The translations under genes and the position numbers were made by a program. A DNA stretch of 64,000 bases from positions 103,329-167,328 of the forward strand of contig CADBWQ010000010.1 in assembly GCA_902798545.1 (NCBI GenBank), given 5' to 3'. How positions within the stretch are numbered: position 1 is the stretch's first letter; every line of letters begins with the position of its first letter. This DNA comes from Oscillospiraceae bacterium. Its GTDB lineage: Bacteria; Bacillota; Clostridia; Oscillospirales; Oscillospiraceae. Shown here piece after piece: positions 1 to 64,000 of the stretch. Below the pieces are notes generated by a model. It searched no databases. It was not told the origin of the DNA and saw only the letters and a program-made list of their open reading frames with translations.

Positions 1-50
1 AAAAGCATTTGCCGAATGGAAGGCGCAAAAAGAAAGGGAGGAGAAATCCA

Positions 51-497
51 ATGAGCAAAAATAAAAATCAAAGAAAGTGCTTGCAAGTTCCCAAATGTTA
101 TGTTAATTTGGCATTGGATAAAATGCGATACCAAAGGAGATGCAGGCAATTGAAAATTCTCGGAGAACGCTTGAAGCAGTTGCGGGAGGAAAACGGATTC
201 TCACAAAACAAGTTGGCCAAGCTGATCGGCGTGCCGCAGTCCAGCGTCAATCGCTATGAAACCGGCTTTACCAATCCCACTCCGGAAACCTTGCTGTGGT
301 ATGCGGATTACTTCGATGTGTCCATGGACTTCATCTTTGGACGCACGGATAAGCCACAGGGGAAGAATTACAAATACAAGCCGAAGCTTGACCCGGAGAT
401 GGCGCGTTTCGTGGAGATGTGCTTTGAACCCGGAACAAAGATGAACAAAGAACTGCGGCTGCAGGTGGTGAAAATGATTTCGGAGGAAAAGAAATGA
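51..497 (+). CDS. XRE-family helix-turn-helix regulator
   Basis: A 148-residue DNA-binding protein. After a basic 35-residue lead it has a Cro/C1-type HTH around residues 40-95 (LKQLREENGFSQNKLAKLIG, then VPQSSVNRYETG), followed by a short tail. The ATG at 51 is chosen because GGGAGGAG lies just upstream; the reading frame is also open further 5'. Its stop overlaps the start of the recombinase by four bases (ATGA), so the two are translationally coupled. XRE proteins next to large serine recombinases usually control integration or excision of a mobile element; that role is inferred from context only. Confidence 0.85.
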   Translation: MSKNKNQRKCLQVPKCYVNLALDKMRYQRRCRQLKILGERLKQLREENGFSQNKLAKLIGVPQSSVNRYETGFTNPTPETLLWYADYFDVSMDFIFGRTDKPQGKNYKYKPKLDPEMARFVEMCFEPGTKMNKELRLQVVKMISEEKK

Positions 498-1981
498 AGG
501 CTGTGATCTATGCCCGCTATTCCTCCGATAACCAGCGGGAAGAGAGCATAGAGGGACAGATCCGCGAGTGTACGGCCTTCGCCGAAAAGAACGACATCAC
601 GATCCTGAAACACTACATTGACCGGGCTTTCTCGGCAAAAACCGATAACCGCCCGGAATTTCAGAACATGATCAAGGACAGTGCCCAGGGCTTGTTCGAT
701 ATTGTCCTCGTCTGGAAACTGGATCGTTTTTCTCGCAACCGCTATGACAGCGCTCGTTACAAGACCATTCTTAAGAAGAACAATGTCAAGGTGGTCTCTG
801 CCACAGAGAAAATTTCGGAAGGCTCTGAAGGCATCTTGATGGAGTCCATTCTGGAAGGGTTCGCCGAGTATTACTCGGCGGACCTCTCCGAGAAGATCGT
901 GCATGGCATGACGGAGAATGCCCTTAAATGCAAATTCAACGGCGGAGGACATACCATCGGCTATGTCATTGATGAAGAACAGTTCTTTCAGATCGACCCG
1001 CTCACCGCACCGCTCGTGCTGGAAGCTTTCAAAAGATATGACAACGGAGCAACAATGAAAGAAATCCGTGACTGGATGAATGAACAAGGCTTCCTGAATA
1101 GTCGAGGAAAACCCATTGCATATAGCGGAGTAGAGCATATCCTGTCCAATCGCCGCTATCTTGGAGAGTACCGATACCGGGATATTCTTGTCCCGGATGG
1201 CATCCCCCAGATCGTACCTCAGGACTTGTTTGATCGGGTACAGGCCAGAATGGCGAAGAACAAAAAGTCCCCCGCCCGATATAAGGCAGCGGATGAGTAC
1301 ATACTCTCCGGCAAGCTCTTTTGCGGATACTGCGGTGAGCCGATGGTCGGCGAGAGCGGCACAGGCCGCAACGGCGTGCATCACTACTACAAGTGCTCGT
1401 CGATCAAGCGCAAGCTGAAAGACTGTTCCAAGAAGACAATGAAGAAGGAATGGCTGGAAGACACCGTCATTCAGGCGATCAAAGAGTTCTTGGATGAGCC
1501 GGGTACTGTGGATGCAGTCATCGAGCTTGTGATGGATTTGCAGGGGCGCGACAGCCTCAGCCTGCCAGCTTTTGAGAAGCAGCTCAGTGAAACGAACGCC
1601 GCCATTGATAATCTGTTGAACGCCATCCAACAGGGAATCCTGACAAAATCCACAAAGGAGCGACTGGAGCAGTTGGAAGCCTCGCGGGACGAGCTGGAAC
1701 AGAAGATTGCCTTGGAGAAGATGGCCAAGCCCAGGATGTCCGAGGACTTCATTCGCTTTTGGCTCAAGCGTTTCCAACACCTGGACACGACCAAGCTGGA
1801 GCACAGAAAGATGCTGATCGGCACCTTCGTCAACGCGATCTACCTCTACGATGACAAAGCCGTCATCGCACTCAACTACAAGGACGGGACTAAAACTGTA
1901 AATTTTAACGACATGGAGTGCGCGCTCTCTCAGCGCGCCTCCATCCCCGGTTCGGATTTGGAAATCTTATCTCCACCATGA
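494..1981 (+). CDS. Large serine recombinase (site-specific integrase/excisionase)
   Basis: A 495-residue recombinase. The N-terminal resolvase domain (about 1-145) starts VIYARYSSDNQREES, with the catalytic serine in the YARYSS motif, and has LVWKLDRFSRNRYD as the conserved arginine region. A Recombinase domain follows (about 160-265), then a zinc ribbon with two CxxC pairs (CGYCGE and CSS...DC, about 275-320) and a coiled coil (about 355-420). This is the architecture of large serine integrases of Bacillota ICEs and phages, a little shorter than many. It acts in the cytoplasm on short att sites. Lying at the end of a two-gene operon and directly followed by chromosomal-looking genes, it probably marks one edge of an element extending left of the window. 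Confidence 0.92.
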   Translation: MKAVIYARYSSDNQREESIEGQIRECTAFAEKNDITILKHYIDRAFSAKTDNRPEFQNMIKDSAQGLFDIVLVWKLDRFSRNRYDSARYKTILKKNNVKVVSATEKISEGSEGILMESILEGFAEYYSADLSEKIVHGMTENALKCKFNGGGHTIGYVIDEEQFFQIDPLTAPLVLEAFKRYDNGATMKEIRDWMNEQGFLNSRGKPIAYSGVEHILSNRRYLGEYRYRDILVPDGIPQIVPQDLFDRVQARMAKNKKSPARYKAADEYILSGKLFCGYCGEPMVGESGTGRNGVHHYYKCSSIKRKLKDCSKKTMKKEWLEDTVIQAIKEFLDEPGTVDAVIELVMDLQGRDSLSLPAFEKQLSETNAAIDNLLNAIQQGILTKSTKERLEQLEASRDELEQKIALEKMAKPRMSEDFIRFWLKRFQHLDTTKLEHRKMLIGTFVNAIYLYDDKAVIALNYKDGTKTVNFNDMECALSQRASIPGSDLEILSPP

Positions 1982-1983
1982 AA

Positions 1984-2016
1984 ACAGAGGTCTTATACAG
2001 ACCTCTGTCTTTTTTT
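1984..2016 (+). terminator. Rho-independent terminator after the recombinase
   Basis: A perfect 10-bp stem (ACAGAGGTCT paired with AGACCTCTGT, loop TATAC) is followed by eight T residues. It begins three bases after the recombinase stop. The T run overlaps the last codon of the convergent DUF2804 gene. Confidence 0.9.
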
Positions 2017-3088
2017 ACCACCTGTTTTCCACATATTCACAGAAGGCGTAGAAATCCCGGATGTGAAGAACCTGTCCGTCATCCAATGTCACTGTTCCGC
2101 TCCAAAGTCCGTGAACCTGATGGCTGTGCATCCGCATGACGGCAACGTTGAGGTCGCTGTGATGGTCATAGAAGGGCTGCATGGTGAGATTGAAACGGTT
2201 GTCTTCCGAGATAAATCGCCAGGGCTGCATGTACTTGTCCGGCTTCGGGAAGGTCTCTACATCCACGGCACCGATCTTATGTGCTTTGCCATCAAAGAAA
2301 ACGCAGGTCTCTGTGGCGTCGGACTCATCGCCGATCCCCCAGGTGATCTCAAAGCCAAAGAGGTGTTTCGCTCCAGCGTCGTCTTCAACCCAGCCGGAGC
2401 CATTACCCCAGTACCATACAAGGGAATAAGGCGTGCAGACGCGGCCCCAGTCGAGGATGCAGAAACTGTCGGGCTCCGTAAAATCCCAGCGCTTTGTGCC
2501 GGAGCGAATGAAACCGTCGCAGGGCATGCAGTTCTGCTTCGTTGTCATGAAGTAACGATCGGGGTGACCCTCGAAAGGAAGCACCGTGGTGATGTTCTCA
2601 AGACCGGGCTGGATATCCATGCTGATCTCGGCATGGATATCGCCGTGATCATAGTGCAGATAACGGCGCTCAGCGCCTGTCCAGGCTTCAAAGACGGCTT
2701 TGCCAATTCGATAGTTGACATAATTTGGAATATCGCCCCTGGCAGGAAGTGCATATTTGTCCTTCCCGCCGATGAAGGGGGCCATGTCGGAGACCAGCGT
2801 TTTCCCGGCCTTCAGGTCCACCAGAACAGCAGAGGCATAGCCGCCGAGAGAGATATTGGCAAAGCTGAGCTGTAACATGTAATGCCCGTCGGAAATCTGA
2901 TAGAAGTCCCACTCCTTCCGGCGCAATACATGTTTGACCCGATTGCGGTCATACTGGAAGACATTTTTCCTCGCCCAGCCTCTGACCAGAAGGGTGCCAT
3001 CCTCTGCCAGAAGAGGGGTTTCGTCCTTGTATTCGGTCTGACGACTCGGCGTGGCCCATTCCTGCCAGCCGCGATAGGTTTTCTCCAT
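2015..3088 (-). CDS. DUF2804 family protein
   Basis: A 357-residue soluble protein that I recognise as DUF2804, a family of unknown function. Visible traits are a tryptophan- and aspartate-rich beta-type sequence with the motif WYWGNGSGWVEDD, a C-terminal LWSGTV segment and no signal peptide or membrane helix. The ATG at 3088 is preceded by AGGAGG at good spacing, so an upstream in-frame extension was not used. It is transcribed alone, divergent from the FUSC-HAD gene and convergent with the recombinase. No enzymatic residues can be assigned. Confidence 0.8.
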   Translation of the reverse strand: MEKTYRGWQEWATPSRQTEYKDETPLLAEDGTLLVRGWARKNVFQYDRNRVKHVLRRKEWDFYQISDGHYMLQLSFANISLGGYASAVLVDLKAGKTLVSDMAPFIGGKDKYALPARGDIPNYVNYRIGKAVFEAWTGAERRYLHYDHGDIHAEISMDIQPGLENITTVLPFEGHPDRYFMTTKQNCMPCDGFIRSGTKRWDFTEPDSFCILDWGRVCTPYSLVWYWGNGSGWVEDDAGAKHLFGFEITWGIGDESDATETCVFFDGKAHKIGAVDVETFPKPDKYMQPWRFISEDNRFNLTMQPFYDHHSDLNVAVMRMHSHQVHGLWSGTVTLDDGQVLHIRDFYAFCEYVENRW

Positions 3089-3119
3089 CTCGGGTACCTC
3101 CTGCGTCCATGATAACTGT

Positions 3120-3148
3120 ATCTTATCATAAATCTCCGGACAGAACAA
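3120..3148 (-). promoter_or_regulatory. Candidate sigma-A promoter for the DUF2804 gene
   Basis: On the minus strand, TTGTTC and TAAGAT are separated by 17 bases, ending about 30 bases upstream of the start codon. The -35 is a weak match. Confidence 0.45.
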
Positions 3149-3158
3149 CCGGCCTCCA

Positions 3159-3187
3159 TTGAAAAGCGAAGGACAATCTGTTAAAAT
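3159..3187 (+). promoter_or_regulatory. Candidate sigma-A promoter for the FUSC-HAD gene
   Basis: TTGAAA and TAAAAT are separated by 17 bases, about 100 bases upstream of the start codon at 3286. It diverges from the DUF2804 promoter. Confidence 0.55.
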
Positions 3188-3285
3188 GTGTCCATTCACC
3201 CGGGATGCGCAGCGCGGTATTGCGGTGTGCCAATAATCCCTCGTAGAATCTTACTTTGTGTCAAGCTGGAGCCGCAGGAGAATTC

Positions 3286-4599
3286 ATGAATGACAATCTG
3301 ACTAAGAAGAGTACAATTCCATTGCCGGGACAGCGGATTTTCCGGTCGCTGATTGCAATCCTGCTGTGCTTTACAGTCTATGCACTGCGCGGACGGAGAG
3401 GTATGCCCTTTTATTCGGCGATTGCCTCGCTGCAGTGCATCCAGCAGTATACCCGCAGCATGCGGCCGGTAGCCCGACGGCGTGTAATCGGCACCTTCGT
3501 CGGCGCCGCCTGGGGTCTGCTGACCCTGCTGGTCGCAATGCGCATCCGTGAGAATAACGTCCCGGATGAAATGCTGCACTATTTCATCATCAGCCTGATT
3601 ACGGCAGTGGTGATCTATTCGACGGTTCTGCTGAACATCCGGGACATGGCCTACTTCTCGGCGGTTGTCTTTCTGAGCATCACGATCAACCACATTGGAG
3701 ATGCCAATCCCTACATCTTCGTATTCAACCGAACCATGGATACTATCATCGGCGTAGCTGTTGCGGAACTGGTGAATCGGGTTCATCTGCCGCGGATGAG
3801 AAATACTGACACGCTCTTTGTCTCCGGAATCCACAACACCATCTTCGGAATGGGAGAGAAGATTTCCGGTTACTCCAAGGTGGAACTGAACCGCCTGATT
3901 GAAGACGGCTGTCAGTTCACAGTGTCCACCATCCAGACTCCGGCGACAGTCCGGGAACTGCTGCCGGATGTGGACATCCGCCTGCCGGTTATTGCCGCAG
4001 ACGGAACTCTGCTTTTCGACATGAAGAAGCGCGAGATCCTAAAAGCGGTATACATTGAACCGGAGACTGTCCGGCAGCTCAGTGCTTTCCTTGACGAGAG
4101 AGAAGTGGAATACTTCGTGAATCAGACAGAGCACAACATGCTGATCGTACGGCACGGGGAGATGAGAAACGAGGCGATCCGTGCGATCTATGACCAGAAG
4201 CGATCCTCGATCCACCGCAACTTCGCGCCGCGGCGGGAAGAGATCAGTGAAAATATCCTCTATTTCCTCCTGGCGGATGAAGAGGAAAAGCTCCGCCGCG
4301 TAATGGAGGAGCTGAAAGGGCAGCCGTGGGCAGCAAATATCCGCGTGACCTATGACCGGTCCCAGTCTCATGACAACTGGCTGTGCATCAAGATCCTTCC
4401 GGCGAATTCCAGCCAGGAGCAGCTGCAGCAGTATCTGATGGACCAGATCGGACTCAAAAAGCGGGTCACCTTCGGCAACCAGCCCGGAAACTGCGACGTC
4501 TGTATCCAGTACACCGACAAAGACCGTATGGTGAAGGAACTGAAGCGGCGCTTTGAACCGGTGGATATCCGCGGATGGCGAAGTATCTTCCGCTTTTGA
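3286..4599 (+). CDS. FUSC/aromatic-acid-exporter-like membrane protein fused to an inactive HAD domain
   Basis: A 437-residue fusion protein. Residues about 12-155 form four or five hydrophobic helices of the aromatic acid exporter/FUSC type (SLIAILLCFTVYALRG, IGTFVGAAWGLLTLLV, then TMDTIIGVAVAELVNRVHLP). Residues about 175-437 follow the layout of a Cof-type HAD phosphatase, but the acidic motifs are gone: motif I reads VSGIHNT instead of DxDGT, and motif IV reads FGNQPGNCDVC instead of GDxxND. An active phosphatase is therefore unlikely, and a ligand-sensing or structural role is my inference. The ATG at 3286 has GCAGGAG upstream. The substrate is unknown. Confidence 0.75.
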   Translation: MNDNLTKKSTIPLPGQRIFRSLIAILLCFTVYALRGRRGMPFYSAIASLQCIQQYTRSMRPVARRRVIGTFVGAAWGLLTLLVAMRIRENNVPDEMLHYFIISLITAVVIYSTVLLNIRDMAYFSAVVFLSITINHIGDANPYIFVFNRTMDTIIGVAVAELVNRVHLPRMRNTDTLFVSGIHNTIFGMGEKISGYSKVELNRLIEDGCQFTVSTIQTPATVRELLPDVDIRLPVIAADGTLLFDMKKREILKAVYIEPETVRQLSAFLDEREVEYFVNQTEHNMLIVRHGEMRNEAIRAIYDQKRSSIHRNFAPRREEISENILYFLLADEEEKLRRVMEELKGQPWAANIRVTYDRSQSHDNWLCIKILPANSSQEQLQQYLMDQIGLKKRVTFGNQPGNCDVCIQYTDKDRMVKELKRRFEPVDIRGWRSIFRF

Positions 4600-4660
4600 C
4601 CCTGGACGCAGCGAGAAGGACCAGATGTGCCCGGACGGCCAGCGTGTCTGTGAGGAGGAC

Positions 4661-4689
4661 TTGCGGGATGGAAGGAACTGGAGTAGAAT
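4661..4689 (+). promoter_or_regulatory. Candidate sigma-A promoter for the aminotransferase
   Basis: TTGCGG and TAGAAT are separated by 17 bases, 65 bases upstream of the aminotransferase start. The surrounding 155-base gap holds no gene. Confidence 0.5.
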
Positions 4690-4754
4690 ACTGAAAAAAC
4701 AATTCGAGGATCAAGCACGATCAACGTGACATCCGCAGAGAAGGGGAATGTATC

Positions 4755-5948
4755 ATGTTTAACAGAAAAGCCTATGAAATGGGTGCCGCACCCAACCAGA
4801 TCCGGCAGATTTTTGAATATGGCCGGCAGCAGTCCAGGCTCCTGGGCGAGGATAAGGTTTTTGACTTCAGCCTGGGAAATCCGTCAATTCCGGCACCTGA
4901 AAAAGTAAACCAGAGCATCAAAACCCTTCTGGACACGGAGAGCAGCATCCGAATCCACGGCTATACCAGCGGCGTAGGCGGAGACCTGCTGCGCGAGGCG
5001 GTGGCGAAGAACCTCTCGGAGCGCTTCGGAGTGAACGCGGGGATGGAGAATGTCTTCATCACCTGCGGTGCAGCTCCCGCCCTGCAGGCCGTACTGGTGG
5101 CGCTGCGGACTGAGAAAAGCGAGATCATCGGCATTGCGCCGTACTTCATGGAATACAAAGCCTTTACCGAGGCAAACGGGAGCCGATTTGTCCTTGTGCC
5201 CGCGGATATGGAAAAGTTTCAGGTGAACATCCCGGCTCTCGCCGAGGCGGTGAGTGAGAATACGCAGGCGGTGATTCTGAACTCGCCGAACAATCCGAGC
5301 GGAGCCGTTCTCACGGAGGAGACGCTCCGGGCGGTGGCAAAGCTGCTGGAGGAACGGTCAGCGCAGTACGGGCATCCCATCTACATCATCGCGGACGAGC
5401 CGTACCGGGAACTGGTTTACGACGGGGCAAAAGTGACTTTTATCCCGACAATCTACAGAAACACGATCGTATGCTATTCCTGGTCCAAGTCCCTGAGCCT
5501 CCCCGGAGAGCGGATCGGGTATGTCTATGTGCCCGAGGAGGCGACAGATTCGAAAGAGCTGTTCTTCGCGGTTGCCGGAGCTGCCAGAGCCAGCGGGCAC
5601 ATTTGTGCACCATCCCTGATCCAGCGCGCGGTGGCTGAGAGTATCGACTGCATGCCGGATCTGGAGGCCTACGATGTCAACCGGAAGCTGCTGTACGGCA
5701 GCCTCACGGAGATGGGGTATGACTGCGTGAAGCCGGACGGCGCATTTTACCTCTTTGTGAAAACGCCGGGAGGGGACAACAGCGTCTTCTGTGAAAAAGC
5801 GAAGAAAAAGAACCTGCTTGTGGTGCCTTCGGAACCCTTCGGTGTGGAGGGCTACTTCCGGCTGGGGTATTGCGTCTCAAAAGAAATGATCGAGAGAGCG
5901 CTGCCCACGTTTCGGGAAGTACTGGAAGAGATGCAAAACAGCAGGTGA
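4755..5948 (+). CDS. Class I/II pyridoxal-phosphate aminotransferase
   Basis: A 397-residue cytosolic fold-type I aminotransferase of normal length. The motifs are NSPNNPSG (PLP/substrate loop, about 176-183), IIADEPYRELVYDG (Asp that pairs with the PLP ring nitrogen) and SWSKSLSLPGERIGY, where the Lys forms the Schiff base (about 246). It starts at an ATG preceded by GAGAAGGGG and is a single-gene unit ended by a strong hairpin. The closest general class is aspartate/aromatic-type aminotransferases. The amino donor cannot be read from sequence, so no symbol is given. Confidence 0.88.
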   Translation: MFNRKAYEMGAAPNQIRQIFEYGRQQSRLLGEDKVFDFSLGNPSIPAPEKVNQSIKTLLDTESSIRIHGYTSGVGGDLLREAVAKNLSERFGVNAGMENVFITCGAAPALQAVLVALRTEKSEIIGIAPYFMEYKAFTEANGSRFVLVPADMEKFQVNIPALAEAVSENTQAVILNSPNNPSGAVLTEETLRAVAKLLEERSAQYGHPIYIIADEPYRELVYDGAKVTFIPTIYRNTIVCYSWSKSLSLPGERIGYVYVPEEATDSKELFFAVAGAARASGHICAPSLIQRAVAESIDCMPDLEAYDVNRKLLYGSLTEMGYDCVKPDGAFYLFVKTPGGDNSVFCEKAKKKNLLVVPSEPFGVEGYFRLGYCVSKEMIERALPTFREVLEEMQNSR

Positions 5949-6002
5949 GTTTCGACGGACGCGGATCTTAGCGGGAAAGATATCAACATAGCATCAGAAT
6001 AA

Positions 6003-6050
6003 AAAAGCGCTCATCTCTGCCGCATGGAAACGGCAGGGATGAGTGCTTTT
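6003..6050. terminator. Bidirectional terminator between aminotransferase and MATE gene
   Basis: A near-perfect stem of about 20 bp flanked by A runs on the left and T runs on the right (AAAAGCGCTCATC... / ...GATGAGTGCTTTT) serves both convergent genes. Confidence 0.85.
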
Positions 6051-6078
6051 CGCAGTTTGGGAAATCTGAGGGGGCGGA

Positions 6079-7443
6079 TTACTTATCCAGAATTCTTCTG
6101 GTCCGCTCCCTCCAGTTCGACCGGAGAAAGTAGATCAGGATCATGATACTTGTCAGCGTCCAGGAGGTTACATAGGTCAGGCACAGGACGGGCAACGTGT
6201 GGAACCATTGGAAAACCGTGAAGACCCAGACAATGCGGAACAGACAGACGCCAAGTCCGATAATGATGACGGGCCGTACCGCATCACCGGAGCCGCGAAG
6301 TACTGCAGAAAGAACCTCGATGAGTGTCCAGGTGAAATAGAACGGGACAAACCAGAGCATCATCTCCCAGGTGGTGGAGATGACGGCGGGATCTTTCGTC
6401 AGAATATGCAGGATCGGTTTTCCGATGAGAAGAATCAGACCACTGAGACCGATGGTGATGCTGAAGGCGAGAATGAGTCCCTGACGGACACAGAGCTGAA
6501 CTCGATCCTGCCGCCTGGCACCGAGATTCTGCCCGACGAAGCTGGTAATGGCGGCACCGAGGGCGTGGCTCACGGCCCAGAAGATTCCGTCGACTTTTGA
6601 GGTCATTGCCCAGGAGGCGACGGCGACCGTCCCGAGAGAGTTGACACCAATCTGAATAATCATGTTTGAAGCCCCGTACATGGTGTTCTGGAGGCCGGAG
6701 GGAATTCCGAGACGGAACATGTTGCTCAGATAGACGCCCTTCAGCTTCAGCTCATGCAGGCTGAGACGGTATGGTTTCTCCGTCCTTATAAGGAGCCGGG
6801 TCAGGAGCAGCATGTTGATGACCTGCGCAATGACGGTGGCAATCGCCACACCGGCAACGCCCCAGTGAAAAAGCACCACAAACACCACATCGAGAATGAT
6901 GTTGGAGATACAGCCGACAACCATGAAAAGGAAAGGACTGAACGAATCCCCGACTGAGCGAAGCATATTCGACTCCATGTTCAGCACCAAAATGAAGGGG
7001 ACGCCGAGAAAATAGATACGCAGGTACAGAACCGAAGCGGACATGGTATCTTCCGGGGTCTGCAATATGCGGAGCATTCCGGGCGCTGTTATCAGGCCGA
7101 ACACGGTCATAAACATGCCCACAAGCGCAAAGACCGTTATCGCGTTGCCAGCGGCAATGCGGACATCTTCTGCCCGTCCGGCTCCATAGATCTGGGCAAT
7201 GACGACCGAAGCGCCGGCTGTTACAGCGACGAAGAACCCAATTAACACGTTGATAACCTGGGCGGAACTGCCGCCGACGGCGGCGAGAGCAACCGTACCG
7301 ACAAAACGCCCGACAATCAGCCCGTCGACGGCATTATAAAGCTGCTGAATACAGGTACCTGCGGCGATTGGAAGAAAGAACAGCAAAAGCCGCTTCCAGA
7401 CTGTTCCGGTAGTGAGATCATTGTTTGAAATCTTGATTTTCAT
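6079..7443 (-). CDS. MATE-family multidrug/metabolite efflux transporter
   Basis: A 454-residue integral membrane protein with about 12 hydrophobic segments in two homologous halves, which is the standard MATE size. It begins with a short amphipathic lead and the typical LTTGTVWKRLLLFFLPIAAGTCIQQLYNAVDGLIVGRFVG, and has the second-half counterpart LGIPSGLQNTMYGASNMIIQIGVN. It exports cationic or other metabolites by Na+ or H+ antiport; the substrate is unknown. Its start overlaps the stop of the upstream kinase-like gene by four bases, so the two are co-translated. Confidence 0.9.
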   Translation of the reverse strand: MKIKISNNDLTTGTVWKRLLLFFLPIAAGTCIQQLYNAVDGLIVGRFVGTVALAAVGGSSAQVINVLIGFFVAVTAGASVVIAQIYGAGRAEDVRIAAGNAITVFALVGMFMTVFGLITAPGMLRILQTPEDTMSASVLYLRIYFLGVPFILVLNMESNMLRSVGDSFSPFLFMVVGCISNIILDVVFVVLFHWGVAGVAIATVIAQVINMLLLTRLLIRTEKPYRLSLHELKLKGVYLSNMFRLGIPSGLQNTMYGASNMIIQIGVNSLGTVAVASWAMTSKVDGIFWAVSHALGAAITSFVGQNLGARRQDRVQLCVRQGLILAFSITIGLSGLILLIGKPILHILTKDPAVISTTWEMMLWFVPFYFTWTLIEVLSAVLRGSGDAVRPVIIIGLGVCLFRIVWVFTVFQWFHTLPVLCLTYVTSWTLTSIMILIYFLRSNWRERTRRILDK

Positions 7444-8087
7444 TCTTCTTCAGCTGCGGCCTCCTGTTCTTCAAACCATCGCATTGCAAACTCCGCCACA
7501 ACCGGTGCCAGATGTTTGATGTTCCAGCGGGCGGCATTCACGGTGAGATCGAAGGTGCTGGCATCGCCGTGCCGCTTCCCGGTCAGAACCTCGCGAATCC
7601 GGGTGCGGCTTTTGTCGATGCTGCGGATATTTCGAAGGACTTCCTTCTCCGTGAGACGGTTGGTACGGGGCTGCTTCCTCTCATGAGCCATGCAGCGTTC
7701 CAGACGGGCGTCCAGATCTGCACAGATACAGACGCGGAACGGGCGATACTCCTCCAGAATGACATCCGCATCGCGCCCGACAATGATACAGTCGTTTCCC
7801 GCCTTTGCGATCTCCTGAATGATCTCCCGCTGGCGCACAAGAAGCTGAGTACGCAGACCATGGTCAAAGCCCACATGGGCGAAGCTGTTCTTATAGGTAA
7901 GCTGGACATTGTGCCAGCCATGATGACTCAGCACTTCACGGACGTGATCGGTGTCCATGCCCTGGTCCTCTGCGAGGGCCTCGATGATTTCCTTATCGTA
8001 ATAGTCCCAGCCCAGGAGGTCGGAGAGACGTTTGCCCAGTTCCCGGCCACCGCTGCCGAACTGCCTGCTGATGGTGATGATATGCAT
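7440..8087 (-). CDS. Cytidylate kinase-like family protein
   Basis: A 215-residue P-loop protein of the cytidylate-kinase-like family found widely in Bacillota. The N-terminus MHIITISRQFGSGGRELG carries a relaxed P-loop, and later come IIVGRDADVIL and R-rich LID-like sequence ending in KSRTRIREVL. I chose the ATG at 8087 (GCAGG seven bases upstream, family-typical N-terminus); an alternative ATG lies at 8105. True CMP kinase activity is not assured. Being coupled to a MATE exporter suggests a nucleotide- or metabolite-linked accessory role (inference). Confidence 0.8.
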   Translation of the reverse strand: MHIITISRQFGSGGRELGKRLSDLLGWDYYDKEIIEALAEDQGMDTDHVREVLSHHGWHNVQLTYKNSFAHVGFDHGLRTQLLVRQREIIQEIAKAGNDCIIVGRDADVILEEYRPFRVCICADLDARLERCMAHERKQPRTNRLTEKEVLRNIRSIDKSRTRIREVLTGKRHGDASTFDLTVNAARWNIKHLAPVVAEFAMRWFEEQEAAAEEE

Positions 8088-8194
8088 AGGATCGCCTGCT
8101 TTCATTCTCTCGAAATTATCTTACGCTCTTTCTCAAAAGATTGGTACAACATATCACCGACAAACGGGTTTGTCAATCGGTTCTGAAGGAAAAA

Positions 8195-8224
8195 AGCGGG
8201 CTGCAGATTTTTCTGCCGCCCGCT
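8195..8224 (-). terminator. Terminator after the c-di-GMP gene
   Basis: Read on the minus strand, AGCGGGC pairs with GCCCGCT around an inner GCAGA/TCTGC stem. A run of six T residues follows, downstream of the stop at 8267. Confidence 0.75.
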
Positions 8225-8266
8225 GGGAAACCCATGGTATTCAAGACTGTTTCCCGGATGATTCAA

Positions 8267-11200
8267 TCAGTAAATGGCACAGCCATTTCTCCCGGCCTGT
8301 TTCACTTTGTAGAGGGCAGTATCGGCGTCTGTGAAGATATCACCCCTGGGATTTTCACGGTCAGAGAACGCAACACCGACGCTCAGCGACACAGGAGGCA
8401 GGTCATCCTTCGGATGCTGGAGCAGGTCATTGGCACGACTGATTTTGCTTTTTACAAGCTGCGCCATGGAACTGTTCACACGGGTCATCACGACCACAAA
8501 CTCATCACCGCCGATGCGGCAGAGAATATCAACAGAACGGAAGCTGTGCTGCAGGATCTCTGCCACCCGCTTCAGAACCCGGTCACCGACGGCGTGGCCA
8601 TAAGTGTCGTTAACGGATTTAAAGTAGTCAACATCGACGAGGATCAGAGCCATGTGAGAGGTGTCCACGCTCTTCATCAGCAGGTCATAGGCACCGCGGT
8701 TGAACAGACCGGTCAGTGCGTCGTGGGACGCCTCATGTGAGAGCCGCTCGCGGGCTGCCCGGTTCTCCTGAAGAATGGAGTTGTAGGTACGGGTGACGAA
8801 GCGGAGTTCTTCGGCGCCGGTGGGTGTGATGATTTCCTGATCGTGCATTTTTTCGATCATCTTTGTAAGCGGTTTACGAATCTCTATGCTGATAAAGAAA
8901 ACCACGCCGAGGATGATCAGGAAAAAGAGCACCGTCATGGCCGTCTGGATCCGGACCAGCAGCGACATCTGAGCCGAGGCCTCCTCCAGCTCCTGGCTGG
9001 AAGAGCGGATCAGTGACTGCGTACAGAGACTGACATTTTCCCGGATTCGGTCTTTGTGGTGCATATAGTTGTTATCAAAGACCAACGTCTGGGCCTTTTT
9101 CAGAAGATCTTCCGAGGAAAGGGCCAGGTCTTCCGCACTCAGGGGTATTGAAGCGATGTCTTCGGGGATTTCTGAGAGATCATAGTTTCCGGCTTCCAGC
9201 CTCATGCGTATTGCAAGGTTTTCCGTGGTGACAAGTTCGTTGGAGAGCTCGAGCGCGGTGTTCAGACTGATGAGCGCGCTGCTGTCGCGCCCGTTCAGAA
9301 GGTTTTCAAGATTCTCGACAGCAAGATCTCTGCGCCGCGTGATATTGATCTCTTCAAAAAAGTCTTTCAGGTATTCAATATCCCCCGTGACAACGAAGCA
9401 GCGAACACGGTCTGTCAGATAGTCGGAACCGGATTCCATATCTGAGGCAGCCATCTGGGCAGAAATATATCGGTCGCTGGCGCGTTCCATCCGCCTGAAA
9501 CCATTGGTGACGGAGAAGTCGGCAATAAAGAGGGCGACAGCGGCAATCAGAGCGAGAATCATGAAAAACAGATTCGCGGTTCTCAACTGGATGCCGTTGT
9601 GATGTTTCGGTGCGGGTGCAGGCTCAGGCGGAGGAGCCTCCTCCACTTCAGGTTCGGTATGCCGGGGAACCGAAACAGCAGGTAAAATGTCTTCCGGCTG
9701 CAAAGCAGAAGTGGATCCCGCCTGCTTCTCAAGTTCGGCTTTGTCCGCCTCCTTCTTCTGAAGAATGAAAGGTTCAAATCCCACGGCCGGAACCGGTTTG
9801 GAAAAGAAATAACCCTGAACAATGTCGCATTTCATGCCCTTCAGCATGCCAAGCTGCTCTTCGGTCTCAACACCTTCTGCGATCACCGGAACAGACAGGT
9901 ATTTTGCGATTTCGATGATGATTTCCAGCAGGTGGGTATTGCCTTCCGGCTTGAAGGCATTACGGATGAACTGCATGTCAAGTTTCAGGGTGTCGATCGG
10001 CAGGGAAGAGATCATGTTCAGAGAGGAATAACCGGAGCCGAAGTCGTCCATCTCAATATGGAAACCCTTGTCACGGAGTTCCTCTACCGTCTTGATGATC
10101 TGACCGGAGTCCCGGGTATAGGCGGACTCGGTAACTTCCAGATGCAGATCGGAACTCACAAGACCGTATTCCTGCAGGATCCCCTGGAGTGTGGAAGAGA
10201 GATTCGGGTCAAACATGTCGATACGGGACACATTTACGGACACAGGAACCGCGTAATCAAACTTGTCCTTCCACTCACGGATTTGCCGGGCGGACTCTTT
10301 CCATACATACAAGTCGAGCCGCTGAATCAGTCCGTTTTCCTCAAAGAGAGGGATGAAGTCGCCAGGACTGATCATGCCGCGCTCCGGGTGAAACCAGCGC
10401 ACCAGCGCTTCGGCTCCCGCAAGGACGGGTGTGTCGGGGCGGACATCGAACTTGGGCTGATAAAAAACCTGAAACTGATGCTCTTCGATCGCCGAGGAAA
10501 AGTCCTCGATCAGCTGCTCGGCATAAATGCCCTTCTCATGCAGCTTGCTGTCGTAATAGCCGATGGTCTGCGTGAAACTGCCGCGTACGGTATCGGACGC
10601 AATCTTTGCGCGGTCGAAGCGGCGCTCGATGTCGATGGACTTGTCGACATTGGAATAAACGCCCATACGCAGACGGACACGATTGCTCGAGGCTTCCTCG
10701 TCACCGGTGAGACCGATGGAGGCATTCTCCAGAATCTCCGGATAGTCCTCGCGATGGGGACAGTATATCATGAAGGTATCAGCATCCCGGCGGCAGACGA
10801 TGCCGCCGGAATCACGAACCATCTCCCGAACCTTTTCCCCGACGCGCCGGAGGACTTCGTCGCCATAGATTTTGCCGTAGCGCTCGTTGATCATATGGAA
10901 ATGGTTGACATCGACGATGATGGCGTCTGTCGCCAGGTCTTTATTGCGGAGGTCAAACTGCTCCGCATGATAATAGAAGAATTCTCTGTTATACAGCCCT
11001 GTCAGCTCGTCGCGTTCTGTGGACTGGATGGTACTGCGGTCCTCCTTGAGCTCGATAATACGGCGAATTCGAGCCAGCGGAACGGTCATATCCGCCGGAT
11101 ACGGCTTTGTCAGAAAGTCAATGGCACCCAGTTGAAGGCATCTGGCTTCAGAAGCCGAATCCGCAGTGGCGACAATGATCGGAATGTGCTTCAGAGTCTC

Positions 11201-11449
11201 ATCGGCCATGACAGCTTCCAGAACATCGAAGCCGGACATCACCGGCATCATCAGATCCAGCAGAACGAGCGAGAGCGTGTCGCAGTGTGTGTGCATAAGG
11301 TTGAGCGCTTCGCGGCCGTTAAACGCATAAAGCACTTCGTATTCACTCTCAAGATTTGCACCAAGCAGGAGCGCATTCACCTGTTCGTCGTCGACAACCA
11401 GAACCTTGCGCCTGTTGGCAGAAATTGTTTGCTCCTGAACGTTAGGCAT
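8267..11449 (-). CDS. Multidomain c-di-GMP protein: REC-GGDEF-EAL-TM-sensor-TM-HAMP-GGDEF
   Basis: A 1,060-residue membrane signalling protein. The receiver domain (15-125) has its phosphoacceptor Asp at 65 in LVLLDLMMP. GGDEF-1 (145-300) is degenerate, with RRDADTF (220-226) at the active-site loop. The EAL domain (315-560) keeps AEALVRW, the DDFGSGYSSL loop and AEGVET, so phosphodiesterase activity is expected. A Pro/Glu-rich linker (590-615) leads to TM1 (625-645), a helical extracytoplasmic domain of about 190 residues, TM2 (835-855), a HAMP-like helix and GGDEF-2 (905-1060). GGDEF-2 has intact RIGGDEF and an upstream RSVD inhibitory site. Hydrolysing and synthesising modules thus sit on opposite sides of one membrane sensor. 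Start at MPNVQEQ: CGGAGG upstream. Confidence 0.92.
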   Translation of the reverse strand: MPNVQEQTISANRRKVLVVDDEQVNALLLGANLESEYEVLYAFNGREALNLMHTHCDTLSLVLLDLMMPVMSGFDVLEAVMADETLKHIPIIVATADSASEARCLQLGAIDFLTKPYPADMTVPLARIRRIIELKEDRSTIQSTERDELTGLYNREFFYYHAEQFDLRNKDLATDAIIVDVNHFHMINERYGKIYGDEVLRRVGEKVREMVRDSGGIVCRRDADTFMIYCPHREDYPEILENASIGLTGDEEASSNRVRLRMGVYSNVDKSIDIERRFDRAKIASDTVRGSFTQTIGYYDSKLHEKGIYAEQLIEDFSSAIEEHQFQVFYQPKFDVRPDTPVLAGAEALVRWFHPERGMISPGDFIPLFEENGLIQRLDLYVWKESARQIREWKDKFDYAVPVSVNVSRIDMFDPNLSSTLQGILQEYGLVSSDLHLEVTESAYTRDSGQIIKTVEELRDKGFHIEMDDFGSGYSSLNMISSLPIDTLKLDMQFIRNAFKPEGNTHLLEIIIEIAKYLSVPVIAEGVETEEQLGMLKGMKCDIVQGYFFSKPVPAVGFEPFILQKKEADKAELEKQAGSTSALQPEDILPAVSVPRHTEPEVEEAPPPEPAPAPKHHNGIQLRTANLFFMILALIAAVALFIADFSVTNGFRRMERASDRYISAQMAASDMESGSDYLTDRVRCFVVTGDIEYLKDFFEEINITRRRDLAVENLENLLNGRDSSALISLNTALELSNELVTTENLAIRMRLEAGNYDLSEIPEDIASIPLSAEDLALSSEDLLKKAQTLVFDNNYMHHKDRIRENVSLCTQSLIRSSSQELEEASAQMSLLVRIQTAMTVLFFLIILGVVFFISIEIRKPLTKMIEKMHDQEIITPTGAEELRFVTRTYNSILQENRAARERLSHEASHDALTGLFNRGAYDLLMKSVDTSHMALILVDVDYFKSVNDTYGHAVGDRVLKRVAEILQHSFRSVDILCRIGGDEFVVVMTRVNSSMAQLVKSKISRANDLLQHPKDDLPPVSLSVGVAFSDRENPRGDIFTDADTALYKVKQAGRNGCAIY

Positions 11450-11516
11450 ACGGAAAAACCTCCGAGAAATAATACCTCGTGACTTCGGATCAAAAAGTAC
11501 AGAATCACATGTTTTC

Positions 11517-11545
11517 ATAATATAGTTTTTTTCAGGAAAAAGCAA
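11517..11545 (-). promoter_or_regulatory. Candidate sigma-A promoter for the c-di-GMP gene
   Basis: On the minus strand, TTGCTT and TATTAT are spaced by 17 bases, about 65 bases upstream of the chosen start. Confidence 0.55.
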
Positions 11546-11731
11546 GAGATACAGAAGAAAAATGAAAAAAGGATCGAAGAACAGGCCCGTGAAGGAGTTT
11601 TGACGATCTCTTATTCACGATTTGCATTTTACAAATGAGCCGGGACCAGGGAACCAGACAGCAGCGAGGGATCTCCTGCCCTCGTGTGATGTCAGAACAT
11701 CATCCGGGAAGACAGAAAAACACACCGATGC

Positions 11732-11760
11732 TTGCCGATGGCGCAGAGACATGATAAGAT
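11732..11760 (+). promoter_or_regulatory. Candidate sigma-A promoter for the CoA-transferase
   Basis: TTGCCG and TAAGAT are separated by 17 bases, 40 bases upstream of the start. The gap between 11450 and 11800 otherwise shows only two small hairpins near 11665-11700 and no gene. Confidence 0.55.
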
Positions 11761-11800
11761 ATGATAAAGATACAAAGAAAAAGCAGGAGGATCAGCAAAG

Positions 11801-13135
11801 ATGGATTATCAGATGATGTATATGCAGAAGCTCCGCACGGCGGAGGAGGCAGTAAAGACCGTAAAAGACGGGGATTGGGTAGATTACAGCCAGACCTGCT
11901 CTTTCCCGCAGGCGCTGGACGCGGCGCTGGCAAAGCGCAGCGGTGAGCTGCGTGATGTGAAGATCCGCAACGCCATCTCCATGGTCCCGGTACAGACTGT
12001 GGAGAATGACCCACACGGATCCTTTACATACAACCTGTGGCATTGCTCCGGTCTTGACCGGAAGTATATTGACCAGGGACGGGCCTATCATACGCCCATG
12101 CTGTTCAGGCATAACGGAACCTATTACCACAAGGGATACGCCCCGGTGAACGTTGCGATGATCACGGTCGCACCCATGGACAAAAACGGCAACTTCTCCT
12201 TCGGCCTCACCAACTGCGCCATGCAGGAGATCCTGGATGCGGCGGAGCATATTATTCTCGAAGTGAATCCGACCATGCCCACGGTCGCGGGACTGGCCAA
12301 CGATCACATCAACATTCAGGATGTGGACTTCGTGGTGGAGTCGGACATCCCGGTTCCAACGGTAAAGAGCCCGGTCGCAACCGATATCGACCGCAAAATC
12401 GCGTCCTTCATTTTTCCGTATGTAACCAGCGGCTGCACGCTGCAGCTTGGAATCGGGGGCATCCCCAATTCCATCGGCAGCATGATTGCCGAATCAGATG
12501 TGAAGGACCTCGGTATGCACACCGAACTCATGAGTGACGGTTATCTGGACCTCTATCTCGCCGGAAAGATCACCAATGCGAAGAAGAAGCTGAACCGCGG
12601 AAAGGGTGTATTTTCCATCTGCAACGGTTCCCGGAAACTCTATGACTTCCTGGACCATAACGACGCAATCCTGTCCGCCCCGATGGCCTATGTGAATAAC
12701 CCCGCCACCATCCGGGAACTGGACGACTTTATCTCCATCAACGGCTGTATCGCGGCGGACCTCTTTGGACAGGTGAGCTCGGAATCTGCCGGACTGCGGC
12801 AGATCTCCGGCACCGGCGGCCAGGTTGATTTTATCACCGGTGCCCTGGAGGCCGAACACGGCAGAGCCTTCCTCGCCATGCACGCAACCTTTACCGACAA
12901 GGCGGGAAACCAGCATTCCAACATCATCCCACACTTCACGAATGGCGACATTATAACGACACCGCGTACCCAGGCGCCGAACATCGTGACAGAATATGGC
13001 ATCGCAAGCCTCCCGGGCAGAACAACATGGCAGCGCGCCGAGGCACTCATCAATATCGCGCATCCGGACTTCCGCGATGAGCTGATCAAGGCTGCAGAGG
13101 AACAGAAAATCTGGCGAAAGAGCAACAAGAGGTAA
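11801..13135 (+). CDS. Acetyl-CoA hydrolase/transferase family CoA-transferase (butyryl-/4-hydroxybutyryl-CoA:acetate type)
   Basis: A 444-residue cytosolic enzyme that moves CoA between acyl-CoA and acetate, usually to end an acid-forming fermentation. Family marks are YKQ-like N-terminus [45 protein letters not shown] (its Glu is the probable covalent catalytic residue), [22 protein letters not shown] and C-terminal [20 protein letters not shown]. Length fits butyryl-CoA:acetate and 4-hydroxybutyrate CoA-transferases. It is not identical to the Roseburia-type But signature, so the acyl group is left open. AGGAGG lies ten bases upstream of the ATG. Confidence 0.87.
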
Positions 13136-13140
13136 AAAAC

Positions 13141-13170
13141 ACGGGAATTCGTTCTCCCGTTCTATTCTTT
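13141..13170 (+). terminator. Probable terminator after the CoA-transferase
   Basis: A 6-bp core stem, ACGGGA with TCCCGT, is followed by a T-rich tract (TCTATTCTTT), starting six bases after the stop. Confidence 0.5.
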
Positions 13171-13233
13171 CCTTGAACATGAGCGTTCATTCTGCTAAAA
13201 TAAAATATCAAAAACCGGCAGGAGAGAAGGATC

Positions 13234-16200
13234 ATGCATATGAAAAAATACAGGAGGAAAACAGGTTTTTTCTGCAAGAAGCACGACTGCCGGAACAGGC
13301 AGCCCGTATGGAAGGGTCCATACGCTGCACGGACAGCTGCAAGGCTTTTCTTCTGCACAGTACTGGTCCTGACACTCCTGCTCCCGTGCATGACGGCAGG
13401 CTTCTGCGATGGGAAAATGACTGGCGCAGCAGAAGCCTCACGTCAGTTTGTGGACCCGGTGACATATCCCGACCGATATTCGGGAGTCCTCTATAACAAC
13501 ACAAACGGCATGCCGACATCCGAGGCAAACGCCGTCGCCGAGACGAGCGACGGCTTTATCTGGATAGGCAGCTACAGTGGACTGAGCCGATATGACGGGA
13601 ACAGTTTCCTGCATATCGATTCCACATCGGGAATTACCGGTGTCATCAGCCTGTTTACCGACAGCCAGCAGCGCCTGTGGATCGGCACCAACGACAACGG
13701 CGCTTTGCTGATGGCCCGCGGAAGTCTGAAGCACTGGACACTGTCGGACGGCCTTCCCTCGGCAAAAATCAGTGCCGTCTCTGAGGACGGAGAGGGATGG
13801 ATCTATATCGGAACAGGGGAAGGCATCGTGGCAGTCGACAGGGAGCTGAACCTGTCGAGAATGGAAGAACCTGAGATTGATGGCATTTATGTGGATAGGC
13901 TGCATAAGGGCAGCGACGGCCTGGTTTACGGCATCAGCAACTCCGATGATATTTTTACATTGCGGGGAGGCAGACTTGTGGACTTCCTCGGTGATGAGCA
14001 GAACCCGGTCGAAGACATCCACAGTATTCTCCCTGACCCGGATCTGCCCGGATTTGTCTATCTCGGAGCAGGTGAATCCTCCCTGTACTACGGAAATCTG
14101 TCGGAAAAGTTCCGGGGAGCGGAGAAAACCGATATCGCACCTATCAGCAAGGTGAACGGAATCCAGAAAATCGACCATCGACTCTGGCTTTGCGCCGGAA
14201 ACGGGATCGGTGTTCTGGATGAGGATGGCCTGCATGTGCTGGATGGCTTCCCGATGAACAACAACATCGGACAGGTTATGGCGGATTATGAAGGGAATCT
14301 CTGGTTCACATCCACGCGCCAGGGCGTGATGAAAATCGTTCCAAACCGGTTTACCGACCTGTTCGAACGGTATCACCTCCCCACGATGGTTATTAACTCC
14401 ACCTGCCTGTATGACGACAGGCTGTTTCTCGCTACGGATTCCGGGCTGATCGTGCTGGAGGAAGATAGGCCGGCGCAGGCCATTCCCCTGGAGAAGGCCA
14501 AAGCAGCCTCCGGCGCAGATCTGGAAGAGGATGATCTCCTGGAAATGCTGGCAGGAGTCAGAATCCGCTCGATCATCCGCGACAGCCGGGGACGGCTCTG
14601 GATCTCAACCTGGGGTGAATACGGGCTGCTGCGCTACGACCGGGGAAAGGTTCTCGTCTTCGGTTCGAAAGAAGGCCTGCCCAGTAACTATGTCCGGGCG
14701 GTATGCGAGCGGGAAGACGGCTCTGTCCTGGTTGCCGGCACCGGCGGCGTCTCTGTCATTGAAGAGGATCGGGTGACGGCAAGCTATGGGAAAGAGAACG
14801 GCATCGTCAATACGGAGATCCTGACCGTGGCAGATGCGAAAAACGGAGACATTCTCCTCGGTTCCAATGGGGACGGGATCTATGTAATCAACGAGAGCGG
14901 CACGCAACACATCAGCTATGAGAACGGGCTTTCTTCGGGAATCGTGATGCGCATCAAGCGTGATGCGAAGAGGGACGTCTACTGGCTGGTCACGAGTAAT
15001 TCCATCGCATATATGACGCCGGATTACCGCGTGACAACAATCAGAAACTTCCCGTATTCCAACAACTTCGACCTGTATGAGAGCGACGAGGGCGATATGT
15101 GGATTCTCAGCAGCAATGGAATCTATGTGCTGCCCACGGAGGAACTCCTGGCAAACGGCACGCTTTCACCGGTCCATTACGGCCTGGCAAACGGGCTTTC
15201 CAGCGTTGCCACCAGCAACTCCTACAGCGAACGGACTGCGCAAGGCGATCTGTATATCGCAGGGAACCGGGGTGTGGCGAAGGTAAATATCAATACACCT
15301 ATGGAAGATGTCAGCAGTCTGAAAATAACCATTCCCTATCTGGAAGCGGACGGTGCCCGGATCTATCCCGAAGCAGACGGCGCCTATCATGTTCCGCACC
15401 ATGTTCACAAGCTGTCCGTGTGCAGCTACGTGTTCAATTACTCTCTCTCGGATCCGTATGTCACCTACCAGATGGAGGGATTTGACCGACGGTCCACAAC
15501 CGTGAGCCGGAAAGACCTCGCACCGGTGGTGTATACGAACCTGCCGGGCGGAACCTATAAGTTCACCATGAACGTGCAGGACTCTCTCAAACACACCAGC
15601 AAACCCTATTCCGTGCAGATCATAAAGCAGAAAGCCTTTTATGAGCAGACTGCATTCTATGTTGCCAGTGTGATTGCAACCATGCTCGTGCTGTCCATCG
15701 GCATCATGTGGTATGTCAGAAGGAAAACCCGTATCCTTGAAATGAAGAACCGGGAAGAGGTGGAGCAGGAGCGGCTGAATACTGAGCTGAAGATGGCCAG
15801 CGAAATACAGGGAAGCATGCTGCCCCACGATTTCCCGCCGTTCCCGGAGAGAACAGAGTTTGACATCTATGCTTCGATGGATCCGGCCCGGGAGGTGGGT
15901 GGCGATTTCTACGATTATTATCTGATCGACGAGGATCATCTGTGCCTGGTGATTGCTGATGTCAGCGGCAAGGGCATTCCCGCCTCACTCTTCATGATGG
16001 TATCCAAGGTCATCGTGCAAAGCTGCGCCATGCTGGGACAGGGACCCGCGAATATCCTTTCCAAAACGAATGAAGCGCTCAGCTCCAACAATCAGGTTGA
16101 CATGTTTGTCACTGTCTGGGTTGGCATCCTGGAGATCAGCACCGGCAAACTCACGGCAGCCAACGCCGGGCACGAATATCCGGCGCTGATGAAGAACGGG

Positions 16201-16524
16201 CGCTTCTCCCTGCTCAAGGACAAACACGGTTTTGTGATCGGCGGGCTGGAAGGCGTACCATACCGGGAGTACGAGCTTGCACTGAAGCCTGGAGACAAGA
16301 TCTTCGTCTATACGGATGGTCTGCCTGAGGCGACGGACGCGAATGGGGAGATGTTCGGCACTGAGCGGATGCTGCATGCCCTCAATGAAAAGGCAGACGA
16401 TACACCGCAGGGCATCCTGACCAATGTCGCCGGGGCGGTGGATGAATTTGTCAAAGATGCGGAGCAGTTTGATGATCTGACCATGCTCTGCATGGAGTAC
16501 AAAGGATCGCAGAAGGCTCCCTGA
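13234..16524 (+). CDS. Beta-propeller/Y_Y_Y receptor with SpoIIE-type PP2C phosphatase output
   Basis: A 1,096-residue single-pass receptor. A basic N-terminus and hydrophobic segment (38-58) export a long domain (75-740) of repeated two-component-regulator-propeller blades (the FIWIGSYSGLSRYDG and LWIGTNDNGALL type). A Y_Y_Y-like Ig domain follows (745-800), then a membrane helix (809-828) and a coiled coil (830-860). The SpoIIE/RsbU PP2C domain (865-1090) has metal-site motifs VGGDFYDYY, IADVSGKGIPA, NAGH, VYTDGLPEA and QFDDLTM. The propeller architecture is best known from Bacteroidetes hybrid histidine kinases; here the output is a Ser/Thr phosphatase, probably acting on an anti-anti-sigma factor (inference). 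No such partner is adjacent. Confidence 0.9.
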   Translation: MHMKKYRRKTGFFCKKHDCRNRQPVWKGPYAARTAARLFFCTVLVLTLLLPCMTAGFCDGKMTGAAEASRQFVDPVTYPDRYSGVLYNNTNGMPTSEANAVAETSDGFIWIGSYSGLSRYDGNSFLHIDSTSGITGVISLFTDSQQRLWIGTNDNGALLMARGSLKHWTLSDGLPSAKISAVSEDGEGWIYIGTGEGIVAVDRELNLSRMEEPEIDGIYVDRLHKGSDGLVYGISNSDDIFTLRGGRLVDFLGDEQNPVEDIHSILPDPDLPGFVYLGAGESSLYYGNLSEKFRGAEKTDIAPISKVNGIQKIDHRLWLCAGNGIGVLDEDGLHVLDGFPMNNNIGQVMADYEGNLWFTSTRQGVMKIVPNRFTDLFERYHLPTMVINSTCLYDDRLFLATDSGLIVLEEDRPAQAIPLEKAKAASGADLEEDDLLEMLAGVRIRSIIRDSRGRLWISTWGEYGLLRYDRGKVLVFGSKEGLPSNYVRAVCEREDGSVLVAGTGGVSVIEEDRVTASYGKENGIVNTEILTVADAKNGDILLGSNGDGIYVINESGTQHISYENGLSSGIVMRIKRDAKRDVYWLVTSNSIAYMTPDYRVTTIRNFPYSNNFDLYESDEGDMWILSSNGIYVLPTEELLANGTLSPVHYGLANGLSSVATSNSYSERTAQGDLYIAGNRGVAKVNINTPMEDVSSLKITIPYLEADGARIYPEADGAYHVPHHVHKLSVCSYVFNYSLSDPYVTYQMEGFDRRSTTVSRKDLAPVVYTNLPGGTYKFTMNVQDSLKHTSKPYSVQIIKQKAFYEQTAFYVASVIATMLVLSIGIMWYVRRKTRILEMKNREEVEQERLNTELKMASEIQGSMLPHDFPPFPERTEFDIYASMDPAREVGGDFYDYYLIDEDHLCLVIADVSGKGIPASLFMMVSKVIVQSCAMLGQGPANILSKTNEALSSNNQVDMFVTVWVGILEISTGKLTAANAGHEYPALMKNGRFSLLKDKHGFVIGGLEGVPYREYELALKPGDKIFVYTDGLPEATDANGEMFGTERMLHALNEKADDTPQGILTNVAGAVDEFVKDAEQFDDLTMLCMEYKGSQKAP

Positions 16525-16590
16525 GCAGGCAACAGAGTTGTTGTACCGGTGTCCCCGGTTGTGTGCGATGGAAAAAGAATACAGAACAAA

Positions 16591-16642
16591 TCCCTCTGCA
16601 GGAGGGAGCCGATTTGAGGCTCCCTCCTGCAGAGGGATTTTT
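16591..16642. terminator. Bidirectional terminator, perfect 20-bp stem
   Basis: TCCCTCTGCAGGAGGGAGCC at 16591-16610 pairs exactly with 16618-16637 around a seven-base loop, followed by a T run. It separates the phosphatase gene from the convergent MerR gene. Confidence 0.9.
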
Positions 16643-16666
16643 GTTATTATAGAACGCTTTGACGAT

Positions 16667-17473
16667 TCAGGTCCTGATCGGAATCGCGTAGTAGCCGTAC
16701 TGGAAGCCGATATCCTGCTGCCAGTCAGCGGGCATCAGAGTGGTGCGGAAATAAGCACTGAGCGGTTTGAGATTCAGCGCGTGCAGTGCCTGAAAGGCGG
16801 GATGCTCCGGCGCGTCATAATTCTCGTAAGATGAGTGCGTCAGGGGCGAGCGGAACTTATAATAGAAGACCTTATAGGGAGGAAAATGCTCGACAACGTC
16901 ATTCACGGGCAAATGAAGACGGCGGATCGCATCCTCTTCTACCATCAGCCCCCAGGTAATGCGTCCGTCACGTTCGGCTTTCATGGAGGACTTGACGACA
17001 GGAATATAGCTCATCCAGCTTTTCAGAATCTCGTAAATGCGCGGATCCTGGAGAAAGTCATATTTATCAGTATGGGGCAGAAATGCCATCGGTTTGCTCC
17101 AGCGGATATCCCAGTCATAGTCGCGGTCTGCCAATGGCCTGCTCCATGTGAGAAAATCTTCATAATCCGCGGCCAGCGCCTCATCCAGTAGAATCTCTTC
17201 CTTCATGTGATCCACATTCTCGGAAAGACGGCGGCTGACCGCGGCGTTATCCAGCTTGTGCGCCGTCAGAATTTCGCGGATTTCCCGCAGCGTCATCCCG
17301 TAATTGCGCAGCCGGATACACTCGATCAGAATCATCGTCGTATTGAAAGGATAATAACGATAGCCGCTGCCGCTCCGACCGGGCTGAATAATCCCCTGAT
17401 CCTCATAGTGCTTCAGTAAGTCAGGGGTAACACCCAGGTATTTGGCAAATTCTCCTATACGGTATTCTTTCAA
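16667..17473 (-). CDS. MerR-family transcriptional activator with ligand-binding-type C-terminus
   Basis: A 268-residue regulator. The N-terminal winged helix (EYRIGEFAKYLGVTPDLLKHYEDQGII, then GYRYYPF) is followed by a dimerisation helix. About 130 further residues resemble the small-molecule binding domains of long MerR proteins (ending FQYGYYAIPI). The start is inferred to be TTG at 17473, because no ATG precedes the conserved HTH and GGGGG lies upstream; the frame is accidentally open far beyond it. It is divergent from the flavin reductase, whose promoter has MerR-type geometry, so it most likely activates that gene in response to the reductase substrate (inference). Confidence 0.8.
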   Translation of the reverse strand: MKEYRIGEFAKYLGVTPDLLKHYEDQGIIQPGRSGSGYRYYPFNTTMILIECIRLRNYGMTLREIREILTAHKLDNAAVSRRLSENVDHMKEEILLDEALAADYEDFLTWSRPLADRDYDWDIRWSKPMAFLPHTDKYDFLQDPRIYEILKSWMSYIPVVKSSMKAERDGRITWGLMVEEDAIRRLHLPVNDVVEHFPPYKVFYYKFRSPLTHSSYENYDAPEHPAFQALHALNLKPLSAYFRTTLMPADWQQDIGFQYGYYAIPIRT

Positions 17474-17603
17474 ATCTGTTACCCCCGGAACAAAAAGATT
17501 GCTGCCATGCGCTTTCTGCAACGCTATTATAGCCTGAATTGGATCTTTCTTCAAGGACAAAACAGGAGATGGGAGTATGCAGGCGAGGGAGATATCTTTC
17601 CCC

Positions 17604-17634
17604 TTGACATAAGAGTAACACTCAACATTATAAT
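17604..17634 (+). promoter_or_regulatory. MerR-type promoter with 19-bp spacer and central dyad
   Basis: TTGACA (17604-17609) and TATAAT (17629-17634) are both consensus but separated by 19 bases, the overlong spacer that MerR activators correct by DNA distortion. In the spacer, the dyad GAGT-AAC-ACTC (17613-17623) lies almost at its centre. The reductase ATG is about 60 bases downstream. Confidence 0.8.
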
Positions 17635-17695
17635 CTACCTGTTCCATAAGGAAACCATCAATGCACATAATCAAACACCTGAAAGGAGCAATTGC

Positions 17696-19687
17696 ATGAA
17701 AGAACTCTCCCGTCGCGATTTTTTGAAGGGCGCACTGGCCGGCACCGCCGCAGCAGCGCTCACCTCCGTTACCGGCGTGACCGCCTTTGCTGAAGAAAAG
17801 GGCATTTACACTCCTGGCACCTACTCCGCCACCGCAAAGGGCATTGGCAGCGATGTCACGGTTACCATGACCTTCGACGCCAACAGCATCACGGATGTCT
17901 CCATCGATGTCTCCGGCGAGACACCGGGCATCGGCGCTGCGATCGGCGAGCAGATGCAGGATGCGATCCTCGCGGCACAGGGCGCGGATGTCGATGCTGT
18001 CACCGGTGCCACCGTCACCAGCGACGCTGTCCGTCAGGCTGCCGCGGCCTGCATTGAGCAGGCGAGCGGTGAAGCCGTCACCCTGACCGAGAAATCGGAA
18101 GCTCCGAGCGACTGGCTCGGCGAGGCCCCCGAAGTCCCCGAGAGTGAGATCACCGAAGAGCTCGAAACCGAAGTCCTGATTGTCGGCTGCGGCACCGGCG
18201 GCTGGATTGCCGGAATGACCGCTGCGGAGGAGGGCGCGAAGGTCCTTATCGTCGAGAAGGCGACAGAGCCCACCAAGATCAAGGAAGACATCGGCGCCAT
18301 CAATTCCAGGCTGCAGCTCGAGAGTTTCAAGGAATTCCCCGAATTCGAGATCGACAAGATTCAGGCACTGCAGGAAATCGTCCGCTATGCCAGCGGTTAT
18401 GTTGACAGCGACCTTGTGAAGACCTGGATCAACAACTCCGGCGAGCTGGTCGACTGGCTGACCGACATCCTCGAAGGCACCGGTCACTGGTTCATGCAGC
18501 TTGAAGGCGGCATCGGCGATCAGGAGCATCCCGAGCGCGACAAGGCTTATGCCACCGGCCACAGCCCGCACCCGGTTGAGGGCAAGCCCGATGACGTCAC
18601 CCTCAATACCGATATGCAGGCCTTCATCGAGGAGCGCGGCGGCGAGATCCGCTGCAACACCAGTCTGGTAAAGCTGGATATCGATGTTGCGGCAGGCAGA
18701 GTCACCGGCATCATCGCCCAGGACACCAACGACGGCCACTATATCCGCATCAAAGCCTCCAAGGGCACCATCATGGCGACCGGCGGCTATGCCAGCAACA
18801 CCGAGATGATGCTGGCGCTTCAGCCCCAGACCATGAAGATGAAGATCAATGTTCCGATGGGCTCCAAGTCCGACGGCGCCGGCATCAAGGCGATGCTCTG
18901 GGCGGGCGCCCAGATGGATCCCTGCCACGCCTCCATGATGTTCAACCGCTGCTCCTGCCTGCCGACCGAAACTGCCGGCTATAAGACCAACGGCAAGTGG
19001 TTCTGGTTCGGTGAGCAGCCCTTCCTGAAGGTCAACCTGAACGGACAGCGCTTCTGCAACGAGTCCGGCCCCTATGAGTTCATGCTGCACAGCATGTATA
19101 TGCAGCCGCACCACACCTACTGCGACATCTTTGATGCAAACAACAAGCAGTACTGCGAGCAGTTTGACGAGGTCGGATGCTGCCGCCTGTTCCCGTTCGA
19201 CAACGGTGCCATCTCCAACCGCGGCTATGACGCCTGCTGGAAGGAAATGACCGAGGGTGAGAACTCCCATCTGGAGCTTGGATACCTGCAGAAGGCCGAC
19301 ACTCTGGAAGAGCTGGCCGAGAAGCTGAATATCCCCGCGGACGAGTTTGTCAAGACGGTCGAACGCTATAACGAGCTCTGTGCCAAGGGCGTGGATGAGG
19401 ATTACGGCAAGAGTGTCCACCGCATGACGCCGGTCGATACCGCCCCGTTCTACGGCATCCGTACCGGCGCATGGCATCTGACCACGCTGGATGGCTGCCG
19501 CATCAACACCAGCATGCAGGTCATCCGTGAGGACGGTACCCCGATCCAGGGCCTCTGGGCCACCGGTGACTGCACAGGCGGCTTCTTTGCCAACAACTAT
19601 CCGAACCTCTTCACCGGTCTGGCCTGCGGCCGTACCATGACCTTCGGCCGTCGCGCGGCGAAGATGATCGTCAACGGCGAGGCCTGA
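17696..19687 (+). CDS. Tat-exported flavin reductase (FMN-binding domain plus fumarate-reductase-type FAD domain)
   Basis: A 663-residue extracytoplasmic oxidoreductase. A twin-arginine signal (SRRDFLKGALAG, cleavage near AFA-EE) is followed by an FMN-binding domain (about 40-125) whose DAVTGATVTS motif is the site where ApbE-type transferases attach FMN covalently. Next comes a flavocytochrome-c/fumarate-reductase FAD domain (about 150-660) with VLIVGCGTGGWIAG, NGQRFCNESG and terminal GLWATGDCTGGFFANNYPNL. The usual HHTMGG active-site segment reads WHLTTLDGCRI, so the acceptor is probably not fumarate. Related enzymes in gut anaerobes use diverse enoates as respiratory electron acceptors. 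The ATG follows AAAGGAG. Confidence 0.88.
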   Translation: MKELSRRDFLKGALAGTAAAALTSVTGVTAFAEEKGIYTPGTYSATAKGIGSDVTVTMTFDANSITDVSIDVSGETPGIGAAIGEQMQDAILAAQGADVDAVTGATVTSDAVRQAAAACIEQASGEAVTLTEKSEAPSDWLGEAPEVPESEITEELETEVLIVGCGTGGWIAGMTAAEEGAKVLIVEKATEPTKIKEDIGAINSRLQLESFKEFPEFEIDKIQALQEIVRYASGYVDSDLVKTWINNSGELVDWLTDILEGTGHWFMQLEGGIGDQEHPERDKAYATGHSPHPVEGKPDDVTLNTDMQAFIEERGGEIRCNTSLVKLDIDVAAGRVTGIIAQDTNDGHYIRIKASKGTIMATGGYASNTEMMLALQPQTMKMKINVPMGSKSDGAGIKAMLWAGAQMDPCHASMMFNRCSCLPTETAGYKTNGKWFWFGEQPFLKVNLNGQRFCNESGPYEFMLHSMYMQPHHTYCDIFDANNKQYCEQFDEVGCCRLFPFDNGAISNRGYDACWKEMTEGENSHLELGYLQKADTLEELAEKLNIPADEFVKTVERYNELCAKGVDEDYGKSVHRMTPVDTAPFYGIRTGAWHLTTLDGCRINTSMQVIREDGTPIQGLWATGDCTGGFFANNYPNLFTGLACGRTMTFGRRAAKMIVNGEA

Positions 19688-19724
19688 TCGACAGGCTGAA
19701 AGCTGCAGGACACCATACAGTCGG

Positions 19725-19765
19725 ACACCCCGGGATCCAACCATCAAGGATCCCGGGGTGTTTTA
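19725..19765 (+). terminator. Terminator after the flavin reductase
   Basis: A 14-bp perfect stem, ACACCCCGGGATCC with GGATCCCGGGGTGT, has a nine-base loop and a TTTT tail. The next 200 bases to 19963 contain no gene that I can support. Confidence 0.88.
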
Positions 19766-19963
19766 AGATTCAGAGAACAGGATCAGCGTCGGAGCGGTTT
19801 CTCCTTTGCGCTGATGGAAGGACAGGCGGAGACACAGAGCCCGCAGTCCCGGCTGGCTGGGACACCGGTGCCGAGCACAACCGCACTTGTCAGAAGTCCC
19901 GTTCACGTACTCCTCAATCGGACAGACCAACCTGCTTCCCGGTCCGGGTAAAAAGATTCCCGA

Positions 19964-20767
19964 TTACAGTCCGAGCTCCTCTGCAAGGCGGAAGTAGTCC
20001 GCAACCGCGGCAGGAGAACCTGCGAGCATGCTGCTCTTGCTGCCGTCGGCGGGGAAGCAGCCCCCGTCTACTGTGCAGCACTGGCCGCCTGCTTCTTCGA
20101 CGATCAGCGCACCGGCCGCATAGTCCCACAGACTGAGCTGAAGCTCAAAGTAGAGACCGGCCCGGCCCGCGGCCACACTGCAGAGGTCCAGCGCGGCGGA
20201 GGCCTCCCGGCGCACGTCCAGGCTGGCATCATACATTGCCCTAGCAATTGCAAAGGTTCGGTCAGCCAGTTCCGGTGCATAGGGGGAACTCCCGCAGCAG
20301 ACAAGGTTTTCACTGAGCCCGGCATCCGAGACGTGAATCGGACGTCCGTTCAGCCGGGAACCTTGTCCCGTGACGGCGGTAAACATCTCATCGACATAGG
20401 GATTGTAGACCGCCCCGACACGGACGACGCCGCGTTCGGCATAGGCGACGGAAATGCAGCTGTGATGGAAGCCGCGGACAAAGTTCATCGTTCCGTCAAT
20501 GGGGTCAATGATAAAGAGCTGCTCTGTATCCAGGCGGTCCCGCTCATTCAGCTCCTCGCAGAAAAAGTGTGCGTCCGGCAGTTCTTCGCGAAGCCGCTGT
20601 ATGAGCAGTTCCTGTACACGTCGGTCATACTCCGTCACGACATCCCGCTTTCCGCTCTTCATCTCTGCCAGAATCCCGTGGGCGTGCATGATCAGCTCCG
20701 CGGCTTCTCTCTCGACGCGTTCGATGAGAGCGAGAACAGAGCGATAGTGTTCCATGCGATTGTCCAT
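19964..20767 (-). CDS. Inositol monophosphatase family phosphatase
   Basis: A 267-residue Mg2+-dependent sugar- or inositol-phosphate phosphatase of typical family length. The metal-site motifs are CEELN (Glu), IIDPIDGTMNFVRGF (DPxDGT) and LWDYAAGALIVEEAGG (WDxAAG). The ATG at 20767 is preceded by GGAGG; the in-frame upstream extension lacks any family similarity. Substrates of this family include inositol-1-phosphate, 3'-phosphoadenosine phosphate and fructose bisphosphate, and sequence alone does not decide between them. It is monocistronic. Confidence 0.88.
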   Translation of the reverse strand: MDNRMEHYRSVLALIERVEREAAELIMHAHGILAEMKSGKRDVVTEYDRRVQELLIQRLREELPDAHFFCEELNERDRLDTEQLFIIDPIDGTMNFVRGFHHSCISVAYAERGVVRVGAVYNPYVDEMFTAVTGQGSRLNGRPIHVSDAGLSENLVCCGSSPYAPELADRTFAIARAMYDASLDVRREASAALDLCSVAAGRAGLYFELQLSLWDYAAGALIVEEAGGQCCTVDGGCFPADGSKSSMLAGSPAAVADYFRLAEELGL

Positions 20768-20804
20768 ATCTTTGAATCCTCCGTTTGATTTCCGTTTCCT
20801 GCGC

Positions 20805-20833
20805 AGTATACCATTACCAACTGTCTCTGTCAC
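20805..20833 (-). promoter_or_regulatory. Candidate sigma-A promoter for the inositol-phosphatase gene
   Basis: On the minus strand, GTGACA and TATACT are spaced 17 bases, 37 bases upstream of the start. Confidence 0.55.
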
Positions 20834-20871
20834 GGAAAACTTTCGGTTTGGAGAGGAAAATGAAATTTCTC

Positions 20872-20900
20872 TTGCGAACAGGAGCCTGAGCCTGTAAAAT
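20872..20900 (+). promoter_or_regulatory. Candidate sigma-A promoter for the GH13 gene
   Basis: TTGCGA and TAAAAT are spaced 17 bases, 38 bases upstream of the amylase start. Confidence 0.55.
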
Positions 20901-20938
20901 AAGAAAACAGTTTTCGTGGATCAGACTGGAGATATACG

Positions 20939-22573
20939 ATGGCATGGTATGATGAAGCATTCTTTTATCACATTTATCCCCTTGGCCTGTGCGGCGCACC
21001 CAGGACCAACTCCTTTGGCGGAGAAGAGCACCGGCTGCGGGATCTGTGGAGGTGGGTGGACCATCTGCAGGCGCTGGGCGTGACCGCGCTCTACATCGGG
21101 CCGCTATTCGAGTCGGGGAGCCATGGCTATGACACCGCAAACTACAGGAGGCTGGATCGGCGGCTCGGCAGCAATGAGGATCTGAAAGCCTTTGTCCGGT
21201 ACTGCCATGACAGCGGCATCCGGGTGGTTCTGGACGCGGTGTTCAACCACAGCGGACGTGACTTCTTCGCCTTCCGTGACCTGAAGGAAAAACAGGAGCA
21301 GTCGCCATACAGAGACTGGTACTGCAACGTCAACTTCTGGAACAACAACGAGTACAACGACGGCTTTTCCTACGACAACTGGGGCGGCTATAATCTGCTG
21401 GCAAAGTTCAACCTCCGAAACCCCGAGGTGGTCAATTACCACCTGGAGACGGTACGCTTCTGGGTAACAGAGTTCGACATCGACGGACTGCGTCTGGACG
21501 CGGCGGATGTTCTGGATTTCGATTTCATGCGGGCACTGCGAAGCCTCGCGAACACCGTGAAACCGGAGTTCTGGCTGATGGGCGAGGTCATTCACGGGGA
21601 GTACCAGCGCTGGGTCAATCCGCAGATGCTGCACGCCGTGACGGACTATGCCCTGCACAAAGCCCTCTACAGCGGCCACAATGACCATAACTATTTTGAG
21701 ATTGCCCACACGCTCAACCGCTTCATGCAGAACGGGATCGATTGCCGGACGCTCTACAGCTTTGTGGACAACCACGACGTGGAACGCATCCATACCAAAC
21801 TCAGCGACAAGCGGCAATGGCTTCCGGTGCATGTCCTGCTCTTCTGCCTGCCGGGGATCCCGTCGGTCTATTACGGGTCGGAATTCGGCATCGAAGGGCG
21901 GAAAACACGGGGCGGCTCCGACGATGAGATCCGGCCGAGCCTGAATCTGAGCGAGCTGCTCTCCGGGGAGAACCCCTGCCTGAATGTGATCCGTGCTCTG
22001 GGGCAGATCTATCGTGAGGAGAAAGCCCTGGCCCGGGGGGACTATCAGCAGCTGGTGCTGACCACGAAGCAATATGCCTTCCGCAGGGGAGATGTGCTGG
22101 TTGCAGTGAACAACGACGGCTGTGATGGGGAGATCTCCGTCCCCTGCCCTGACGGCAGCTATCGTGGTGCGCTTCACGGTATGACCGTCAGGGCGGAAAA
22201 CGGAAGACTGAGCCTTCATCTCGGGCCCTGTGACGGTGAGATCCTGATCCCTGAAAACCGGAGCGCTGCGCAGTTTGAACCAATCCGGGTCAGAGTTGCA
22301 GAACTGAGGCCAAAGCCGGAGACAGGGGCAGAGACAGCCTCTGAGATGACCGCGGGCAGGGAAGCGGAAACCGAGATGGCATCTGCGCAGACACAGACGG
22401 AGAAGCTGCTGGATCTCTCCAAACCCTATGAGCAGATGAGCGTGGAAGAGCTGCAGACATCCATTCTGCAGAAGCTCGCCCACAACGGCCCGGTGACCGA
22501 TCAGATGCGACGGGATGTGGCCGCCAACATCTGGAGAGACTCCCTGCTCAACTGGGTGAAGAGCTTTCGGTAG
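20939..22573 (+). CDS. Intracellular GH13 alpha-amylase-family enzyme with C-terminal helical extension
   Basis: A 544-residue glycoside hydrolase without a signal peptide. The four GH13 regions are visible: DAVFNHSG (I), GLRLDAAD with the nucleophile Asp (II), GEVIHGE with the acid/base Glu (III) and FVDNHDVERI (IV). After the TIM barrel and a short beta domain, an acidic Glu/Ala/Thr-rich linker (about 455-490) joins an unusual helical tail (YEQMSVEELQTSILQKLA... to the end). Likely substrates are alpha-glucans or maltodextrins in the cytoplasm. The tail resembles nothing I can name and could be a docking module. Confidence 0.88.
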   Translation: MAWYDEAFFYHIYPLGLCGAPRTNSFGGEEHRLRDLWRWVDHLQALGVTALYIGPLFESGSHGYDTANYRRLDRRLGSNEDLKAFVRYCHDSGIRVVLDAVFNHSGRDFFAFRDLKEKQEQSPYRDWYCNVNFWNNNEYNDGFSYDNWGGYNLLAKFNLRNPEVVNYHLETVRFWVTEFDIDGLRLDAADVLDFDFMRALRSLANTVKPEFWLMGEVIHGEYQRWVNPQMLHAVTDYALHKALYSGHNDHNYFEIAHTLNRFMQNGIDCRTLYSFVDNHDVERIHTKLSDKRQWLPVHVLLFCLPGIPSVYYGSEFGIEGRKTRGGSDDEIRPSLNLSELLSGENPCLNVIRALGQIYREEKALARGDYQQLVLTTKQYAFRRGDVLVAVNNDGCDGEISVPCPDGSYRGALHGMTVRAENGRLSLHLGPCDGEILIPENRSAAQFEPIRVRVAELRPKPETGAETASEMTAGREAETEMASAQTQTEKLLDLSKPYEQMSVEELQTSILQKLAHNGPVTDQMRRDVAANIWRDSLLNWVKSFR

Positions 22574-22594
22574 AGAACTATAAGCGCACATCAG

Positions 22595-22637
22595 TCTCCC
22601 TTCTGGCGGAAATAAACCCGCAGCAGGGAGATTTTTC
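22595..22637 (+). terminator. Terminator after the GH13 gene
   Basis: TCTCCCT pairs with AGGGAGA around an imperfect inner GC stem and is followed by TTTTTC. Confidence 0.7.
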
Positions 22638-22658
22638 TGCAGGCTTTGAAAATAGTTC

Positions 22659-22686
22659 TTGCTTTATTTCGCTAATGTGGTATTAT
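22659..22686 (+). promoter_or_regulatory. Candidate sigma-A promoter for the amino-acid ABC operon
   Basis: TTGCTT and TATTAT are spaced 16 bases, 35 bases upstream of the binding-protein start. Confidence 0.5.
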
Positions 22687-22720
22687 AGCAAAGTAAAATA
22701 AATCCTGAAGGAGAACGACT

Positions 22721-23557
22721 ATGAAAAAGATCCTCTCTATTGCACTTGCCCTGACGATGATTCTGGCTATGGGCGTCACGGCGTTTGCCGCGGACAATGA
22801 CCCTGTTGCTGACAGAACCTCTTTTGTGATGGGCATTGACCCGGAGTACCCTCCGTTCAGCTATCTCGGTGATGACGGCAACTATACGGGTTTTGACGTG
22901 GAAGTCTGCCAGGCGGTCTGTGACCTGCTGGGCTGGAAGCTGGAAGTCTTCGGTGTGAACTGGGATGAGAAGCTGGTTCAGCTGGATTCCATGGAGTGCG
23001 ACTGCGTATGGTCCGGAATGACCATCCTGGACAGCATGAAGGAAGCCGGTTATGTGATTTCTGCGCCCTATTATGACAATACCCAGGTCCTCGTCGTGAA
23101 GGCTGACAGCGGCTTTGCTTCCTCCGCGGATCTCGCCGGCAAGGTCGTGGCGGTCCAGCTGGGCACCTCCGGCGAAGCGCTGCTGAACGGCGATCTGGCC
23201 GATCTGGCGGCGACTTTTGACAATGTTATCACCTGCGACAGCTTCCTGAAGTGCTTCACCGAACTCGAGGGCAATGCAGTTGATGCCGTGTTTGTCGACC
23301 TGCCGGTCGCTGCCAGTTATGTGGCAAAGCACGACGGTCTGAATGTCATCGATGAGAACCTTGGTGCCGAGCAGTACGGCATCGCCTTCCGCTCCGGTGA
23401 CGCAGCCCTCTGTGAAGCCGTTGACGCGGCGGTCCAGGAACTGGTTGACAACGGCACCTATGCCGAAATCGCGGCTAAGGAAGAGTACGCCGACATCGTG
23501 AACAACCTGCTTTTCCTGAGTGAAGCAGAAGAAGAGGCGGAGACTCCCGCAGCCTGA
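22721..23557 (+). CDS. Polar amino-acid ABC transporter substrate-binding protein
   Basis: A 278-residue family-3 solute-binding protein. A Sec signal (MKKILSIALALTMILAMG) ends in VTAFA-ADN, and no cysteine follows, so it is not a standard lipoprotein. The mature part has the family start FVMGIDPEYPPFSYLGDDGNYTGFDVEVCQAV and the hinge segment AVQLGTSGEALL. An acidic tail (SEAEEEAETPAA) closes it. It is the first gene of a four-gene operon (binding protein, permease, ATPase, racemase). The ligand is an amino acid of unknown identity; a cystine/His/Arg-type group is possible. Confidence 0.9.
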   Translation: MKKILSIALALTMILAMGVTAFAADNDPVADRTSFVMGIDPEYPPFSYLGDDGNYTGFDVEVCQAVCDLLGWKLEVFGVNWDEKLVQLDSMECDCVWSGMTILDSMKEAGYVISAPYYDNTQVLVVKADSGFASSADLAGKVVAVQLGTSGEALLNGDLADLAATFDNVITCDSFLKCFTELEGNAVDAVFVDLPVAASYVAKHDGLNVIDENLGAEQYGIAFRSGDAALCEAVDAAVQELVDNGTYAEIAAKEEYADIVNNLLFLSEAEEEAETPAA

Positions 23558-23599
23558 AAAGCATCTGCAGTCTTGCAACAGCTTAACACAAAAAAGAAG

Positions 23600-23629
23600 C
23601 CCGAAAGCGTACATCTGTGCGCTTTCGGG
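23600..23629 (+). other. Intercistronic hairpin between binding protein and permease
   Basis: CCCGAAAGCG (23600-23609) pairs perfectly with CGCTTTCGGG (23620-23629) but lacks a T run. It probably stabilises the 3' end of, or partly terminates, the binding-protein message, giving more binding protein than permease. Confidence 0.7.
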
Positions 23630-23690
23630 AAATTCTGTCTATGGAATGGTTCTTTAATCAGATTTGTAATAAAAGAATGAGGTTTTCCCT

Positions 23691-24338
23691 ATGTCCTTAA
23701 TGACAATGATCATCAAGATGAGCGAAGGTCTGAGTAAGACCTGCGCGATCTTTTTCCTGACCTTGTTGTTCTCCCTTCCACTGGGTATGATTGTGGCGCT
23801 GCTTCGCATGAGCAAAGTCAAGATTGTCTCCGCGGTTACCCGCTTTATCATCACGGTTCTGCGCGGAACGCCGCTTATGCTGCAGCTGCTGGCGGTCACT
23901 TATGGCCCGTACTACCTTTTCGGGGCCAATGTTGCACGAAACAAGCTGATTCCGGTTGTGATTGCGTTTTCCATCAACTATGCGGCCTACTTTGCGGAGA
24001 TCTACCGTGGGGGTATCGAGTCAATTCCGGTTGGCCAGTATGAGGCTGCTGAGGTCCTGGGTTATACGAAGGTCCAGACGTTTATGCGCATCATCCTCCC
24101 CCAGGTCATCAAGCGCATCATGCCCAGCGTGACCAACGAAGTTGTGACACTGGTCAAGGATACATCGATGGCGTTCACGGTCTCGTATCAGGAGATGTTC
24201 ACCATCGGCAAACAGATCGCCAATTCCCAGACCAGCTTTATGCCGTTCCTGGTGGCAGGTGCCTTTTATTACATCTTCAACGTGATTGTCGACTGGGTCA
24301 TGGGCAGAATCGAGAAGAGACTGGATTACTATCGCTGA
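23691..24338 (+). CDS. Polar amino-acid ABC transporter permease
   Basis: A 215-residue HisM/GlnP-type permease with about five membrane helices. The cytoplasmic EAA loop reads YEAAEVLGYTKVQTFMRIILPQ (ATPase contact), and the start of the family signature is FIITVLRGTPLMLQLL. Length is normal for a single-gene permease, which would act as a homodimer. It is followed 15 bases later by the ATPase gene. Confidence 0.92.
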   Translation: MSLMTMIIKMSEGLSKTCAIFFLTLLFSLPLGMIVALLRMSKVKIVSAVTRFIITVLRGTPLMLQLLAVTYGPYYLFGANVARNKLIPVVIAFSINYAAYFAEIYRGGIESIPVGQYEAAEVLGYTKVQTFMRIILPQVIKRIMPSVTNEVVTLVKDTSMAFTVSYQEMFTIGKQIANSQTSFMPFLVAGAFYYIFNVIVDWVMGRIEKRLDYYR

Positions 24339-24353
24339 GAGGAAAGAGAAGCT

Positions 24354-25139
24354 ATGGAAGAGAACAGAAAAAATACCGCAGAAGCAGCGAAGGCTTCAAG
24401 CATCCTCGAGATACGCAGTCTCCAGAAATCTTTTGGAGAGCATTCCGTACTGAAGGATATTTCTCTCTCCGTTGACCGCGGAAATGTCATCTCCATCATC
24501 GGACCGTCCGGATCGGGAAAATCGACGCTGTTGCGATGCGCATCCTTCCTGGAGACGGCAGATGGCGGCGATATTCTCTATGACGGCCAGTATGCCGTGC
24601 GGGACGGCGCCTATGCTTCCAGGGCGGAGCTGAACCGTTTCCGTACCCGCTTTGGCCTGGTGTTTCAAAACTTTAACCTCTTTCCGCACTATTCCGTTCT
24701 GCGCAATGTCTCCGAGCCCGCAATTATCCATGGTGAGAACAAGGAGAATGCCCGGGACCGGGCCAGGGAACTGCTGAAGAAGATGGGACTCGACGGGAAA
24801 GAAAACGCCTATCCGTTCCAGCTCTCCGGGGGACAGCAGCAGCGCGTGGCCATCGCCCGCGCTCTGGCGCTGAATCCGGAGGTCCTCTACTTCGATGAAC
24901 CGACCAGCGCACTGGATCCTGAGCTCACGGGAGAGGTGCTGAAGGTTATCCGCCAGCTTGCGGAGGATAAAATGACCATGGTGGTCGTGACGCATGAGAT
25001 GCCCTTCGCCCGGGCAGTCAGCAACCACGTCATCTTCATGGACGGCGGTGTGATCGTCGAAGAGGGACATCCGGAAGCGGTCTTCGGCAGCCCCGTGCAG
25101 GAGAGAACCAAACAGTTCCTGCGGAATTACCAGCAATGA
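24354..25139 (+). CDS. Polar amino-acid ABC transporter ATP-binding protein
   Basis: A 261-residue ABC ATPase of the GlnQ/HisP group. Walker A is GPSGSGKST, the Q loop [10 protein letters not shown], the signature LSGGQQQR, Walker [15 protein letters not shown] and the H loop VVVTHEM. About 20 extra N-terminal residues precede the fold. Its stop overlaps the start of the CntK-like racemase by four bases. Confidence 0.93.
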
Positions 25140-25930
25140 CGGCACCTGTTACATACACCCTGCTGAATCCGACAGGGAATATAACCCTGTTGGCAGAGAC
25201 GCCTGTACCGGAGGCTTCCCAGCCCGTGATCGCCCGGAAACTTATGGCTCTGGAGCCGGAGACCGAGCAGGTCGGCTTCGTGCGCTTCGGCAGAGATGGC
25301 GTGACACTCAGAATGGCGGGGGGCGAGTTCTGCGGCAATGCATCCATGAGCGCTGCCGTACTGTATGCAAGCCGAATGGGCTTAGATCAGACCAGTGTAA
25401 AAGTCAGGGTGAGCGGGACGCCCGAGCCGGTTTCCGTTATGGTCGAGCAAAACGGGGAGCGGTGGCGGGGAGAAGTGACGATGCCGCAGCCGCTTTCTGT
25501 CAAGATAGAGCGCTTCCCGGATGGCAGTGAGCATCCGGTGGTGCGCCTGCCGGGGATTGCACATGTGATTCTGGAGAACGAGATGGACCAGACAGAGGCA
25601 GAGCAGCTGGCACCGGCCTGGTGCCGGTTCCTGAAGGCGGATGGCCTGGGACTCATGTTCCTGGATCTGGAAAACAATGCCCTGAAACCGCTTGTCTATG
25701 TCCCGGAAGCGGAAACCCTGTTCTGGGAGTCCTCGTGCGCCAGCGGGACCACGGCGGTGGGCGCATGGCTTGCGACGGAGGCCGGGCAGGCGGTATCGCG
25801 CGCTCTGAGACAACCGGGCGGAACCTTGAACATCTCAGCGGAGCCATCCGGCAGACTGGTGCTCTCCGGAACGGTTGAGATGATACGGCGGAACACCGCC
25901 AACATGATAGACGGAGAGCCACCGAGCTGA
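25136..25930 (+). CDS. DapF-fold amino-acid racemase, CntK (histidine racemase)-like
   Basis: A 264-residue PLP-independent racemase/epimerase of the diaminopimelate-epimerase fold. Both catalytic cysteines are present, C66 in [11 protein letters not shown] and C201 in [13 protein letters not shown]. The N-terminal [11 protein letters not shown], the paired [16 protein letters not shown] and the [10 protein letters not shown] segment recall staphylococcal CntK (histidine racemase of staphylopine synthesis) more than true DapF. No cntL/cntM synthase or dehydrogenase is adjacent. Translational coupling to an amino-acid ABC importer suggests inversion of an imported amino acid, for instance use of a D-amino acid (inference). 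The substrate is unproven. Confidence 0.82.
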
Positions 25931-25960
25931 ACTGTCAGCGTGAAAGTACAGCATCAAAAC

Positions 25961-26007
25961 AAAGGACCGTGCAGAGACGCGAATGCGTGACCTGCGAGGT
26001 CCTTTTG
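25961..26007. terminator. Terminator after the racemase operon
   Basis: AAAGGACC and GGTCCTTTT flank an inner hairpin (ACGC-GAAT-GCGT). It also lies downstream of the convergent TPM gene. Confidence 0.65.
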
Positions 26008-26082
26008 AAGTCTTATGGGCTTATGGGGCCTTAAACGGGCAGGACGAGGATCGAAGAGCGGACACTCAGCAGATGAGAGCGC

Positions 26083-26970
26083 TCAGAAGTGGCTGGAGCC
26101 TCCTCCTCCGGTATAGCCGGACCCTCCTCCGGAGTAACTGCTTCCGCCGCCCCGGCTGCTTCCGCTGGAAAAACCGTCATCATCGGAGTCATCGCTGCTG
26201 AGAGGGCTGTAGGTTCGCCGACTGCCGTTGCCGGCCACGGTAACTGCCGTGAAAGCGAGCGCGGTCGCACCGATGATCTGGGGCAGGTTCGGCTTCCGGA
26301 AGGTGGACGCATAACGGAAAACCTGACGGAGCATCAGCATCAGACCGATCATGAGCGCGATACAGATATTGGAGAGGACCTTCATGGGCTGGGCGATGCG
26401 GTTGCCGCGCATGAGGCTGTCCATCTGGGAAAAGGCTTTGGAAGCCCCGGTATAGTACTGGCCGCGTGTGAGATAATTGCGCACGTTGTTGGTGATTGAA
26501 TTGGCACGGGAAGAGGTGATCACATCATACAGCGTCCCGTAGCTCTGGATGGAGACGGTGCGCAGATTCATGTTGATGACCAGAATACTGGCGCTCTCGA
26601 GGTCGAAGAGACTGCGGCGGCGCTGTTCGGCCTGTACAAGTTCGCTGGAGGCGCTCTCACGGGTGGACCAGAAGGCGGCATTGCCGTACTCGGTCAACGG
26701 AATCATGTCGTCGAGAAGCTGCCGCTCCTCCGCACTGCTGAGAAGATTGATGTCATCCTCGATCACGACGCGAAAGCCGGTGGCGGAATTGCGCCAGGTG
26801 AGGCCGTTCTCGGTGATGGATCCGAAGTTCGGAAGGGAGGAGAAGGGATCGTCGGTTCCGCCGGCGGCAGAGCAGACAGTCCCGGGCAGGAGCGGAGAGG
26901 AAAACAGCAACAGGAGCAGGAGCAGAACAAACACGGTACGCCGGGGTTGGAAACGGATGCGTTCAGGCAT
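26083..26970 (-). CDS. TPM-domain membrane protein with Gly/Ser-rich tail
   Basis: A 295-residue exported protein. A signal or anchor helix (FVLLLLLLLFSSPLL) is followed by a TPM domain (about 45-190, with GFRVVIEDDINLLSSAEERQLL and ILVINMNLRTVSIQSYG). Two further hydrophobic stretches follow (about 205-225 and 240-255), then a flexible tail of glycine and serine (about 265-295) ending GGGGSSHF. TPM proteins have been linked to membrane-protein repair and phosphatase-like activity. The ATG at 26970 overlaps the upstream gene's stop by eight bases, with AAGGGGG as ribosome site. Confidence 0.82.
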   Translation of the reverse strand: MPERIRFQPRRTVFVLLLLLLLFSSPLLPGTVCSAAGGTDDPFSSLPNFGSITENGLTWRNSATGFRVVIEDDINLLSSAEERQLLDDMIPLTEYGNAAFWSTRESASSELVQAEQRRRSLFDLESASILVINMNLRTVSIQSYGTLYDVITSSRANSITNNVRNYLTRGQYYTGASKAFSQMDSLMRGNRIAQPMKVLSNICIALMIGLMLMLRQVFRYASTFRKPNLPQIIGATALAFTAVTVAGNGSRRTYSPLSSDDSDDDGFSSGSSRGGGSSYSGGGSGYTGGGGSSHF

Positions 26971-28336
26971 TGTCGCGGCCCCCTTTCTTGCTGAACTGGG
27001 GCGGCCGACGAGTGGCCAGCTGCAGCTGGGCGCGGAAGGTGTTGCCAATCAGAAAGAAGAGAATGACCGCCTCCGCCACCGCGGTGCCGTAGAACACAGA
27101 GTTGTAGACCGGGTCAATCAGCAGGATCACGGCGCTCACAAGCAGCGCGATAACCGTCAGAACGACGGAAACACGCCGCGTGAGGAAAAAGCCTTTCTTC
27201 TGTGTCTTCCCTGCGGAGCCGCTGAAGCGTGCGGAGAGCTTTCGGAGCTGACGGCTGCACATCACGACGCCGATGATCAGCAGAAGACTTGTGATCGCAA
27301 GGGACCACTCGGGCTTCAGCGTCAGGAACAGATTCATGGCGAGAAAGACCAGTGCGGCGGTAAGCAGAGATGCGAGCAGGAAACGGAGCCTGCTGATGGG
27401 GAAGTCTGCCACCACCTTTCCAGTCTGCCCGTTCACGGAGGCGTAGGTAATCCGGTCACCCTCGCGGTAGCTCATGAACCACACCGGATAGAGAACCTGC
27501 TCGACACGGGTGATCTTTGTCGGGATCGAAACACCGGTGATCCCGGTCGTGTGGGCGCGCTGTTCCTTTGCTGCGCGATGAATCTCGTCGTTTTGCAGCA
27601 GCTTCTCGGCAGTGAGACGCTCATAGTAGGCAGTCGCATCGTCCAGATACTTCCGGGAGGGCTCGTCCGCCACATCGACATAGAAGCCGCTGAGGAAGCC
27701 CGGAGTAAAGGGTTCACGCAGTTCGGTATCAAACGGGGCCAGACACTCGCTGATCTCGTCGTCGAAGGCTTTCGATGCGTCGTGGGCATAGCCGTCATAG
27801 GAGATGTCCACATCGCCAACGATCTGATACTGTTTCGTGACCAGATAATCGCCGTCCCGGCTGCTTGAACTCTCGGCGTCAACCCGGGCGCTTCCCTTCT
27901 GCTCCACGGCGTAGCTCCAGTAGGGCATATAGATCCCGCGGAAGCTGTCGACCAGTTCTGCCTTTTTATATCGGGAGGGGGTGAAAAACGCCCGATGTGC
28001 GGCTTTCAGGTAAGCGCGCTTGCAGGCCTCCTTATCCAGCTGAAAAGGAATGATCCAGGATGGCATCTTCACTCTCCGAAGCCGGTCAAACAGAATGGAG
28101 GTTCCTCCGCAGTAGGGGCAGAAAGCGGTCGCGTCGGTTTTGTCCGTGGTGAGAAGCTCTGCCCCGCAGCCTGGACAGCGATAGACCCAGGCATCGAAGA
28201 GTTTTTCCTTTTCCGCATCCTCCGCCATGCTGTCAAATTCATAGGGATCATAGAGCGTTTCACAGTATTCACATTTCATCTGTTGTGAGGCTATGTCAAA
28301 TCTGAGGTTTGCTCCACAACCCGGACAGGCAATCAT
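26963..28336 (-). CDS. Zinc-ribbon membrane protein (TFIIB-type ribbon family)
   Basis: A 457-residue protein. It has two N-terminal zinc ribbons (CPGCGAN...CEYCE, residues 4-25, and CPGCGAE...CPYCGG, about 54-78), then a soluble domain with FQLDKEACKRAYLKA, GIYMPYWSY and VLYPVWFMSY motifs. Four membrane helices follow between about 330 and 440. This is a recurrent Bacillota partner of TPM proteins; its function is unknown. It is the first gene of a two-gene unit with the TPM gene. AGGAG precedes the start. Confidence 0.75.
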   Translation of the reverse strand: MIACPGCGANLRFDIASQQMKCEYCETLYDPYEFDSMAEDAEKEKLFDAWVYRCPGCGAELLTTDKTDATAFCPYCGGTSILFDRLRRVKMPSWIIPFQLDKEACKRAYLKAAHRAFFTPSRYKKAELVDSFRGIYMPYWSYAVEQKGSARVDAESSSSRDGDYLVTKQYQIVGDVDISYDGYAHDASKAFDDEISECLAPFDTELREPFTPGFLSGFYVDVADEPSRKYLDDATAYYERLTAEKLLQNDEIHRAAKEQRAHTTGITGVSIPTKITRVEQVLYPVWFMSYREGDRITYASVNGQTGKVVADFPISRLRFLLASLLTAALVFLAMNLFLTLKPEWSLAITSLLLIIGVVMCSRQLRKLSARFSGSAGKTQKKGFFLTRRVSVVLTVIALLVSAVILLIDPVYNSVFYGTAVAEAVILFFLIGNTFRAQLQLATRRPPQFSKKGGRDNA

Positions 28337-28377
28337 GGCTCGTCACGCTCCTTTCTTCCGAAAATGACATGAAGCCG

Positions 28378-29250
28378 TCAGGTCTCGGTCTGAAGTTTGA
28401 GCAGCTCCTCCGGGGTGAAAAGGTACTGCTTCCCGCAGAACTGACAGCTGACTTCGGTCTCGGTCCCTTCACCGGCCAGCTCCTGCAGCGTCTCGTTCCC
28501 GGCGCTCTGAAGAGCGGCTTCAATGCGCTCGCGGCTGCAGTAGCAACGGTAACGGACCTCGTCGGTATCAAGAATCTGCGGATCCAGACCGCGAAGAATC
28601 TGACGGAGAACTTCTTCCGCTCCATCCTCATGCAGAATGGTGGTCAGCTGGTCCATCATGAAGATGTTGTCCTCAATCTTCTGAATCAGTTCGTCCGGCG
28701 CACCAGGCAGCAGCTGAACCAGAAAGCCGCCGGCGGCGAGAATGTGGTGATCGGTCCCGACCAACACACCAAGACCGCAGGCGGAAGGAATCTGTTCGCT
28801 CTCGACAAGATAGGCCGTGAGATCCTCGGCAATCTCACCGGAGACGAGAGACACACTTCCAATGTACGGCTCCTTCATTCCCAGATCACGGCTGACAGTC
28901 AGAGTCCCATCGCGGCCGACCAGGCCGCCCACGTCGAGCTTGCCATCTTGGCGTGTCGGAAGATCCGCTTTCGGTTCATCCACGTACCCCCGGACATTGC
29001 CGGCACTGTCAGATACGGCGACAACGCTGCCCACCGGCCCGCCGCCATTGAGACGCAGAGTCAGGGTATCCTTTTCACCCTTCATGGCATTGCCCAGCAG
29101 GGAAGCGCCAAGCAATGCTCTCCCGAGCGCAGCACAGGCAGTGGCGCTCAGGCCATGGATTGTTCGGGCTTCTTCTACCATATCTGGAGCTGAAATCACC
29201 GCAGTTTTGATCATGTCTTCTGCGGCGACAGCGCGAATAATTTTTCCCAT
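28378..29250 (-). CDS. hslO: Redox-regulated chaperone Hsp33
   Basis: A 290-residue cytosolic holdase activated by disulfide formation. The C-terminal zinc switch has CYCSRERIE and CQFCGKQY, giving the CxC...CxxC set. The N-terminal part has ATACAALGRALLGASLLGN and the LNGGGPVGSVVAVSDSAGNVRGYV core. The ATG at 29250 with AGGAAAGG upstream is preferred. It is monocistronic, divergent from the Re-citrate synthase operon. Confidence 0.95.
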   Translation of the reverse strand: MGKIIRAVAAEDMIKTAVISAPDMVEEARTIHGLSATACAALGRALLGASLLGNAMKGEKDTLTLRLNGGGPVGSVVAVSDSAGNVRGYVDEPKADLPTRQDGKLDVGGLVGRDGTLTVSRDLGMKEPYIGSVSLVSGEIAEDLTAYLVESEQIPSACGLGVLVGTDHHILAAGGFLVQLLPGAPDELIQKIEDNIFMMDQLTTILHEDGAEEVLRQILRGLDPQILDTDEVRYRCYCSRERIEAALQSAGNETLQELAGEGTETEVSCQFCGKQYLFTPEELLKLQTET

Positions 29251-29404
29251 AATGGTTTGCTTCCTTTCCTGTACCGAAATACACTCCGGTAACACGCTCT
29301 ATTGTACATCATAATACGGTTTTGGTCAAATTGTCATGAAACCAATCAGCCTGAGCTCCGTACAGAGAAAAAAACCGGCAGAATGGGGGAAATGAAAAAA
29401 GCTC

Positions 29405-29444
29405 TTTACATTCTGAATGGGTGAGCGTATAATTGCATACAATT
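29405..29444 (+). promoter_or_regulatory. Promoter of the citrate synthase operon with GntR-type operator
   Basis: TTTACA (29405-29410) and TATAAT (29428-29433) are spaced 17 bases. The dyad AATTG-CATA-CAATT (29431-29444) overlaps the -10 and start site. That form fits FadR/FCD-type GntR operators, and such a regulator is the second gene of the operon, so feedback repression is likely (inference). Confidence 0.75.
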
Positions 29445-29499
29445 ACACAAGCACAACGAAACACGCGTGCTCAAAAGCGCTAGCAGGAGGCCCATGCCA

Positions 29500-30879
29500 A
29501 TGTTGGAATTATCTACAAAAACCAACCTGTTGGAAGAGAATGATTACCGTTATTCCCTGCAGGATGTCAAAGATCCGGTCCTGTACCGGGACGTCTATAA
29601 CTACGAAGAGATCCCAAAAGTCGCGTTTAACCACAGGCGTGTGCCAATCTCGATGCCTGAAGATATCTGGATCACCGATACCTCTTTCCGTGACGGCCAG
29701 CAGGCATTCCATCCGTATACACCGGAGCAGATCGAGACGCTCTACAAATTGATGTCTAAGCTGGGCGGCCCGTATGGCATCATCCGTCAGACGGAGTTCT
29801 TTATCTACTCCAAGAAGGACCGCGAGGCGATTGAACGCTGCCGGAGCCTGGGGCTGAAATTCCCGGAGATTACCACCTGGATCCGGGCCAGCCGCGAGGA
29901 CTTCAAAGCGGTTAAGGACCTGGGAATCCGGGAAACCGGTATCCTGGTTTCCTGCAGTGATTATCACATATTCAAAAAACTGAAAAAGACCCGTCGCGAG
30001 GCCATGGAAATGTATCTGGCCACAGTCAAGGACGCCTTCGAGGCAGGGGTTATGCCCCGATGCCACCTTGAAGACGTGACCAGAGCCGACTTCTACGGTT
30101 TTGTGGTGCCGTTTGTCAACGAACTCATGAAACTCTCCGATGAGGCCGGAATCCCGGTGCGTATCCGCGCCTGTGACACAATGGGCTACGGAGTGCCGTA
30201 TACCGAGGTTGCGCTGCCGCGCAGTGTCCCCGGCATCATCTACGGTCTGCAGCACTACTCCGGTGTCGCCAGTGAAAACCTTGAATGGCACGGACACAAC
30301 GACTTCTATAAGGCCGTAGCCAACGCGGCGACCGCCTGGCTTTATGGCGCCAGCGGTGTCAACTGCACACTCCTCGGAATCGGCGAGCGCACCGGCAACG
30401 TACCGCTGGAGGCCATGGTAATGGAATATGCCTCCCTGCGCGGCTCGCTGGACGGAATGGATCCGACTGTGATCACAGAGATCGCGGAATATTACAAGAA
30501 TGAGATCGGCTATCCAATCCCCCCGATGACCCCGTTCGTAGGACGGAACTTCAATGTAACCCGCGCCGGCATCCACGCCGACGGACTCCTGAAGGACGAG
30601 GAAATCTATAACATTTTTGACACGGAGAAGATTCTGAAGCGCCCTGCGTCCGTCGCTGTCGGTAAGAACTCCGGACTCGCGGGGATCGCCTACTGGGTGA
30701 ACCAGAACTACGGCCTCACGGGCGATCTGGAACTCAACAAGCAGAGCCCGCTGGTCGTAAAACTCAAGGAGTGGGTAGACAGCCAGTATGAAGACGGCCG
30801 TACGGCTTCGCTCTCCAATGAAGAACTGGAGAGCAGGATCAGTGAACTGTCCGGCGGTGTGCTGAAGAGCATTCACTGA
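29500..30879 (+). CDS. Re-citrate synthase (HMGL/homocitrate-synthase-like)
   Basis: A 459-residue TIM-barrel enzyme condensing oxaloacetate and acetyl-CoA to citrate with Re-face specificity. Family marks shared with the Clostridium kluyveri type are IPKVAFNHRRVPI, ITDTSFRDGQQA (metal-binding Asp), SCSDYHIFKKLKKTR, CHLEDVTRADFYGF, EWHGHNDFYKA (metal His pair), GERTGNVPLEA and RAGIHADGLLKDEEIYNIFD. The ATG at 29500 is set by AGGAGG nine bases before it. It is the first gene of an operon with GntR and isocitrate dehydrogenase, which argues for citrate synthase over homocitrate or malate chemistry. Confidence 0.87.
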   Translation: MLELSTKTNLLEENDYRYSLQDVKDPVLYRDVYNYEEIPKVAFNHRRVPISMPEDIWITDTSFRDGQQAFHPYTPEQIETLYKLMSKLGGPYGIIRQTEFFIYSKKDREAIERCRSLGLKFPEITTWIRASREDFKAVKDLGIRETGILVSCSDYHIFKKLKKTRREAMEMYLATVKDAFEAGVMPRCHLEDVTRADFYGFVVPFVNELMKLSDEAGIPVRIRACDTMGYGVPYTEVALPRSVPGIIYGLQHYSGVASENLEWHGHNDFYKAVANAATAWLYGASGVNCTLLGIGERTGNVPLEAMVMEYASLRGSLDGMDPTVITEIAEYYKNEIGYPIPPMTPFVGRNFNVTRAGIHADGLLKDEEIYNIFDTEKILKRPASVAVGKNSGLAGIAYWVNQNYGLTGDLELNKQSPLVVKLKEWVDSQYEDGRTASLSNEELESRISELSGGVLKSIH

Positions 30880-30913
30880 TGCGTGAGAATGATACGGAGA
30901 TTGTGAGGTAGAC

Positions 30914-31564
30914 ATGGAACACAGGAGCATTTCGATTGCCGATCAGATTTTTGAACAGCTGGAGAAGGATATTCTCGCCGGGAAATATGCGCGGGGTGAA
31001 GTCCTCAGTGAGCTCGGCCTGTCCAAAGAACTGGGCGTGAGCCGGACACCGGTCCGCGAAGCAATCCGCCGCCTGGAACAGGAGGACTTCCTGGAGGAAA
31101 GCGGACGGGGAGCTGTCGTTGTCGGCATCACCAGAGAGGATATGGAGGATATGTATGAGATCCGCCTGCATACAGAGGGCCTGGCTGCCCGCCGTGCGGC
31201 AGTGAATGTTACGGATGAAGAACTCAAGGCCATGCGGGATGTGCTGGATCTGCAGCGTTTCTACTGTGAGAAGAGCGGAGAGAACAGCTCGGACCACATA
31301 AAGAACCAGGATTCGGAGTTCCATCAGCTCTTCTACCGCAGCACAGGGAGCAAATCCTATTATAACACGCTGGTTGCCCTCCATAAGCGCATGACCAAGT
31401 TCCGGAAAGCCTCGGTCTCCAAACAAAGCCGGGCGCTGCAGTCCCAGCAGGAGCATGAGGCAATCTATGAAGCCCTGGCCGCCCACGATCCCGACGCTGC
31501 AGAACAGGCGGCAATCCGGCACGTGCAGCAGGCAAGGGCCAGAATGCAGGATATGGAGATCTGA
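30914..31564 (+). CDS. GntR-family (FCD) transcriptional regulator
   Basis: A 216-residue regulator. The N-terminal winged helix (QIFEQLEKDILAGKYARGEVLSE, GVSRTPVREAIRRLEQEDF) precedes an all-helical FCD ligand domain (about 80-210) with the metal-type residues D..H (NQDSEFHQLFY) and a late His pair. It is the middle gene of the citrate synthase operon and has a matching dyad at the operon promoter. FCD domains often bind carboxylates, so citrate or a related acid is a reasonable inducer (inference). Confidence 0.9.
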   Translation: MEHRSISIADQIFEQLEKDILAGKYARGEVLSELGLSKELGVSRTPVREAIRRLEQEDFLEESGRGAVVVGITREDMEDMYEIRLHTEGLAARRAAVNVTDEELKAMRDVLDLQRFYCEKSGENSSDHIKNQDSEFHQLFYRSTGSKSYYNTLVALHKRMTKFRKASVSKQSRALQSQQEHEAIYEALAAHDPDAAEQAAIRHVQQARARMQDMEI

Positions 31565-31567
31565 ACG

Positions 31568-32707
31568 ATGGAGAACAGAATCAAAAACGCGGTTGAACAG
31601 TTTGAAGCACTGCTTCGGCAGCAGCTGGCGCGGCAGGAGCGTATGGAACAGAGCGCCCCGGCAAAAGACTTTTCGGGGATGCAGACCGTCACCGTCGGAC
31701 TCATCGACGGAGACGGCATCGGCCCCATCATTATGAAACAGGCGAAACGGGTGCTGGAAAAGCTCCTCACAGATGAAATCTCCGCCGGAAGAGTGGTGCT
31801 TAAACAGATCGACGGACTCACGATTGAAAATCGCCTGGCTCTCGGAAAAGCAGTCCCGGACGATGTCCTGGCAGAGATCAAGACCTGTGACGTCCTGCTG
31901 AAAGGCCCGACCACTACACCGAAGGGCGGCATGATGGAGAGCGCCAACGTGACCCTGCGCCGCGAGCTGGACCTCTACGCCAATGTGCGGCCGGTGATGG
32001 TGCCAGAAGAGGGGATCGACTGGATCTTCTTCCGGGAGAATACGGAAGGGGAATATGCGCTCGGAAGCAAAGGGGTGGAGCTGCCCGGAGAGCTCACCAT
32101 GGATTTCAAGGTGACCACCGACGCCGGGACGAGAAGAATCGCGAAGGCGGCTTTTGATTATGCCAGAGCCAACGGCAAGACCAGTGTCGCCATCGTGACC
32201 AAGGCCAATATCATGAAGAAGACAGACGGAATGTTCTCCCGCATTGCGCATGAGGTTGCGGAGGGGTATCCGGAGATCACGGCAGAGGACTGGTATATCG
32301 ACATCATGACAGCGAATCTGGTGAATCCCGCTGTGAGAAGCAAGTTCCAGGTTTTCCTGCTGCCGAACCTCTACGGCGACATCATCACCGACGAGGCAGC
32401 CCAGATCCAGGGTGGCGTCGGTACCGCCGGCAGTGCCAACATCGGCGGGCAGTATGCCATGTTCGAAGCCATCCACGGCTCCGCCCCGCGGAAGATTGAG
32501 GCGGGCGAGGGCGATTACGCCAATCCGGCCAGCATCCTGAAAGCCGCAGAGATGATGCTCCGGCATATCGCCATGACGGGCAAGGCGGAGAAACTGGGGA
32601 AAGCGCTGGCGGAATGCACGGAGAGTGAGAAGCGCGTGGTTGTTACCGGACATCGGGATGGTGCGACCTGTGAAGCGTTCACCGATTATCTGCTGGAAAA
32701 GCTTTAA
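31568..32707 (+). CDS. Isocitrate/isopropylmalate-family dehydrogenase, probably isocitrate dehydrogenase
   Basis: A 379-residue beta-decarboxylating dehydrogenase. About 40 extra helical residues precede the fold start VTVGLIDGDGIGP. Substrate and metal motifs are SANVTLRRELDLYANVRP, ENTEGEYALGS, the TKANIMKKTDGMF helix and NLYGDIITDEAAQIQGGVG, then IHGSAPRK. Placement four bases after the GntR gene in an operon with citrate synthase supports oxidative decarboxylation of isocitrate to 2-oxoglutarate rather than leucine synthesis. No aconitase lies in the window. Coenzyme choice is not decided. Confidence 0.85.
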   Translation: MENRIKNAVEQFEALLRQQLARQERMEQSAPAKDFSGMQTVTVGLIDGDGIGPIIMKQAKRVLEKLLTDEISAGRVVLKQIDGLTIENRLALGKAVPDDVLAEIKTCDVLLKGPTTTPKGGMMESANVTLRRELDLYANVRPVMVPEEGIDWIFFRENTEGEYALGSKGVELPGELTMDFKVTTDAGTRRIAKAAFDYARANGKTSVAIVTKANIMKKTDGMFSRIAHEVAEGYPEITAEDWYIDIMTANLVNPAVRSKFQVFLLPNLYGDIITDEAAQIQGGVGTAGSANIGGQYAMFEAIHGSAPRKIEAGEGDYANPASILKAAEMMLRHIAMTGKAEKLGKALAECTESEKRVVVTGHRDGATCEAFTDYLLEKL

Positions 32708-32712
32708 GACCG

Positions 32713-33492
32713 ATGAGGAAAAAGAGATATCTGTTTTTTGACATCGACGGGACACTGCTGGCCGGGGGACCGCTGGGCTATGTGCCGGAATCCACCAGAG
32801 CGGCAATAAAAAAACTGGAGGAGGCGGGGCATTTTGTCTCCATTGCGACAGGCAGAGCACAGTTTATGGCCGAACCGTATATGCGTATGCTGGACATGCA
32901 GAACATGGTCAGTGACGGCGGAAACGGCATCACCATCGGCGGAAAACTGATCGGGATCGAGCCTCTGAACAAAGCGGATGTGGTTGCTCTGGTGCGGGAA
33001 TGCGAAGAAAAGGGCCTGACCTGGGGACTCTCCGTCGATAACAGCGACGTACGGCTGGTACCGGATGAACAATTCTATGAGATGACGCATGACGAGTACA
33101 TCAAGTGTAAAGTTGTTCCCGGACTGGATCCGGAAGACCAGGAGACGATCTATAAAGCCTATGTCGTCTGCGAGGAACCCGTGGAGCATACGCTGAAGTC
33201 TTTGAAGAGACTGCCGTGGTGCAGATACATGCCGGAATACTTCTTTGTTGAACCGACAGACAAGGCTGCGGGCATCCGCCGCATGATGGACTATTACCAT
33301 GCGGATTACGAAGATGCCATTGTGTTCGGGGACGGGCTGAATGATATGTCGATGTTTATCGATGACTGGACCAGCGTCGCGATGGGAAACGCTGTCCCGG
33401 AACTGAAGGCAAAAGCCGATCTGGTGACGACGGCGGTGGATGAGGACGGAATCTATAACGCCTGTCTGGTCCTGGACCTGTTTGAACCCTGA
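32713..33492 (+). CDS. Cof-type HAD-IIB hydrolase
   Basis: A 259-residue HAD phosphatase with intact motifs: FFDIDGTLLAGG (nucleophile and general acid Asp), ATGRAQ (motif II), the Lys of PTDKAAGIRR (motif III) and FGDGLNDMSMF (motif IV). It probably dephosphorylates a sugar phosphate, nucleotide or flavin; the substrate is open. It starts five bases after the dehydrogenase stop and so is the likely last gene of the citrate operon. It contrasts with the dead HAD domain at 3.9-4.6 kb. Confidence 0.88.
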   Translation: MRKKRYLFFDIDGTLLAGGPLGYVPESTRAAIKKLEEAGHFVSIATGRAQFMAEPYMRMLDMQNMVSDGGNGITIGGKLIGIEPLNKADVVALVRECEEKGLTWGLSVDNSDVRLVPDEQFYEMTHDEYIKCKVVPGLDPEDQETIYKAYVVCEEPVEHTLKSLKRLPWCRYMPEYFFVEPTDKAAGIRRMMDYYHADYEDAIVFGDGLNDMSMFIDDWTSVAMGNAVPELKAKADLVTTAVDEDGIYNACLVLDLFEP

Positions 33493-33519
33493 CCGGTCTG
33501 AAAACCGGAACCAGAACAA

Positions 33520-33562
33520 ATCCCCCCGCCCCGTGCTGATACGCAGCCTGGGGCGGGGGGAT
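33520..33562. terminator. GC-rich terminator between convergent operons
   Basis: ATCCCCCCGCCCC pairs perfectly with GGGGCGGGGGGAT (13 bp); the tail is only CGTTTAT on the plus strand. It ends three bases before the last codon of the minus-strand ATPase gene. Confidence 0.75.
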
Positions 33563-33565
33563 CGT

Positions 33566-34360
33566 TTATGACAGCAGAACCGAGTCGGTTTCCATCGGTG
33601 TGCCGGCGAGAGAGGCGAACTTTTCGAGCAGTTCCTGACGGGTGAGATGTTTCTTTTCTTCCCCGCGGATGTCCAGGATGATCTGACCTTCATTCATCAT
33701 GATCAGCCGGTTGCCGTGCTGGATGGCATCAGTCATGTTGTGGGTGATCATGAGGGTCGTCAGCCTGTGCTCAGAGACGATCTGATCAGAGAGCGCCAGC
33801 ACCTTTGCGGCAGTGGCAGGGTCGAGCGCCGCAGTGTGCTCATCGAGCAGGAGCAGCTTTGGCTCGCGAAGAGAGGCCATCAGGAGCGTGACAGCCTGGC
33901 GCTGCCCGCCGGAGAGGAGGCCGACTCTGGCGGTCATACGATCCTCCAGACCGAGGCCAAGTGTTTTCAGCCGCTCGTGGAATTCTTCGCGATCTTCCTT
34001 CGTGACGCCCCAGCCGAGTCCGCGCTTCTGTCCCCGGCGCTTTGCCAGGGCAAGGTTTTCCTCCAGCTGCATGTGGGGGGCTGTCCCCATCATGGGATCC
34101 TGGAACACGCGCCCGATCAGAAATGCGCGCCTGTGCTCCGGGAGAGGCGTGAGGTCATGGCCGTCAAGAACGATGCGGCCCTCATCCACCGGCCAGACAC
34201 CGGCGATGGCGTTGAGCATGGTGGACTTTCCGGCACCGTTGCCGCCGATGACCGTGACAAAGTCGCCGGGATCAAGATGGAGGGAGAGTCTGTGAAGAGC
34301 GCGCTTTTCGTTGATCGTACCGGGATTGAAGGTTTTGCTGATCTCACTGAGGTCAAGCAT
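33566..34360 (-). CDS. TrpXYZ-type ABC transporter ATP-binding protein
   Basis: A 264-residue ABC ATPase. Walker A is GGNGAGKST, the Q loop VFQDPMMGTAP, the signature LLSGGQRQAVTLLMA, Walker B KLLLLDEHTAALDP and the H loop MITHNM. The EHTAALDP Walker B extension is typical of the group that includes pneumococcal TrpZ. The ATG at 34360 overlaps the permease stop by eight bases, with AAGGGGG upstream. It is the third gene of the operon controlled by the tyrosine-type attenuator. Confidence 0.9.
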   Translation of the reverse strand: MLDLSEISKTFNPGTINEKRALHRLSLHLDPGDFVTVIGGNGAGKSTMLNAIAGVWPVDEGRIVLDGHDLTPLPEHRRAFLIGRVFQDPMMGTAPHMQLEENLALAKRRGQKRGLGWGVTKEDREEFHERLKTLGLGLEDRMTARVGLLSGGQRQAVTLLMASLREPKLLLLDEHTAALDPATAAKVLALSDQIVSEHRLTTLMITHNMTDAIQHGNRLIMMNEGQIILDIRGEEKKHLTRQELLEKFASLAGTPMETDSVLLS

Positions 34361-35303
34361 TGTTCTTCGCCCCCTTCTGTTTGAACTTCGCAAAGGAACT
34401 GATCCGCTGACTGCGGAGATAGGGAACTGCGAGGAACAGTGCAACGACAATCGCGGTGAACAGTTTGAGGTCGTTGGAGTTCAGACGCAGCCAGAGCACG
34501 ATGACGACGACAAGGTAGTAGATGATGCCGCCGATGACGGTAAAACTCAGGGTGAAGTAGAAGTTGATATACTTCTTCAGAAGCGCATTGCCGATCACTT
34601 CACCGATGATGACTGCGGCAAGGCCGATGACGATGGCGCCGCGGCCCATGTTGATATCTGCAAAGCCCTGGTACTGGCTCATCAGACCGCCGGCGAGCGC
34701 GACGACGCCATTGGAGATGGAGAGCCCCAGAACCTTCATGTTGTCAATATTAATGCCGAGCGCGCGGCTCATGGCGGGGTTGTTGCCGGTGGCGCGGAGC
34801 GCAGAGCCCTGTTCCGTACCGAAGTACCAGTAGAACAGCGAGATCAGCGCGATGGCAAGAACCGCCGAAGTCAGAATTGCGAGAGGAACGTTGCGGGAAG
34901 AGATCAGAAGGTGATATTTATCGACGCTGACAGCCTTGTTTGCCGCCATCCCCATGATATGCAGATTGATGGAATAGAGCGCAAACTGAGTCAGAATTCC
35001 GGCGAGAATTGCGGGAATTCCCAGCTTGGTATGCAGCATGCCGGTGCAAAAACCCGCCAGCATCCCGGCGAGGATTGCGATCAGAAGCGCTGCCCAGGCA
35101 GGCCAGCCGGCCAGAATCAGCATGACGGTGACCGCACCGCCCGTCGTAAACGAACCGTCGACGGTCAGGTCGGCGACGTCCAGCAGACGGAAGGTGACAT
35201 AGATGCCAAGCGCCATAATCCCCCAGACCAGTCCCTGGGAGATGCCGCCCGGCATATTGCGAAGCAGTTTTAAGAAACTCAGAGAAGCGAAATATTCACC
35301 CAC
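34353..35303 (-). CDS. TrpXYZ-type ABC transporter permease
   Basis: A 316-residue permease with about eight to nine membrane helices, of the family that pairs with ABC_sub_bind proteins (COG4120-like). Recognisable parts are GISQGLVWGIMALGIYVTFR, DLTVDGSFTTGGAV and RATGNNPAMSRALGINIDNMK. It is translated ahead of the ATPase gene with an eight-base overlap. Its closest characterised role is import of aromatic amino acids in streptococci; the Tyr-rich leader upstream points the same way. Confidence 0.9.
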   Translation of the reverse strand: MGEYFASLSFLKLLRNMPGGISQGLVWGIMALGIYVTFRLLDVADLTVDGSFTTGGAVTVMLILAGWPAWAALLIAILAGMLAGFCTGMLHTKLGIPAILAGILTQFALYSINLHIMGMAANKAVSVDKYHLLISSRNVPLAILTSAVLAIALISLFYWYFGTEQGSALRATGNNPAMSRALGINIDNMKVLGLSISNGVVALAGGLMSQYQGFADINMGRGAIVIGLAAVIIGEVIGNALLKKYINFYFTLSFTVIGGIIYYLVVVIVLWLRLNSNDLKLFTAIVVALFLAVPYLRSQRISSFAKFKQKGAKNNA

Positions 35304-35329
35304 GGAAGTGACTCCTTCATTTCAAAAAT

Positions 35330-35353
35330 GCCCGCTCCCCGCAGGGAGCGGGC
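35330..35353 (-). other. Intercistronic hairpin between binding protein and permease
   Basis: GCCCGCTCCC pairs with GGGAGCGGGC around a four-base loop. On the minus strand it is followed by ATTTTTG, so it may terminate part of the transcripts and favour the binding protein. Confidence 0.7.
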
Positions 35354-35367
35354 GAAAGATGCATGGA

Positions 35368-36327
35368 TTATTCAGCAGCCTCGATGGCTTCAAAACCCTC
35401 GGGAATCTCAACGCCGAGCAGTTCGCAGTTGACAGCGTTGTACTTGCCGGTGAAGGGAGCGTACTGGATCTCCATGGTGGAGATGTCGGCACCGTTGGCA
35501 AGAATTTCAGCGGCCATCTCACCGGTGACAACACCGAGATCATAGTAGGAGATGGAGAGCGTGACACAGCCGCAGCCGGCACAGAGGTTTTCCTCGCCGG
35601 CGACGACGGGAACCTTCTTCTCCAGGCACACGTTGTTGATCAGTTCGGCGTTGGAGGCGGCGGTGTTGTCGGTCGGGATGTAGAGCACGTCGCAGTCGTC
35701 GCAGGCATTGGCGGTAATCTGCGCAACGTCATTGGAATCGGCAAAGGTGTAATCCTTGACCTTGTAGCCCATCTCTTCGAGAATCGGACGAATCTCGTCG
35801 GCCTGGAACTTGGAGTTGGGCTCGCCGGAGCAGTAGAGGAGGCCGACATTCTTGGCATCGGCAAAGACCTGCTGAAGCAGCTCGGCCTGGGCCTGGGCGG
35901 GGACGCCGTCGGAGGTGCCGGAAACATTCAGCGCGATGTCGCGCGCATTCCAGTCCTCAACCTCATAGGCACTGGCATAATCGGTGACAGAGGTTCCGAG
36001 TACGGGGATGGTATTCGTAGCCTGTGTGGCGAGCAGAGCGGGAGTCGCATTGGCCATAATCAGATCGACTTCATCAGAAATAAACTGACCGACGATAACA
36101 CTGCAGGTGGCAGAGTCACCGGAAGCGTTCTGGACATTGAATTTGACGGCATCTTCGCCGAGCTTTTCTTTCAGGGCATCCATGAAGCCCTCTGTCGCGG
36201 CATCCAGTGCGGGGTGCTGGACCAGCTGGCAGACGCCGACGTTATAGGTCGCGGGTGCAGCAAGGGCAGCAGCGCCCAGGCTGAGAACCAGAACAGCCAT
36301 CAGAACGAATGCAAGGATCTTTTTCAT
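35368..36327 (-). CDS. TrpX-type ABC transporter substrate-binding protein (aromatic amino acid)
   Basis: A 319-residue ABC_sub_bind-family protein (COG2984). The Sec signal (MKKILAFVLMAVLVLSLGA) ends ALA-APATYN with no lipobox cysteine. The mature part starts YNVGVCQLVQHPALDAATEGF, the hallmark of this family, and carries IPTDNTAASNAEL and an acidic C-terminus. GGAGG precedes the start. It is the first structural gene of the operon, 40 bases downstream of the attenuator terminator. Tyrosine is the probable ligand, inferred from the leader peptide rather than from binding residues. Confidence 0.9.
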   Translation of the reverse strand: MKKILAFVLMAVLVLSLGAAALAAPATYNVGVCQLVQHPALDAATEGFMDALKEKLGEDAVKFNVQNASGDSATCSVIVGQFISDEVDLIMANATPALLATQATNTIPVLGTSVTDYASAYEVEDWNARDIALNVSGTSDGVPAQAQAELLQQVFADAKNVGLLYCSGEPNSKFQADEIRPILEEMGYKVKDYTFADSNDVAQITANACDDCDVLYIPTDNTAASNAELINNVCLEKKVPVVAGEENLCAGCGCVTLSISYYDLGVVTGEMAAEILANGADISTMEIQYAPFTGKYNAVNCELLGVEIPEGFEAIEAAE

Positions 36328-36368
36328 TTGAGTTTCCTCCTCAATATTCTTGAATCAGCGGCAGACGT

Positions 36369-36467
36369 AAAAAAACCGCCCGGAGAAGTCCGTGCGGCCT
36401 GATTGCTTATCAAAACGAAAACTTCTGCAGCACAAACTTCTATTACTTCGTCTTTCTAAAGTAATAG
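36369..36467 (-). promoter_or_regulatory. Tyrosine-type transcription attenuator
   Basis: Minus strand, three competing pairings. (1:2) CTATTACTT inside the Tyr codons (36459-36467) pairs perfectly with AAGTAATAG at the leader stop (36440-36448). (2:3) Antiterminator: AGAAGTTTGTGC (36430-36441) pairs over 12 bp, two of them G-U, with GCACGGACTTCT (36384-36395). (3:4) Terminator: CCGCACGGA/TCCGGGCGG (36376-36397) with loop CTTC, followed by seven T (36369-36375). Segments 1:2 and 2:3 share two bases; 2:3 and 3:4 share strand 3. Ribosome stalling on Tyr codons would free strand 2 and allow readthrough. Confidence 0.85.
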
Positions 36468-36505
36468 CGGTAATAGTATGCAGCTGCAAAAGAAAGGGCT
36501 TTCAT
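36443..36505 (-). CDS. Tyr-rich leader peptide (20 codons)
   Basis: A 20-codon open reading frame, ATG at 36505 and TAA at 36443-36445, encodes a peptide that begins MKALSFAAA and then has YYYRYYF, giving five Tyr codons in six positions followed by Phe. GGGAGG lies six bases before the ATG. It sits between a sigma-A promoter and a terminator and upstream of an aromatic-amino-acid-type ABC importer, as in trp, his or phe leader peptides. The peptide itself is probably without function; the codons sense charged tRNA-Tyr. Confidence 0.85.
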   Translation of the reverse strand: MKALSFAAAYYYRYYFRKTK

Positions 36506-36533
36506 AAGACGCCTCCCGTTGAAACTGTTTCAC

Positions 36534-36562
36534 ACTTTAGCACTTTTTGGTGCTAAAGTCAA
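36534..36562 (-). promoter_or_regulatory. Sigma-A promoter covered by a perfect 26-bp palindrome
   Basis: On the minus strand, TTGACT (36557-36562) and TAAAGT (36534-36539) are spaced 17 bases. The palindrome ACTTTAGCAC-N6-GTGCTAAAGT (36534-36559) spans it from the -10 into the -35 and is a likely repressor operator. It is 29 bases upstream of the leader peptide start. Confidence 0.75.
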
Positions 36563-36627
36563 GCGCGCTCTTGTGTTTTTCAAAAAAGAATGGTATCATG
36601 TACAAAAATTTTTTCAGAAGAGAGCAG

Positions 36628-36936
36628 ATGATTATGAAATATGTCATCGGAGCGGTGATGGGGCTCGTCTGGGGCGCACTTGTTGCATGGATCAATTCAC
36701 GAATCAATAAAAAGGCCCTGGAAAAAAACAGCACCAATGCCATGCTGGGGGCAAACATAGGCAGATCTTTTATCGACTTTGCGGCGCTCGGGTCGGTGTT
36801 CCTGCTGAGAAATGTCCTGCCCGGCAATTTTGAAGCGACGATTGTCGGTACCGCCGCATCTCTGGGCCTGCTGACCGTGTACTTCGCGTTCCGGCTTTCC
36901 AGACCGGAGAAAGATCAAGGTAAGGGAGAGAAGTAG
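36628..36936 (+). CDS. Small membrane protein of unknown function
   Basis: A protein of about 102 residues with three hydrophobic segments (KYVIGAVMGLVWGALVAW; FIDFAALGSVFLLRNVLPG; IVGTAASLGLLTVYFAF) and a charged tail. The size and pattern recall AtpI/AtpZ-like proteins, but no motif allows a call. The start may be 36628 or the next ATG at 36634; AGAAGAGAG precedes both. It lies seven bases before the TauE/SafE gene, so the two are probably co-transcribed. Confidence 0.65.
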   Translation: MIMKYVIGAVMGLVWGALVAWINSRINKKALEKNSTNAMLGANIGRSFIDFAALGSVFLLRNVLPGNFEATIVGTAASLGLLTVYFAFRLSRPEKDQGKGEK

Positions 36937-36943
36937 GATTCCT

Positions 36944-37723
36944 ATGCATTCGGTTTTCTTCCCGATGGAGCTGTCCGCGAAAATGGTCCTGATCGTGGTT
37001 GCGGGTGTTTTTGCTGCAGCATTTGTAGACGGAATTGCCGGCGGCGGTGGAATTATCTCCGTCCCGTCCTATTTTCTGGCCGGCCTGCCTCCGCATCTGG
37101 CGCTGGGGACGAACAAAATGACTTCCTGCATCGGAACAATGGTCTCGACGGGCCGATACATCCGGCAGGGATATGTAGACTGGAAACTGGCGGCGCCGTC
37201 TGTTCTGCTGGCACTGACGGGCTCCTATTTCGGCACGAAGCTGCAGCTTTCCGTTGATGAGGTTTATCTCAAGTGGCTGCTTCTGCTGATCCTGCCCGTT
37301 GTTGCGGTGGTGGTCCTGCGACAGCGCAGCTTCCCGGAAGAACGGGGCGAGATTGCAGCGGGAAAACAGATGGCAATCGTCCTGCTGGCCTCTCTGGTGA
37401 TCGGGACATACGACGGCTTTTACGGGCCGGGGACGGGTACATTTCTGCTGCTGATCTTCTGCAACCTGGCAAAGCTTGACCTTCGTACAGCCTCGGGCAA
37501 CATGAAGGTCGTGAATCTCTCCAGCAATATCGGCGGTGTGACAACGGCTTTCCTGAACGGAAAAGTTTTTGTGGCGCTGGGACTCTTCGGTGCGCTTGCC
37601 TCCATCGCGGGACATTATATCGGGTCCGGCCTCGCCATCAAGGACGGCTCCAGAATTGTGAGGCCGGTGATCCTGGTGGTGCTGACCCTGTTGGCCATCA
37701 AGGTTATCACGGAATTGCTCTGA
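36944..37723 (+). CDS. TauE/SafE (TSUP) family anion permease
   Basis: A 259-residue membrane protein with about eight helices. The family repeat motifs are FVDGIAGGGGIISVPSYFLAGLPPHLALGTNKM near the N-terminus and YDGFYGPGTGTFLLL in the second half, followed by TASGNMKVVNLSSN. TSUP permeases move sulfite, sulfoacetate, taurine-derived or other organic anions; the direction and substrate are unknown here. Length is standard. Confidence 0.88.
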   Translation: MHSVFFPMELSAKMVLIVVAGVFAAAFVDGIAGGGGIISVPSYFLAGLPPHLALGTNKMTSCIGTMVSTGRYIRQGYVDWKLAAPSVLLALTGSYFGTKLQLSVDEVYLKWLLLLILPVVAVVVLRQRSFPEERGEIAAGKQMAIVLLASLVIGTYDGFYGPGTGTFLLLIFCNLAKLDLRTASGNMKVVNLSSNIGGVTTAFLNGKVFVALGLFGALASIAGHYIGSGLAIKDGSRIVRPVILVVLTLLAIKVITELL

Positions 37724-37749
37724 AGCAGAATAATAGTAGAAGTAGATAA

Positions 37750-37800
37750 GAAGAGGTGCCGGGAGTATTACACTTTCTGTAATGTTCCCAGCACCTCTTC
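37750..37800. terminator. Long hairpin doubling as the 3' end of the pyridoxal kinase gene
   Basis: A stem of more than 20 bp (GAAGAGGTGC... / ...GCACCTCTTC) spans the stop codon and last ten codons of the minus-strand kinase gene and lies 27 bases after the TauE/SafE stop. T runs are poor, so efficiency is uncertain. Confidence 0.55.
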
Positions 37801-38634
37801 GAAGCATACCCCGTCAGTGCCCGGTATGCCCAGTTCGGCAGACAGCAGAATGCATTTTTTAATAAAGAGAGATGCTCGACGGACAGAGCGGATCAGTTCG
37901 ACCCCGTTGACCGCATCGGCAGCAAGAATCGAAACAAAAATGTCTCCGGTTCCACTGTATGCGCAGCCGACATGCTGCTGACGGAGAAGGGGATGGCGGC
38001 CATCCTTCGTGCGGATCATGTTGGCGACGAACTTCCCCTGGGGAATGCCGGTGATCACGATTTGAGCCGGCCCAAGGTCATGGAGGCGGTCCAGCAGCCG
38101 ATCCAGTTCCTGTCTTTTCCACGCTCCGTCATGAAAATCTGTGCCGGTCAGGAGACAGGCCTCTGTCAGATTCGGCGTGATTATGTGTGCCAGACTGACA
38201 AGATGGCGTAAAGCCTGACAGACCCCATCCGGAAGATTACGGTATCTTTTGCCGTTATCACCCATGATCGGGTCAACGATCACGAGCGTGCTGGAATCTG
38301 AAAAGTCGGTTATGAAGTGTTCTGCCATCGAGATCTGGTCAAGAGAGCCAAGATATCCGGTCATAATACCATCAAAACATAGATCAAGCTTTTTCCACTC
38401 TGCGGTATAAGCCTGAAAATGTGGGGTAAGGTTCTCAATAAAACAGCTTGGAAAGGCGGTATGATTAGAGAGGAGCGCGGTCGGAGCAGCGCAGCACTGG
38501 ACACCGAGACGGGAGATGACCGGCAACGCCACTGCCAGTGCGCACCGGCCGAAGCCGGTAAAGTCATTGACCGCGGCAATTTTTTTCTGATGATTGTGTA
38601 TGCCGCAGCCGGCTGTGCTTTTGTTATCTGACAT
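37768..38634 (-). CDS. Pyridoxal/pyridoxamine kinase
   Basis: A 288-residue ribokinase-fold B6-vitamer kinase of PdxY/PdxK type. Motifs are AAVNDFTGFGRCALAVALPVIS, PTALLSNHTAF, GIMTGYLGS, VIVDPIMGDNGKRY and the anion-hole/catalytic GCAYSGTGDIFVSIL (GTGD). It salvages PLP, which enzymes such as the aminotransferase at 4.8 kb need. The ATG at 38634 has GGAGG at good spacing. Divergent from the sugar ABC operon. Confidence 0.88.
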   Translation of the reverse strand: MSDNKSTAGCGIHNHQKKIAAVNDFTGFGRCALAVALPVISRLGVQCCAAPTALLSNHTAFPSCFIENLTPHFQAYTAEWKKLDLCFDGIMTGYLGSLDQISMAEHFITDFSDSSTLVIVDPIMGDNGKRYRNLPDGVCQALRHLVSLAHIITPNLTEACLLTGTDFHDGAWKRQELDRLLDRLHDLGPAQIVITGIPQGKFVANMIRTKDGRHPLLRQQHVGCAYSGTGDIFVSILAADAVNGVELIRSVRRASLFIKKCILLSAELGIPGTDGVCFEEVLGTLQKV

Positions 38635-38695
38635 GGCAGGATTCCTCCGTTTGAACGCCGGTTCCGTTTGTGAACCTGAACGGGATGCGACACTC

Positions 38696-38724
38696 ATCAT
38701 ATCCGTTTTTTTATTGCGTGTCAA
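38696..38724 (-). promoter_or_regulatory. Sigma-A promoter for the pyridoxal kinase gene
   Basis: On the minus strand, consensus TTGACA and TATGAT are spaced 17 bases, about 60 bases upstream of the start. Confidence 0.7.
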
Positions 38725-38848
38725 GAAACAGAAAACAGCGGAGCCGTGAGCCATATTGAAAACTGATGAGAACAGCGAGCAAGGAAGAACAAATTGTACG
38801 ACCTGCACAAAAACGAGCGGATTGAATTGTGAAAAATACCGGTATGGA

Positions 38849-38877
38849 TTGACAAATCCACCAAGGAATACTATAAT
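38849..38877 (+). promoter_or_regulatory. Strong sigma-A promoter for the sugar ABC operon
   Basis: Perfect consensus TTGACA and TATAAT spaced 17 bases, 61 bases upstream of the binding-protein start. The 38635-38938 gap holds only this and the divergent kinase promoter. Confidence 0.85.
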
Positions 38878-38938
38878 TCTTTTAAGCTTTGTCGGAAAAC
38901 GGCAAGCACACAAGAATAAGAAGAAAAGGAGAAACAGT

Positions 38939-40201
38939 ATGAAAAAGTTATTTGCACTCTTCCTGATCGTCGCACTTGTACTCTGCATGGTACCCGCGGC
39001 CTTCGCGGCAGACGATGTCACCCTGGATGTCATCATCTGCCAGTACGGTCCCAACACCAATGAGTGGTTTGAACGCGGCGGAAAGGGCATGGACGGCTCC
39101 AACTTCGTCGAGAAGTTCGAAGCGGCCAACCCCGGCATCAAACTGAACCTCGAGGTTGTTTCCTGGAACGATGTCCATCAGGTTGTTGACACTCGTATTG
39201 CCAACGGCAATGCACCCGACATCCTGAACCTCGATACCTTCTCTGAATTCCTGCCTGACGGCCTCCTGCTTCCCGTGAAGGACTACTGCCCGGACGAGCT
39301 CTTCAATGATTTCTTCCCGGCATTCATGCAGGATTTCCTGGTCGATGGCGAGTACTGGGCAGTTCCCGACCTGGCCTCCGCACGTGCCCTTTACTACAAT
39401 GTTGACATCCTTGAGGAAGTCGGCATTGAAGTTCCCACTACCTGGGCTGAACTGCGGGATGCCTGCCAGGCGATCATCGACTTCTACGATGGTGAGATCT
39501 ATCCCTGGGGCATTGATATGACCACTGACGAAGGCCAGGCTGCATTCGCCTACTACACCTGGGGCAACGGCGGCGGCTTCACCGATGAAAACGGTGCCTG
39601 GGCGCTCAACTCCGATGAAAACGTTGAAGCCATCGAATATGCCATCAGCCTGGTGAACGACGGCTACACCAATCCGAACCCGGCAACCCAGACCCGCTAT
39701 GACCTGCAGGATATGTTTGCTGCCGGCAAGCTTGCAATGATGATCGGCCCGAACCAGATCCCGACCTATGTTAAGGACAAGGGTGGCGAGATCAATATGG
39801 CAACTGCCAGCCTGCCTGCCAATGAGGGCAAGACCTCCGCGTCTGTCGGCGTCAAGGATGTCATGATGGCGTTCAAGGATGACTCCGCCCCCGATCAGGC
39901 AGCCCGCAACGAAGCCATCGGCAAGTTTATGCAGTTCTTCTATGATCCGGCAAACTATGTCGGCTGGGTCAGCATGGAAGACTTCCTGCCCGCAGTGAAC
40001 TCTGCTGTCGAAGCTCTGGTTGAAGCCAATCCGTCCTTTGAGGCATGGCTGAATGTTCTTGCAACCTGCAAGTTCTATCCGACCTCCATGGCAGAGTGGG
40101 CACAGGTGCGTCAGGGCGTGACCACCGTTGAGCAGAATGCACTGACCGGCGCGGATGTCCGTGCTGAGCTGGATGCACTGCAGGCTGAAATCGCAGGATA
40201 A
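38939..40201 (+). CDS. Family-1 sugar ABC transporter substrate-binding protein
   Basis: A 420-residue MalE-like binding protein. The Sec signal (MKKLFALFLIVALVLCMV) ends AAFA-ADD without a lipobox cysteine after it. The mature protein has FEAANPGIKLNLEVVSWNDVHQVVDTRIANGNAPDILNLDTF and YYNVDILEEVGIEVPTTW, classic for family 1. AAAGGAG precedes the ATG. It heads an operon with two permeases. The nearby N-acetylhexosamine-kinase-like gene hints at a HexNAc-containing sugar, but that gene is convergent, so this is weak. Confidence 0.9.
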   Translation: MKKLFALFLIVALVLCMVPAAFAADDVTLDVIICQYGPNTNEWFERGGKGMDGSNFVEKFEAANPGIKLNLEVVSWNDVHQVVDTRIANGNAPDILNLDTFSEFLPDGLLLPVKDYCPDELFNDFFPAFMQDFLVDGEYWAVPDLASARALYYNVDILEEVGIEVPTTWAELRDACQAIIDFYDGEIYPWGIDMTTDEGQAAFAYYTWGNGGGFTDENGAWALNSDENVEAIEYAISLVNDGYTNPNPATQTRYDLQDMFAAGKLAMMIGPNQIPTYVKDKGGEINMATASLPANEGKTSASVGVKDVMMAFKDDSAPDQAARNEAIGKFMQFFYDPANYVGWVSMEDFLPAVNSAVEALVEANPSFEAWLNVLATCKFYPTSMAEWAQVRQGVTTVEQNALTGADVRAELDALQAEIAG

Positions 40202-40244
40202 TCAACTGTTCTGCTGATTCTCAGAATTTGTCTGAATTCAAACG

Positions 40245-40275
40245 CAGGGCCGGCTGAGATAGTCAGCCGGCCCTG
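40245..40275 (+). other. Intercistronic hairpin between sugar binding protein and permease
   Basis: CAGGGCCGGCTGA pairs perfectly (13 bp) with TCAGCCGGCCCTG around a five-base loop, then TTTAAA. It is a likely partial terminator or 3'-end stabiliser. Confidence 0.75.
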
Positions 40276-40319
40276 TTTAAACACTGTTGCTTTCTACAGT
40301 TCCCTCAAGGAGGATGGTT

Positions 40320-41207
40320 ATGAACACCGGACTCAACAGAACCAAATGGGAGCCCTATGTATGGCTCCTGCCCAGTCTTTTGCTGATAGCGATCTTTGTC
40401 GTCTTTCCCATCCTGATCGTTTTCAAGCTCTCCTTCAGTGAGATCTCCAAAGCCGGCGTGATCGGCGGATTTATCGGCTTTGACAACTATGTTGAGGCCG
40501 TTCATCTGCCTGCGTTCAAGACCGTCATGCTCAACACCATGTGGTGGGTTCTGTCGGTGGTGATTCTCTCCACCGTTCTTGGGTTTATCATCGCCCTGGT
40601 GCTGAACCAGAAGTTTCGCGGGAGGAAGATTGCCCGCTCGATTCTGGTCTTCCCATGGGCAACTTCTCTGGTCATCCAGGCCTCGGTCTGGAATTACATC
40701 ATCAAGGCTGAGTATGGCAATCTGAACAACGTGCTGCTGAACCTCGGCATCATCCAGCAGGCGGTCAACTGGCGCTCCAGCTACCAGATCGAGTTTGTCT
40801 GGGAGTGCTGGGTCGGTATTTTCGTCACGGTTCCCTTTGTCACATTCTGTGTGCTCTCCGGGCTCCAGTCCATCGACGGCTCGCTCTATGAGGCCGCGAC
40901 AATGGACGGCGCGGGCTTCTGGAACAAGCTGAGACACATCACGCTGCCCATGGTCCGGCCGTCGCTCACGGTGAGTACCGTTTTGAATATCATCTATGTC
41001 TTCAATTCCTTCCCCATCGTCTACACCATGACCAAGGGGGCGCCGGCCCACAAGACGGACACGATGATCACCTATCTCTATATGCTGTCCTTCTATGAAC
41101 GCAGGAAGGGACCGGCAACGGCCCTCTCCGTGATCGGATTCCTGATCCTCTGTGTCTGTGCGGGCATCTATATGGTGTCGGTCATGCGAAAGGAGGAAGA
41201 GCTGTGA
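40320..41207 (+). CDS. Sugar ABC transporter permease, MalF-like
   Basis: A 295-residue permease with six membrane helices. The EAA loop reads YEAATMDGAGFWNKLRHITLPMVRP. The N-terminus WEPYVWLLPSLLLIAIFVVFPI is typical of UgpA/MalF short forms. Of two close ATGs, 40320 is better placed behind AAGGAGG. Its stop overlaps the GTG start of the next permease by four bases. Confidence 0.9.
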   Translation: MNTGLNRTKWEPYVWLLPSLLLIAIFVVFPILIVFKLSFSEISKAGVIGGFIGFDNYVEAVHLPAFKTVMLNTMWWVLSVVILSTVLGFIIALVLNQKFRGRKIARSILVFPWATSLVIQASVWNYIIKAEYGNLNNVLLNLGIIQQAVNWRSSYQIEFVWECWVGIFVTVPFVTFCVLSGLQSIDGSLYEAATMDGAGFWNKLRHITLPMVRPSLTVSTVLNIIYVFNSFPIVYTMTKGAPAHKTDTMITYLYMLSFYERRKGPATALSVIGFLILCVCAGIYMVSVMRKEEEL

Positions 41208-42796
41208 GATATCCGGAAGTGCGCCGGCAGAACCGGCGTATGCTGCTCCTCCTGATTCTGGGGCTTATACTCACATTAGTCCTGATGAGTCTGCCGCTGT
41301 ACAGCTTTGATGTCGGCGTGTATACGAAAAAATCGGGCAACACCTTTGTCGGGGACGAGAAATATCAGGCTGTGAGAGCGGAAGTCGAGGCGGTGGCTGA
41401 GGAATACCGGAGCCAGGGTTTTGACGTTGAAATCAGGGAGGATGTTCTGGAACGCGTCAATTCCAAAGGGAACACGACCTCTCTTGTCACATTCACAATC
41501 AGCGAGCGGTACAGCAGAAGCTTTTTGTCTTTCCTTGGAAAGAAATTGCCGAGCTCAACGGTTCTGGTTTTCATGGTCAGCCTGATGGGGGCAGCGCTGG
41601 TGTTTTCGATTGCCGGTCTGGCCGGGACAGATGATCTGGTGCCGAGGTATCTGAACAGGAAAGGCCGCCTGCTCCGGAATCTGGCCGTCACCGCACTGCT
41701 GCTTGCACTGCTGCTGGTGCCGGTCTTCATGCTGATGAACAATGTGATCTTCTCCCGGAGACTTTCGCTTTACAACGCGGATCTGATCACGGAAGGAAAA
41801 GAAGCGTTTTTCTCCATGCTGGATCACTTTTTCTTTGACGGGAGAATGGGCGAAAACGTCGGAGACGTTCTTGGCGGATTGAAGATTCAGCGCTCGCCGA
41901 TGGCATGGCTGCTGCTTCTGACGCTCTTCATTTCCCTTACGGCAGCAATCTGTATTCGATACGGAGAGATCAAAAGCAGCCTGCTGCGCGGCGCTTTGTA
42001 TGTGTTTGTGGTGATCGTCTGCGTCGTTACGCTTTATCCCTATTACGTGATGACCATCACGGCGTTCCGCTCCAACGCGGAGACCCTGGACATGTATTTC
42101 CTGCACATGGCGCCGACCAGATGGGTGTGGAGCAATCTGACGGACATTGTCCAGCGCGGCGTGCCGCGCTATCTGATGAACTCTATTTTTGTGGCCGGCG
42201 GAGCAACGGCACTGGCGATGCTCTGCGGCATACCGGCGGCTTATGCCATGGCGAGAATGAACTTTGTCGGCAAGAAGGCTTTTCTCGGCTTCGTGATCAT
42301 GAGCCAGATGTTCTCCCCGGTGGTATTGCTGATCGGCATCTCTCAGCTGATGAACACACTGCACCTCAACAACACGCTGTGGGGTCTGATGCTGATTAAT
42401 GCAGCGTTCAACCAGGCCTTTGCCATCTGGCTGCTGCGAGGGACCTTTGTCTCCATTTCCTCGGAGATGGAGCAGGCGGCGATGATCGACGGCTGCGGAA
42501 CGGTGGGCGCGCTTACCAAAGTGCTGATCCCGATGGCCGCGCCGGGCATTGTGACGGCGCTGATCTTTGTCTTCATCAACGCATGGAACGAATACACCAT
42601 TGCCACGGTGCTGATATCGACTGCCCAGAACCGGCCGATCACGGTGGGCATTACGCAGTTCAGTTCTTTCAACATGATCGAGTGGCAGTACATGTTCGCT
42701 GCATCGCTGCTCGCGACAATTCCGGTGGTGATCCTGTTTATGAGCATCGAAAAGCACCTGACGGCAGGCCTGACCTCCGGCGGTGTCAAAGGGTGA
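41204..42796 (+). CDS. Sugar ABC transporter permease, MalG-like, with large N-terminal membrane extension
   Basis: A 530-residue permease, about twice the usual MalG length. The C-terminal 270 residues are a normal MalG-type unit (YPYYVMTITAFRSNAETL; EAA loop MEQAAMIDGCGTVGALTKVLIPMAAPG; ending in SGGVKG). The N-terminal 260 residues add about four helices and an extracytoplasmic stretch (30-110) with a Lys/Glu-rich VRAEVEAVAEEYRSQGFDVEI segment. No ATP-binding gene follows, so a shared MsmX-like ATPase elsewhere is presumed (inference). It starts with GTG. Confidence 0.88.
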   Translation: MRYPEVRRQNRRMLLLLILGLILTLVLMSLPLYSFDVGVYTKKSGNTFVGDEKYQAVRAEVEAVAEEYRSQGFDVEIREDVLERVNSKGNTTSLVTFTISERYSRSFLSFLGKKLPSSTVLVFMVSLMGAALVFSIAGLAGTDDLVPRYLNRKGRLLRNLAVTALLLALLLVPVFMLMNNVIFSRRLSLYNADLITEGKEAFFSMLDHFFFDGRMGENVGDVLGGLKIQRSPMAWLLLLTLFISLTAAICIRYGEIKSSLLRGALYVFVVIVCVVTLYPYYVMTITAFRSNAETLDMYFLHMAPTRWVWSNLTDIVQRGVPRYLMNSIFVAGGATALAMLCGIPAAYAMARMNFVGKKAFLGFVIMSQMFSPVVLLIGISQLMNTLHLNNTLWGLMLINAAFNQAFAIWLLRGTFVSISSEMEQAAMIDGCGTVGALTKVLIPMAAPGIVTALIFVFINAWNEYTIATVLISTAQNRPITVGITQFSSFNMIEWQYMFAASLLATIPVVILFMSIEKHLTAGLTSGGVKG

Positions 42797-42815
42797 CAGT
42801 CTCTTCCCACCAATA

Positions 42816-42857
42816 GATAAAGCAATCCCTCGCCTTTCGGCGAGGGATTGCTTTATC
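42816..42857. terminator. Bidirectional terminator, perfect 19-bp stem
   Basis: GATAAAGCAATCCCTCGCC pairs with its exact complement around a TTTC loop, between the convergent sugar-permease and kinase genes. The closing AT pairs replace a classic T run. Confidence 0.8.
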
Positions 42858-42868
42858 TGAAAGGGGAT

Positions 42869-43930
42869 TCAGGGGAGAAAGCCGCGGATGATCTCCATCA
42901 TCCGGTCCCACTTCCGCTCCATGTCGGAGACCAGCTTCAGCTGTGTGCGGCAGCGGTCCAGATTGTGCTCCGGACGGGAAATGTGGTAGTAGTGATCACC
43001 CTCCAGATAATCGGTCAGAAAGCGCATGCCGTTTTCCAGCGTCATGGTCCTGGCTCCCAGCGGAAGAGATTCCACTTCGGCCTCTGTGAGGGCGCCGCAG
43101 GCAGGGACAAAGCCGCGGGCATAGATCTCATATAACTCGAGGCTCATCTCCACTTTGGAGAGGTCTTTTTCATCCTCCGCGGCGGTGGAAGCGCCAAAAC
43201 GGACGGAATCGCCGAAGTCATAGGCGGCAAGCCCCGGCATCACCGTGTCCAGATCAATGACGCAGAGTGCCTTTCTGCTCACTTCGTCCAGCATGACGTT
43301 ATTGAGCTTGGTGTCGTTATGCGTGACACGCAGAGGGAGCTCGCCGCTCTCCCGCATCCGCTGCAGCCGGCCGGCTTCTTCTTCCCGGCTGAGCAGAAAC
43401 TGCACCTCTTCCTCCACAGAGGCGAGGCGACCGACCGGATCGGCCTCCATGGCCAGATGAAACTTGCGGTACCGGTCGGGCGTGTTGTGAAAATTCGGGA
43501 TCGTCTCACAGAGCGTCTGAGCCGGGAAATTCCTCAGCTGATTCTGAAAGTGACCGAACGCGACAGCGCTCTGGTAAAAGTCCTCCGGGGACTCCGGCGC
43601 CTGCAGGCAGATGCTGTCTTCCACGAAGTCATAAACCCGCCAGTATTCACCGGAATCATCCCGATAGAAATCCGCGGCGTCTGTTGTCGGCACCAGGTGC
43701 AGACAGCTTCTGGGATCCGGGTCCTGCTGCGCCAGAAAACGCGTAACGGCAGAGATATTCCGCATCAGACCGGGGATATCCGCGAAAGCAGCCCGGCTGA
43801 GGCGCTGCAGAATATATCGCCGGCCGGTATCCGTGACAACGAGAAATGTCAGATTGATATGCCCCTGACCGTAAGGGGTACAGGAAAGGGGCCTGCCCAA
43901 CAGAGAGAAGTGCTCCAGAACTCGCTCCAT
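42869..43930 (-). CDS. nahK: N-acetylhexosamine 1-kinase-like phosphotransferase (NahK family)
   Basis: A 353-residue aminoglycoside-phosphotransferase-fold sugar kinase. It follows bifidobacterial NahK closely by eye: YGQGHINLTFLV, RRYILQRLSRAAFADIPGLMRNI, AFGHFQNQL, LRVTHNDTKLNNVMLD (catalytic Asp), VIDLDTVMPGLAAYDFGDSVRFGASTAAEDEKDLSK (metal Asp) and GMRFLTDYLEGD. NahK makes HexNAc-1-phosphate from free GlcNAc or GalNAc in the Leloir-like HexNAc route. GGAGGAG precedes the start. It follows the CotH/VTC/DUF4956/GNAT genes on the same strand. Confidence 0.85.
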   Translation of the reverse strand: MERVLEHFSLLGRPLSCTPYGQGHINLTFLVVTDTGRRYILQRLSRAAFADIPGLMRNISAVTRFLAQQDPDPRSCLHLVPTTDAADFYRDDSGEYWRVYDFVEDSICLQAPESPEDFYQSAVAFGHFQNQLRNFPAQTLCETIPNFHNTPDRYRKFHLAMEADPVGRLASVEEEVQFLLSREEEAGRLQRMRESGELPLRVTHNDTKLNNVMLDEVSRKALCVIDLDTVMPGLAAYDFGDSVRFGASTAAEDEKDLSKVEMSLELYEIYARGFVPACGALTEAEVESLPLGARTMTLENGMRFLTDYLEGDHYYHISRPEHNLDRCRTQLKLVSDMERKWDRMMEIIRGFLP

Positions 43931-43956
43931 AAACGGAACTCCTCCAAAAAACAGGT

Positions 43957-44481
43957 TTAGAGATGCTTTTCCAGGAGAACCAGATCGACTTTCGGAATGC
44001 CGTTGAATACCGTGGGAACAATGGCAATTTCCTTGAAGCCGAGCTTCTCATACATCGCACGGGCCTGCGCATTCCGGGCATTGGTATCAATGCGCAGCTC
44101 CGGCCACTCATGCTCCAGCGCATATTCTTCATAAAACCGGACAAACTGAGTCCCAAGCCCTCTTCCCCTCCGCCTGGGAGAGATGACCAGCGTGTGCAGA
44201 ACACAGACCTGATCGGCCGGCACATCATATTCCCATGGGGCATCCGCGTAGACATCAATCTGAAGCTGGTTGATCAGCGCCGCGCCGCAGAGCCTGTTCT
44301 CTTCCTCCATGACGAAGAGATCGCCCCGCTGCAATGCCGCCTCGGCGGTATCACGGACCGGGTAGACACCCCGCAGCCAGCCTGTCGTAATGATCCCGGC
44401 CTCTTCGGCGTCGTGAATCTCGCCATAGATCTTCTCCACGCCGGGGAGATCAAAGACCATTGCCCTTCGAATTGTACTCAT
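43957..44481 (-). CDS. GNAT-family N-acetyltransferase
   Basis: A 174-residue acetyl-CoA-dependent transferase. The acetyl-CoA site is VCVLHTLVISPRRRGRGLGTQFV (RxxGxG/A type) and the C-terminal NARNAQARAMYEKLGFKEI is the usual alpha-4/beta-6 region. The ATG at 44481 with GGAG eight bases upstream is preferred to an upstream GTG. The acceptor substrate is unknown. Confidence 0.88.
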   Translation of the reverse strand: MSTIRRAMVFDLPGVEKIYGEIHDAEEAGIITTGWLRGVYPVRDTAEAALQRGDLFVMEEENRLCGAALINQLQIDVYADAPWEYDVPADQVCVLHTLVISPRRRGRGLGTQFVRFYEEYALEHEWPELRIDTNARNAQARAMYEKLGFKEIAIVPTVFNGIPKVDLVLLEKHL

Positions 44482-44526
44482 GACAGACACTCCAATCGTT
44501 TTCGATATGCTTGAATACGGGATGTT

Positions 44527-45204
44527 TCAGAACGTCACTTCTCCGTCGTGCCGCAGAAGAGAGGCGGAAGTAACACCCGCCAGTGCCATCACTTCCTGAA
44601 GAAGCGTACTGCCGGCATCCGTCCGCAGCTCGATAATCATCTCCAGAGAGGATTCGGTCATGTTTCTGGACTTGACGGTGGCGGAGCGGGAATGCTTCTT
44701 CACGATCTCCATGATCTTTTCCTCTGCGGTGAGATCGGAGGAATTGACGACCAGAATCTGGGGAGCTCTGGCAACGGGCAGACGATCCAGAATCAGGATG
44801 CCGATCGTCAGTGTGACGCTCAGGAGAACGGCGATTTTCGCAAGCCCGACACCACAGATGATACCCACCGTGATCGACCAGAAGAGAAACATCAGATCCA
44901 TCGGGTCCTTGACGGCAGTCCGGAAACGGACGATCGACAGCGCGCCGACCATACCGAGTGACACCACGATGCTGGACTGAATGGTGAGAATGAGGGCTGC
45001 GGTGATCAGTGTGATGCCGCAGAGCGAGATGTTAAAGCTCTTGGAATAAAATGTCTTGCGGGTAAGAACCCGGTAGACGACAAAGATATACAGCGCGAGG
45101 AGGCTGGCCGTCAGCATGGCAGCCAATGCGGTCGTCATACCGATGTCGCTGCTGTTAAAGCCCTCCAGAAAGCTTTTTTTGAAAACATCAGAAACGGATA
45201 ACAT
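44527..45204 (-). CDS. DUF4956 membrane protein
   Basis: A 225-residue protein with four membrane helices between residues 25 and 140 and a soluble C-terminal alpha/beta domain (about 145-225). The signature is SLGMVGALSIVRFRTAVKDPMDLMFLFW. DUF4956 proteins recur next to VTC-domain and CotH genes, as here, and are of unknown function. GGAAG precedes the second of two close ATGs, which I chose. Confidence 0.85.
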   Translation of the reverse strand: MLSVSDVFKKSFLEGFNSSDIGMTTALAAMLTASLLALYIFVVYRVLTRKTFYSKSFNISLCGITLITAALILTIQSSIVVSLGMVGALSIVRFRTAVKDPMDLMFLFWSITVGIICGVGLAKIAVLLSVTLTIGILILDRLPVARAPQILVVNSSDLTAEEKIMEIVKKHSRSATVKSRNMTESSLEMIIELRTDAGSTLLQEVMALAGVTSASLLRHDGEVTF

Positions 45205-45220
45205 AGTCATACTTCCTATC

Positions 45221-45913
45221 TCAGTGGAATGAGAATTTCCTGCACAGGTAGTATTTGGAAAACGTAGTCTGGCTCAATTGGCCGAGATTCAGACTGTGAT
45301 AGATATAGTCCGGCAGGAAAGCGCCGTACTTGACTTCCATCAGGTGATGGCCGGCGGGCATCACAGGACGCTTGAAAAGATCAGGGGCGAAAAAAGAATC
45401 GGGATCCGAACAGGAGGAAATATTCATATCAAAGGTCACGCGGACGTTGCCCTCAGGACAGATATAGGGCACCCGCTCGTATTCCACAATGACGACCGGA
45501 TGCATCCGGCGGGTCTTCCGCGCCAGATCCAGTTTCCGAAGCAGAGGAGGGAGCGTGCCGATCTCCGGCAGAGGGAGGCCCCGCATCAGGCACACGGCTT
45601 GCTCGAATGTGAGCGGACAGGAGGTCTTCAGCGTTTTTCCGTGTTCCTTTCGTTTACACTCCAGGGTGATCCGTACAGAGGAGCGGTTATAGATTCGTAT
45701 CCGGAATTTTTCTCTCGGATCTGTCCCGTTTTCATTCTCATAAAAACAGCGGTCCTCGCAGTCATCAAAATACAGACTGCGGATCCCGTACATGCTGTTG
45801 GGACCGGCATGGGGGTCAGGGGTCATGAAAGAGGAAATCCGGCTCCTGAGAAGCGGAATCTGTGCGGCGCTGATCAGGTATTTGAATTCATGCCGGTATT
45901 GCGGCGTGCTCAT
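45221..45913 (-). CDS. VTC-domain protein (polyphosphate-polymerase-like)
   Basis: A 230-residue triphosphate-tunnel-type domain. RHEFKYLIS, IRSLYFDD, EKFRIRIYN, TLECKRKEHGKTLKT, VIVEYERVPY and MEVKYGAFLPDYI supply the alternating basic and acidic strand residues that line the tunnel in yeast Vtc4, which makes polyphosphate. Bacterial single-domain forms next to DUF4956 and CotH genes are uncharacterised as far as I know. It is 16 bases upstream of the DUF4956 gene. Confidence 0.87.
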   Translation of the reverse strand: MSTPQYRHEFKYLISAAQIPLLRSRISSFMTPDPHAGPNSMYGIRSLYFDDCEDRCFYENENGTDPREKFRIRIYNRSSVRITLECKRKEHGKTLKTSCPLTFEQAVCLMRGLPLPEIGTLPPLLRKLDLARKTRRMHPVVIVEYERVPYICPEGNVRVTFDMNISSCSDPDSFFAPDLFKRPVMPAGHHLMEVKYGAFLPDYIYHSLNLGQLSQTTFSKYYLCRKFSFH

Positions 45914-45931
45914 GATCGGCAGGGCCCCCTT

Positions 45932-47677
45932 TCAGTCCGCCGCGGCCGGGCTGTACGCAGTCAGGACAAGATCCCCGGTGATGACCGTCTCCGGATCGAA
46001 AGCCCTGCCGCTGTGCTCGACGTACCAGACACTGCTGTCTGCGCCGAGGTCTTCCGGCGTCGGAAGAGAAGAACAGGGTTCTCCGTCCGCAATGCAGTAA
46101 TACAGAAAGACAGCTCCGGGTGTGCGCCGCAGCGTAATGGTATGGTATTCAACGCCGTCAAGCCAGGCGGAATTCAGAAAGGCGATGCGCCGTTCAAGAT
46201 AATCCGTCATCTCCGCAATCGAAACCGAGACATCGTCAATGGCATCGTACCAGCGGATCCGGTTCAGCTCCAAGGCCGTTTCGAGACGGCCCGCCAGCGC
46301 GGGAATGGTTGTCCGTATCAGCCTGTCCAGCGCCGGAGCAAACTCTGAACGATACAGTTCCATGATGCGGGCGCGAAACACGTCCTTCTGACAGAGGGTT
46401 CCGTACCACGGACTGTAATGTCCGGCATTCAGCCAGAAGCGCTGCGCCAGAAAACAGTTGGGAAAATGCTCAAACATGCCGATCGCGCCGTCGTAATCCC
46501 AGCAGGGACCCGCAAAGATCCGGTCACTGGACCGATCCCAGAAGAAGTACTGGCTGTAAAAACCGGCATCGGCATTTTCAAAGACTTCCTCGATCAGGTA
46601 CTTTCTTGCCCAGGAATCGAGATCAATGACATCCAGCCAGGTGTCATCGGAGGCTGCGATGCCGGAATGACCGGAAGAAAGCAGTGAGGACTGAAATGTC
46701 TGCAAACGGGTTTCCAGCGCGGCCTTCTCGACGTCGGTGCAGGGATCCGGCGCGTGGATCTCGATGAACACGCCCTCGTTCTGGACGAAACACCGGCGGT
46801 CTTCGACGGAGCCATAGGCGGTCAGCTCAAACAGGAAACGCTCAGGACTGAGGCTCCGGCTGAGCGAAGAGACATCGGGCTTTTCACAGAGAAGGTACAG
46901 ACCCGCGTAATCGCCGTTCAGATAGAGGTCCACGTATTCACAGCCCGGAGAGAACCCCGGATAAGAACCAAGCGAAGCGGCAAAATCGTAGATGAGACGA
47001 TTGCGCATGCAGGTGTCATCGATCGCGTTGGAGATCAGGACAAACTTCCCGGCGGCAGGCAGACCGAGAAGCGGGGCGTCCAGACCGAGATACAGATTAT
47101 AGGATTTCTTCTCAAGCTCCCAGGTCGAGTTCCCATGACCGCGGATCTGGTCTGTATATGGCGTGTGATAGTCCAGCACACCATCCGCGGAGAGAAGAAC
47201 GATGTCCGCGTTCTCCCTGTGTGTCTTATCCCGGTGAAGCTCGTCCATGCTGCCGCTCCTTGTGGAGAGAAACATGGACGCGATGTTTTCGGATTTCAGA
47301 AATCGGAAACGCAGCGGCGCTCTCTCACCGACCAGAAGTACATACTCCGTGCCCAAAGCAAAACTCCCGCAGCTCATTCCGTCAGAAAGCACTTTGCCGT
47401 CGAGAAGGATCCGTTCACCGCCGGCAATCACTGCCGTCGTCCGGGCAAGACTGGCATAAGACGGAAGAAACACCGTACAGGTATCATCATTTAACCAGCA
47501 GCGGACAGGAAGCCTTGTGTCATCTGTCTGAATCCGGAAGGCGAGCAGCTCATCAACTCCGTGCTCAACCGGACGAAGCTCTGCCGCAAGGCTGAACAGC
47601 AGAAGCAGGCAGAGCAGAGCAGTCAGGCTGAGAATCAGCCAGTTTCCGCGTATTCCCTTTCGCAAGTTCCTGATCAC
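45932..47677 (-). CDS. CotH-type protein kinase family, membrane-anchored
   Basis: A 581-residue protein with an N-terminal signal anchor (WLILSLTALLCLLLLFSLA) and an extracytoplasmic CotH kinase fold. Motifs are IRGHGNSTWELEKKSYNL (ATP-site Lys/Arg), NRLIYDFAASLG, YAGLYLLCEKPD and GPCWDYDGAIGMF (metal-binding DxD). CotH of Bacillus phosphorylates spore-coat proteins; this relative is probably not spore-specific. It starts at GTG behind GAGGTGG. It is the first gene of the unit that continues with VTC and DUF4956. Confidence 0.85.
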   Translation of the reverse strand: MIRNLRKGIRGNWLILSLTALLCLLLLFSLAAELRPVEHGVDELLAFRIQTDDTRLPVRCWLNDDTCTVFLPSYASLARTTAVIAGGERILLDGKVLSDGMSCGSFALGTEYVLLVGERAPLRFRFLKSENIASMFLSTRSGSMDELHRDKTHRENADIVLLSADGVLDYHTPYTDQIRGHGNSTWELEKKSYNLYLGLDAPLLGLPAAGKFVLISNAIDDTCMRNRLIYDFAASLGSYPGFSPGCEYVDLYLNGDYAGLYLLCEKPDVSSLSRSLSPERFLFELTAYGSVEDRRCFVQNEGVFIEIHAPDPCTDVEKAALETRLQTFQSSLLSSGHSGIAASDDTWLDVIDLDSWARKYLIEEVFENADAGFYSQYFFWDRSSDRIFAGPCWDYDGAIGMFEHFPNCFLAQRFWLNAGHYSPWYGTLCQKDVFRARIMELYRSEFAPALDRLIRTTIPALAGRLETALELNRIRWYDAIDDVSVSIAEMTDYLERRIAFLNSAWLDGVEYHTITLRRTPGAVFLYYCIADGEPCSSLPTPEDLGADSSVWYVEHSGRAFDPETVITGDLVLTAYSPAAAD

Positions 47678-47757
47678 TGCGCCACCTCTTGCTGTTCACT
47701 CCGACCGGACGGTTGTATTTCCCGGAACGTCACAGACGTTCCTGACGGGGATTGCGC

Positions 47758-47988
47758 TTATTCACCGATGTCTCCGCGGACAACTTTCCCGATATTCCAG
47801 AGGTGAGAGGCTTTCTGCGCGGCATCACGACGCTCTTCCGGGGTCCTGTATTCGAAGTGCGCGGTCTGCGCACCACAATCTACGCACATCACATACCAGC
47901 ACCAGCCGTTCTCTTCTTCCAGCAATCCCGCACCGCCGCAGAACGGACAGTCCTGCAGATGAAACTCTTCATAAATGTTCAAAACCAT
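47758..47988 (-). CDS. Small zinc-finger protein resembling Lar restriction-alleviation family
   Basis: A 76-residue protein with CPFCGG at residue 14, CVDCGAQT about 20 residues later and a closing HLWN segment, the layout of the short Lar-like zinc proteins common in phages and mobile elements. AAGGAGG precedes the ATG. It stands alone with no phage genes around, so the name describes similarity rather than a proven role. Confidence 0.65.
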   Translation of the reverse strand: MVLNIYEEFHLQDCPFCGGAGLLEEENGWCWYVMCVDCGAQTAHFEYRTPEERRDAAQKASHLWNIGKVVRGDIGE

Positions 47989-48094
47989 TTGCCTCCTTGA
48001 GGGTATTCAGTTTAAACCATATCATACCAGAGATTTGTAAAATCTTCAATATCGAAACTTTAGCGACTTTTCTGAGTTTTCCGGGGAAAAGCTA

Positions 48095-48123
48095 TTGCAA
48101 AACGGAAAGAGAACTGATATAAT
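48095..48123 (+). promoter_or_regulatory. Sigma-A promoter of the HU gene
   Basis: TTGCAA and consensus TATAAT are spaced 17 bases, 39 bases upstream of the start codon. Confidence 0.8.
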
Positions 48124-48162
48124 GCCAAACCGTGAAAACTACCTAAAAAAGGAGCTTTTATA

Positions 48163-48438
48163 ATGAATAAGACTGAACTTATCAAGAAAGTCGCCGCTGA
48201 GAACGCACTCAGCCAGAAGCAGGCCGCCGCTGTTGTCGACAGCGTTCTGAATACTGTTGTTGACACCGTCGCCGCCGGTGAGCCGGTTGCCATCCTCGGC
48301 TTCGGCACCTTCTCCGTGAAGCATCGCGACGCCCGTCAGGGCCGCAACCCCGCCACCGGCGAGGCGATGGAATTCGCCGCCAGCGATACCCCGGTCTTCA
48401 AGGCCGGCAAGGCATTCAAGGAGAAAGTCAACGGCTGA
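48163..48438 (+). CDS. hup: HU-family DNA-binding protein
   Basis: A 91-residue histone-like protein of exact family length. MNKTELIKKVAAENALSQKQA and the arm signature GFGTFSVKHRDARQGRNPATGE are typical of HU. It binds and bends DNA as a dimer throughout the nucleoid. AAGGAG precedes the ATG, codon use is strongly biased as in highly expressed genes, and a strong terminator follows. Confidence 0.97.
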   Translation: MNKTELIKKVAAENALSQKQAAAVVDSVLNTVVDTVAAGEPVAILGFGTFSVKHRDARQGRNPATGEAMEFAASDTPVFKAGKAFKEKVNG

Positions 48439-48458
48439 TTTGCTGCTGAACCAACAAT

Positions 48459-48488
48459 AAAAAGGGCTGTCGAATGACAGCCCTTTTT
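48459..48488. terminator. Terminator after the HU gene
   Basis: AAAAAGGGCTGTC pairs perfectly (13 bp) with GACAGCCCTTTTT around a GAAT loop. A and T runs at both ends let it also serve the convergent fbp gene. Confidence 0.92.
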
Positions 48489-48501
48489 ATATGTCCATTT
48501 T

Positions 48502-50499
48502 TCAGCTGCCTTTGTGGTCTTCCTTTACGGCGCCGGCGCGGTAGGCACTGACAAGAGCACGCAGATCATTGATCTGCATCTGCAGATCCCGTCCGATGTC
48601 GGTGTCCATAATCCGCTGCCGTTTCTCCTGGCGCTCAAAGACCTCTGTCGAGTGCGCAATGCCATAGTTCTCCCGGATGGCTTTCTCCCTGCCGACAAAA
48701 GGCTGGTGAGCGACGATGCGGTAGGACTGGGAGGTGCTGATAAGCGTATATCCGGCGATGCCGGAGGTGGATTGATAGGCCTTGCAGAAACCGCCGTCGA
48801 TGACCAGCAGCTTCCCGCCGCCCTTGATGGGACTCTCGCCCTTCTTGGCCTTCACAGGAACATGACCGTTGATGATGTGGCAGTGGGGGCCTTCCAGCCC
48901 GAATTCCCTGAGAATGAAGTCGCAGACAGCAGGATCCTGATAGAGCGTGTAATAGGCGTTCTTTGGCTCCAGCCAGGCGGACTCGTCCGTAATCAGCCGG
49001 CGTTCAAAGGTGGTCATGCGGTCCCGCCCGAAAATCGGGCTGTTCCGTCCGGCCCACAGGAACCAGAGAAAGTCCATGCCGAGTTTCCGTTCCGGTGAAC
49101 CGGACTTGTGGTAGTAGGCCTGACGGGCGGCGGTGTCGGCAAAGTCCAGAAAATCCTTCCCGGCCCGTTCAGTACCGTCCAGGTTGAAGCTGAGCAGCTG
49201 CCCGTCGGCCGTGAGGGGAATGCAGCCGTGGAACAGAAGATTGCCATTATGGATCTTATAGAGACTGCCTTTGGAGTAGAGAAAGCGGACGTGTTTCTGC
49301 AGTTTTTCACTGCGCTCAAAGGAGCGGGTGAGCTGATTGATGACGTCGGACTCTTCCGTCGTCAGTGCGTAGGGATCACGCGGGTCAACCGTTGGAAAGT
49401 CCACATCCTCCAGATGATAGGTGACGCCGTCAATGGTGATGCTGCTGTCTTTGTAGTTGATCTTGTCAAGGAGGAGCCGGTCTTCCATGCCATACTCCGG
49501 ATGGCGGAGGATCTTCTGCCCTTCGAGCTTAAAGAGAATCACCGTGATCGCCTTGTGCATGCGCGCGGAGAGCAGTTTGTCCTTCTCAGAATAGTGCGAG
49601 GCGTCTTCCCCTGTGAGCTTGACTGCGAAACGGGAGACATCACAGTCTTTATACACTTCGTTGGCAAACACGGAAAGAGGCCGCAGAGAGATACCGTATC
49701 CGGTTTCCACGACTTCAAGATTGTTGTAGTGGATGGAATTGGAGAGAACAGTTGCAACCAGCGTACGGCTGCCGGATGCGGCACCCATCCACAGAATGTC
49801 GTGGTTACCCCACTGGATGTCGACACTGTGATATTTCAGAAGAGAATCCATGATGATGTCAGCCCGGGGACCGCGGTCAAAAATATCGCCCACGAGGTGC
49901 AGCCGGTCCACCGCAAGGCGTTTGATCACGGCGCAGAGAGAGGAGATGAAATCCGGAGCCTGGCCAATCTCGACAATCGTGGAGATGATATTCTTGTAGT
50001 ATTCCTGTTTGTCGAATTCCTCGCTGTGGGTATGAAGCAGCTCTTCAATGATATAGGCATAATCAGCGGGAAGCGCCTTGCGGACCTTCGAGCGGGAATA
50101 GCGGGAGCTGACAGAACGGCAGAGCTCGATCAGACGATAGAGCGTGATGCGGTACCACTCGTTCAGATCGGCGATTTCCGGCTTGAGCTGTTCAAGCTTC
50201 TCCTCGGGATAGCAGATCAGGGTGTTGAGCTGATCCAGCTCCGCGTGGGGAATGCTGTCCTTGAAGAGCGCGTCGAGGTGCTCACGGATGACGCCGGAAC
50301 AGGAATTGAGAATATGCAGAAATGCCTCATGCTCTCCGTGTACGTCAGAAATGAAGTGCTCACAGCCTTTGGGAAGATTCAGAATCGCCTGCAGATTGAT
50401 GATCTCGGTGCCGGCGGCACGCAGGGTCGGATACTGGTGGGAGAGCATCGTCAGGTAGCGCAGTTCCTCATCGGAGTAGGATTTGTATTGCTGGATCAT
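48502..50499 (-). CDS. fbp: Class III fructose-1,6-bisphosphatase
   Basis: A 665-residue calcineurin-like metallophosphatase, the Bacillota-specific class III Fbp that hydrolyses fructose-1,6-bisphosphate in gluconeogenesis. It has the metal motifs ISDVHGEHEAF, HLVGDIFDRGPRAD, WGNHDILWMGAASG and HIINGHVPVKAKKGESP, and normal length. AAGGAGG precedes the ATG at 50499. It appears monocistronic. Confidence 0.95.
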   Translation of the reverse strand: MIQQYKSYSDEELRYLTMLSHQYPTLRAAGTEIINLQAILNLPKGCEHFISDVHGEHEAFLHILNSCSGVIREHLDALFKDSIPHAELDQLNTLICYPEEKLEQLKPEIADLNEWYRITLYRLIELCRSVSSRYSRSKVRKALPADYAYIIEELLHTHSEEFDKQEYYKNIISTIVEIGQAPDFISSLCAVIKRLAVDRLHLVGDIFDRGPRADIIMDSLLKYHSVDIQWGNHDILWMGAASGSRTLVATVLSNSIHYNNLEVVETGYGISLRPLSVFANEVYKDCDVSRFAVKLTGEDASHYSEKDKLLSARMHKAITVILFKLEGQKILRHPEYGMEDRLLLDKINYKDSSITIDGVTYHLEDVDFPTVDPRDPYALTTEESDVINQLTRSFERSEKLQKHVRFLYSKGSLYKIHNGNLLFHGCIPLTADGQLLSFNLDGTERAGKDFLDFADTAARQAYYHKSGSPERKLGMDFLWFLWAGRNSPIFGRDRMTTFERRLITDESAWLEPKNAYYTLYQDPAVCDFILREFGLEGPHCHIINGHVPVKAKKGESPIKGGGKLLVIDGGFCKAYQSTSGIAGYTLISTSQSYRIVAHQPFVGREKAIRENYGIAHSTEVFERQEKRQRIMDTDIGRDLQMQINDLRALVSAYRAGAVKEDHKGS

Positions 50500-50578
50500 A
50501 CTTTGCCTCCTTCACTTGGCTTCAGCCGGCGGTCGGCGGAGAAGCCGGAAACCGCCTGCTGGAAAGAGCGGGTAAGGT

Positions 50579-51427
50579 TCAGGTGAGAGATTCGAAGCCT
50601 CCGGTGCTCTTTTTCTTCTTCTGAGGGGCTTCGCCTTTCTGCAGGTTCTTCACCATCACCCAGCAGCACAGCAGCTGCTCCGCCGCAAGGCCGACAAAAA
50701 TGACCTGCATGCCAAGGTAGCGGGAATCAGCCAGACAGGTGATGCAGAGCATGGTGGCGAGCATGCAGCAGAAGAGGCAGTCTTTCCATCTGGGACGGCC
50801 GAATGCATAGCCCCCCAGCCGGAAGAAGGCAAACATGGATGCGGCCACGGCAACCAGCTCCGGCGCGTAAGACCAGATCACGCTGTTGATGGTGTTGACT
50901 TTGTAGCAGATTACCACCCAGGCGGCCAGAAAGAGCATCGGGATGAAGCTGAGCACACAGAGAATCCAGGTGTTCGGCTGCGGGTCGCGGTCGGCACAGC
51001 TCATCCAGAGAATGAACGCCAGACCGGATGCGATCGCAAGAACGGCGATAAAGCGATAGTCTGCGCTGTTGCGGTCAGCCTCAGCCTGCATATAGAGCAG
51101 GACACCTCCGGCGCTGACCACGAGACCGGAGAGAATCCTTGCGGCCAGATAAAGCTTCCCGGTGTGAGAGAAGGCAGGCGGGAAAGCATCCGGCAGATAA
51201 AGACGCTGTTTTTCATAGCGATTTACGAAATACAGAAAAACCAGAGCGGCCGCGACCACGTACAGAATCAGCAGAATGTGGAACGCGCTGGGATCGGGGA
51301 GGCCCAGCTCATTGAAAGCCAGCTGCAGCTGCAGCCAGCGCAGGAATACGCCGAAAGCGCCTGCGCCGCCGATGTAGCAGGCAATCTCCAATGATTTTTT
51401 CCCGCTGCGATATTCTTCCATTTCCAT
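50579..51427 (-). CDS. Polytopic membrane protein of unknown function
   Basis: A 282-residue protein with about eight hydrophobic helices and a basic tail (QKKKKSTGGFESLT). No recognised family. GGAGGAG precedes the ATG, and only four bases separate it from the folA stop, so it is the third gene of a thyA-folA unit. Its position suggests co-expression with folate/thymidylate enzymes; a transport role is possible but unsupported by any motif. Confidence 0.75.
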   Translation of the reverse strand: MEMEEYRSGKKSLEIACYIGGAGAFGVFLRWLQLQLAFNELGLPDPSAFHILLILYVVAAALVFLYFVNRYEKQRLYLPDAFPPAFSHTGKLYLAARILSGLVVSAGGVLLYMQAEADRNSADYRFIAVLAIASGLAFILWMSCADRDPQPNTWILCVLSFIPMLFLAAWVVICYKVNTINSVIWSYAPELVAVAASMFAFFRLGGYAFGRPRWKDCLFCCMLATMLCITCLADSRYLGMQVIFVGLAAEQLLCCWVMVKNLQKGEAPQKKKKSTGGFESLT

Positions 51428-51431
51428 ATTG

Positions 51432-51926
51432 TTACTCCTCCTTTAAAGGCAACCTTGTATAGGTGGCGAAGCGATAGGATACGCCATCCTCATCCTGCCA
51501 CGGGCCACAGTCAGAACAGCACCAGCCGGCGGCCTCGTCCAGATTCGGAAAAAAGCTGTCCGACGGCGGTGCAAGATCAATCTGGGTGATGTGCACGACA
51601 TCCACATAGGGCATCATCTGGCGATAGACACTGGCGCCGCCGATGACAAGGCAGCGCTCATGAGCCTGGGCGGCCTTCACGGCCTCTGCCTCGCTGTGGA
51701 CGACTTCGGCCCCCTCAATATCAATGTTCTGGCGGGTAATCACAATGTTGTGGCGTCCCTTTAAGGGCTTCCCACCGGGAAAGTCGCCCAGGGTCCGGCG
51801 CCCAACCAGGACTGCGGCGCCGGCCGTGAGGTCCCGGAAATGCTTCCGGTCGGCCTTTAGAACCACCTGCTGCGTACCCTCGCTGCCGATGCCCCAGTCG
51901 GAGAAAACTGCTACAATCGCTTCCAT
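51432..51926 (-). CDS. folA: Dihydrofolate reductase
   Basis: A 164-residue NADPH-dependent reductase that regenerates tetrahydrofolate after thymidylate synthesis. It begins EAIVAVFSDWGIG, has KHFRDLTAGAAVLVGRRTLGDFPGGKPLKGRHNIVITR (cofactor site) and LVIGGASVYRQMMPYVDVVHIT. Length is normal. It starts two bases after the thyA stop. Confidence 0.93.
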   Translation of the reverse strand: MEAIVAVFSDWGIGSEGTQQVVLKADRKHFRDLTAGAAVLVGRRTLGDFPGGKPLKGRHNIVITRQNIDIEGAEVVHSEAEAVKAAQAHERCLVIGGASVYRQMMPYVDVVHITQIDLAPPSDSFFPNLDEAAGWCCSDCGPWQDEDGVSYRFATYTRLPLKEE

Positions 51927-51928
51927 TG

Positions 51929-52759
51929 TTATACCGCCACGGGGATCTTGCCGCTGAAGTCGGAATACTCGTATCCGTCGACACGGAAGCTGTCACGGGT
52001 AAAGGCGTAAAAGTCCTTCACTTCTGGATCAATTATAAAGCGGGGTGCGGGCTTCGGCTCATTCTGGATGATCTCCTCGATGGCGGGAACATGCCGGTCA
52101 TAGATATGCGCATCTGCAATCACATGAATGAACTCCCCAGGTTCAAATCCGGAGACCTGCGCGAACATCATGGTCAGAACCGCGTACTGGACCACATTCC
52201 AGTTGTTCGCGGCCAGCATATCCTGTGAGCGCTGGTTCAGAATGGCATTGAGTCTGTTGCCTGTGACATTGAAGGTCATGGAATAGGCGCAGGGATAGAG
52301 TGCCATTTCCGAGAGATCCGCAAAGTTGTAGATGTTGGTCATGATCCGGCGGGAAGCCGGGTTGTGCCTGAGATCCCAGAGAACCTTGTCAACCTGGTCC
52401 ATGTCACCCTCGGGATAGTGGTGTTTGACCCCAAGCTGATAGCCGTAAGCCTTGCCGATGGAGCCGTTCTCATCCGCCCACGCATCCCATACACGGGTGC
52501 GAAGATTATGTACGTTGTTGCTCTTCTGCTGCCAGATCCAGAGCAATTCATCAATGGCGGATTTCCAGTAGGTCCGGCGAATTGTCAGGATCGGAAACTC
52601 CTCGGCGAGGTTATAGCGGTTGATGATCCCGAATTTTTTGATCGTGTGGGCGGGTGCGCCGTCGTCCCAGCGGGGACGGACCTCGCGGTCGGTGTCCCAG
52701 ATCCCGTGATCAAGAATGTCCCGACAGTTCTGAATGAAGATTTCGTCTGCTCTGCTCAT
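51929..52759 (-). CDS. thyA: Thymidylate synthase
   Basis: A 276-residue enzyme converting dUMP to dTMP with methylene-tetrahydrofolate. The catalytic Cys is in MALYPCAYSMTF, preceded by the SRRIMTNIYN phosphate-binding region and followed by NQRSQDMLAANNWNVVQYAVL and IADAHIYDRH. The ATG at 52759 has AAGGAG upstream; an upstream in-frame extension to 52981 is GC-rich leader, not protein. It is the first gene of thyA-folA-membrane protein and is divergent from the anaerobic ribonucleotide reductase genes. Confidence 0.93.
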   Translation of the reverse strand: MSRADEIFIQNCRDILDHGIWDTDREVRPRWDDGAPAHTIKKFGIINRYNLAEEFPILTIRRTYWKSAIDELLWIWQQKSNNVHNLRTRVWDAWADENGSIGKAYGYQLGVKHHYPEGDMDQVDKVLWDLRHNPASRRIMTNIYNFADLSEMALYPCAYSMTFNVTGNRLNAILNQRSQDMLAANNWNVVQYAVLTMMFAQVSGFEPGEFIHVIADAHIYDRHVPAIEEIIQNEPKPAPRFIIDPEVKDFYAFTRDSFRVDGYEYSDFSGKIPVAV

Positions 52760-52828
52760 AATCGATCTCCTTGCTCTGCAGCAGAAACTGCGCAGTCTGT
52801 ACAGTTGGTCTGTTTCATACAAATCATT

Positions 52829-52857
52829 ATTATAACACAGCTTCATCGCCGCATCAA
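52829..52857 (-). promoter_or_regulatory. Sigma-A promoter for thyA-folA
   Basis: On the minus strand, TTGATG and TATAAT are spaced 17 bases, 70 bases upstream of thyA. Between it and 53033 lies about 170 bases of GC-rich sequence in which I see small hairpins but no gene. Confidence 0.7.
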
Positions 52858-53033
52858 CGGCGAATTTGCCGTCAGATCGAGGGAACCCAGAGCACCCGAA
52901 GGGGGGCACCGGCATGGGCGGGAGGCCACCGGACCGCTCCCTCCGAAGCGGGAAATCGCCCGCGAAGCAGCCCGGTTTCATAATTCAGAAAAAGAATGAC
53001 GCTTTGATAACCGGAGAAACTATTTTGAAAGAA

Positions 53034-53091
53034 ACACTATATTTTGGGCTCAAAACGGTTACAAGGCGGATAAAATATCAATATCTTGTGA
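53034..53091 (+). promoter_or_regulatory. Pair of NrdR-box-like sites
   Basis: Two 16-base sites, 53034-53049 (starting ACACTATATTTTG) and 53076-53091 (core CAATATCTTG), match the NrdR box (acaCwAtATaTwGtgt) at the C and G nine bases apart and most core positions. They are 42 bases apart, four helical turns, and the second ends eight bases before the -35 of nrdG. nrdR is not in the window. Confidence 0.6.
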
Positions 53092-53099
53092 TTTGGGAC

Positions 53100-53128
53100 T
53101 TGACAATCACAAGATGCCGCATTATCAT
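53100..53128 (+). promoter_or_regulatory. Sigma-A promoter for nrdG-nrdD
   Basis: Consensus TTGACA and TATCAT are spaced 17 bases, 32 bases upstream of nrdG. Confidence 0.8.
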
Positions 53129-53160
53129 GTGCACGGAAGATGACGGAGGGGGGAGTCTGA

Positions 53161-53859
53161 ATGTACCTGGCTGGAATGCAGAAGCTCTCTCTTCTGGACT
53201 ATCCCGGAGTCGTCGCCTGCACGCTGTTCACGCCGGGATGCAATTTCCGGTGCCCCTGGTGTCACAACGCCGGACTGGTTCTGCCGGAGCAGCTGCCGAA
53301 GGACGCACCCGCCCCGGAAGATGTCCTTGACTTCCTGAAAAAGCGGAAAGGCGTCCTGGACGGGGTCTGCATTACGGGCGGGGAACCGCTCCTGCATCCG
53401 GAGATCCCGGATTTCATCCGCAGAGTGAAGGATCTGGGATACAGGGTCAAGCTGGACACCAATGGGAGCTTCCCAAAGCGCCTGCGGCAGCTGGCGGAGG
53501 AGAAGCTGGTCGATTACGTGGCGATGGATATCAAGAACGGCCCGGCATATTATGCCGAGACGGCCGGAGTTCCGGGGCTCGGAACGGAGGCCGTGGCGGA
53601 GTCGAAGGATTTCCTGCTGACTGAACCGGTGGACTATGAATTCCGCACGACCGTCGTCAGGGGGCTGCACACGGAAAAAAGGCTTCTGGAAGCCGCCGAC
53701 TGGATTCAGGGCGCCAGGGCCTGGTACCTGCAGCAGTTTCGCGATTCCGGGGCCCTGATCTGCGGAGACGGACTCAGCGCGTTTTCGGAAGAGGAGATGC
53801 AGCAGCTCCTCATTGCAGTGCAGAAAAGGCTGCCCGTGGCACAGCTCCGCGGATTATAA
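53161..53859 (+). CDS. nrdG: Anaerobic ribonucleoside-triphosphate reductase activating protein (radical SAM)
   Basis: A 232-residue radical SAM activase that installs the glycyl radical on NrdD. The iron-sulfur motif is CNFRCPWC (CxxxCxxC) at about residue 27, with CITGGEPLLHPEI (GGE motif) and KLDTNGSFP following. This is the longer PflA-like NrdG form. GGAGGGGGGAG precedes the ATG, and nrdD begins 42 bases after its stop; the order nrdG then nrdD is less common than the reverse. Confidence 0.93.
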   Translation: MYLAGMQKLSLLDYPGVVACTLFTPGCNFRCPWCHNAGLVLPEQLPKDAPAPEDVLDFLKKRKGVLDGVCITGGEPLLHPEIPDFIRRVKDLGYRVKLDTNGSFPKRLRQLAEEKLVDYVAMDIKNGPAYYAETAGVPGLGTEAVAESKDFLLTEPVDYEFRTTVVRGLHTEKRLLEAADWIQGARAWYLQQFRDSGALICGDGLSAFSEEEMQQLLIAVQKRLPVAQLRGL

Positions 53860-53901
53860 CAACAAAGGGACAGGAAGAAAGAAAATCGGGAGGAAGAGAC
53901 C

Positions 53902-56280
53902 ATGTACAACGTAGTAAAGCGAGACGGACAGATTGTCAGTTTCGATATCAATAAAATCGCAGATGCCATCAAAAAGGCATTTGAGGCGACAAATACCGAT
54001 TACACCGAGAGTGTGATTGACTTCCTGGCACTGAAGGTCACGGCGGACTTTCTGCCGAAGATCAAAGACGGTCTCATCACCGTCGAAGACATCCAGGACA
54101 GTGCCGAAGCGGTGCTCGCACGCGGGGGGTATGAACAGGTCGGCAAGGCCTACATCCTCTACCGCAAGCAGCGCGAGAAAATGCGCAACCTCAAGAACAC
54201 CTATCTGGACTATAAGGAGACCGTCAACAAGTACCTCAATGTCTCTGACTGGCGTGTGAAGGAGAACTCCACAGTTACCTATTCCGTCGGCGGACTGATC
54301 CTCTCCAACTCCGGTGCGGTTACCGCAAACTACTGGCTGAGCGAGGTCTACGATCAGGAGATCGCGGATGCGCACCGCAACTGCGACCTGCACCTGCACG
54401 ATCTGAGCATGCTGACCGGTTACTGTGCAGGCTGGAGTCTCAAACAGCTGATCACCGAAGGCCTCGGAATCCCGGGCAAGATCAACTCCGCCCCCGCAAG
54501 CCACCTCTCCACTCTTTGCAACCAGATGGTGAATTTCCTCGGCATCATGCAGAACGAGTGGGCGGGTGCGCAGGCTTTCTCCTCCTTCGACACCTACCTT
54601 GCCCCGTTCGTAAAGGTCGACAACCTGAAGTATCCGGAAGTCAAGCAGTGCATTCAGAGCTTCATCTTTGGCGTGAATACCCCCTCCCGCTGGGGCTCTC
54701 AGGCACCGTTTACCAACATCACGCTTGACTGGACCGTCCCTGCGGATCTGAAGGATATGCCCGCCATCGTCGGCGGCAGGGAAATGGACTTCACCTACGG
54801 CGACTGCAAGCCGGAGATGGATATGGTCAACAAGGCTTTCATCGAGCTCATGATCGAAGGCGACCGCAACGGACGCGGTTTCCAGTACCCGATTCCGACC
54901 TATTCCATCACGCGCGACTTTGACTGGTCCCCCACGGAGAACAATAAGCTGCTCTTCGAGATGACCGCAAAGTACGGGACACCCTATTTCTCCAACTATA
55001 TCAACTCCGACATGGAGCCCTCCGATGTCCGTTCCATGTGCTGCCGCCTGCGCCTTGACCTGCGCGAGCTGCGTAAGAAATCCGGCGGATTCTTCGGCTC
55101 GGGCGAGAGCACCGGCTCGATCGGTGTCGTTACGCTGAACATGCCGCGTCTGGCCTATCTCGCAGAGGATGAGAAGGACTTTTACGCGCGTCTGGACAAG
55201 CTGATGGACATCGCGGCCCGCTCCCTGAAAATCAAGAGAGAAGTCATCACAAAGCTCCTGGATGAAGGCCTCTATCCCTATACCAAGCATTATCTGGGTA
55301 CCTTTAACAACCACTTCTCCACCATCGGCCTGGTGGGTATGAACGAAGCCGGCCTGAACGCAAAGTGGATCCGGGCAGACATGACCGATCCCAGGTGCCA
55401 GAAGTTCTCCCGCGAAGTGCTTGACCACATGCGTGAACGTCTGAGCGATTATCAGGAGCAGTACGGGGATCTCTATAACCTCGAGGCGACCCCGGCAGAG
55501 TCCACCTCCTACCGTCTGGCGAAGCACGATGTTGAAGTCTATCCCGATATCATCACTGCTGCTGAACCCGGCGGAACCCCGTACTACACCAACAGCTCGC
55601 ACCTCCCGGTGGGATACACCGACGATATCTTTGCTGCACTGGATGTTCAGGACGAGCTGCAGACCCGATACACCTCCGGCACCGTGTTCCACGCCTTCCT
55701 GGGCGAGAAGCTTCCTGACTGGCAGGCGGCTGCGAGCCTGGTGCGGAAGATTGCCGAGAACTACCGGCTTCCGTACTACACGCTCTCTCCCACCTATTCC
55801 GTCTGCAGGAATCACGGCTATCTCACCGGCGAGCAGTTCGTCTGCCCGATCTGCGGAGAGAAGGCCGAAGTCTACAGCCGTATCACCGGCTACTATCGCC
55901 CGGTACAGAACTGGAATGCGGGAAAGACCCAGGAGTTCAAGGAGCGCAAGGAATATGTCATTGCACACTCTGTCCTGAAGCATACGGGCCCCGTCCCGCT
56001 GGACAGCAAGCCGGAGGATCAGCCACCGAAAGCGGAGGAAAAAGCCACCGACGGAGAGGAGACACCGATCCTGTTCGTCTCCGCCACCTGCCCCAACTGC
56101 AAAATTGCCATGAACTTCATGGATAAGGCAGGCTTCGCTTACCGGAAGGTCCTCGCAGTGGAAAATGCGGAACTGGCCAAATCCTACGGCGTCAAGCAGG
56201 CACCGACACTGGTTCTGCCCGACGGGACGAAGTTTGCCGGCGCCGGCGCCATCAAGGCCTATGTCAGCAAGACCGCCTGA
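53902..56280 (+). CDS. nrdD: Anaerobic class III ribonucleotide reductase with C-terminal glutaredoxin-like domain
   Basis: A 792-residue oxygen-sensitive reductase. ATP-cone (1-95, starting VVKRDGQIVSFDINKIADAI), catalytic barrel with RSMCCRLRLDLREL (about 375), zinc site built on CRNHGY and CPICGE (about 635-652) and the glycyl-radical motif RITGYY (about 660). After a Pro/Glu-rich linker (about 695-715) comes a glutaredoxin/NrdH-like domain (about 720-792) with redox motif ATCPNCKIAM. A built-in dithiol domain points to a thioredoxin-type electron donor rather than formate. trxB follows closely, which supports this. Confidence 0.93.
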   Translation: MYNVVKRDGQIVSFDINKIADAIKKAFEATNTDYTESVIDFLALKVTADFLPKIKDGLITVEDIQDSAEAVLARGGYEQVGKAYILYRKQREKMRNLKNTYLDYKETVNKYLNVSDWRVKENSTVTYSVGGLILSNSGAVTANYWLSEVYDQEIADAHRNCDLHLHDLSMLTGYCAGWSLKQLITEGLGIPGKINSAPASHLSTLCNQMVNFLGIMQNEWAGAQAFSSFDTYLAPFVKVDNLKYPEVKQCIQSFIFGVNTPSRWGSQAPFTNITLDWTVPADLKDMPAIVGGREMDFTYGDCKPEMDMVNKAFIELMIEGDRNGRGFQYPIPTYSITRDFDWSPTENNKLLFEMTAKYGTPYFSNYINSDMEPSDVRSMCCRLRLDLRELRKKSGGFFGSGESTGSIGVVTLNMPRLAYLAEDEKDFYARLDKLMDIAARSLKIKREVITKLLDEGLYPYTKHYLGTFNNHFSTIGLVGMNEAGLNAKWIRADMTDPRCQKFSREVLDHMRERLSDYQEQYGDLYNLEATPAESTSYRLAKHDVEVYPDIITAAEPGGTPYYTNSSHLPVGYTDDIFAALDVQDELQTRYTSGTVFHAFLGEKLPDWQAAASLVRKIAENYRLPYYTLSPTYSVCRNHGYLTGEQFVCPICGEKAEVYSRITGYYRPVQNWNAGKTQEFKERKEYVIAHSVLKHTGPVPLDSKPEDQPPKAEEKATDGEETPILFVSATCPNCKIAMNFMDKAGFAYRKVLAVENAELAKSYGVKQAPTLVLPDGTKFAGAGAIKAYVSKTA

Positions 56281-56329
56281 GGGACTGCTGCGTGGGAGCT
56301 GAATCCGGAATAACCGAAAGAAAGACAGA

Positions 56330-56357
56330 ACAGCGTATGGACCCGTCCATACGCTGT
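56330..56357 (+). other. Hairpin between nrdD and trxB
   Basis: ACAGCGTATGGAC pairs perfectly (13 bp) with GTCCATACGCTGT around a two-base gap and is followed by TTTATAAAC. It may be a weak terminator that lowers trxB expression, or an mRNA stabiliser. Confidence 0.65.
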
Positions 56358-56388
56358 TTATAAACACAGAGAATTCGTGGAGGAAAAC

Positions 56389-57297
56389 ATGTACGATATC
56401 ATTGTCGTAGGGGGCGGTCCGGCAGGCCTCACGGCTGCCATCTATGCCCGCCGCGCGGGGAAAGCCGTCCTGGTGCTGGAAAAGGATGCACTCGGAGGAC
56501 AGATTACCTGGTCGCCGAAGGTGGAAAACTATCCGGCGATCCCCTCCATCAGCGGGCTGGATCTGGGAAATCTGATCGCAGAACAGGCCATGGAACAGGG
56601 CGCGGAAGTTGAGATTGAGGAAGTCGGGAGCATTGAGGACTGTGGTGACTATAAACGGGTGCAGTGCGCTTTCGGCTCGAGCTTTGAGGGCAGGGCGGTC
56701 ATCCTTGCCACCGGCGCAAGGCCGCGTATGCTCGGCCTGGACAGAGAAGAAGATCTGGTGGGAAGCGGCGTCGGCTACTGTGCGGTATGCGACGGTGCCT
56801 TCTTCCGGGGACAGCCTGTTGCGGTAAACGGCGGGGGAAACAGCGCGCTGCAGGATGCGCTGCTGCTCAGCGAAACCTGCAGCAGGGTCTATCTGATCCA
56901 CCGGAGAGACCGCTTCCGCGGGGAGGAGAAGCTGGTCGAGGCGTTGCAGGCGAGAGACAATGTGGAGTTCATTCTGAACGCCTCCGTCACGGAGCTGCTG
57001 GGAGAAGATGAGCTGAACGGGATCGTCGTCGATCAGAACGGGACAGCACGGACACTCGAGGTCAGCGGACTCTTTGTGGCGATCGGCCACGAACCCTGCA
57101 ACGGGGCGTTTAAGAACCTCCTGACGCTGGATGCGGCGGGATATGTCAGCGCCGGAGAAGACTGCCGGACAGAAACCGAGGGCGTCTTCGTGGCGGGGGA
57201 CTGCCGCAGCAAGAAGATCCGTCAGGTGACAACCGCGGCGGCTGACGGCGCGGTTGCGGCGCTGGCTGCCTGTGCCTGGCTGGATCGGGAGAAATAA
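56389..57297 (+). CDS. trxB: Thioredoxin reductase-type flavoprotein
   Basis: A 302-residue FAD/NAD(P) disulfide reductase. FAD site IIVVGGGPAGLTAAIYARRAG, redox CAVCDGAFF (CxxC), nucleotide site VNGGGNSALQDALLLS, and C-terminal EGVFVAGDCRSKKIRQVTTAAADGAVAA. The nucleotide motif GGGNSA and HRRDRFR are compatible with NADPH use. The start at 56389 is set by GGAGG just upstream. It lies 108 bases behind the glutaredoxin-tailed nrdD and likely keeps that dithiol reduced (inference). Confidence 0.9.
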   Translation: MYDIIVVGGGPAGLTAAIYARRAGKAVLVLEKDALGGQITWSPKVENYPAIPSISGLDLGNLIAEQAMEQGAEVEIEEVGSIEDCGDYKRVQCAFGSSFEGRAVILATGARPRMLGLDREEDLVGSGVGYCAVCDGAFFRGQPVAVNGGGNSALQDALLLSETCSRVYLIHRRDRFRGEEKLVEALQARDNVEFILNASVTELLGEDELNGIVVDQNGTARTLEVSGLFVAIGHEPCNGAFKNLLTLDAAGYVSAGEDCRTETEGVFVAGDCRSKKIRQVTTAAADGAVAALAACAWLDREK

Positions 57298-57328
57298 AAG
57301 AGAACAGTCTCTCCGAACCGGAGAACAA

Positions 57329-57371
57329 GGAATGGCGCCGTCCTGTTTTCAAAGCAGGACGGCGCCATTCC
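57329..57371. terminator. Bidirectional terminator, 17-bp stem
   Basis: GGAATGGCGCCGTCCTG pairs with its exact complement across a nine-base loop, between trxB and the convergent LysR gene. Tails have few T residues. Confidence 0.75.
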
Positions 57372-57372
57372 C

Positions 57373-58323
57373 TTACAGGAGGGAAGTGCCTTCAGGGGGA
57401 ATATACTCTCTGGCTGGAACAATATAGGGGACATTGCCTTTCTGCTCTTCCTCCAGGCAGTCCTGTACAAAGTTGACGAATTCCTGTGCCAGTTCCTTCT
57501 GCTGGTGGTTTCGGTTCCAGAGCAGGACATACTCGATCTGACGCTCACTCTCGACGATCACCTTTTTTACCACGAGATCACTGTCGTTGTAGGTCGTCAT
57601 CGGAAAGATGCAGATGCCGACATTCTGTTCCGCCAGCGCGACAGCGTCAATATGGCTGGACAGCTCTCCGGCAATGACGGGCTCCTCTCCGACCTCGCGG
57701 AACCAGGAACGGACCGCTTCGATGCGGGAGCGCCGGCTTGGGATAAAGAGCGGCTGCCCGGCGAGTTTCTTCAGCGGGAGACAGTCACCTTCCTCCTGCG
57801 CGAGCGGATGACGGACCGACATGATCGCGGTCCAGGGCTCCCGTGCCACGGGGAAGCCGTCCAGGAGCTCCGTGTTGTAGGGGGCCGCGACCAGTGCCAG
57901 ATCTGCCAGCCCGTGGTGAAGACGGTCCAGAACGTCATCTCCGCTGCCGTTCCAGAGGTTGAAGGAAACCTGGGGAAACTCCATCCGGAACCCGGAAATC
58001 CAGCGTGAAAGGAGATAGGGAGCCCGGCCTTCCACGAGGCCGATGTTCAGCTTGCCGGAAAGACCTTCCAGCGAGCGGATCTCCTCCTGGGTCTGCTCCG
58101 ACAGCTCCAGAAGCTGCTGCGCCCTGCGGTAGAGAACGGCGCCGGCTTCGGTCAGCGTCAGGTGCCGCTTGCCCCGAATAAAGAGCTGGGTCCCGAGCTC
58201 TTCCTCCAGCCCTTTCATCTGGTTGGAGAGAGGAGGCTGGCTCATGTTGAGCTTTTCCGCCGCACGGGTGATGTTCAGTTCTTCCACTACGGTCACAAAA
58301 TACCTGAGAGAACGCAGATCCAT
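57373..58323 (-). CDS. LysR-family transcriptional regulator
   Basis: A 316-residue regulator. The N-terminal winged helix (LRYFVTVVEELNITRAAEKLNMSQPPLSNQMKGLEEELG) precedes a periplasmic-binding-like effector domain (about 90-295). CatR/BenM-like features such as PLFIPSRRSR suggest an organic-acid effector, but this is a guess. It lies 83 bases downstream of asnB on the same strand and not divergent from a target, so its regulon is not evident here. Confidence 0.92.
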   Translation of the reverse strand: MDLRSLRYFVTVVEELNITRAAEKLNMSQPPLSNQMKGLEEELGTQLFIRGKRHLTLTEAGAVLYRRAQQLLELSEQTQEEIRSLEGLSGKLNIGLVEGRAPYLLSRWISGFRMEFPQVSFNLWNGSGDDVLDRLHHGLADLALVAAPYNTELLDGFPVAREPWTAIMSVRHPLAQEEGDCLPLKKLAGQPLFIPSRRSRIEAVRSWFREVGEEPVIAGELSSHIDAVALAEQNVGICIFPMTTYNDSDLVVKKVIVESERQIEYVLLWNRNHQQKELAQEFVNFVQDCLEEEQKGNVPYIVPAREYIPPEGTSLL

Positions 58324-58405
58324 TCACAAAACCTCCTTTTCAATGCAGCATATTGAAAGTATATCCGGAAACGGATGTAAAATCAAGAAAAACCGTTGTT
58401 TTCCA

Positions 58406-59989
58406 TCATTCTCCGCTCGCACCATAGTTGGACAGCACACGGGCGGAGGGGTCATCTACTTTACAGCCCTCCCAGTCGGGGTTGGGCATCCAGAAGTCCG
58501 CGATCATTGGCGCCTGGCCGGGATAATACTTTTCGAAGATGTCGCGATACAGCAGGCTCTCCTTAGTGAAAGGCGTCCGATAGTCATATCTCATGCAGCC
58601 CTGATGAAATGCCTCGTCGCTGTAGCGGGTCTCGGCATATTCCTTGAGATCGTCCACCATGGAGTGGCCGACAGCGTCGGAGAAGGCGGCCTTCTGCCGC
58701 CACAGAATCTCGTCGGGAAGAATACCGTCCTTCTCAAACGCGTGGCGGAGCAGGTGTTTTCCCATCCCGTAGCGGTTGAGCTTCAGCTCCGGATCAATCC
58801 GCATGACATAGCGCACAAAGTCGAGGTCGCCGAAGGGGACGCGGGCCTCCAGAGAGTTTACGGAGATACAGCGGTCGGCCCGCAGCACATCGTACATGTG
58901 CAGCTCATCGATGCGCTTTTTGCTCTCCAGCTGGAAGGCCTCGGCGGAGGGGGCAAAGTCCGTATACTTGTAGCCAAAGAGCTCGTCGGAGATCTCCCCG
59001 GTCAGAAGAACCCGAATATCGGTGTTCTCATGGATTGCCCTGCAGCAGAGGTACATGCCGAGGCTGGCACGGATGGTGGTGATGTCCCAGGTGCCCAGCA
59101 GACGGACGACCTCCTCCAGTGCAGCCAGAACCTCTTCACGGGTCATATGAAACGCGGTGTGCTCGGCACCGATGTAATCCGCCGCGATCCGGGCATACTT
59201 GAGGTCAATGGGGTCCAGATCCATCCCGATGGCGAAGGTGCGGATCTTCCTGCCCAGCAGCTTTGCCGAGATGGCGCAGACCAGACTGGAATCCAGCCCG
59301 CCGGAGAGCAGAAAGCCCAGCGGTGCGTCGGCGTCCAGACGTTTTTCGACACCGGCGATGAGCTTCTCCCGGATGTTCCGGCAGACGGTCTCCAGGTCAT
59401 CCGGCAGGTACTCTTCGACTGTCGTGAGGTCGGCGTAGCGGACAAAGCGGCCGTCGGCATAATAATGGCCGGGAGGGAAGGGCAGAATTCGATCACAGAG
59501 GCCGACGAGGTTCTGTGCCTCGCTGGCAAAGGCGATACTGCCGTCAGAGAAATAGCCATAATAGAGCGGCCGGATGCCGATGGGGTCCCGTGCGGCGATG
59601 AGCCGGTCCCTTTCCCCGTCATAGAGGATCAGAGCGAATTCCGCGTCCAGAAGAGGGAACATCTCCAGTCCGTATTCCCGGTACAGGGGCAGGAGCAGCT
59701 CACAGTCAGAGTCGCTCTGAAACGTGTAGCCCAGTGCCTTCAGCTGCAGCCTCTGCTTCCGCCAGCCGTAGAGTTCCCCGTTGCAGACAAGCCTGTTCTT
59801 TCCGAGAGAGAAGGGCTGCATCCCTTCGTCGTGAAGGCCCATGATCGCAAGCCTGTGAAAGCAGAGAAGCCCTCTGCCGGCCGGTTCGATCCTTGTGTCG
59901 TCAGGTCCGCGGCTTTTGGTACGGTCGAAATACGGTCGGATCTGATCAGCGGAATAGAGATCTGACAGAAAACCCATGACACAACACAT
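58406..59989 (-). CDS. asnB: Asparagine synthase (glutamine-hydrolysing)
   Basis: A 527-residue enzyme making asparagine from aspartate, glutamine and ATP. The mature N-terminal nucleophile is Cys2 in MCCVMGFL (a variant of MCGI), followed by the glutaminase domain with SRGPDD and NGELYGW. The synthetase domain carries the PPi loop FLLSGGLDSSLVC and later ARVPFGDLDFVRYVM. It is slightly shorter than E. coli AsnB. The ATG at 59989 has GGAGGTG upstream and is preferred because it exposes Cys2. A T-box leader precedes it. Confidence 0.92.
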   Translation of the reverse strand: MCCVMGFLSDLYSADQIRPYFDRTKSRGPDDTRIEPAGRGLLCFHRLAIMGLHDEGMQPFSLGKNRLVCNGELYGWRKQRLQLKALGYTFQSDSDCELLLPLYREYGLEMFPLLDAEFALILYDGERDRLIAARDPIGIRPLYYGYFSDGSIAFASEAQNLVGLCDRILPFPPGHYYADGRFVRYADLTTVEEYLPDDLETVCRNIREKLIAGVEKRLDADAPLGFLLSGGLDSSLVCAISAKLLGRKIRTFAIGMDLDPIDLKYARIAADYIGAEHTAFHMTREEVLAALEEVVRLLGTWDITTIRASLGMYLCCRAIHENTDIRVLLTGEISDELFGYKYTDFAPSAEAFQLESKKRIDELHMYDVLRADRCISVNSLEARVPFGDLDFVRYVMRIDPELKLNRYGMGKHLLRHAFEKDGILPDEILWRQKAAFSDAVGHSMVDDLKEYAETRYSDEAFHQGCMRYDYRTPFTKESLLYRDIFEKYYPGQAPMIADFWMPNPDWEGCKVDDPSARVLSNYGASGE

Positions 59990-59997
59990 AAAAAACA

Positions 59998-60335
59998 CCT
60001 CCGAATGAAATCGCAGCTGTCCGTCCCGATTCAAAAGGACGGACAGCTGCGCATCCGTGGTGCCACCTTTTTTGCCGCAATGCGCGGCCACTCTCCGGGA
60101 GTCCGACAACCCCCTGCGCCTTAACGCAGCGCCTGCGGCTCACCTACTTGCTTTCGCTTTGGGCTCGCGGCTCGGGAGGGTTACCTGCAGAGAGGCCTGT
60201 ACCGGGCTCTCACCGGGCCCCGGTTCGCTGTGACCGTATCTCTCTGAGACATGTCTCCGTCTCAGCCATGTCCGGCGGTTCCCGCATCCTCGCCGCGCAG
60301 GTTCCGCCGCTTGTTCATCTGAGGATGGATGAATG
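59998..60335 (-). promoter_or_regulatory. T-box riboswitch (asparagine type) leader of asnB
   Basis: The minus strand has the T-box core AAGGTGGCACCACGG (about 60054-60068) and, after a Stem I-like region, the usual AAGTAGG linker. In the specifier position before CTCCCGAG stands AAC (60180-60182), an Asn codon, although the next base is C rather than the common A. A hairpin of 14 bp (60013-60026 with 60037-60050) is the terminator candidate but its tail GATTTCATT is a poor U run. A TATCAT -10-like box sits near 60336. Confidence 0.85.
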
Positions 60336-60598
60336 ATAGCACAGACGGGAAAAAGATAAAAATACAAATCACATACACATTATCATATGAAAAAAATATG
60401 ATAACAAGAAGGATGCACATGTATTCGGTGAATAGAAAGAACTCCTTATCGGCTACAAAAACGTACGTCAAAATTTGCGGTTGGTTTTGCGACCGATGGT
60501 ATAAAAAGGACGCAACACAACGTAAAACATTATATTGGCATTGTTTGCTTTTTCTCTTATATTTATTATCAATAATTACCGAAAGGAGTAAAACTGAC

Positions 60599-60808
60599 AT
60601 GGCTACTACAAATATTAATGTGCGCGTTGATAGTGAACTAAAATCCCAAGCAGAATCCCTGTTTTCTGACCTTGGAATGAATATGTCTACAGCAATCATT
60701 ATGTTTCTGAAGAGTGCCGTAAATCATGACGGCTTGCCGTTTGAGGTAAAGAGATTCCGAGGGAAATTGTTCCCTCTCATTGCGGCAGAGATCATTGGCT
60801 TTCCCTGA
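60599..60808 (+). pseudogene. Truncated RelB/DinJ-type antitoxin remnant
   Basis: 69 codons from an ATG behind AAAGGAG. The start TTNINVRVDSELKSQAESLFSDLGMNMSTAIIMFLK is a clear RelB/DinJ ribbon-helix-helix antitoxin, and GLPFEVKRF follows as in family members. Then the sequence diverges (GKLFPLIAAEIIGFP) and ends inside the 3' end of the convergent MFS gene. The toxin-neutralising C-terminus and any toxin gene are missing. It sits in an AT-rich patch (about 60330-60790) unlike its surroundings, a sign of transfer. Confidence 0.7.
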
Positions 60809-62015
60809 CCGTGTAACTCAGGAAAGCTGCTGCAGCAGCAAGCCCGGCACCGGTCAGCCAAATCAGATTATAACTTCCTGTGCGGGACACCAGAATTCCC
60901 CCCAGATAGGTGCTCAAAAAGCTGCCAATCTGATGGAAAACAAAAGCGGTACCGGAGAGCAGCCCCAGCTTCTTCGCACCGTAGAGCTTGCTCAGCAGGT
61001 TTGTCGTGGGCGGAACCGTTGCATTCCCAATCAGTCCCAGGAAAACCACAAAGAAATAGATGGCAAAAAGCGTCTTCGGCATGAGCAGAAACAGAATCAC
61101 CGCAACAGGGCGGAGCGCATAGAGCGTTCCCAGAACCCATTTGCAGCGTAGCTTGACACAGAGGAACCCTGCCAGAACAGGCCCGATCATCCCGAAGATC
61201 CCATACACCGTGAAGGCAAACGCCGCCGTCTGGCCGGAAAAGCCCAGGCTGAGGATCTGTGTGTAAAGCTGCGTTTCGATGATGGCCATGAAAAAGCCGC
61301 AGGTGAAAAAGGCCAGCGCCAGATGCAGAAAATCCCGACTTTTCAGAATACTCAGGATCGCCCGGCCGGTGATGGGCTCGAACGCCGCTTTTGTCTGTAC
61401 ACGGCCGGTTTCCGCCCGTTTCTCCGCAGAACGGAGCCAAATACAGAGGCCTGCGATCAATGCGGCAAGGATGGAGAGCCCGACCATGAGCGTCTGCAGT
61501 CCGCCCAAATCGAGCAGTCCCTGTGAGACGGGTGCGAGGATCGAACCGCCGATTCCGCCGGCACCGTTGATGATCCCGGAGACCGCTATGGCCCGTTTCT
61601 CCCCAAGGATGGGCGTAACTGCGCTCATCACAAGGCCGAACGCCATCGCACCGGTGCCGCCTCCGATCAACAGTCCGTAAATCAGATCCAACATCCAGAC
61701 ATGCGTACAAAGCGGCGTCAGAAGGAATCCCCCGCAGAGCATCATCGCTCCGAGCGCCAGGACGCCGGCATTTGTCCTTTTCAGCGCCAGCACTCCGAAT
61801 ACCGGCTGAGCCACTCCATAAAAGAGCTGTGCCAGTGCAATGGCGAAACTGATCGCTGCCGCATCAAAGCCGGTTGACTTCTCAATGGCTGAAGAGATCA
61901 GCCCGTAGTTGACCCGGACACCATTGTTCAGAGCATAGATCAGGCAGCCAACAAATGCAATGAGTATGACACTTCCTATATCGTGCTTCTGTTTTTGTTT
62001 TTTTTCGGCTTGCAT
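60792..62015 (-). CDS. Major facilitator superfamily transporter
   Basis: A 407-residue secondary transporter with 12 membrane helices in two six-helix halves and a basic 10-residue N-terminus. The layout resembles the oxalate/formate-antiporter-like and monocarboxylate MFS groups (LNNGVRVNYGLISSAIEKSTGF, GLIGNATVPPTTNLLSKLYGAKKLG). AAGGAGG precedes the ATG. It starts 12 bases after the natural stop of the MarR gene and was probably under its control. The substrate is unknown. Confidence 0.9.
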   Translation of the reverse strand: MQAEKKQKQKHDIGSVILIAFVGCLIYALNNGVRVNYGLISSAIEKSTGFDAAAISFAIALAQLFYGVAQPVFGVLALKRTNAGVLALGAMMLCGGFLLTPLCTHVWMLDLIYGLLIGGGTGAMAFGLVMSAVTPILGEKRAIAVSGIINGAGGIGGSILAPVSQGLLDLGGLQTLMVGLSILAALIAGLCIWLRSAEKRAETGRVQTKAAFEPITGRAILSILKSRDFLHLALAFFTCGFFMAIIETQLYTQILSLGFSGQTAAFAFTVYGIFGMIGPVLAGFLCVKLRCKWVLGTLYALRPVAVILFLLMPKTLFAIYFFVVFLGLIGNATVPPTTNLLSKLYGAKKLGLLSGTAFVFHQIGSFLSTYLGGILVSRTGSYNLIWLTGAGLAAAAAFLSYTVRESQ

Positions 62016-62027
62016 TGTGTTTCCTCC

Positions 62028-62469
62028 TTATACCTGCAACAGCTTTTGTCCGATCCGCAGCAGCGCTGCCGCGTCCTCTTCTCCCAATACAGCTCTTACG
62101 CGCTCCTGAGCAGACTCCTTAAAGGGGTACCGCTTGGCTCAGGGTTTTCCTGCCCTTATCCGAGAGCGTGAAGACTTTACCTCGCCCGCCTACTTCTTCA
62201 ATGAAGCCTCTGGCTTCCAAGGTCTTCGCATCACGCACCATTGTCGTGCGTTCAATTCCGGTCTTCTCTGCCCAGGCGGTCAGATTTCCGCAGCCCATAC
62301 GCTCGAGATTGCGCAGAAGACAGAACTGTGCCGTGTTTAGACCGGAATCCGCTGGGAAAGCCAAGATGAGAATGTCCTCTGTTTGCTGTAGAGTAAAAGG
62401 GTTATGCTCTGTAGATATAGTCTGCTTTCCGCGGAGCAGGATCAGCTGCGGGCTTGGCAGCATAGCCAA
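62028..62469 (-). pseudogene. Frameshifted MarR-family regulator
   Basis: One frame carries the winged helix (LNTAQFCLLRNLERMGCGNLTAWAEKTGIERTTMVRDAKTLEARGF) and stops early after SQAVPL at 62119. In another frame, immediately after, comes an intact MarR C-terminus (KESAQERVRAVLGEEDAAALL...LLQV) ending at 62028, next to the MFS ribosome site. One extra C in the run CCCC just before the stop explains the break. The 5' end lies over a nitroreductase remnant and the true start is unclear. Either a recent pseudogene or a sequencing error. Confidence 0.75.
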
Positions 62470-62545
62470 GGATCAGGTGGCCGATGCCCTCATAGTCGCC
62501 CTCTATGCCGAGCTCCTTTTTGTATTCCTCCTTAAAAGTATCATT
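62402..62545 (-). pseudogene. C-terminal fragment of a nitroreductase-type gene
   Basis: An open frame of about 45 codons reads FKEEYKKELGIEGDYEG, then GHLILGYAAKP and finally RKADYIYRA before its stop. This matches the last helix and FMN-phosphate tail of nitroreductase-family proteins. The rest of such a gene is absent; the radical SAM gene ends here instead. I read it as the stub left by a deletion. Its end overlaps the frameshifted MarR gene. Confidence 0.6.
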
Positions 62546-63437
62546 CACGATTTAGAATAGATCCTTCACCGCCGCGGGCGGGGATCTCATCCAGCCGGTT
62601 GGCAAGGTATGCGCGCATCTCCCGCACGGCTTCCAGCATGTCCTGCTTGTGCTTGGGCAGCCAACCCTGCATGGGCATGACATTGGACGGGTGCGAACTG
62701 AAATAGTAGCACTCATCCAGTTCCAAACGGCTGAGAAGCAGCTCCTGCTCATCCAGAAGCTCTCGGAAGGTACATTCCCGGAAAGCGCCGCTCTGCATTT
62801 CCACGTACAGCCTGCATCCCGGTTCGGCATGCAGGGTGCCGGTGAAGATCTGCCTGGGCTGCACGGCGTTGATCATGACCGCCGTGGCCTCCGCGTTTTC
62901 CCGCCACAGCTCTGCGCCTCCGCAGCCGAGGATGATGTTCAGCGTGAAATCATACCCCGCCTTTTTCAGCCTCAGCAGTTGTTCAATGCTCTCCTTCGCG
63001 GTGTGGCCCTTGTTCATCATGGTCAGCGCTTCGTCCAATCCGCTCTCCACGCCGATGTCCAGCCCATTGATCCCCGCGTCGCGCAGGCGGCGCAGTTCGG
63101 CGTCCGTCTTCCGGCGGATGTTCTGGATCGAAGCGTACATGGCGATGGTCTCGACCTTGGGGAGCTTCTGGTGGATCAATTCCGCGATCTTCAGTAAGCG
63201 CTCCGCGGGCATGGTAAACGGGTCGCCGTGCTCCAAGAACACTCGCTTGACGTCCGGGCAAAAGAGCGCCGCTTCGTCAAGATCGGCCTCCACCTGCTCC
63301 AACGGGCACATGGTGAAGGGGACGTCGTGATACATGTAGCAGAAAGTGCATTTGTTGTGGCTGCAGCCGGTGGTCACCTGCAGTAGCAGGGAGTTTGCCT
63401 CAAAGGGTGGACGATAAACGATTCCGGTGGTATTCAT
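62541..63437 (-). CDS. Radical SAM protein
   Basis: A 298-residue radical SAM enzyme of a Bacillota family with motif CSHNKCTFCYMYHDVPF, in which the first cysteine gap is four residues rather than three. Further parts are LEHGDPF (GGE-like), MYASIQNI, GLDIGVESG and NIILGCGG, giving the partial TIM barrel. No extra cluster-binding domain is seen, and the reaction is unknown. Its start overlaps the HxlR gene by four bases; its stop abuts the nitroreductase stub. Confidence 0.85.
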   Translation of the reverse strand: MNTTGIVYRPPFEANSLLLQVTTGCSHNKCTFCYMYHDVPFTMCPLEQVEADLDEAALFCPDVKRVFLEHGDPFTMPAERLLKIAELIHQKLPKVETIAMYASIQNIRRKTDAELRRLRDAGINGLDIGVESGLDEALTMMNKGHTAKESIEQLLRLKKAGYDFTLNIILGCGGAELWRENAEATAVMINAVQPRQIFTGTLHAEPGCRLYVEMQSGAFRECTFRELLDEQELLLSRLELDECYYFSSHPSNVMPMQGWLPKHKQDMLEAVREMRAYLANRLDEIPARGGEGSILNRE

Positions 63438-63787
63438 GGTTCTTCTTTCTTCGCAAGGTATTCGATGTACTCGTTGCCCCAGGTTTCAAGCGCAGAGATC
63501 ACGGGGCCGAACTTCCTGCCCATCTCTGTGAGCTGGTATTCCACCCGGGGCGGGATAGTTTCGTATTGGGTGCGCTGCACCAGGCCGCTTTCCTCCAGCG
63601 TTTTCAACTGAACGGACAGCGTGGCGTGGGTCATCTTCGGCATTTTCCGCAGAAGCTCGTTAAAGCGGATCGGGCCGTCTGCGAGATACAGCAGGATCAG
63701 CACTGCCCACTTGCCGGAGATCAGACTTTGCGCCGTAGCGTAAGGGCATTTTCCGAAGCGCTCCTCCAGCGATGTCTGCTTTTCCAT
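63434..63787 (-). CDS. HxlR-family winged-helix regulator
   Basis: A 117-residue regulator. CPYATAQSLISGKWAVLILLYLADGPIRFNELLRKMPKMTHATLSVQLKTLEESGLV is the classic HxlR fold with the conserved N-terminal Cys that senses electrophiles or oxidants in several members. It is coupled on both sides: its ATG shares a base with the stop of the upstream gene, and its stop overlaps the radical SAM start. Confidence 0.9.
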   Translation of the reverse strand: MEKQTSLEERFGKCPYATAQSLISGKWAVLILLYLADGPIRFNELLRKMPKMTHATLSVQLKTLEESGLVQRTQYETIPPRVEYQLTEMGRKFGPVISALETWGNEYIEYLAKKEEP

Positions 63788-64000
63788 CAGACGTCAAACT
63801 CCTCTTTCAAATCGAGCATCCCGCGGATCTCGGCATGACCGTTTTCCAGATAGAAAAGCCCCATCTCCCAGCCGTTTTTGTCATAGAGGTCCATGATCTG
63901 CGGCATCGCGGCCCGTACCTTTTCCAGCAGCGCCTCATCCTTGACAATCGTAGCCACACCGTCATAGCGCAGGAACTCTCCGCCGTTTACGGCAAGGACT
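63787..64000 (-). CDS. Pyridoxamine 5'-phosphate oxidase-family protein (partial)
   Basis: The last 70 or so codons of a gene that continues beyond the window. The visible part reads LAVNGGEFLRYDGVATIV, then MPQIMDLYDKNGWEMGLFYLENGHAEIRG, ending LKEEFDV. This resembles the C-terminus of small split-barrel flavoproteins of the pyridoxamine-phosphate-oxidase family that are often paired with HxlR regulators. Only the 3' end is seen, so cofactor residues cannot be checked. Confidence 0.7.
   Translation of the reverse strand, partial: VLAVNGGEFLRYDGVATIVKDEALLEKVRAAMPQIMDLYDKNGWEMGLFYLENGHAEIRGMLDLKEEFDV

Follow-up and report, generated by a model that had tools for sequence, protein, structure and literature searches.

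An ABC operon in an Oscillospiraceae bacterium (assembly GCA_902798545.1) lies behind a short leader in which Tyr codons crowd a small open reading frame (ORF), and this arrangement raises the question of whether a translating ribosome decides if the operon is transcribed, which amino acid it would sense, and whether the operon imports that same amino acid. The DNA analyzed, referred to here as the window, is a stretch of 64,000 nucleotides of contig CADBWQ010000010.1 (positions 103,329 to 167,328), and coordinates are counted from its first letter.

The leader and the operon behind it

An earlier note on this DNA had listed a promoter, a GGGAGG, a 20-codon Tyr-rich ORF, an antiterminator and a terminator with seven T, and each of these was found on the minus strand, which carries all of the features described in this section. 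The leader (36505-36369) combines a Shine-Dalgarno (SD) sequence and a 20-codon ORF with three hairpins and a T7 terminator, and it stands upstream of the ABC operon. The SD sequence, GGGAGG (36512..36517), is followed by an ORF that runs from an ATG at 36505 to a stop codon at 36443 and encodes MKALSFAAAYYYRYYFRKTK (36443..36505 including the stop; assigned from sequence, conservation and shuffles), with Tyr at five of its codons. None of 5000 dinucleotide shuffles produced an ORF behind an SD with five or more Tyr codons, and a single shuffle produced one with four or more. Further upstream, a motif scan placed a promoter-like element, TTGACT-17-TAAAGT with a TG before the -10, at 36534..36562; it scores 9 of 12, which is weak taken alone (one found against 0.8 expected by chance), and it sits within a conserved palindrome that is considered below.

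Within the leader, the codons Tyr-Tyr-Phe form the 5' arm (CTATTACTTT, 36458..36467) of a hairpin whose 3' arm (GAAGTAATAG, 36440..36449) has the stop codon inside it. Both arms were assigned by pairing and covariation; the note was right about the presence of this hairpin but not about its length, which is 10 pairs, one of them G-T, rather than nine. The antiterminator joins AGAAGTTTGTGC (36430..36441) to GCACGGACTTCT (36384..36395) with 12 of 12 pairs standard, as identified by folding and pairing, and its 3' arm overlaps the intrinsic terminator GGCCGCACGGA-CTTC-TCCGGGCGGTT + T7 (36369..36399; folding, pairing and covariation), in which the hairpin spans 36399-36374 and the seven T lie at 36375-36369.

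Three features go beyond the earlier note: a palindrome that covers the promoter, another copy of the element, located before aroF-tyrA, and a sequestering (lower) stem whose 5' strand GCTGCATA (36477..36484) overlaps Ala-Ala-Tyr codons and whose 3' strand TGTGCTGC (36427..36434) overlaps the antiterminator arm, both placed from the full-length fold with the register set by eye. For the 164-nt leader the folding energy is -53.3 kcal/mol (z -3.57; 0 of 200 shuffles as good), and in this full-length structure TTTGTGCTGC is taken up by pairing with the 5' half of the ORF, which hides the antiterminator arm; when the leader is folded without its first part, the antiterminator forms.

Profile searches assigned the operon a TrpX-type substrate-binding protein (PF04392, 35368..36327; also placed by alignment), an ABC permease (PF02653, 34353..35303) and an ABC ATPase (PF00005, 33566..34450), the true start of which is probably further inside the listed ORF. 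The binding protein scores 207.6 bits with the TrpX model NF041285, under its curated cut-off of 390 bits.

Conservation, covariation and the proposed switch

A relative of the binding protein was found in 48 of 61 genomes of the genus. The comparison of orthologous leaders had been named beforehand as one that could refute the proposal of an attenuator, and its outcome favored the proposal; an SD-preceded aromatic leader was found at 37 of 44 orthologue loci of the genus (at least 53% identity, upstream DNA present), the seven without one being L046, L047, L063, L064, L066, L068 and L069. Among 20 loci from named records, nine have the leader, two lack upstream DNA and nine, mostly more distant, were negative in the scan; the nearest relative in this group, L007, has a binding protein of 87% identity. 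Not counted as leaders were L021 (a Phe/Tyr-containing ORF with a terminator-like stretch behind it) and L024 (a short Phe-rich ORF). L032 and L033 were left out because they duplicate the contigs of L010 and L011, upstream DNA is missing from L036 and L039, and L073 and L074 (~44% and ~42% identity) fall outside the 44 orthologue loci.

The collected leaders also number 44, with 35 from genus genomes and nine from named-record loci. An anchor, TTTGTGCTGC, and its partner are common to 41 of them, and the same 41 have all three hairpins, their pairings kept with compensation; L067, L070 and L071 have no anchor and were left out of the 41-sequence counts. Across these sequences, the ORF is conserved together with its SD and start, its codons varying, with synonymous changes, yet staying aromatic; at least three Tyr codons occur in 38 of the 41 leaders. 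L067 and L071 carry Tyr-run leaders that lack the usual antiterminator anchor and are possibly independent or strongly diverged attenuators.

Counting antiterminator pairs from the anchor outward gave 336 standard cells out of 372 over 31 distinct arm pairs, a value helped by picking the 3' anchor for best pairing among pattern matches; 1000 cross-sequence shuffles gave a mean of 307.6 and a maximum of 325, and slid registers gave 106-188. One antiterminator position shows six pair types and is standard in 39 of 41 leaders. For the terminator, with its register likewise picked for best pairing, 343 of 369 cells are paired; antiterminator and terminator are mutually exclusive, and the overlap of their arms is conserved with covariation. 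The codon hairpin was found in all 41 leaders, with 5 to 14 pairs, a count that is partly built in because the best stem was sought in each sequence. In an alignment of 38 of the 41 leaders (A2), codon hairpin and terminator together have 92.0% of 758 cells paired, compared with 84.9 +/- 0.6 after shuffling (0 of 500) and at most 54.6% in slid registers, and their covariation score is 0.381 versus 0.258; the count of further pair types in these two hairpins was not beyond that of shuffles (77 of 500). Because the sequences are related, these covariation figures are not probabilities.

Compensation is seen within codons, as in CTATTAC/GTAATAG, CTATTTC/GAAATAG, CTTTTAC/GTAAAAG and CCATTAC/GTGATGG, and also where the peptide is altered, since Tyr-Tyr, Tyr-Phe, Phe-Tyr, His-Tyr and Tyr-Ser all retain the stem; compensatory changes sometimes replace Tyr by Phe, His, Ser or Cys. 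These changes bear on a reading modeled on TnaC, in which free tyrosine would stall the ribosome on a specific nascent peptide. Such arrest could account for the frequency of Ala-Tyr (AY in 31 of 41 leaders), but the residues differ in order and spacing among leaders and change along with the pairing, and the sequestering stem can itself explain the Ala-Tyr codons, which leaves nascent-peptide arrest the least probable of the alternatives weighed here.

To follow the switch in silico, each transcript, ending where the antiterminator ends, was folded under a ribosome mask that reached 12 bases beyond the first base of the A-site codon, and the antiterminator was scored as formed at six pairs or more. 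It forms in 38 of 41 leaders when the A site is occupied by a Tyr codon and in 4 of 41 when it is occupied by the stop codon; unmasked, it forms in 13 of 41, and with the mask at codon 2 in 30 of 41. In the window leader the corresponding numbers of antiterminator pairs are 11, 0, 0 and 0. Each codon of the window leader from 4 to 19 frees the antiterminator when masked, and across the leaders Phe codons in the A site act like Tyr codons at 111 of 117 positions. Most masked codons therefore free the antiterminator, Phe like Tyr, so the folding speaks for the switch and not for any one amino acid, and the notion that it could by itself name the sensed codon was discarded on these grounds.

The conserved leader ORF, the mutually exclusive hairpins with their covariation and the mask folding together indicate that the element is almost certainly a ribosome-mediated transcription attenuator, as the earlier note had read it. 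In the mechanism envisaged, ample Tyr-tRNA would let the ribosome reach the stop codon and cover the 5' arm of the antiterminator, so that the terminator forms. With scarce Tyr-tRNA, a ribosome stalled in the Tyr run would block the sequestering stem and free AGAAGTTTGTGC to pair with GCACGGACTTCT, giving read-through, and in the absence of a ribosome the window leader would be expected to fold on itself and terminate.

The promoter region adds a second candidate level of control. The palindrome ACTTTAGCAC-N6-GTGCTAAAGT (36534..36559, minus strand), identified by its conservation count, retains 11 or more of its 14 half-site bases at 39 of the 44 leader loci, compared with 4 of 880 base-shuffled regions, a conservation that partly reflects the promoter itself; it is the sole perfect match in its own genome. 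It is likely, on this sequence pattern, to be the operator of a DNA-binding regulator. The E. coli trp system pairs an operator with an attenuator, as the window pairs its palindrome with one. If a repressor at this site exerted the main control and the leader contributed little, retention of the palindrome in 6 of 7 leaderless genus loci, where a longer stretch was searched with no null of its own, would be expected along with its presence at the leader loci; among leaderless L063, L064, L066, L068 and L069, four of five retain it, by eye upstream of a separate promoter. A mainly repressor-based control is nevertheless very unlikely, since it leaves the covarying hairpins and the leader ORF unexplained, and the aroF copy in the same genome has the attenuator and, by eye, no such palindrome. 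A site with one mismatch lies at C3:342130, and a relative with three mismatches, at C15:13549, stands just before the Trp T-box of a TrpX paralogue.

Tyrosine, phenylalanine and the ligand of the importer

The 41 transporter leaders encode 175 Tyr (90 TAT and 85 TAC), 117 Phe and one Trp among 854 residues. Every one of them contains Tyr, four are without Phe, and Phe exceeds Tyr in five (L051, L052, L055, L065 and L072); outside the 41, L070 is without Tyr, and L137 and L141 are Phe-rich. In leaders before aroF, Tyr and Phe are about even, with totals of 61 and 61 in the genus (n=15), 86 and 94 in the family (n=22), and 122 and 111 in the class (n=26), the last set retaining a plainly wrong leader pick of eight residues at L199. 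The Tyr share is higher in transporter than in aroF leaders by Mann-Whitney comparison with the family (p 0.0008) and class (p 0.038) sets and not significantly so with the genus set (p 0.11), and the sequences compared are related rather than independent.

These counts bear on the possibility that the element is a general aromatic attenuator, sensing Phe with Tyr or mainly Phe, in which Tyr codons would be partly required by pairing. A precedent is AroR of Corynebacterium glutamicum, a Phe-Tyr-Phe leader before aroF that, in the accessible text of a review, answers to Phe and not to Tyr (Neshat et al., 2014, via PMC11802643). It resembles the window in having a leader peptide with Phe and Tyr codons and transcription attenuation, in its case of a DAHP synthase operon, and differs in its Actinobacterial host, its Phe-Tyr-Phe codons, its Phe response and a target that is not an importer. 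Phe as the second commonest residue, its excess over Tyr in five of the 41 leaders, the existence of Phe-dominated leaders, and the roughly even composition of aroF leaders all speak for this possibility; the persistence of Tyr in all 41 leaders, four of which dispense with Phe, the higher Tyr share of transporter leaders in the family and class comparisons, a T-box match before pheS of this genome and a Tyr-type binding site in the importer speak against it. A general aromatic attenuator is an unlikely alternative, and it overlaps the favored explanation, in which Phe may act as a further signal.

The binding site was read by comparison with tyrosine-binding CD0873 of Clostridioides difficile, whose structure (6hni) is the top PDB hit for the window protein (E 1.1e-45). 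According to the available portion of the structural work, Glu-263 and Tyr-279 of CD0873 mark tyrosine binding, Ala and Tyr at those positions phenylalanine binding (VC_1101), and Ala and Gln tryptophan binding (SP1069) (PMC6816091). Alignments to 6hni, 3lft and 3lkv place both specificity residues in the window protein, which by phmmer alignment has the same Glu and Tyr as CD0873, the numbering offset having been deduced from residues named in that paper; its ligand is accordingly a prediction from sequence. Glu and Tyr recur in every relative of at least 50% identity with readable columns (L094 ends before them, and L016 has Glu and an unreadable Tyr column) and in 40 of 40 sequences of a further set that includes the window protein and repeats some earlier loci. 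Exceptions at the Glu-263 position occur at lower identity: Asp is found in the first protein of L022 (46% identity), Cys in a single protein of L025 and a single protein of L026, and Ala in a TrpX paralogue of the same genome that is 33% identical to the window protein. L024, L073 and L074 form a subgroup of 43-45% identity, with Tyr at that position in L024 and in proteins L092 and L093, in which no Tyr leader was found and for which the ligand is probably different. A strict coupling between leader codons and binding-site residue was rejected, as L065, L070, L137 and L141 are Phe-dominated and have the Tyr-type Glu.

Other amino acid genes of this genome appear to be served by T-boxes (RF00230). 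Control of the window operon by a T-box was itself excluded, as its leader gave no covariance-model match at E up to 10; the only T-box-like match within the window lies 23 kb off (60032-60272, minus strand; 67.2 bits against a cut-off of 93 bits, E 2.4e-14). The gene behind this match is of the asparagine synthase B type, and the specifier of the match reads as AAC. At E up to 1e-3, six T-box matches occur in the genome, a single one above the Rfam cut-off; they precede valS, trpD, pheS, the asparagine synthase gene, the TrpX paralogue and thrS; tyrS has no T-box match and by eye starts directly behind a coding region. Specifiers, by our own reading from model alignments or (L003-L006) raw sequence, are UGG for trpD and the TrpX paralogue, which we thus read as being under a Trp T-box, and UUC for pheS. 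Among Erysipelotrichaceae, Glu is the residue in two related binding proteins whose T-boxes read UAC (Tyr), and Cys is the residue in one whose T-box reads UUC (Phe). This coupling of specifier and binding residue is not strict, since the UUC T-box of L022 is directly followed by a protein with Asp, and Glu appears in another protein farther along. L022, L025 and L026 each contain two adjoining TrpX-type binding proteins; in L026 each has its own T-box, one read as Phe and one as Tyr, which suggests that they are separately regulated.

Since Phe codons are also frequent, the codons leave the sensing of Tyr to be inferred, and the binding site, the tyrA operon and the pheS T-box match point to Tyr, which is probably the main signal. 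The suggestion that the importer takes up tyrosine gains support from the predicted binding-site residues and from the second copy before aroF-tyrA. The whole is best read as an attenuator that would sense the charging of tRNA-Tyr, possibly also of tRNA-Phe, and control a tyrosine ABC importer, a reading that we consider highly probable.

Spread of the element and related systems

The second copy in the same genome (G000:C17:19995-20106; locus L133, 496-607) encodes the leader peptide MKAFRFASYYYYFTDSLR and is followed, 15 nt past the match, by aroF and then by tyrA, aroB and aroA. With a copy of the element before each, import and synthesis of tyrosine would be induced together.

A covariance model built from 38 leaders found matches in 74 of 102 genus genomes, often two in each; across the family it matched 134 of 400 genomes, in 46 of 106 genera, the own genus included. 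A second model, used for class and phylum, matched 33 of 391 and 9 of 398 genomes, respectively, the own genome being counted in both; of the eight foreign matches in the phylum, three by eye precede a DAHP synthase-like protein and five look spurious. Alignment A4 was made without L153 and some near-identical leaders. In 107 fetched loci, comprising the best-scoring matches of each search (L103-L132, L153-L179 and L189-L218) and 20 chosen places (L133-L152), with some overlap with earlier loci, a DAHP synthase is present within the locus in 63, a transporter protein in 40 and neither in 4. Individual loci include L118, where the transporter is by eye cut at the contig end, L200, a class match before the Phe-pathway gene for chorismate mutase-prephenate dehydratase, L214, with prephenate dehydrogenase, and L216, without a leader. 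The element therefore recurs across the family and more thinly across the class, mostly before DAHP synthase.

Taken together, we lean toward a reading in which an attenuator found across the family, and thinly across the class, has Tyr as its main signal, so that Trp and Phe would be left to T-boxes and Tyr to leader peptides governing import and aroF-tyrA; the transporter copy may have been recruited from an older aroF attenuator, with codons drifting among Tyr, Phe, His, Ser and Cys while the pairing holds. If this is true, the element would be a tyrosine-specific ribosome-mediated attenuator, a leader peptide would replace the T-box for one amino acid in genomes that use T-boxes for others, a probable substrate could be named for an importer common in the genus, and tyrosine import would be linked to tyrosine synthesis.

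The attenuators of E. coli trp, pheA and pheST share their mechanism with the window, while their codons, lineage and targets differ. All three are named in the review cited above (PMC11802643). His-codon attenuators have been described in Bacillota, and in the accessible parts of these reports they resemble the window in combining a codon run with a terminator and an antiterminator, and in that related genes have T-boxes; they differ in having His codons and his genes (PMC2965389; PMC9413887). The claim of the earlier note that no example of this kind had been described was thus too strong for the mechanism, given these attenuators and AroR, and it held for the Tyr case insofar as no described tyrosine-specific ribosome-mediated attenuator was found in open-licence literature. 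The mechanism is known, and the specificity, the importer target and the lineage appear to be new. A candidate uORF with Phe codon(s) and a terminator before aroF, uORFC-13-1, differs in pointing to Phe and, in the part of the report at hand, comprises 24 sequences from Acholeplasma and environmental samples (PMC8632094). Tyr T-boxes before NhaC-family transporters appear in the available text of an in silico survey (PMC2494555).

No Rfam family (release 15) matched the window copy at gathering score. At E up to 10, the amino acid leader families, which we take to be those for Trp, His, Phe, Leu and Thr, gave only leu-phe_leader (RF01743; 13.4 against 70 bits). The trpB motif (RF04312), described in the accessible text as a riboswitch candidate found for the most part in 5' UTRs of amino acid ABC transporter genes, resembles the window in having a hairpin followed by a terminator, with the antiterminator within the first hairpin (PMC11109978). 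The window leader scores 20.8 bits with it (E 1.2 and 0.66), far short of the 59-bit gathering score, and identity with this motif was rejected for that reason. The conserved anchor and this weak full-length resemblance could be taken to favor a regulatory RNA with a small molecule or protein as its ligand and an incidental ORF, as first proposed for the trpB motif. Given the low score and an SD-start ORF that exceeds chance and is conserved with varying aromatic codons and synonymous changes, a ligand-binding RNA is highly improbable.

Seven loci (L180-L186) carry matches to the trpB motif of 41-52 bits, all below its cut-off of 59. In four of them (L181, L182, L183 and L186) a leader with a His run precedes a HisZ-type gene, and in L185 the gene behind a Tyr-containing leader is that of an SNF-family transporter. 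On the sequence of these sub-threshold examples, the trpB motif may itself be a class of leader-peptide attenuators rather than a riboswitch.
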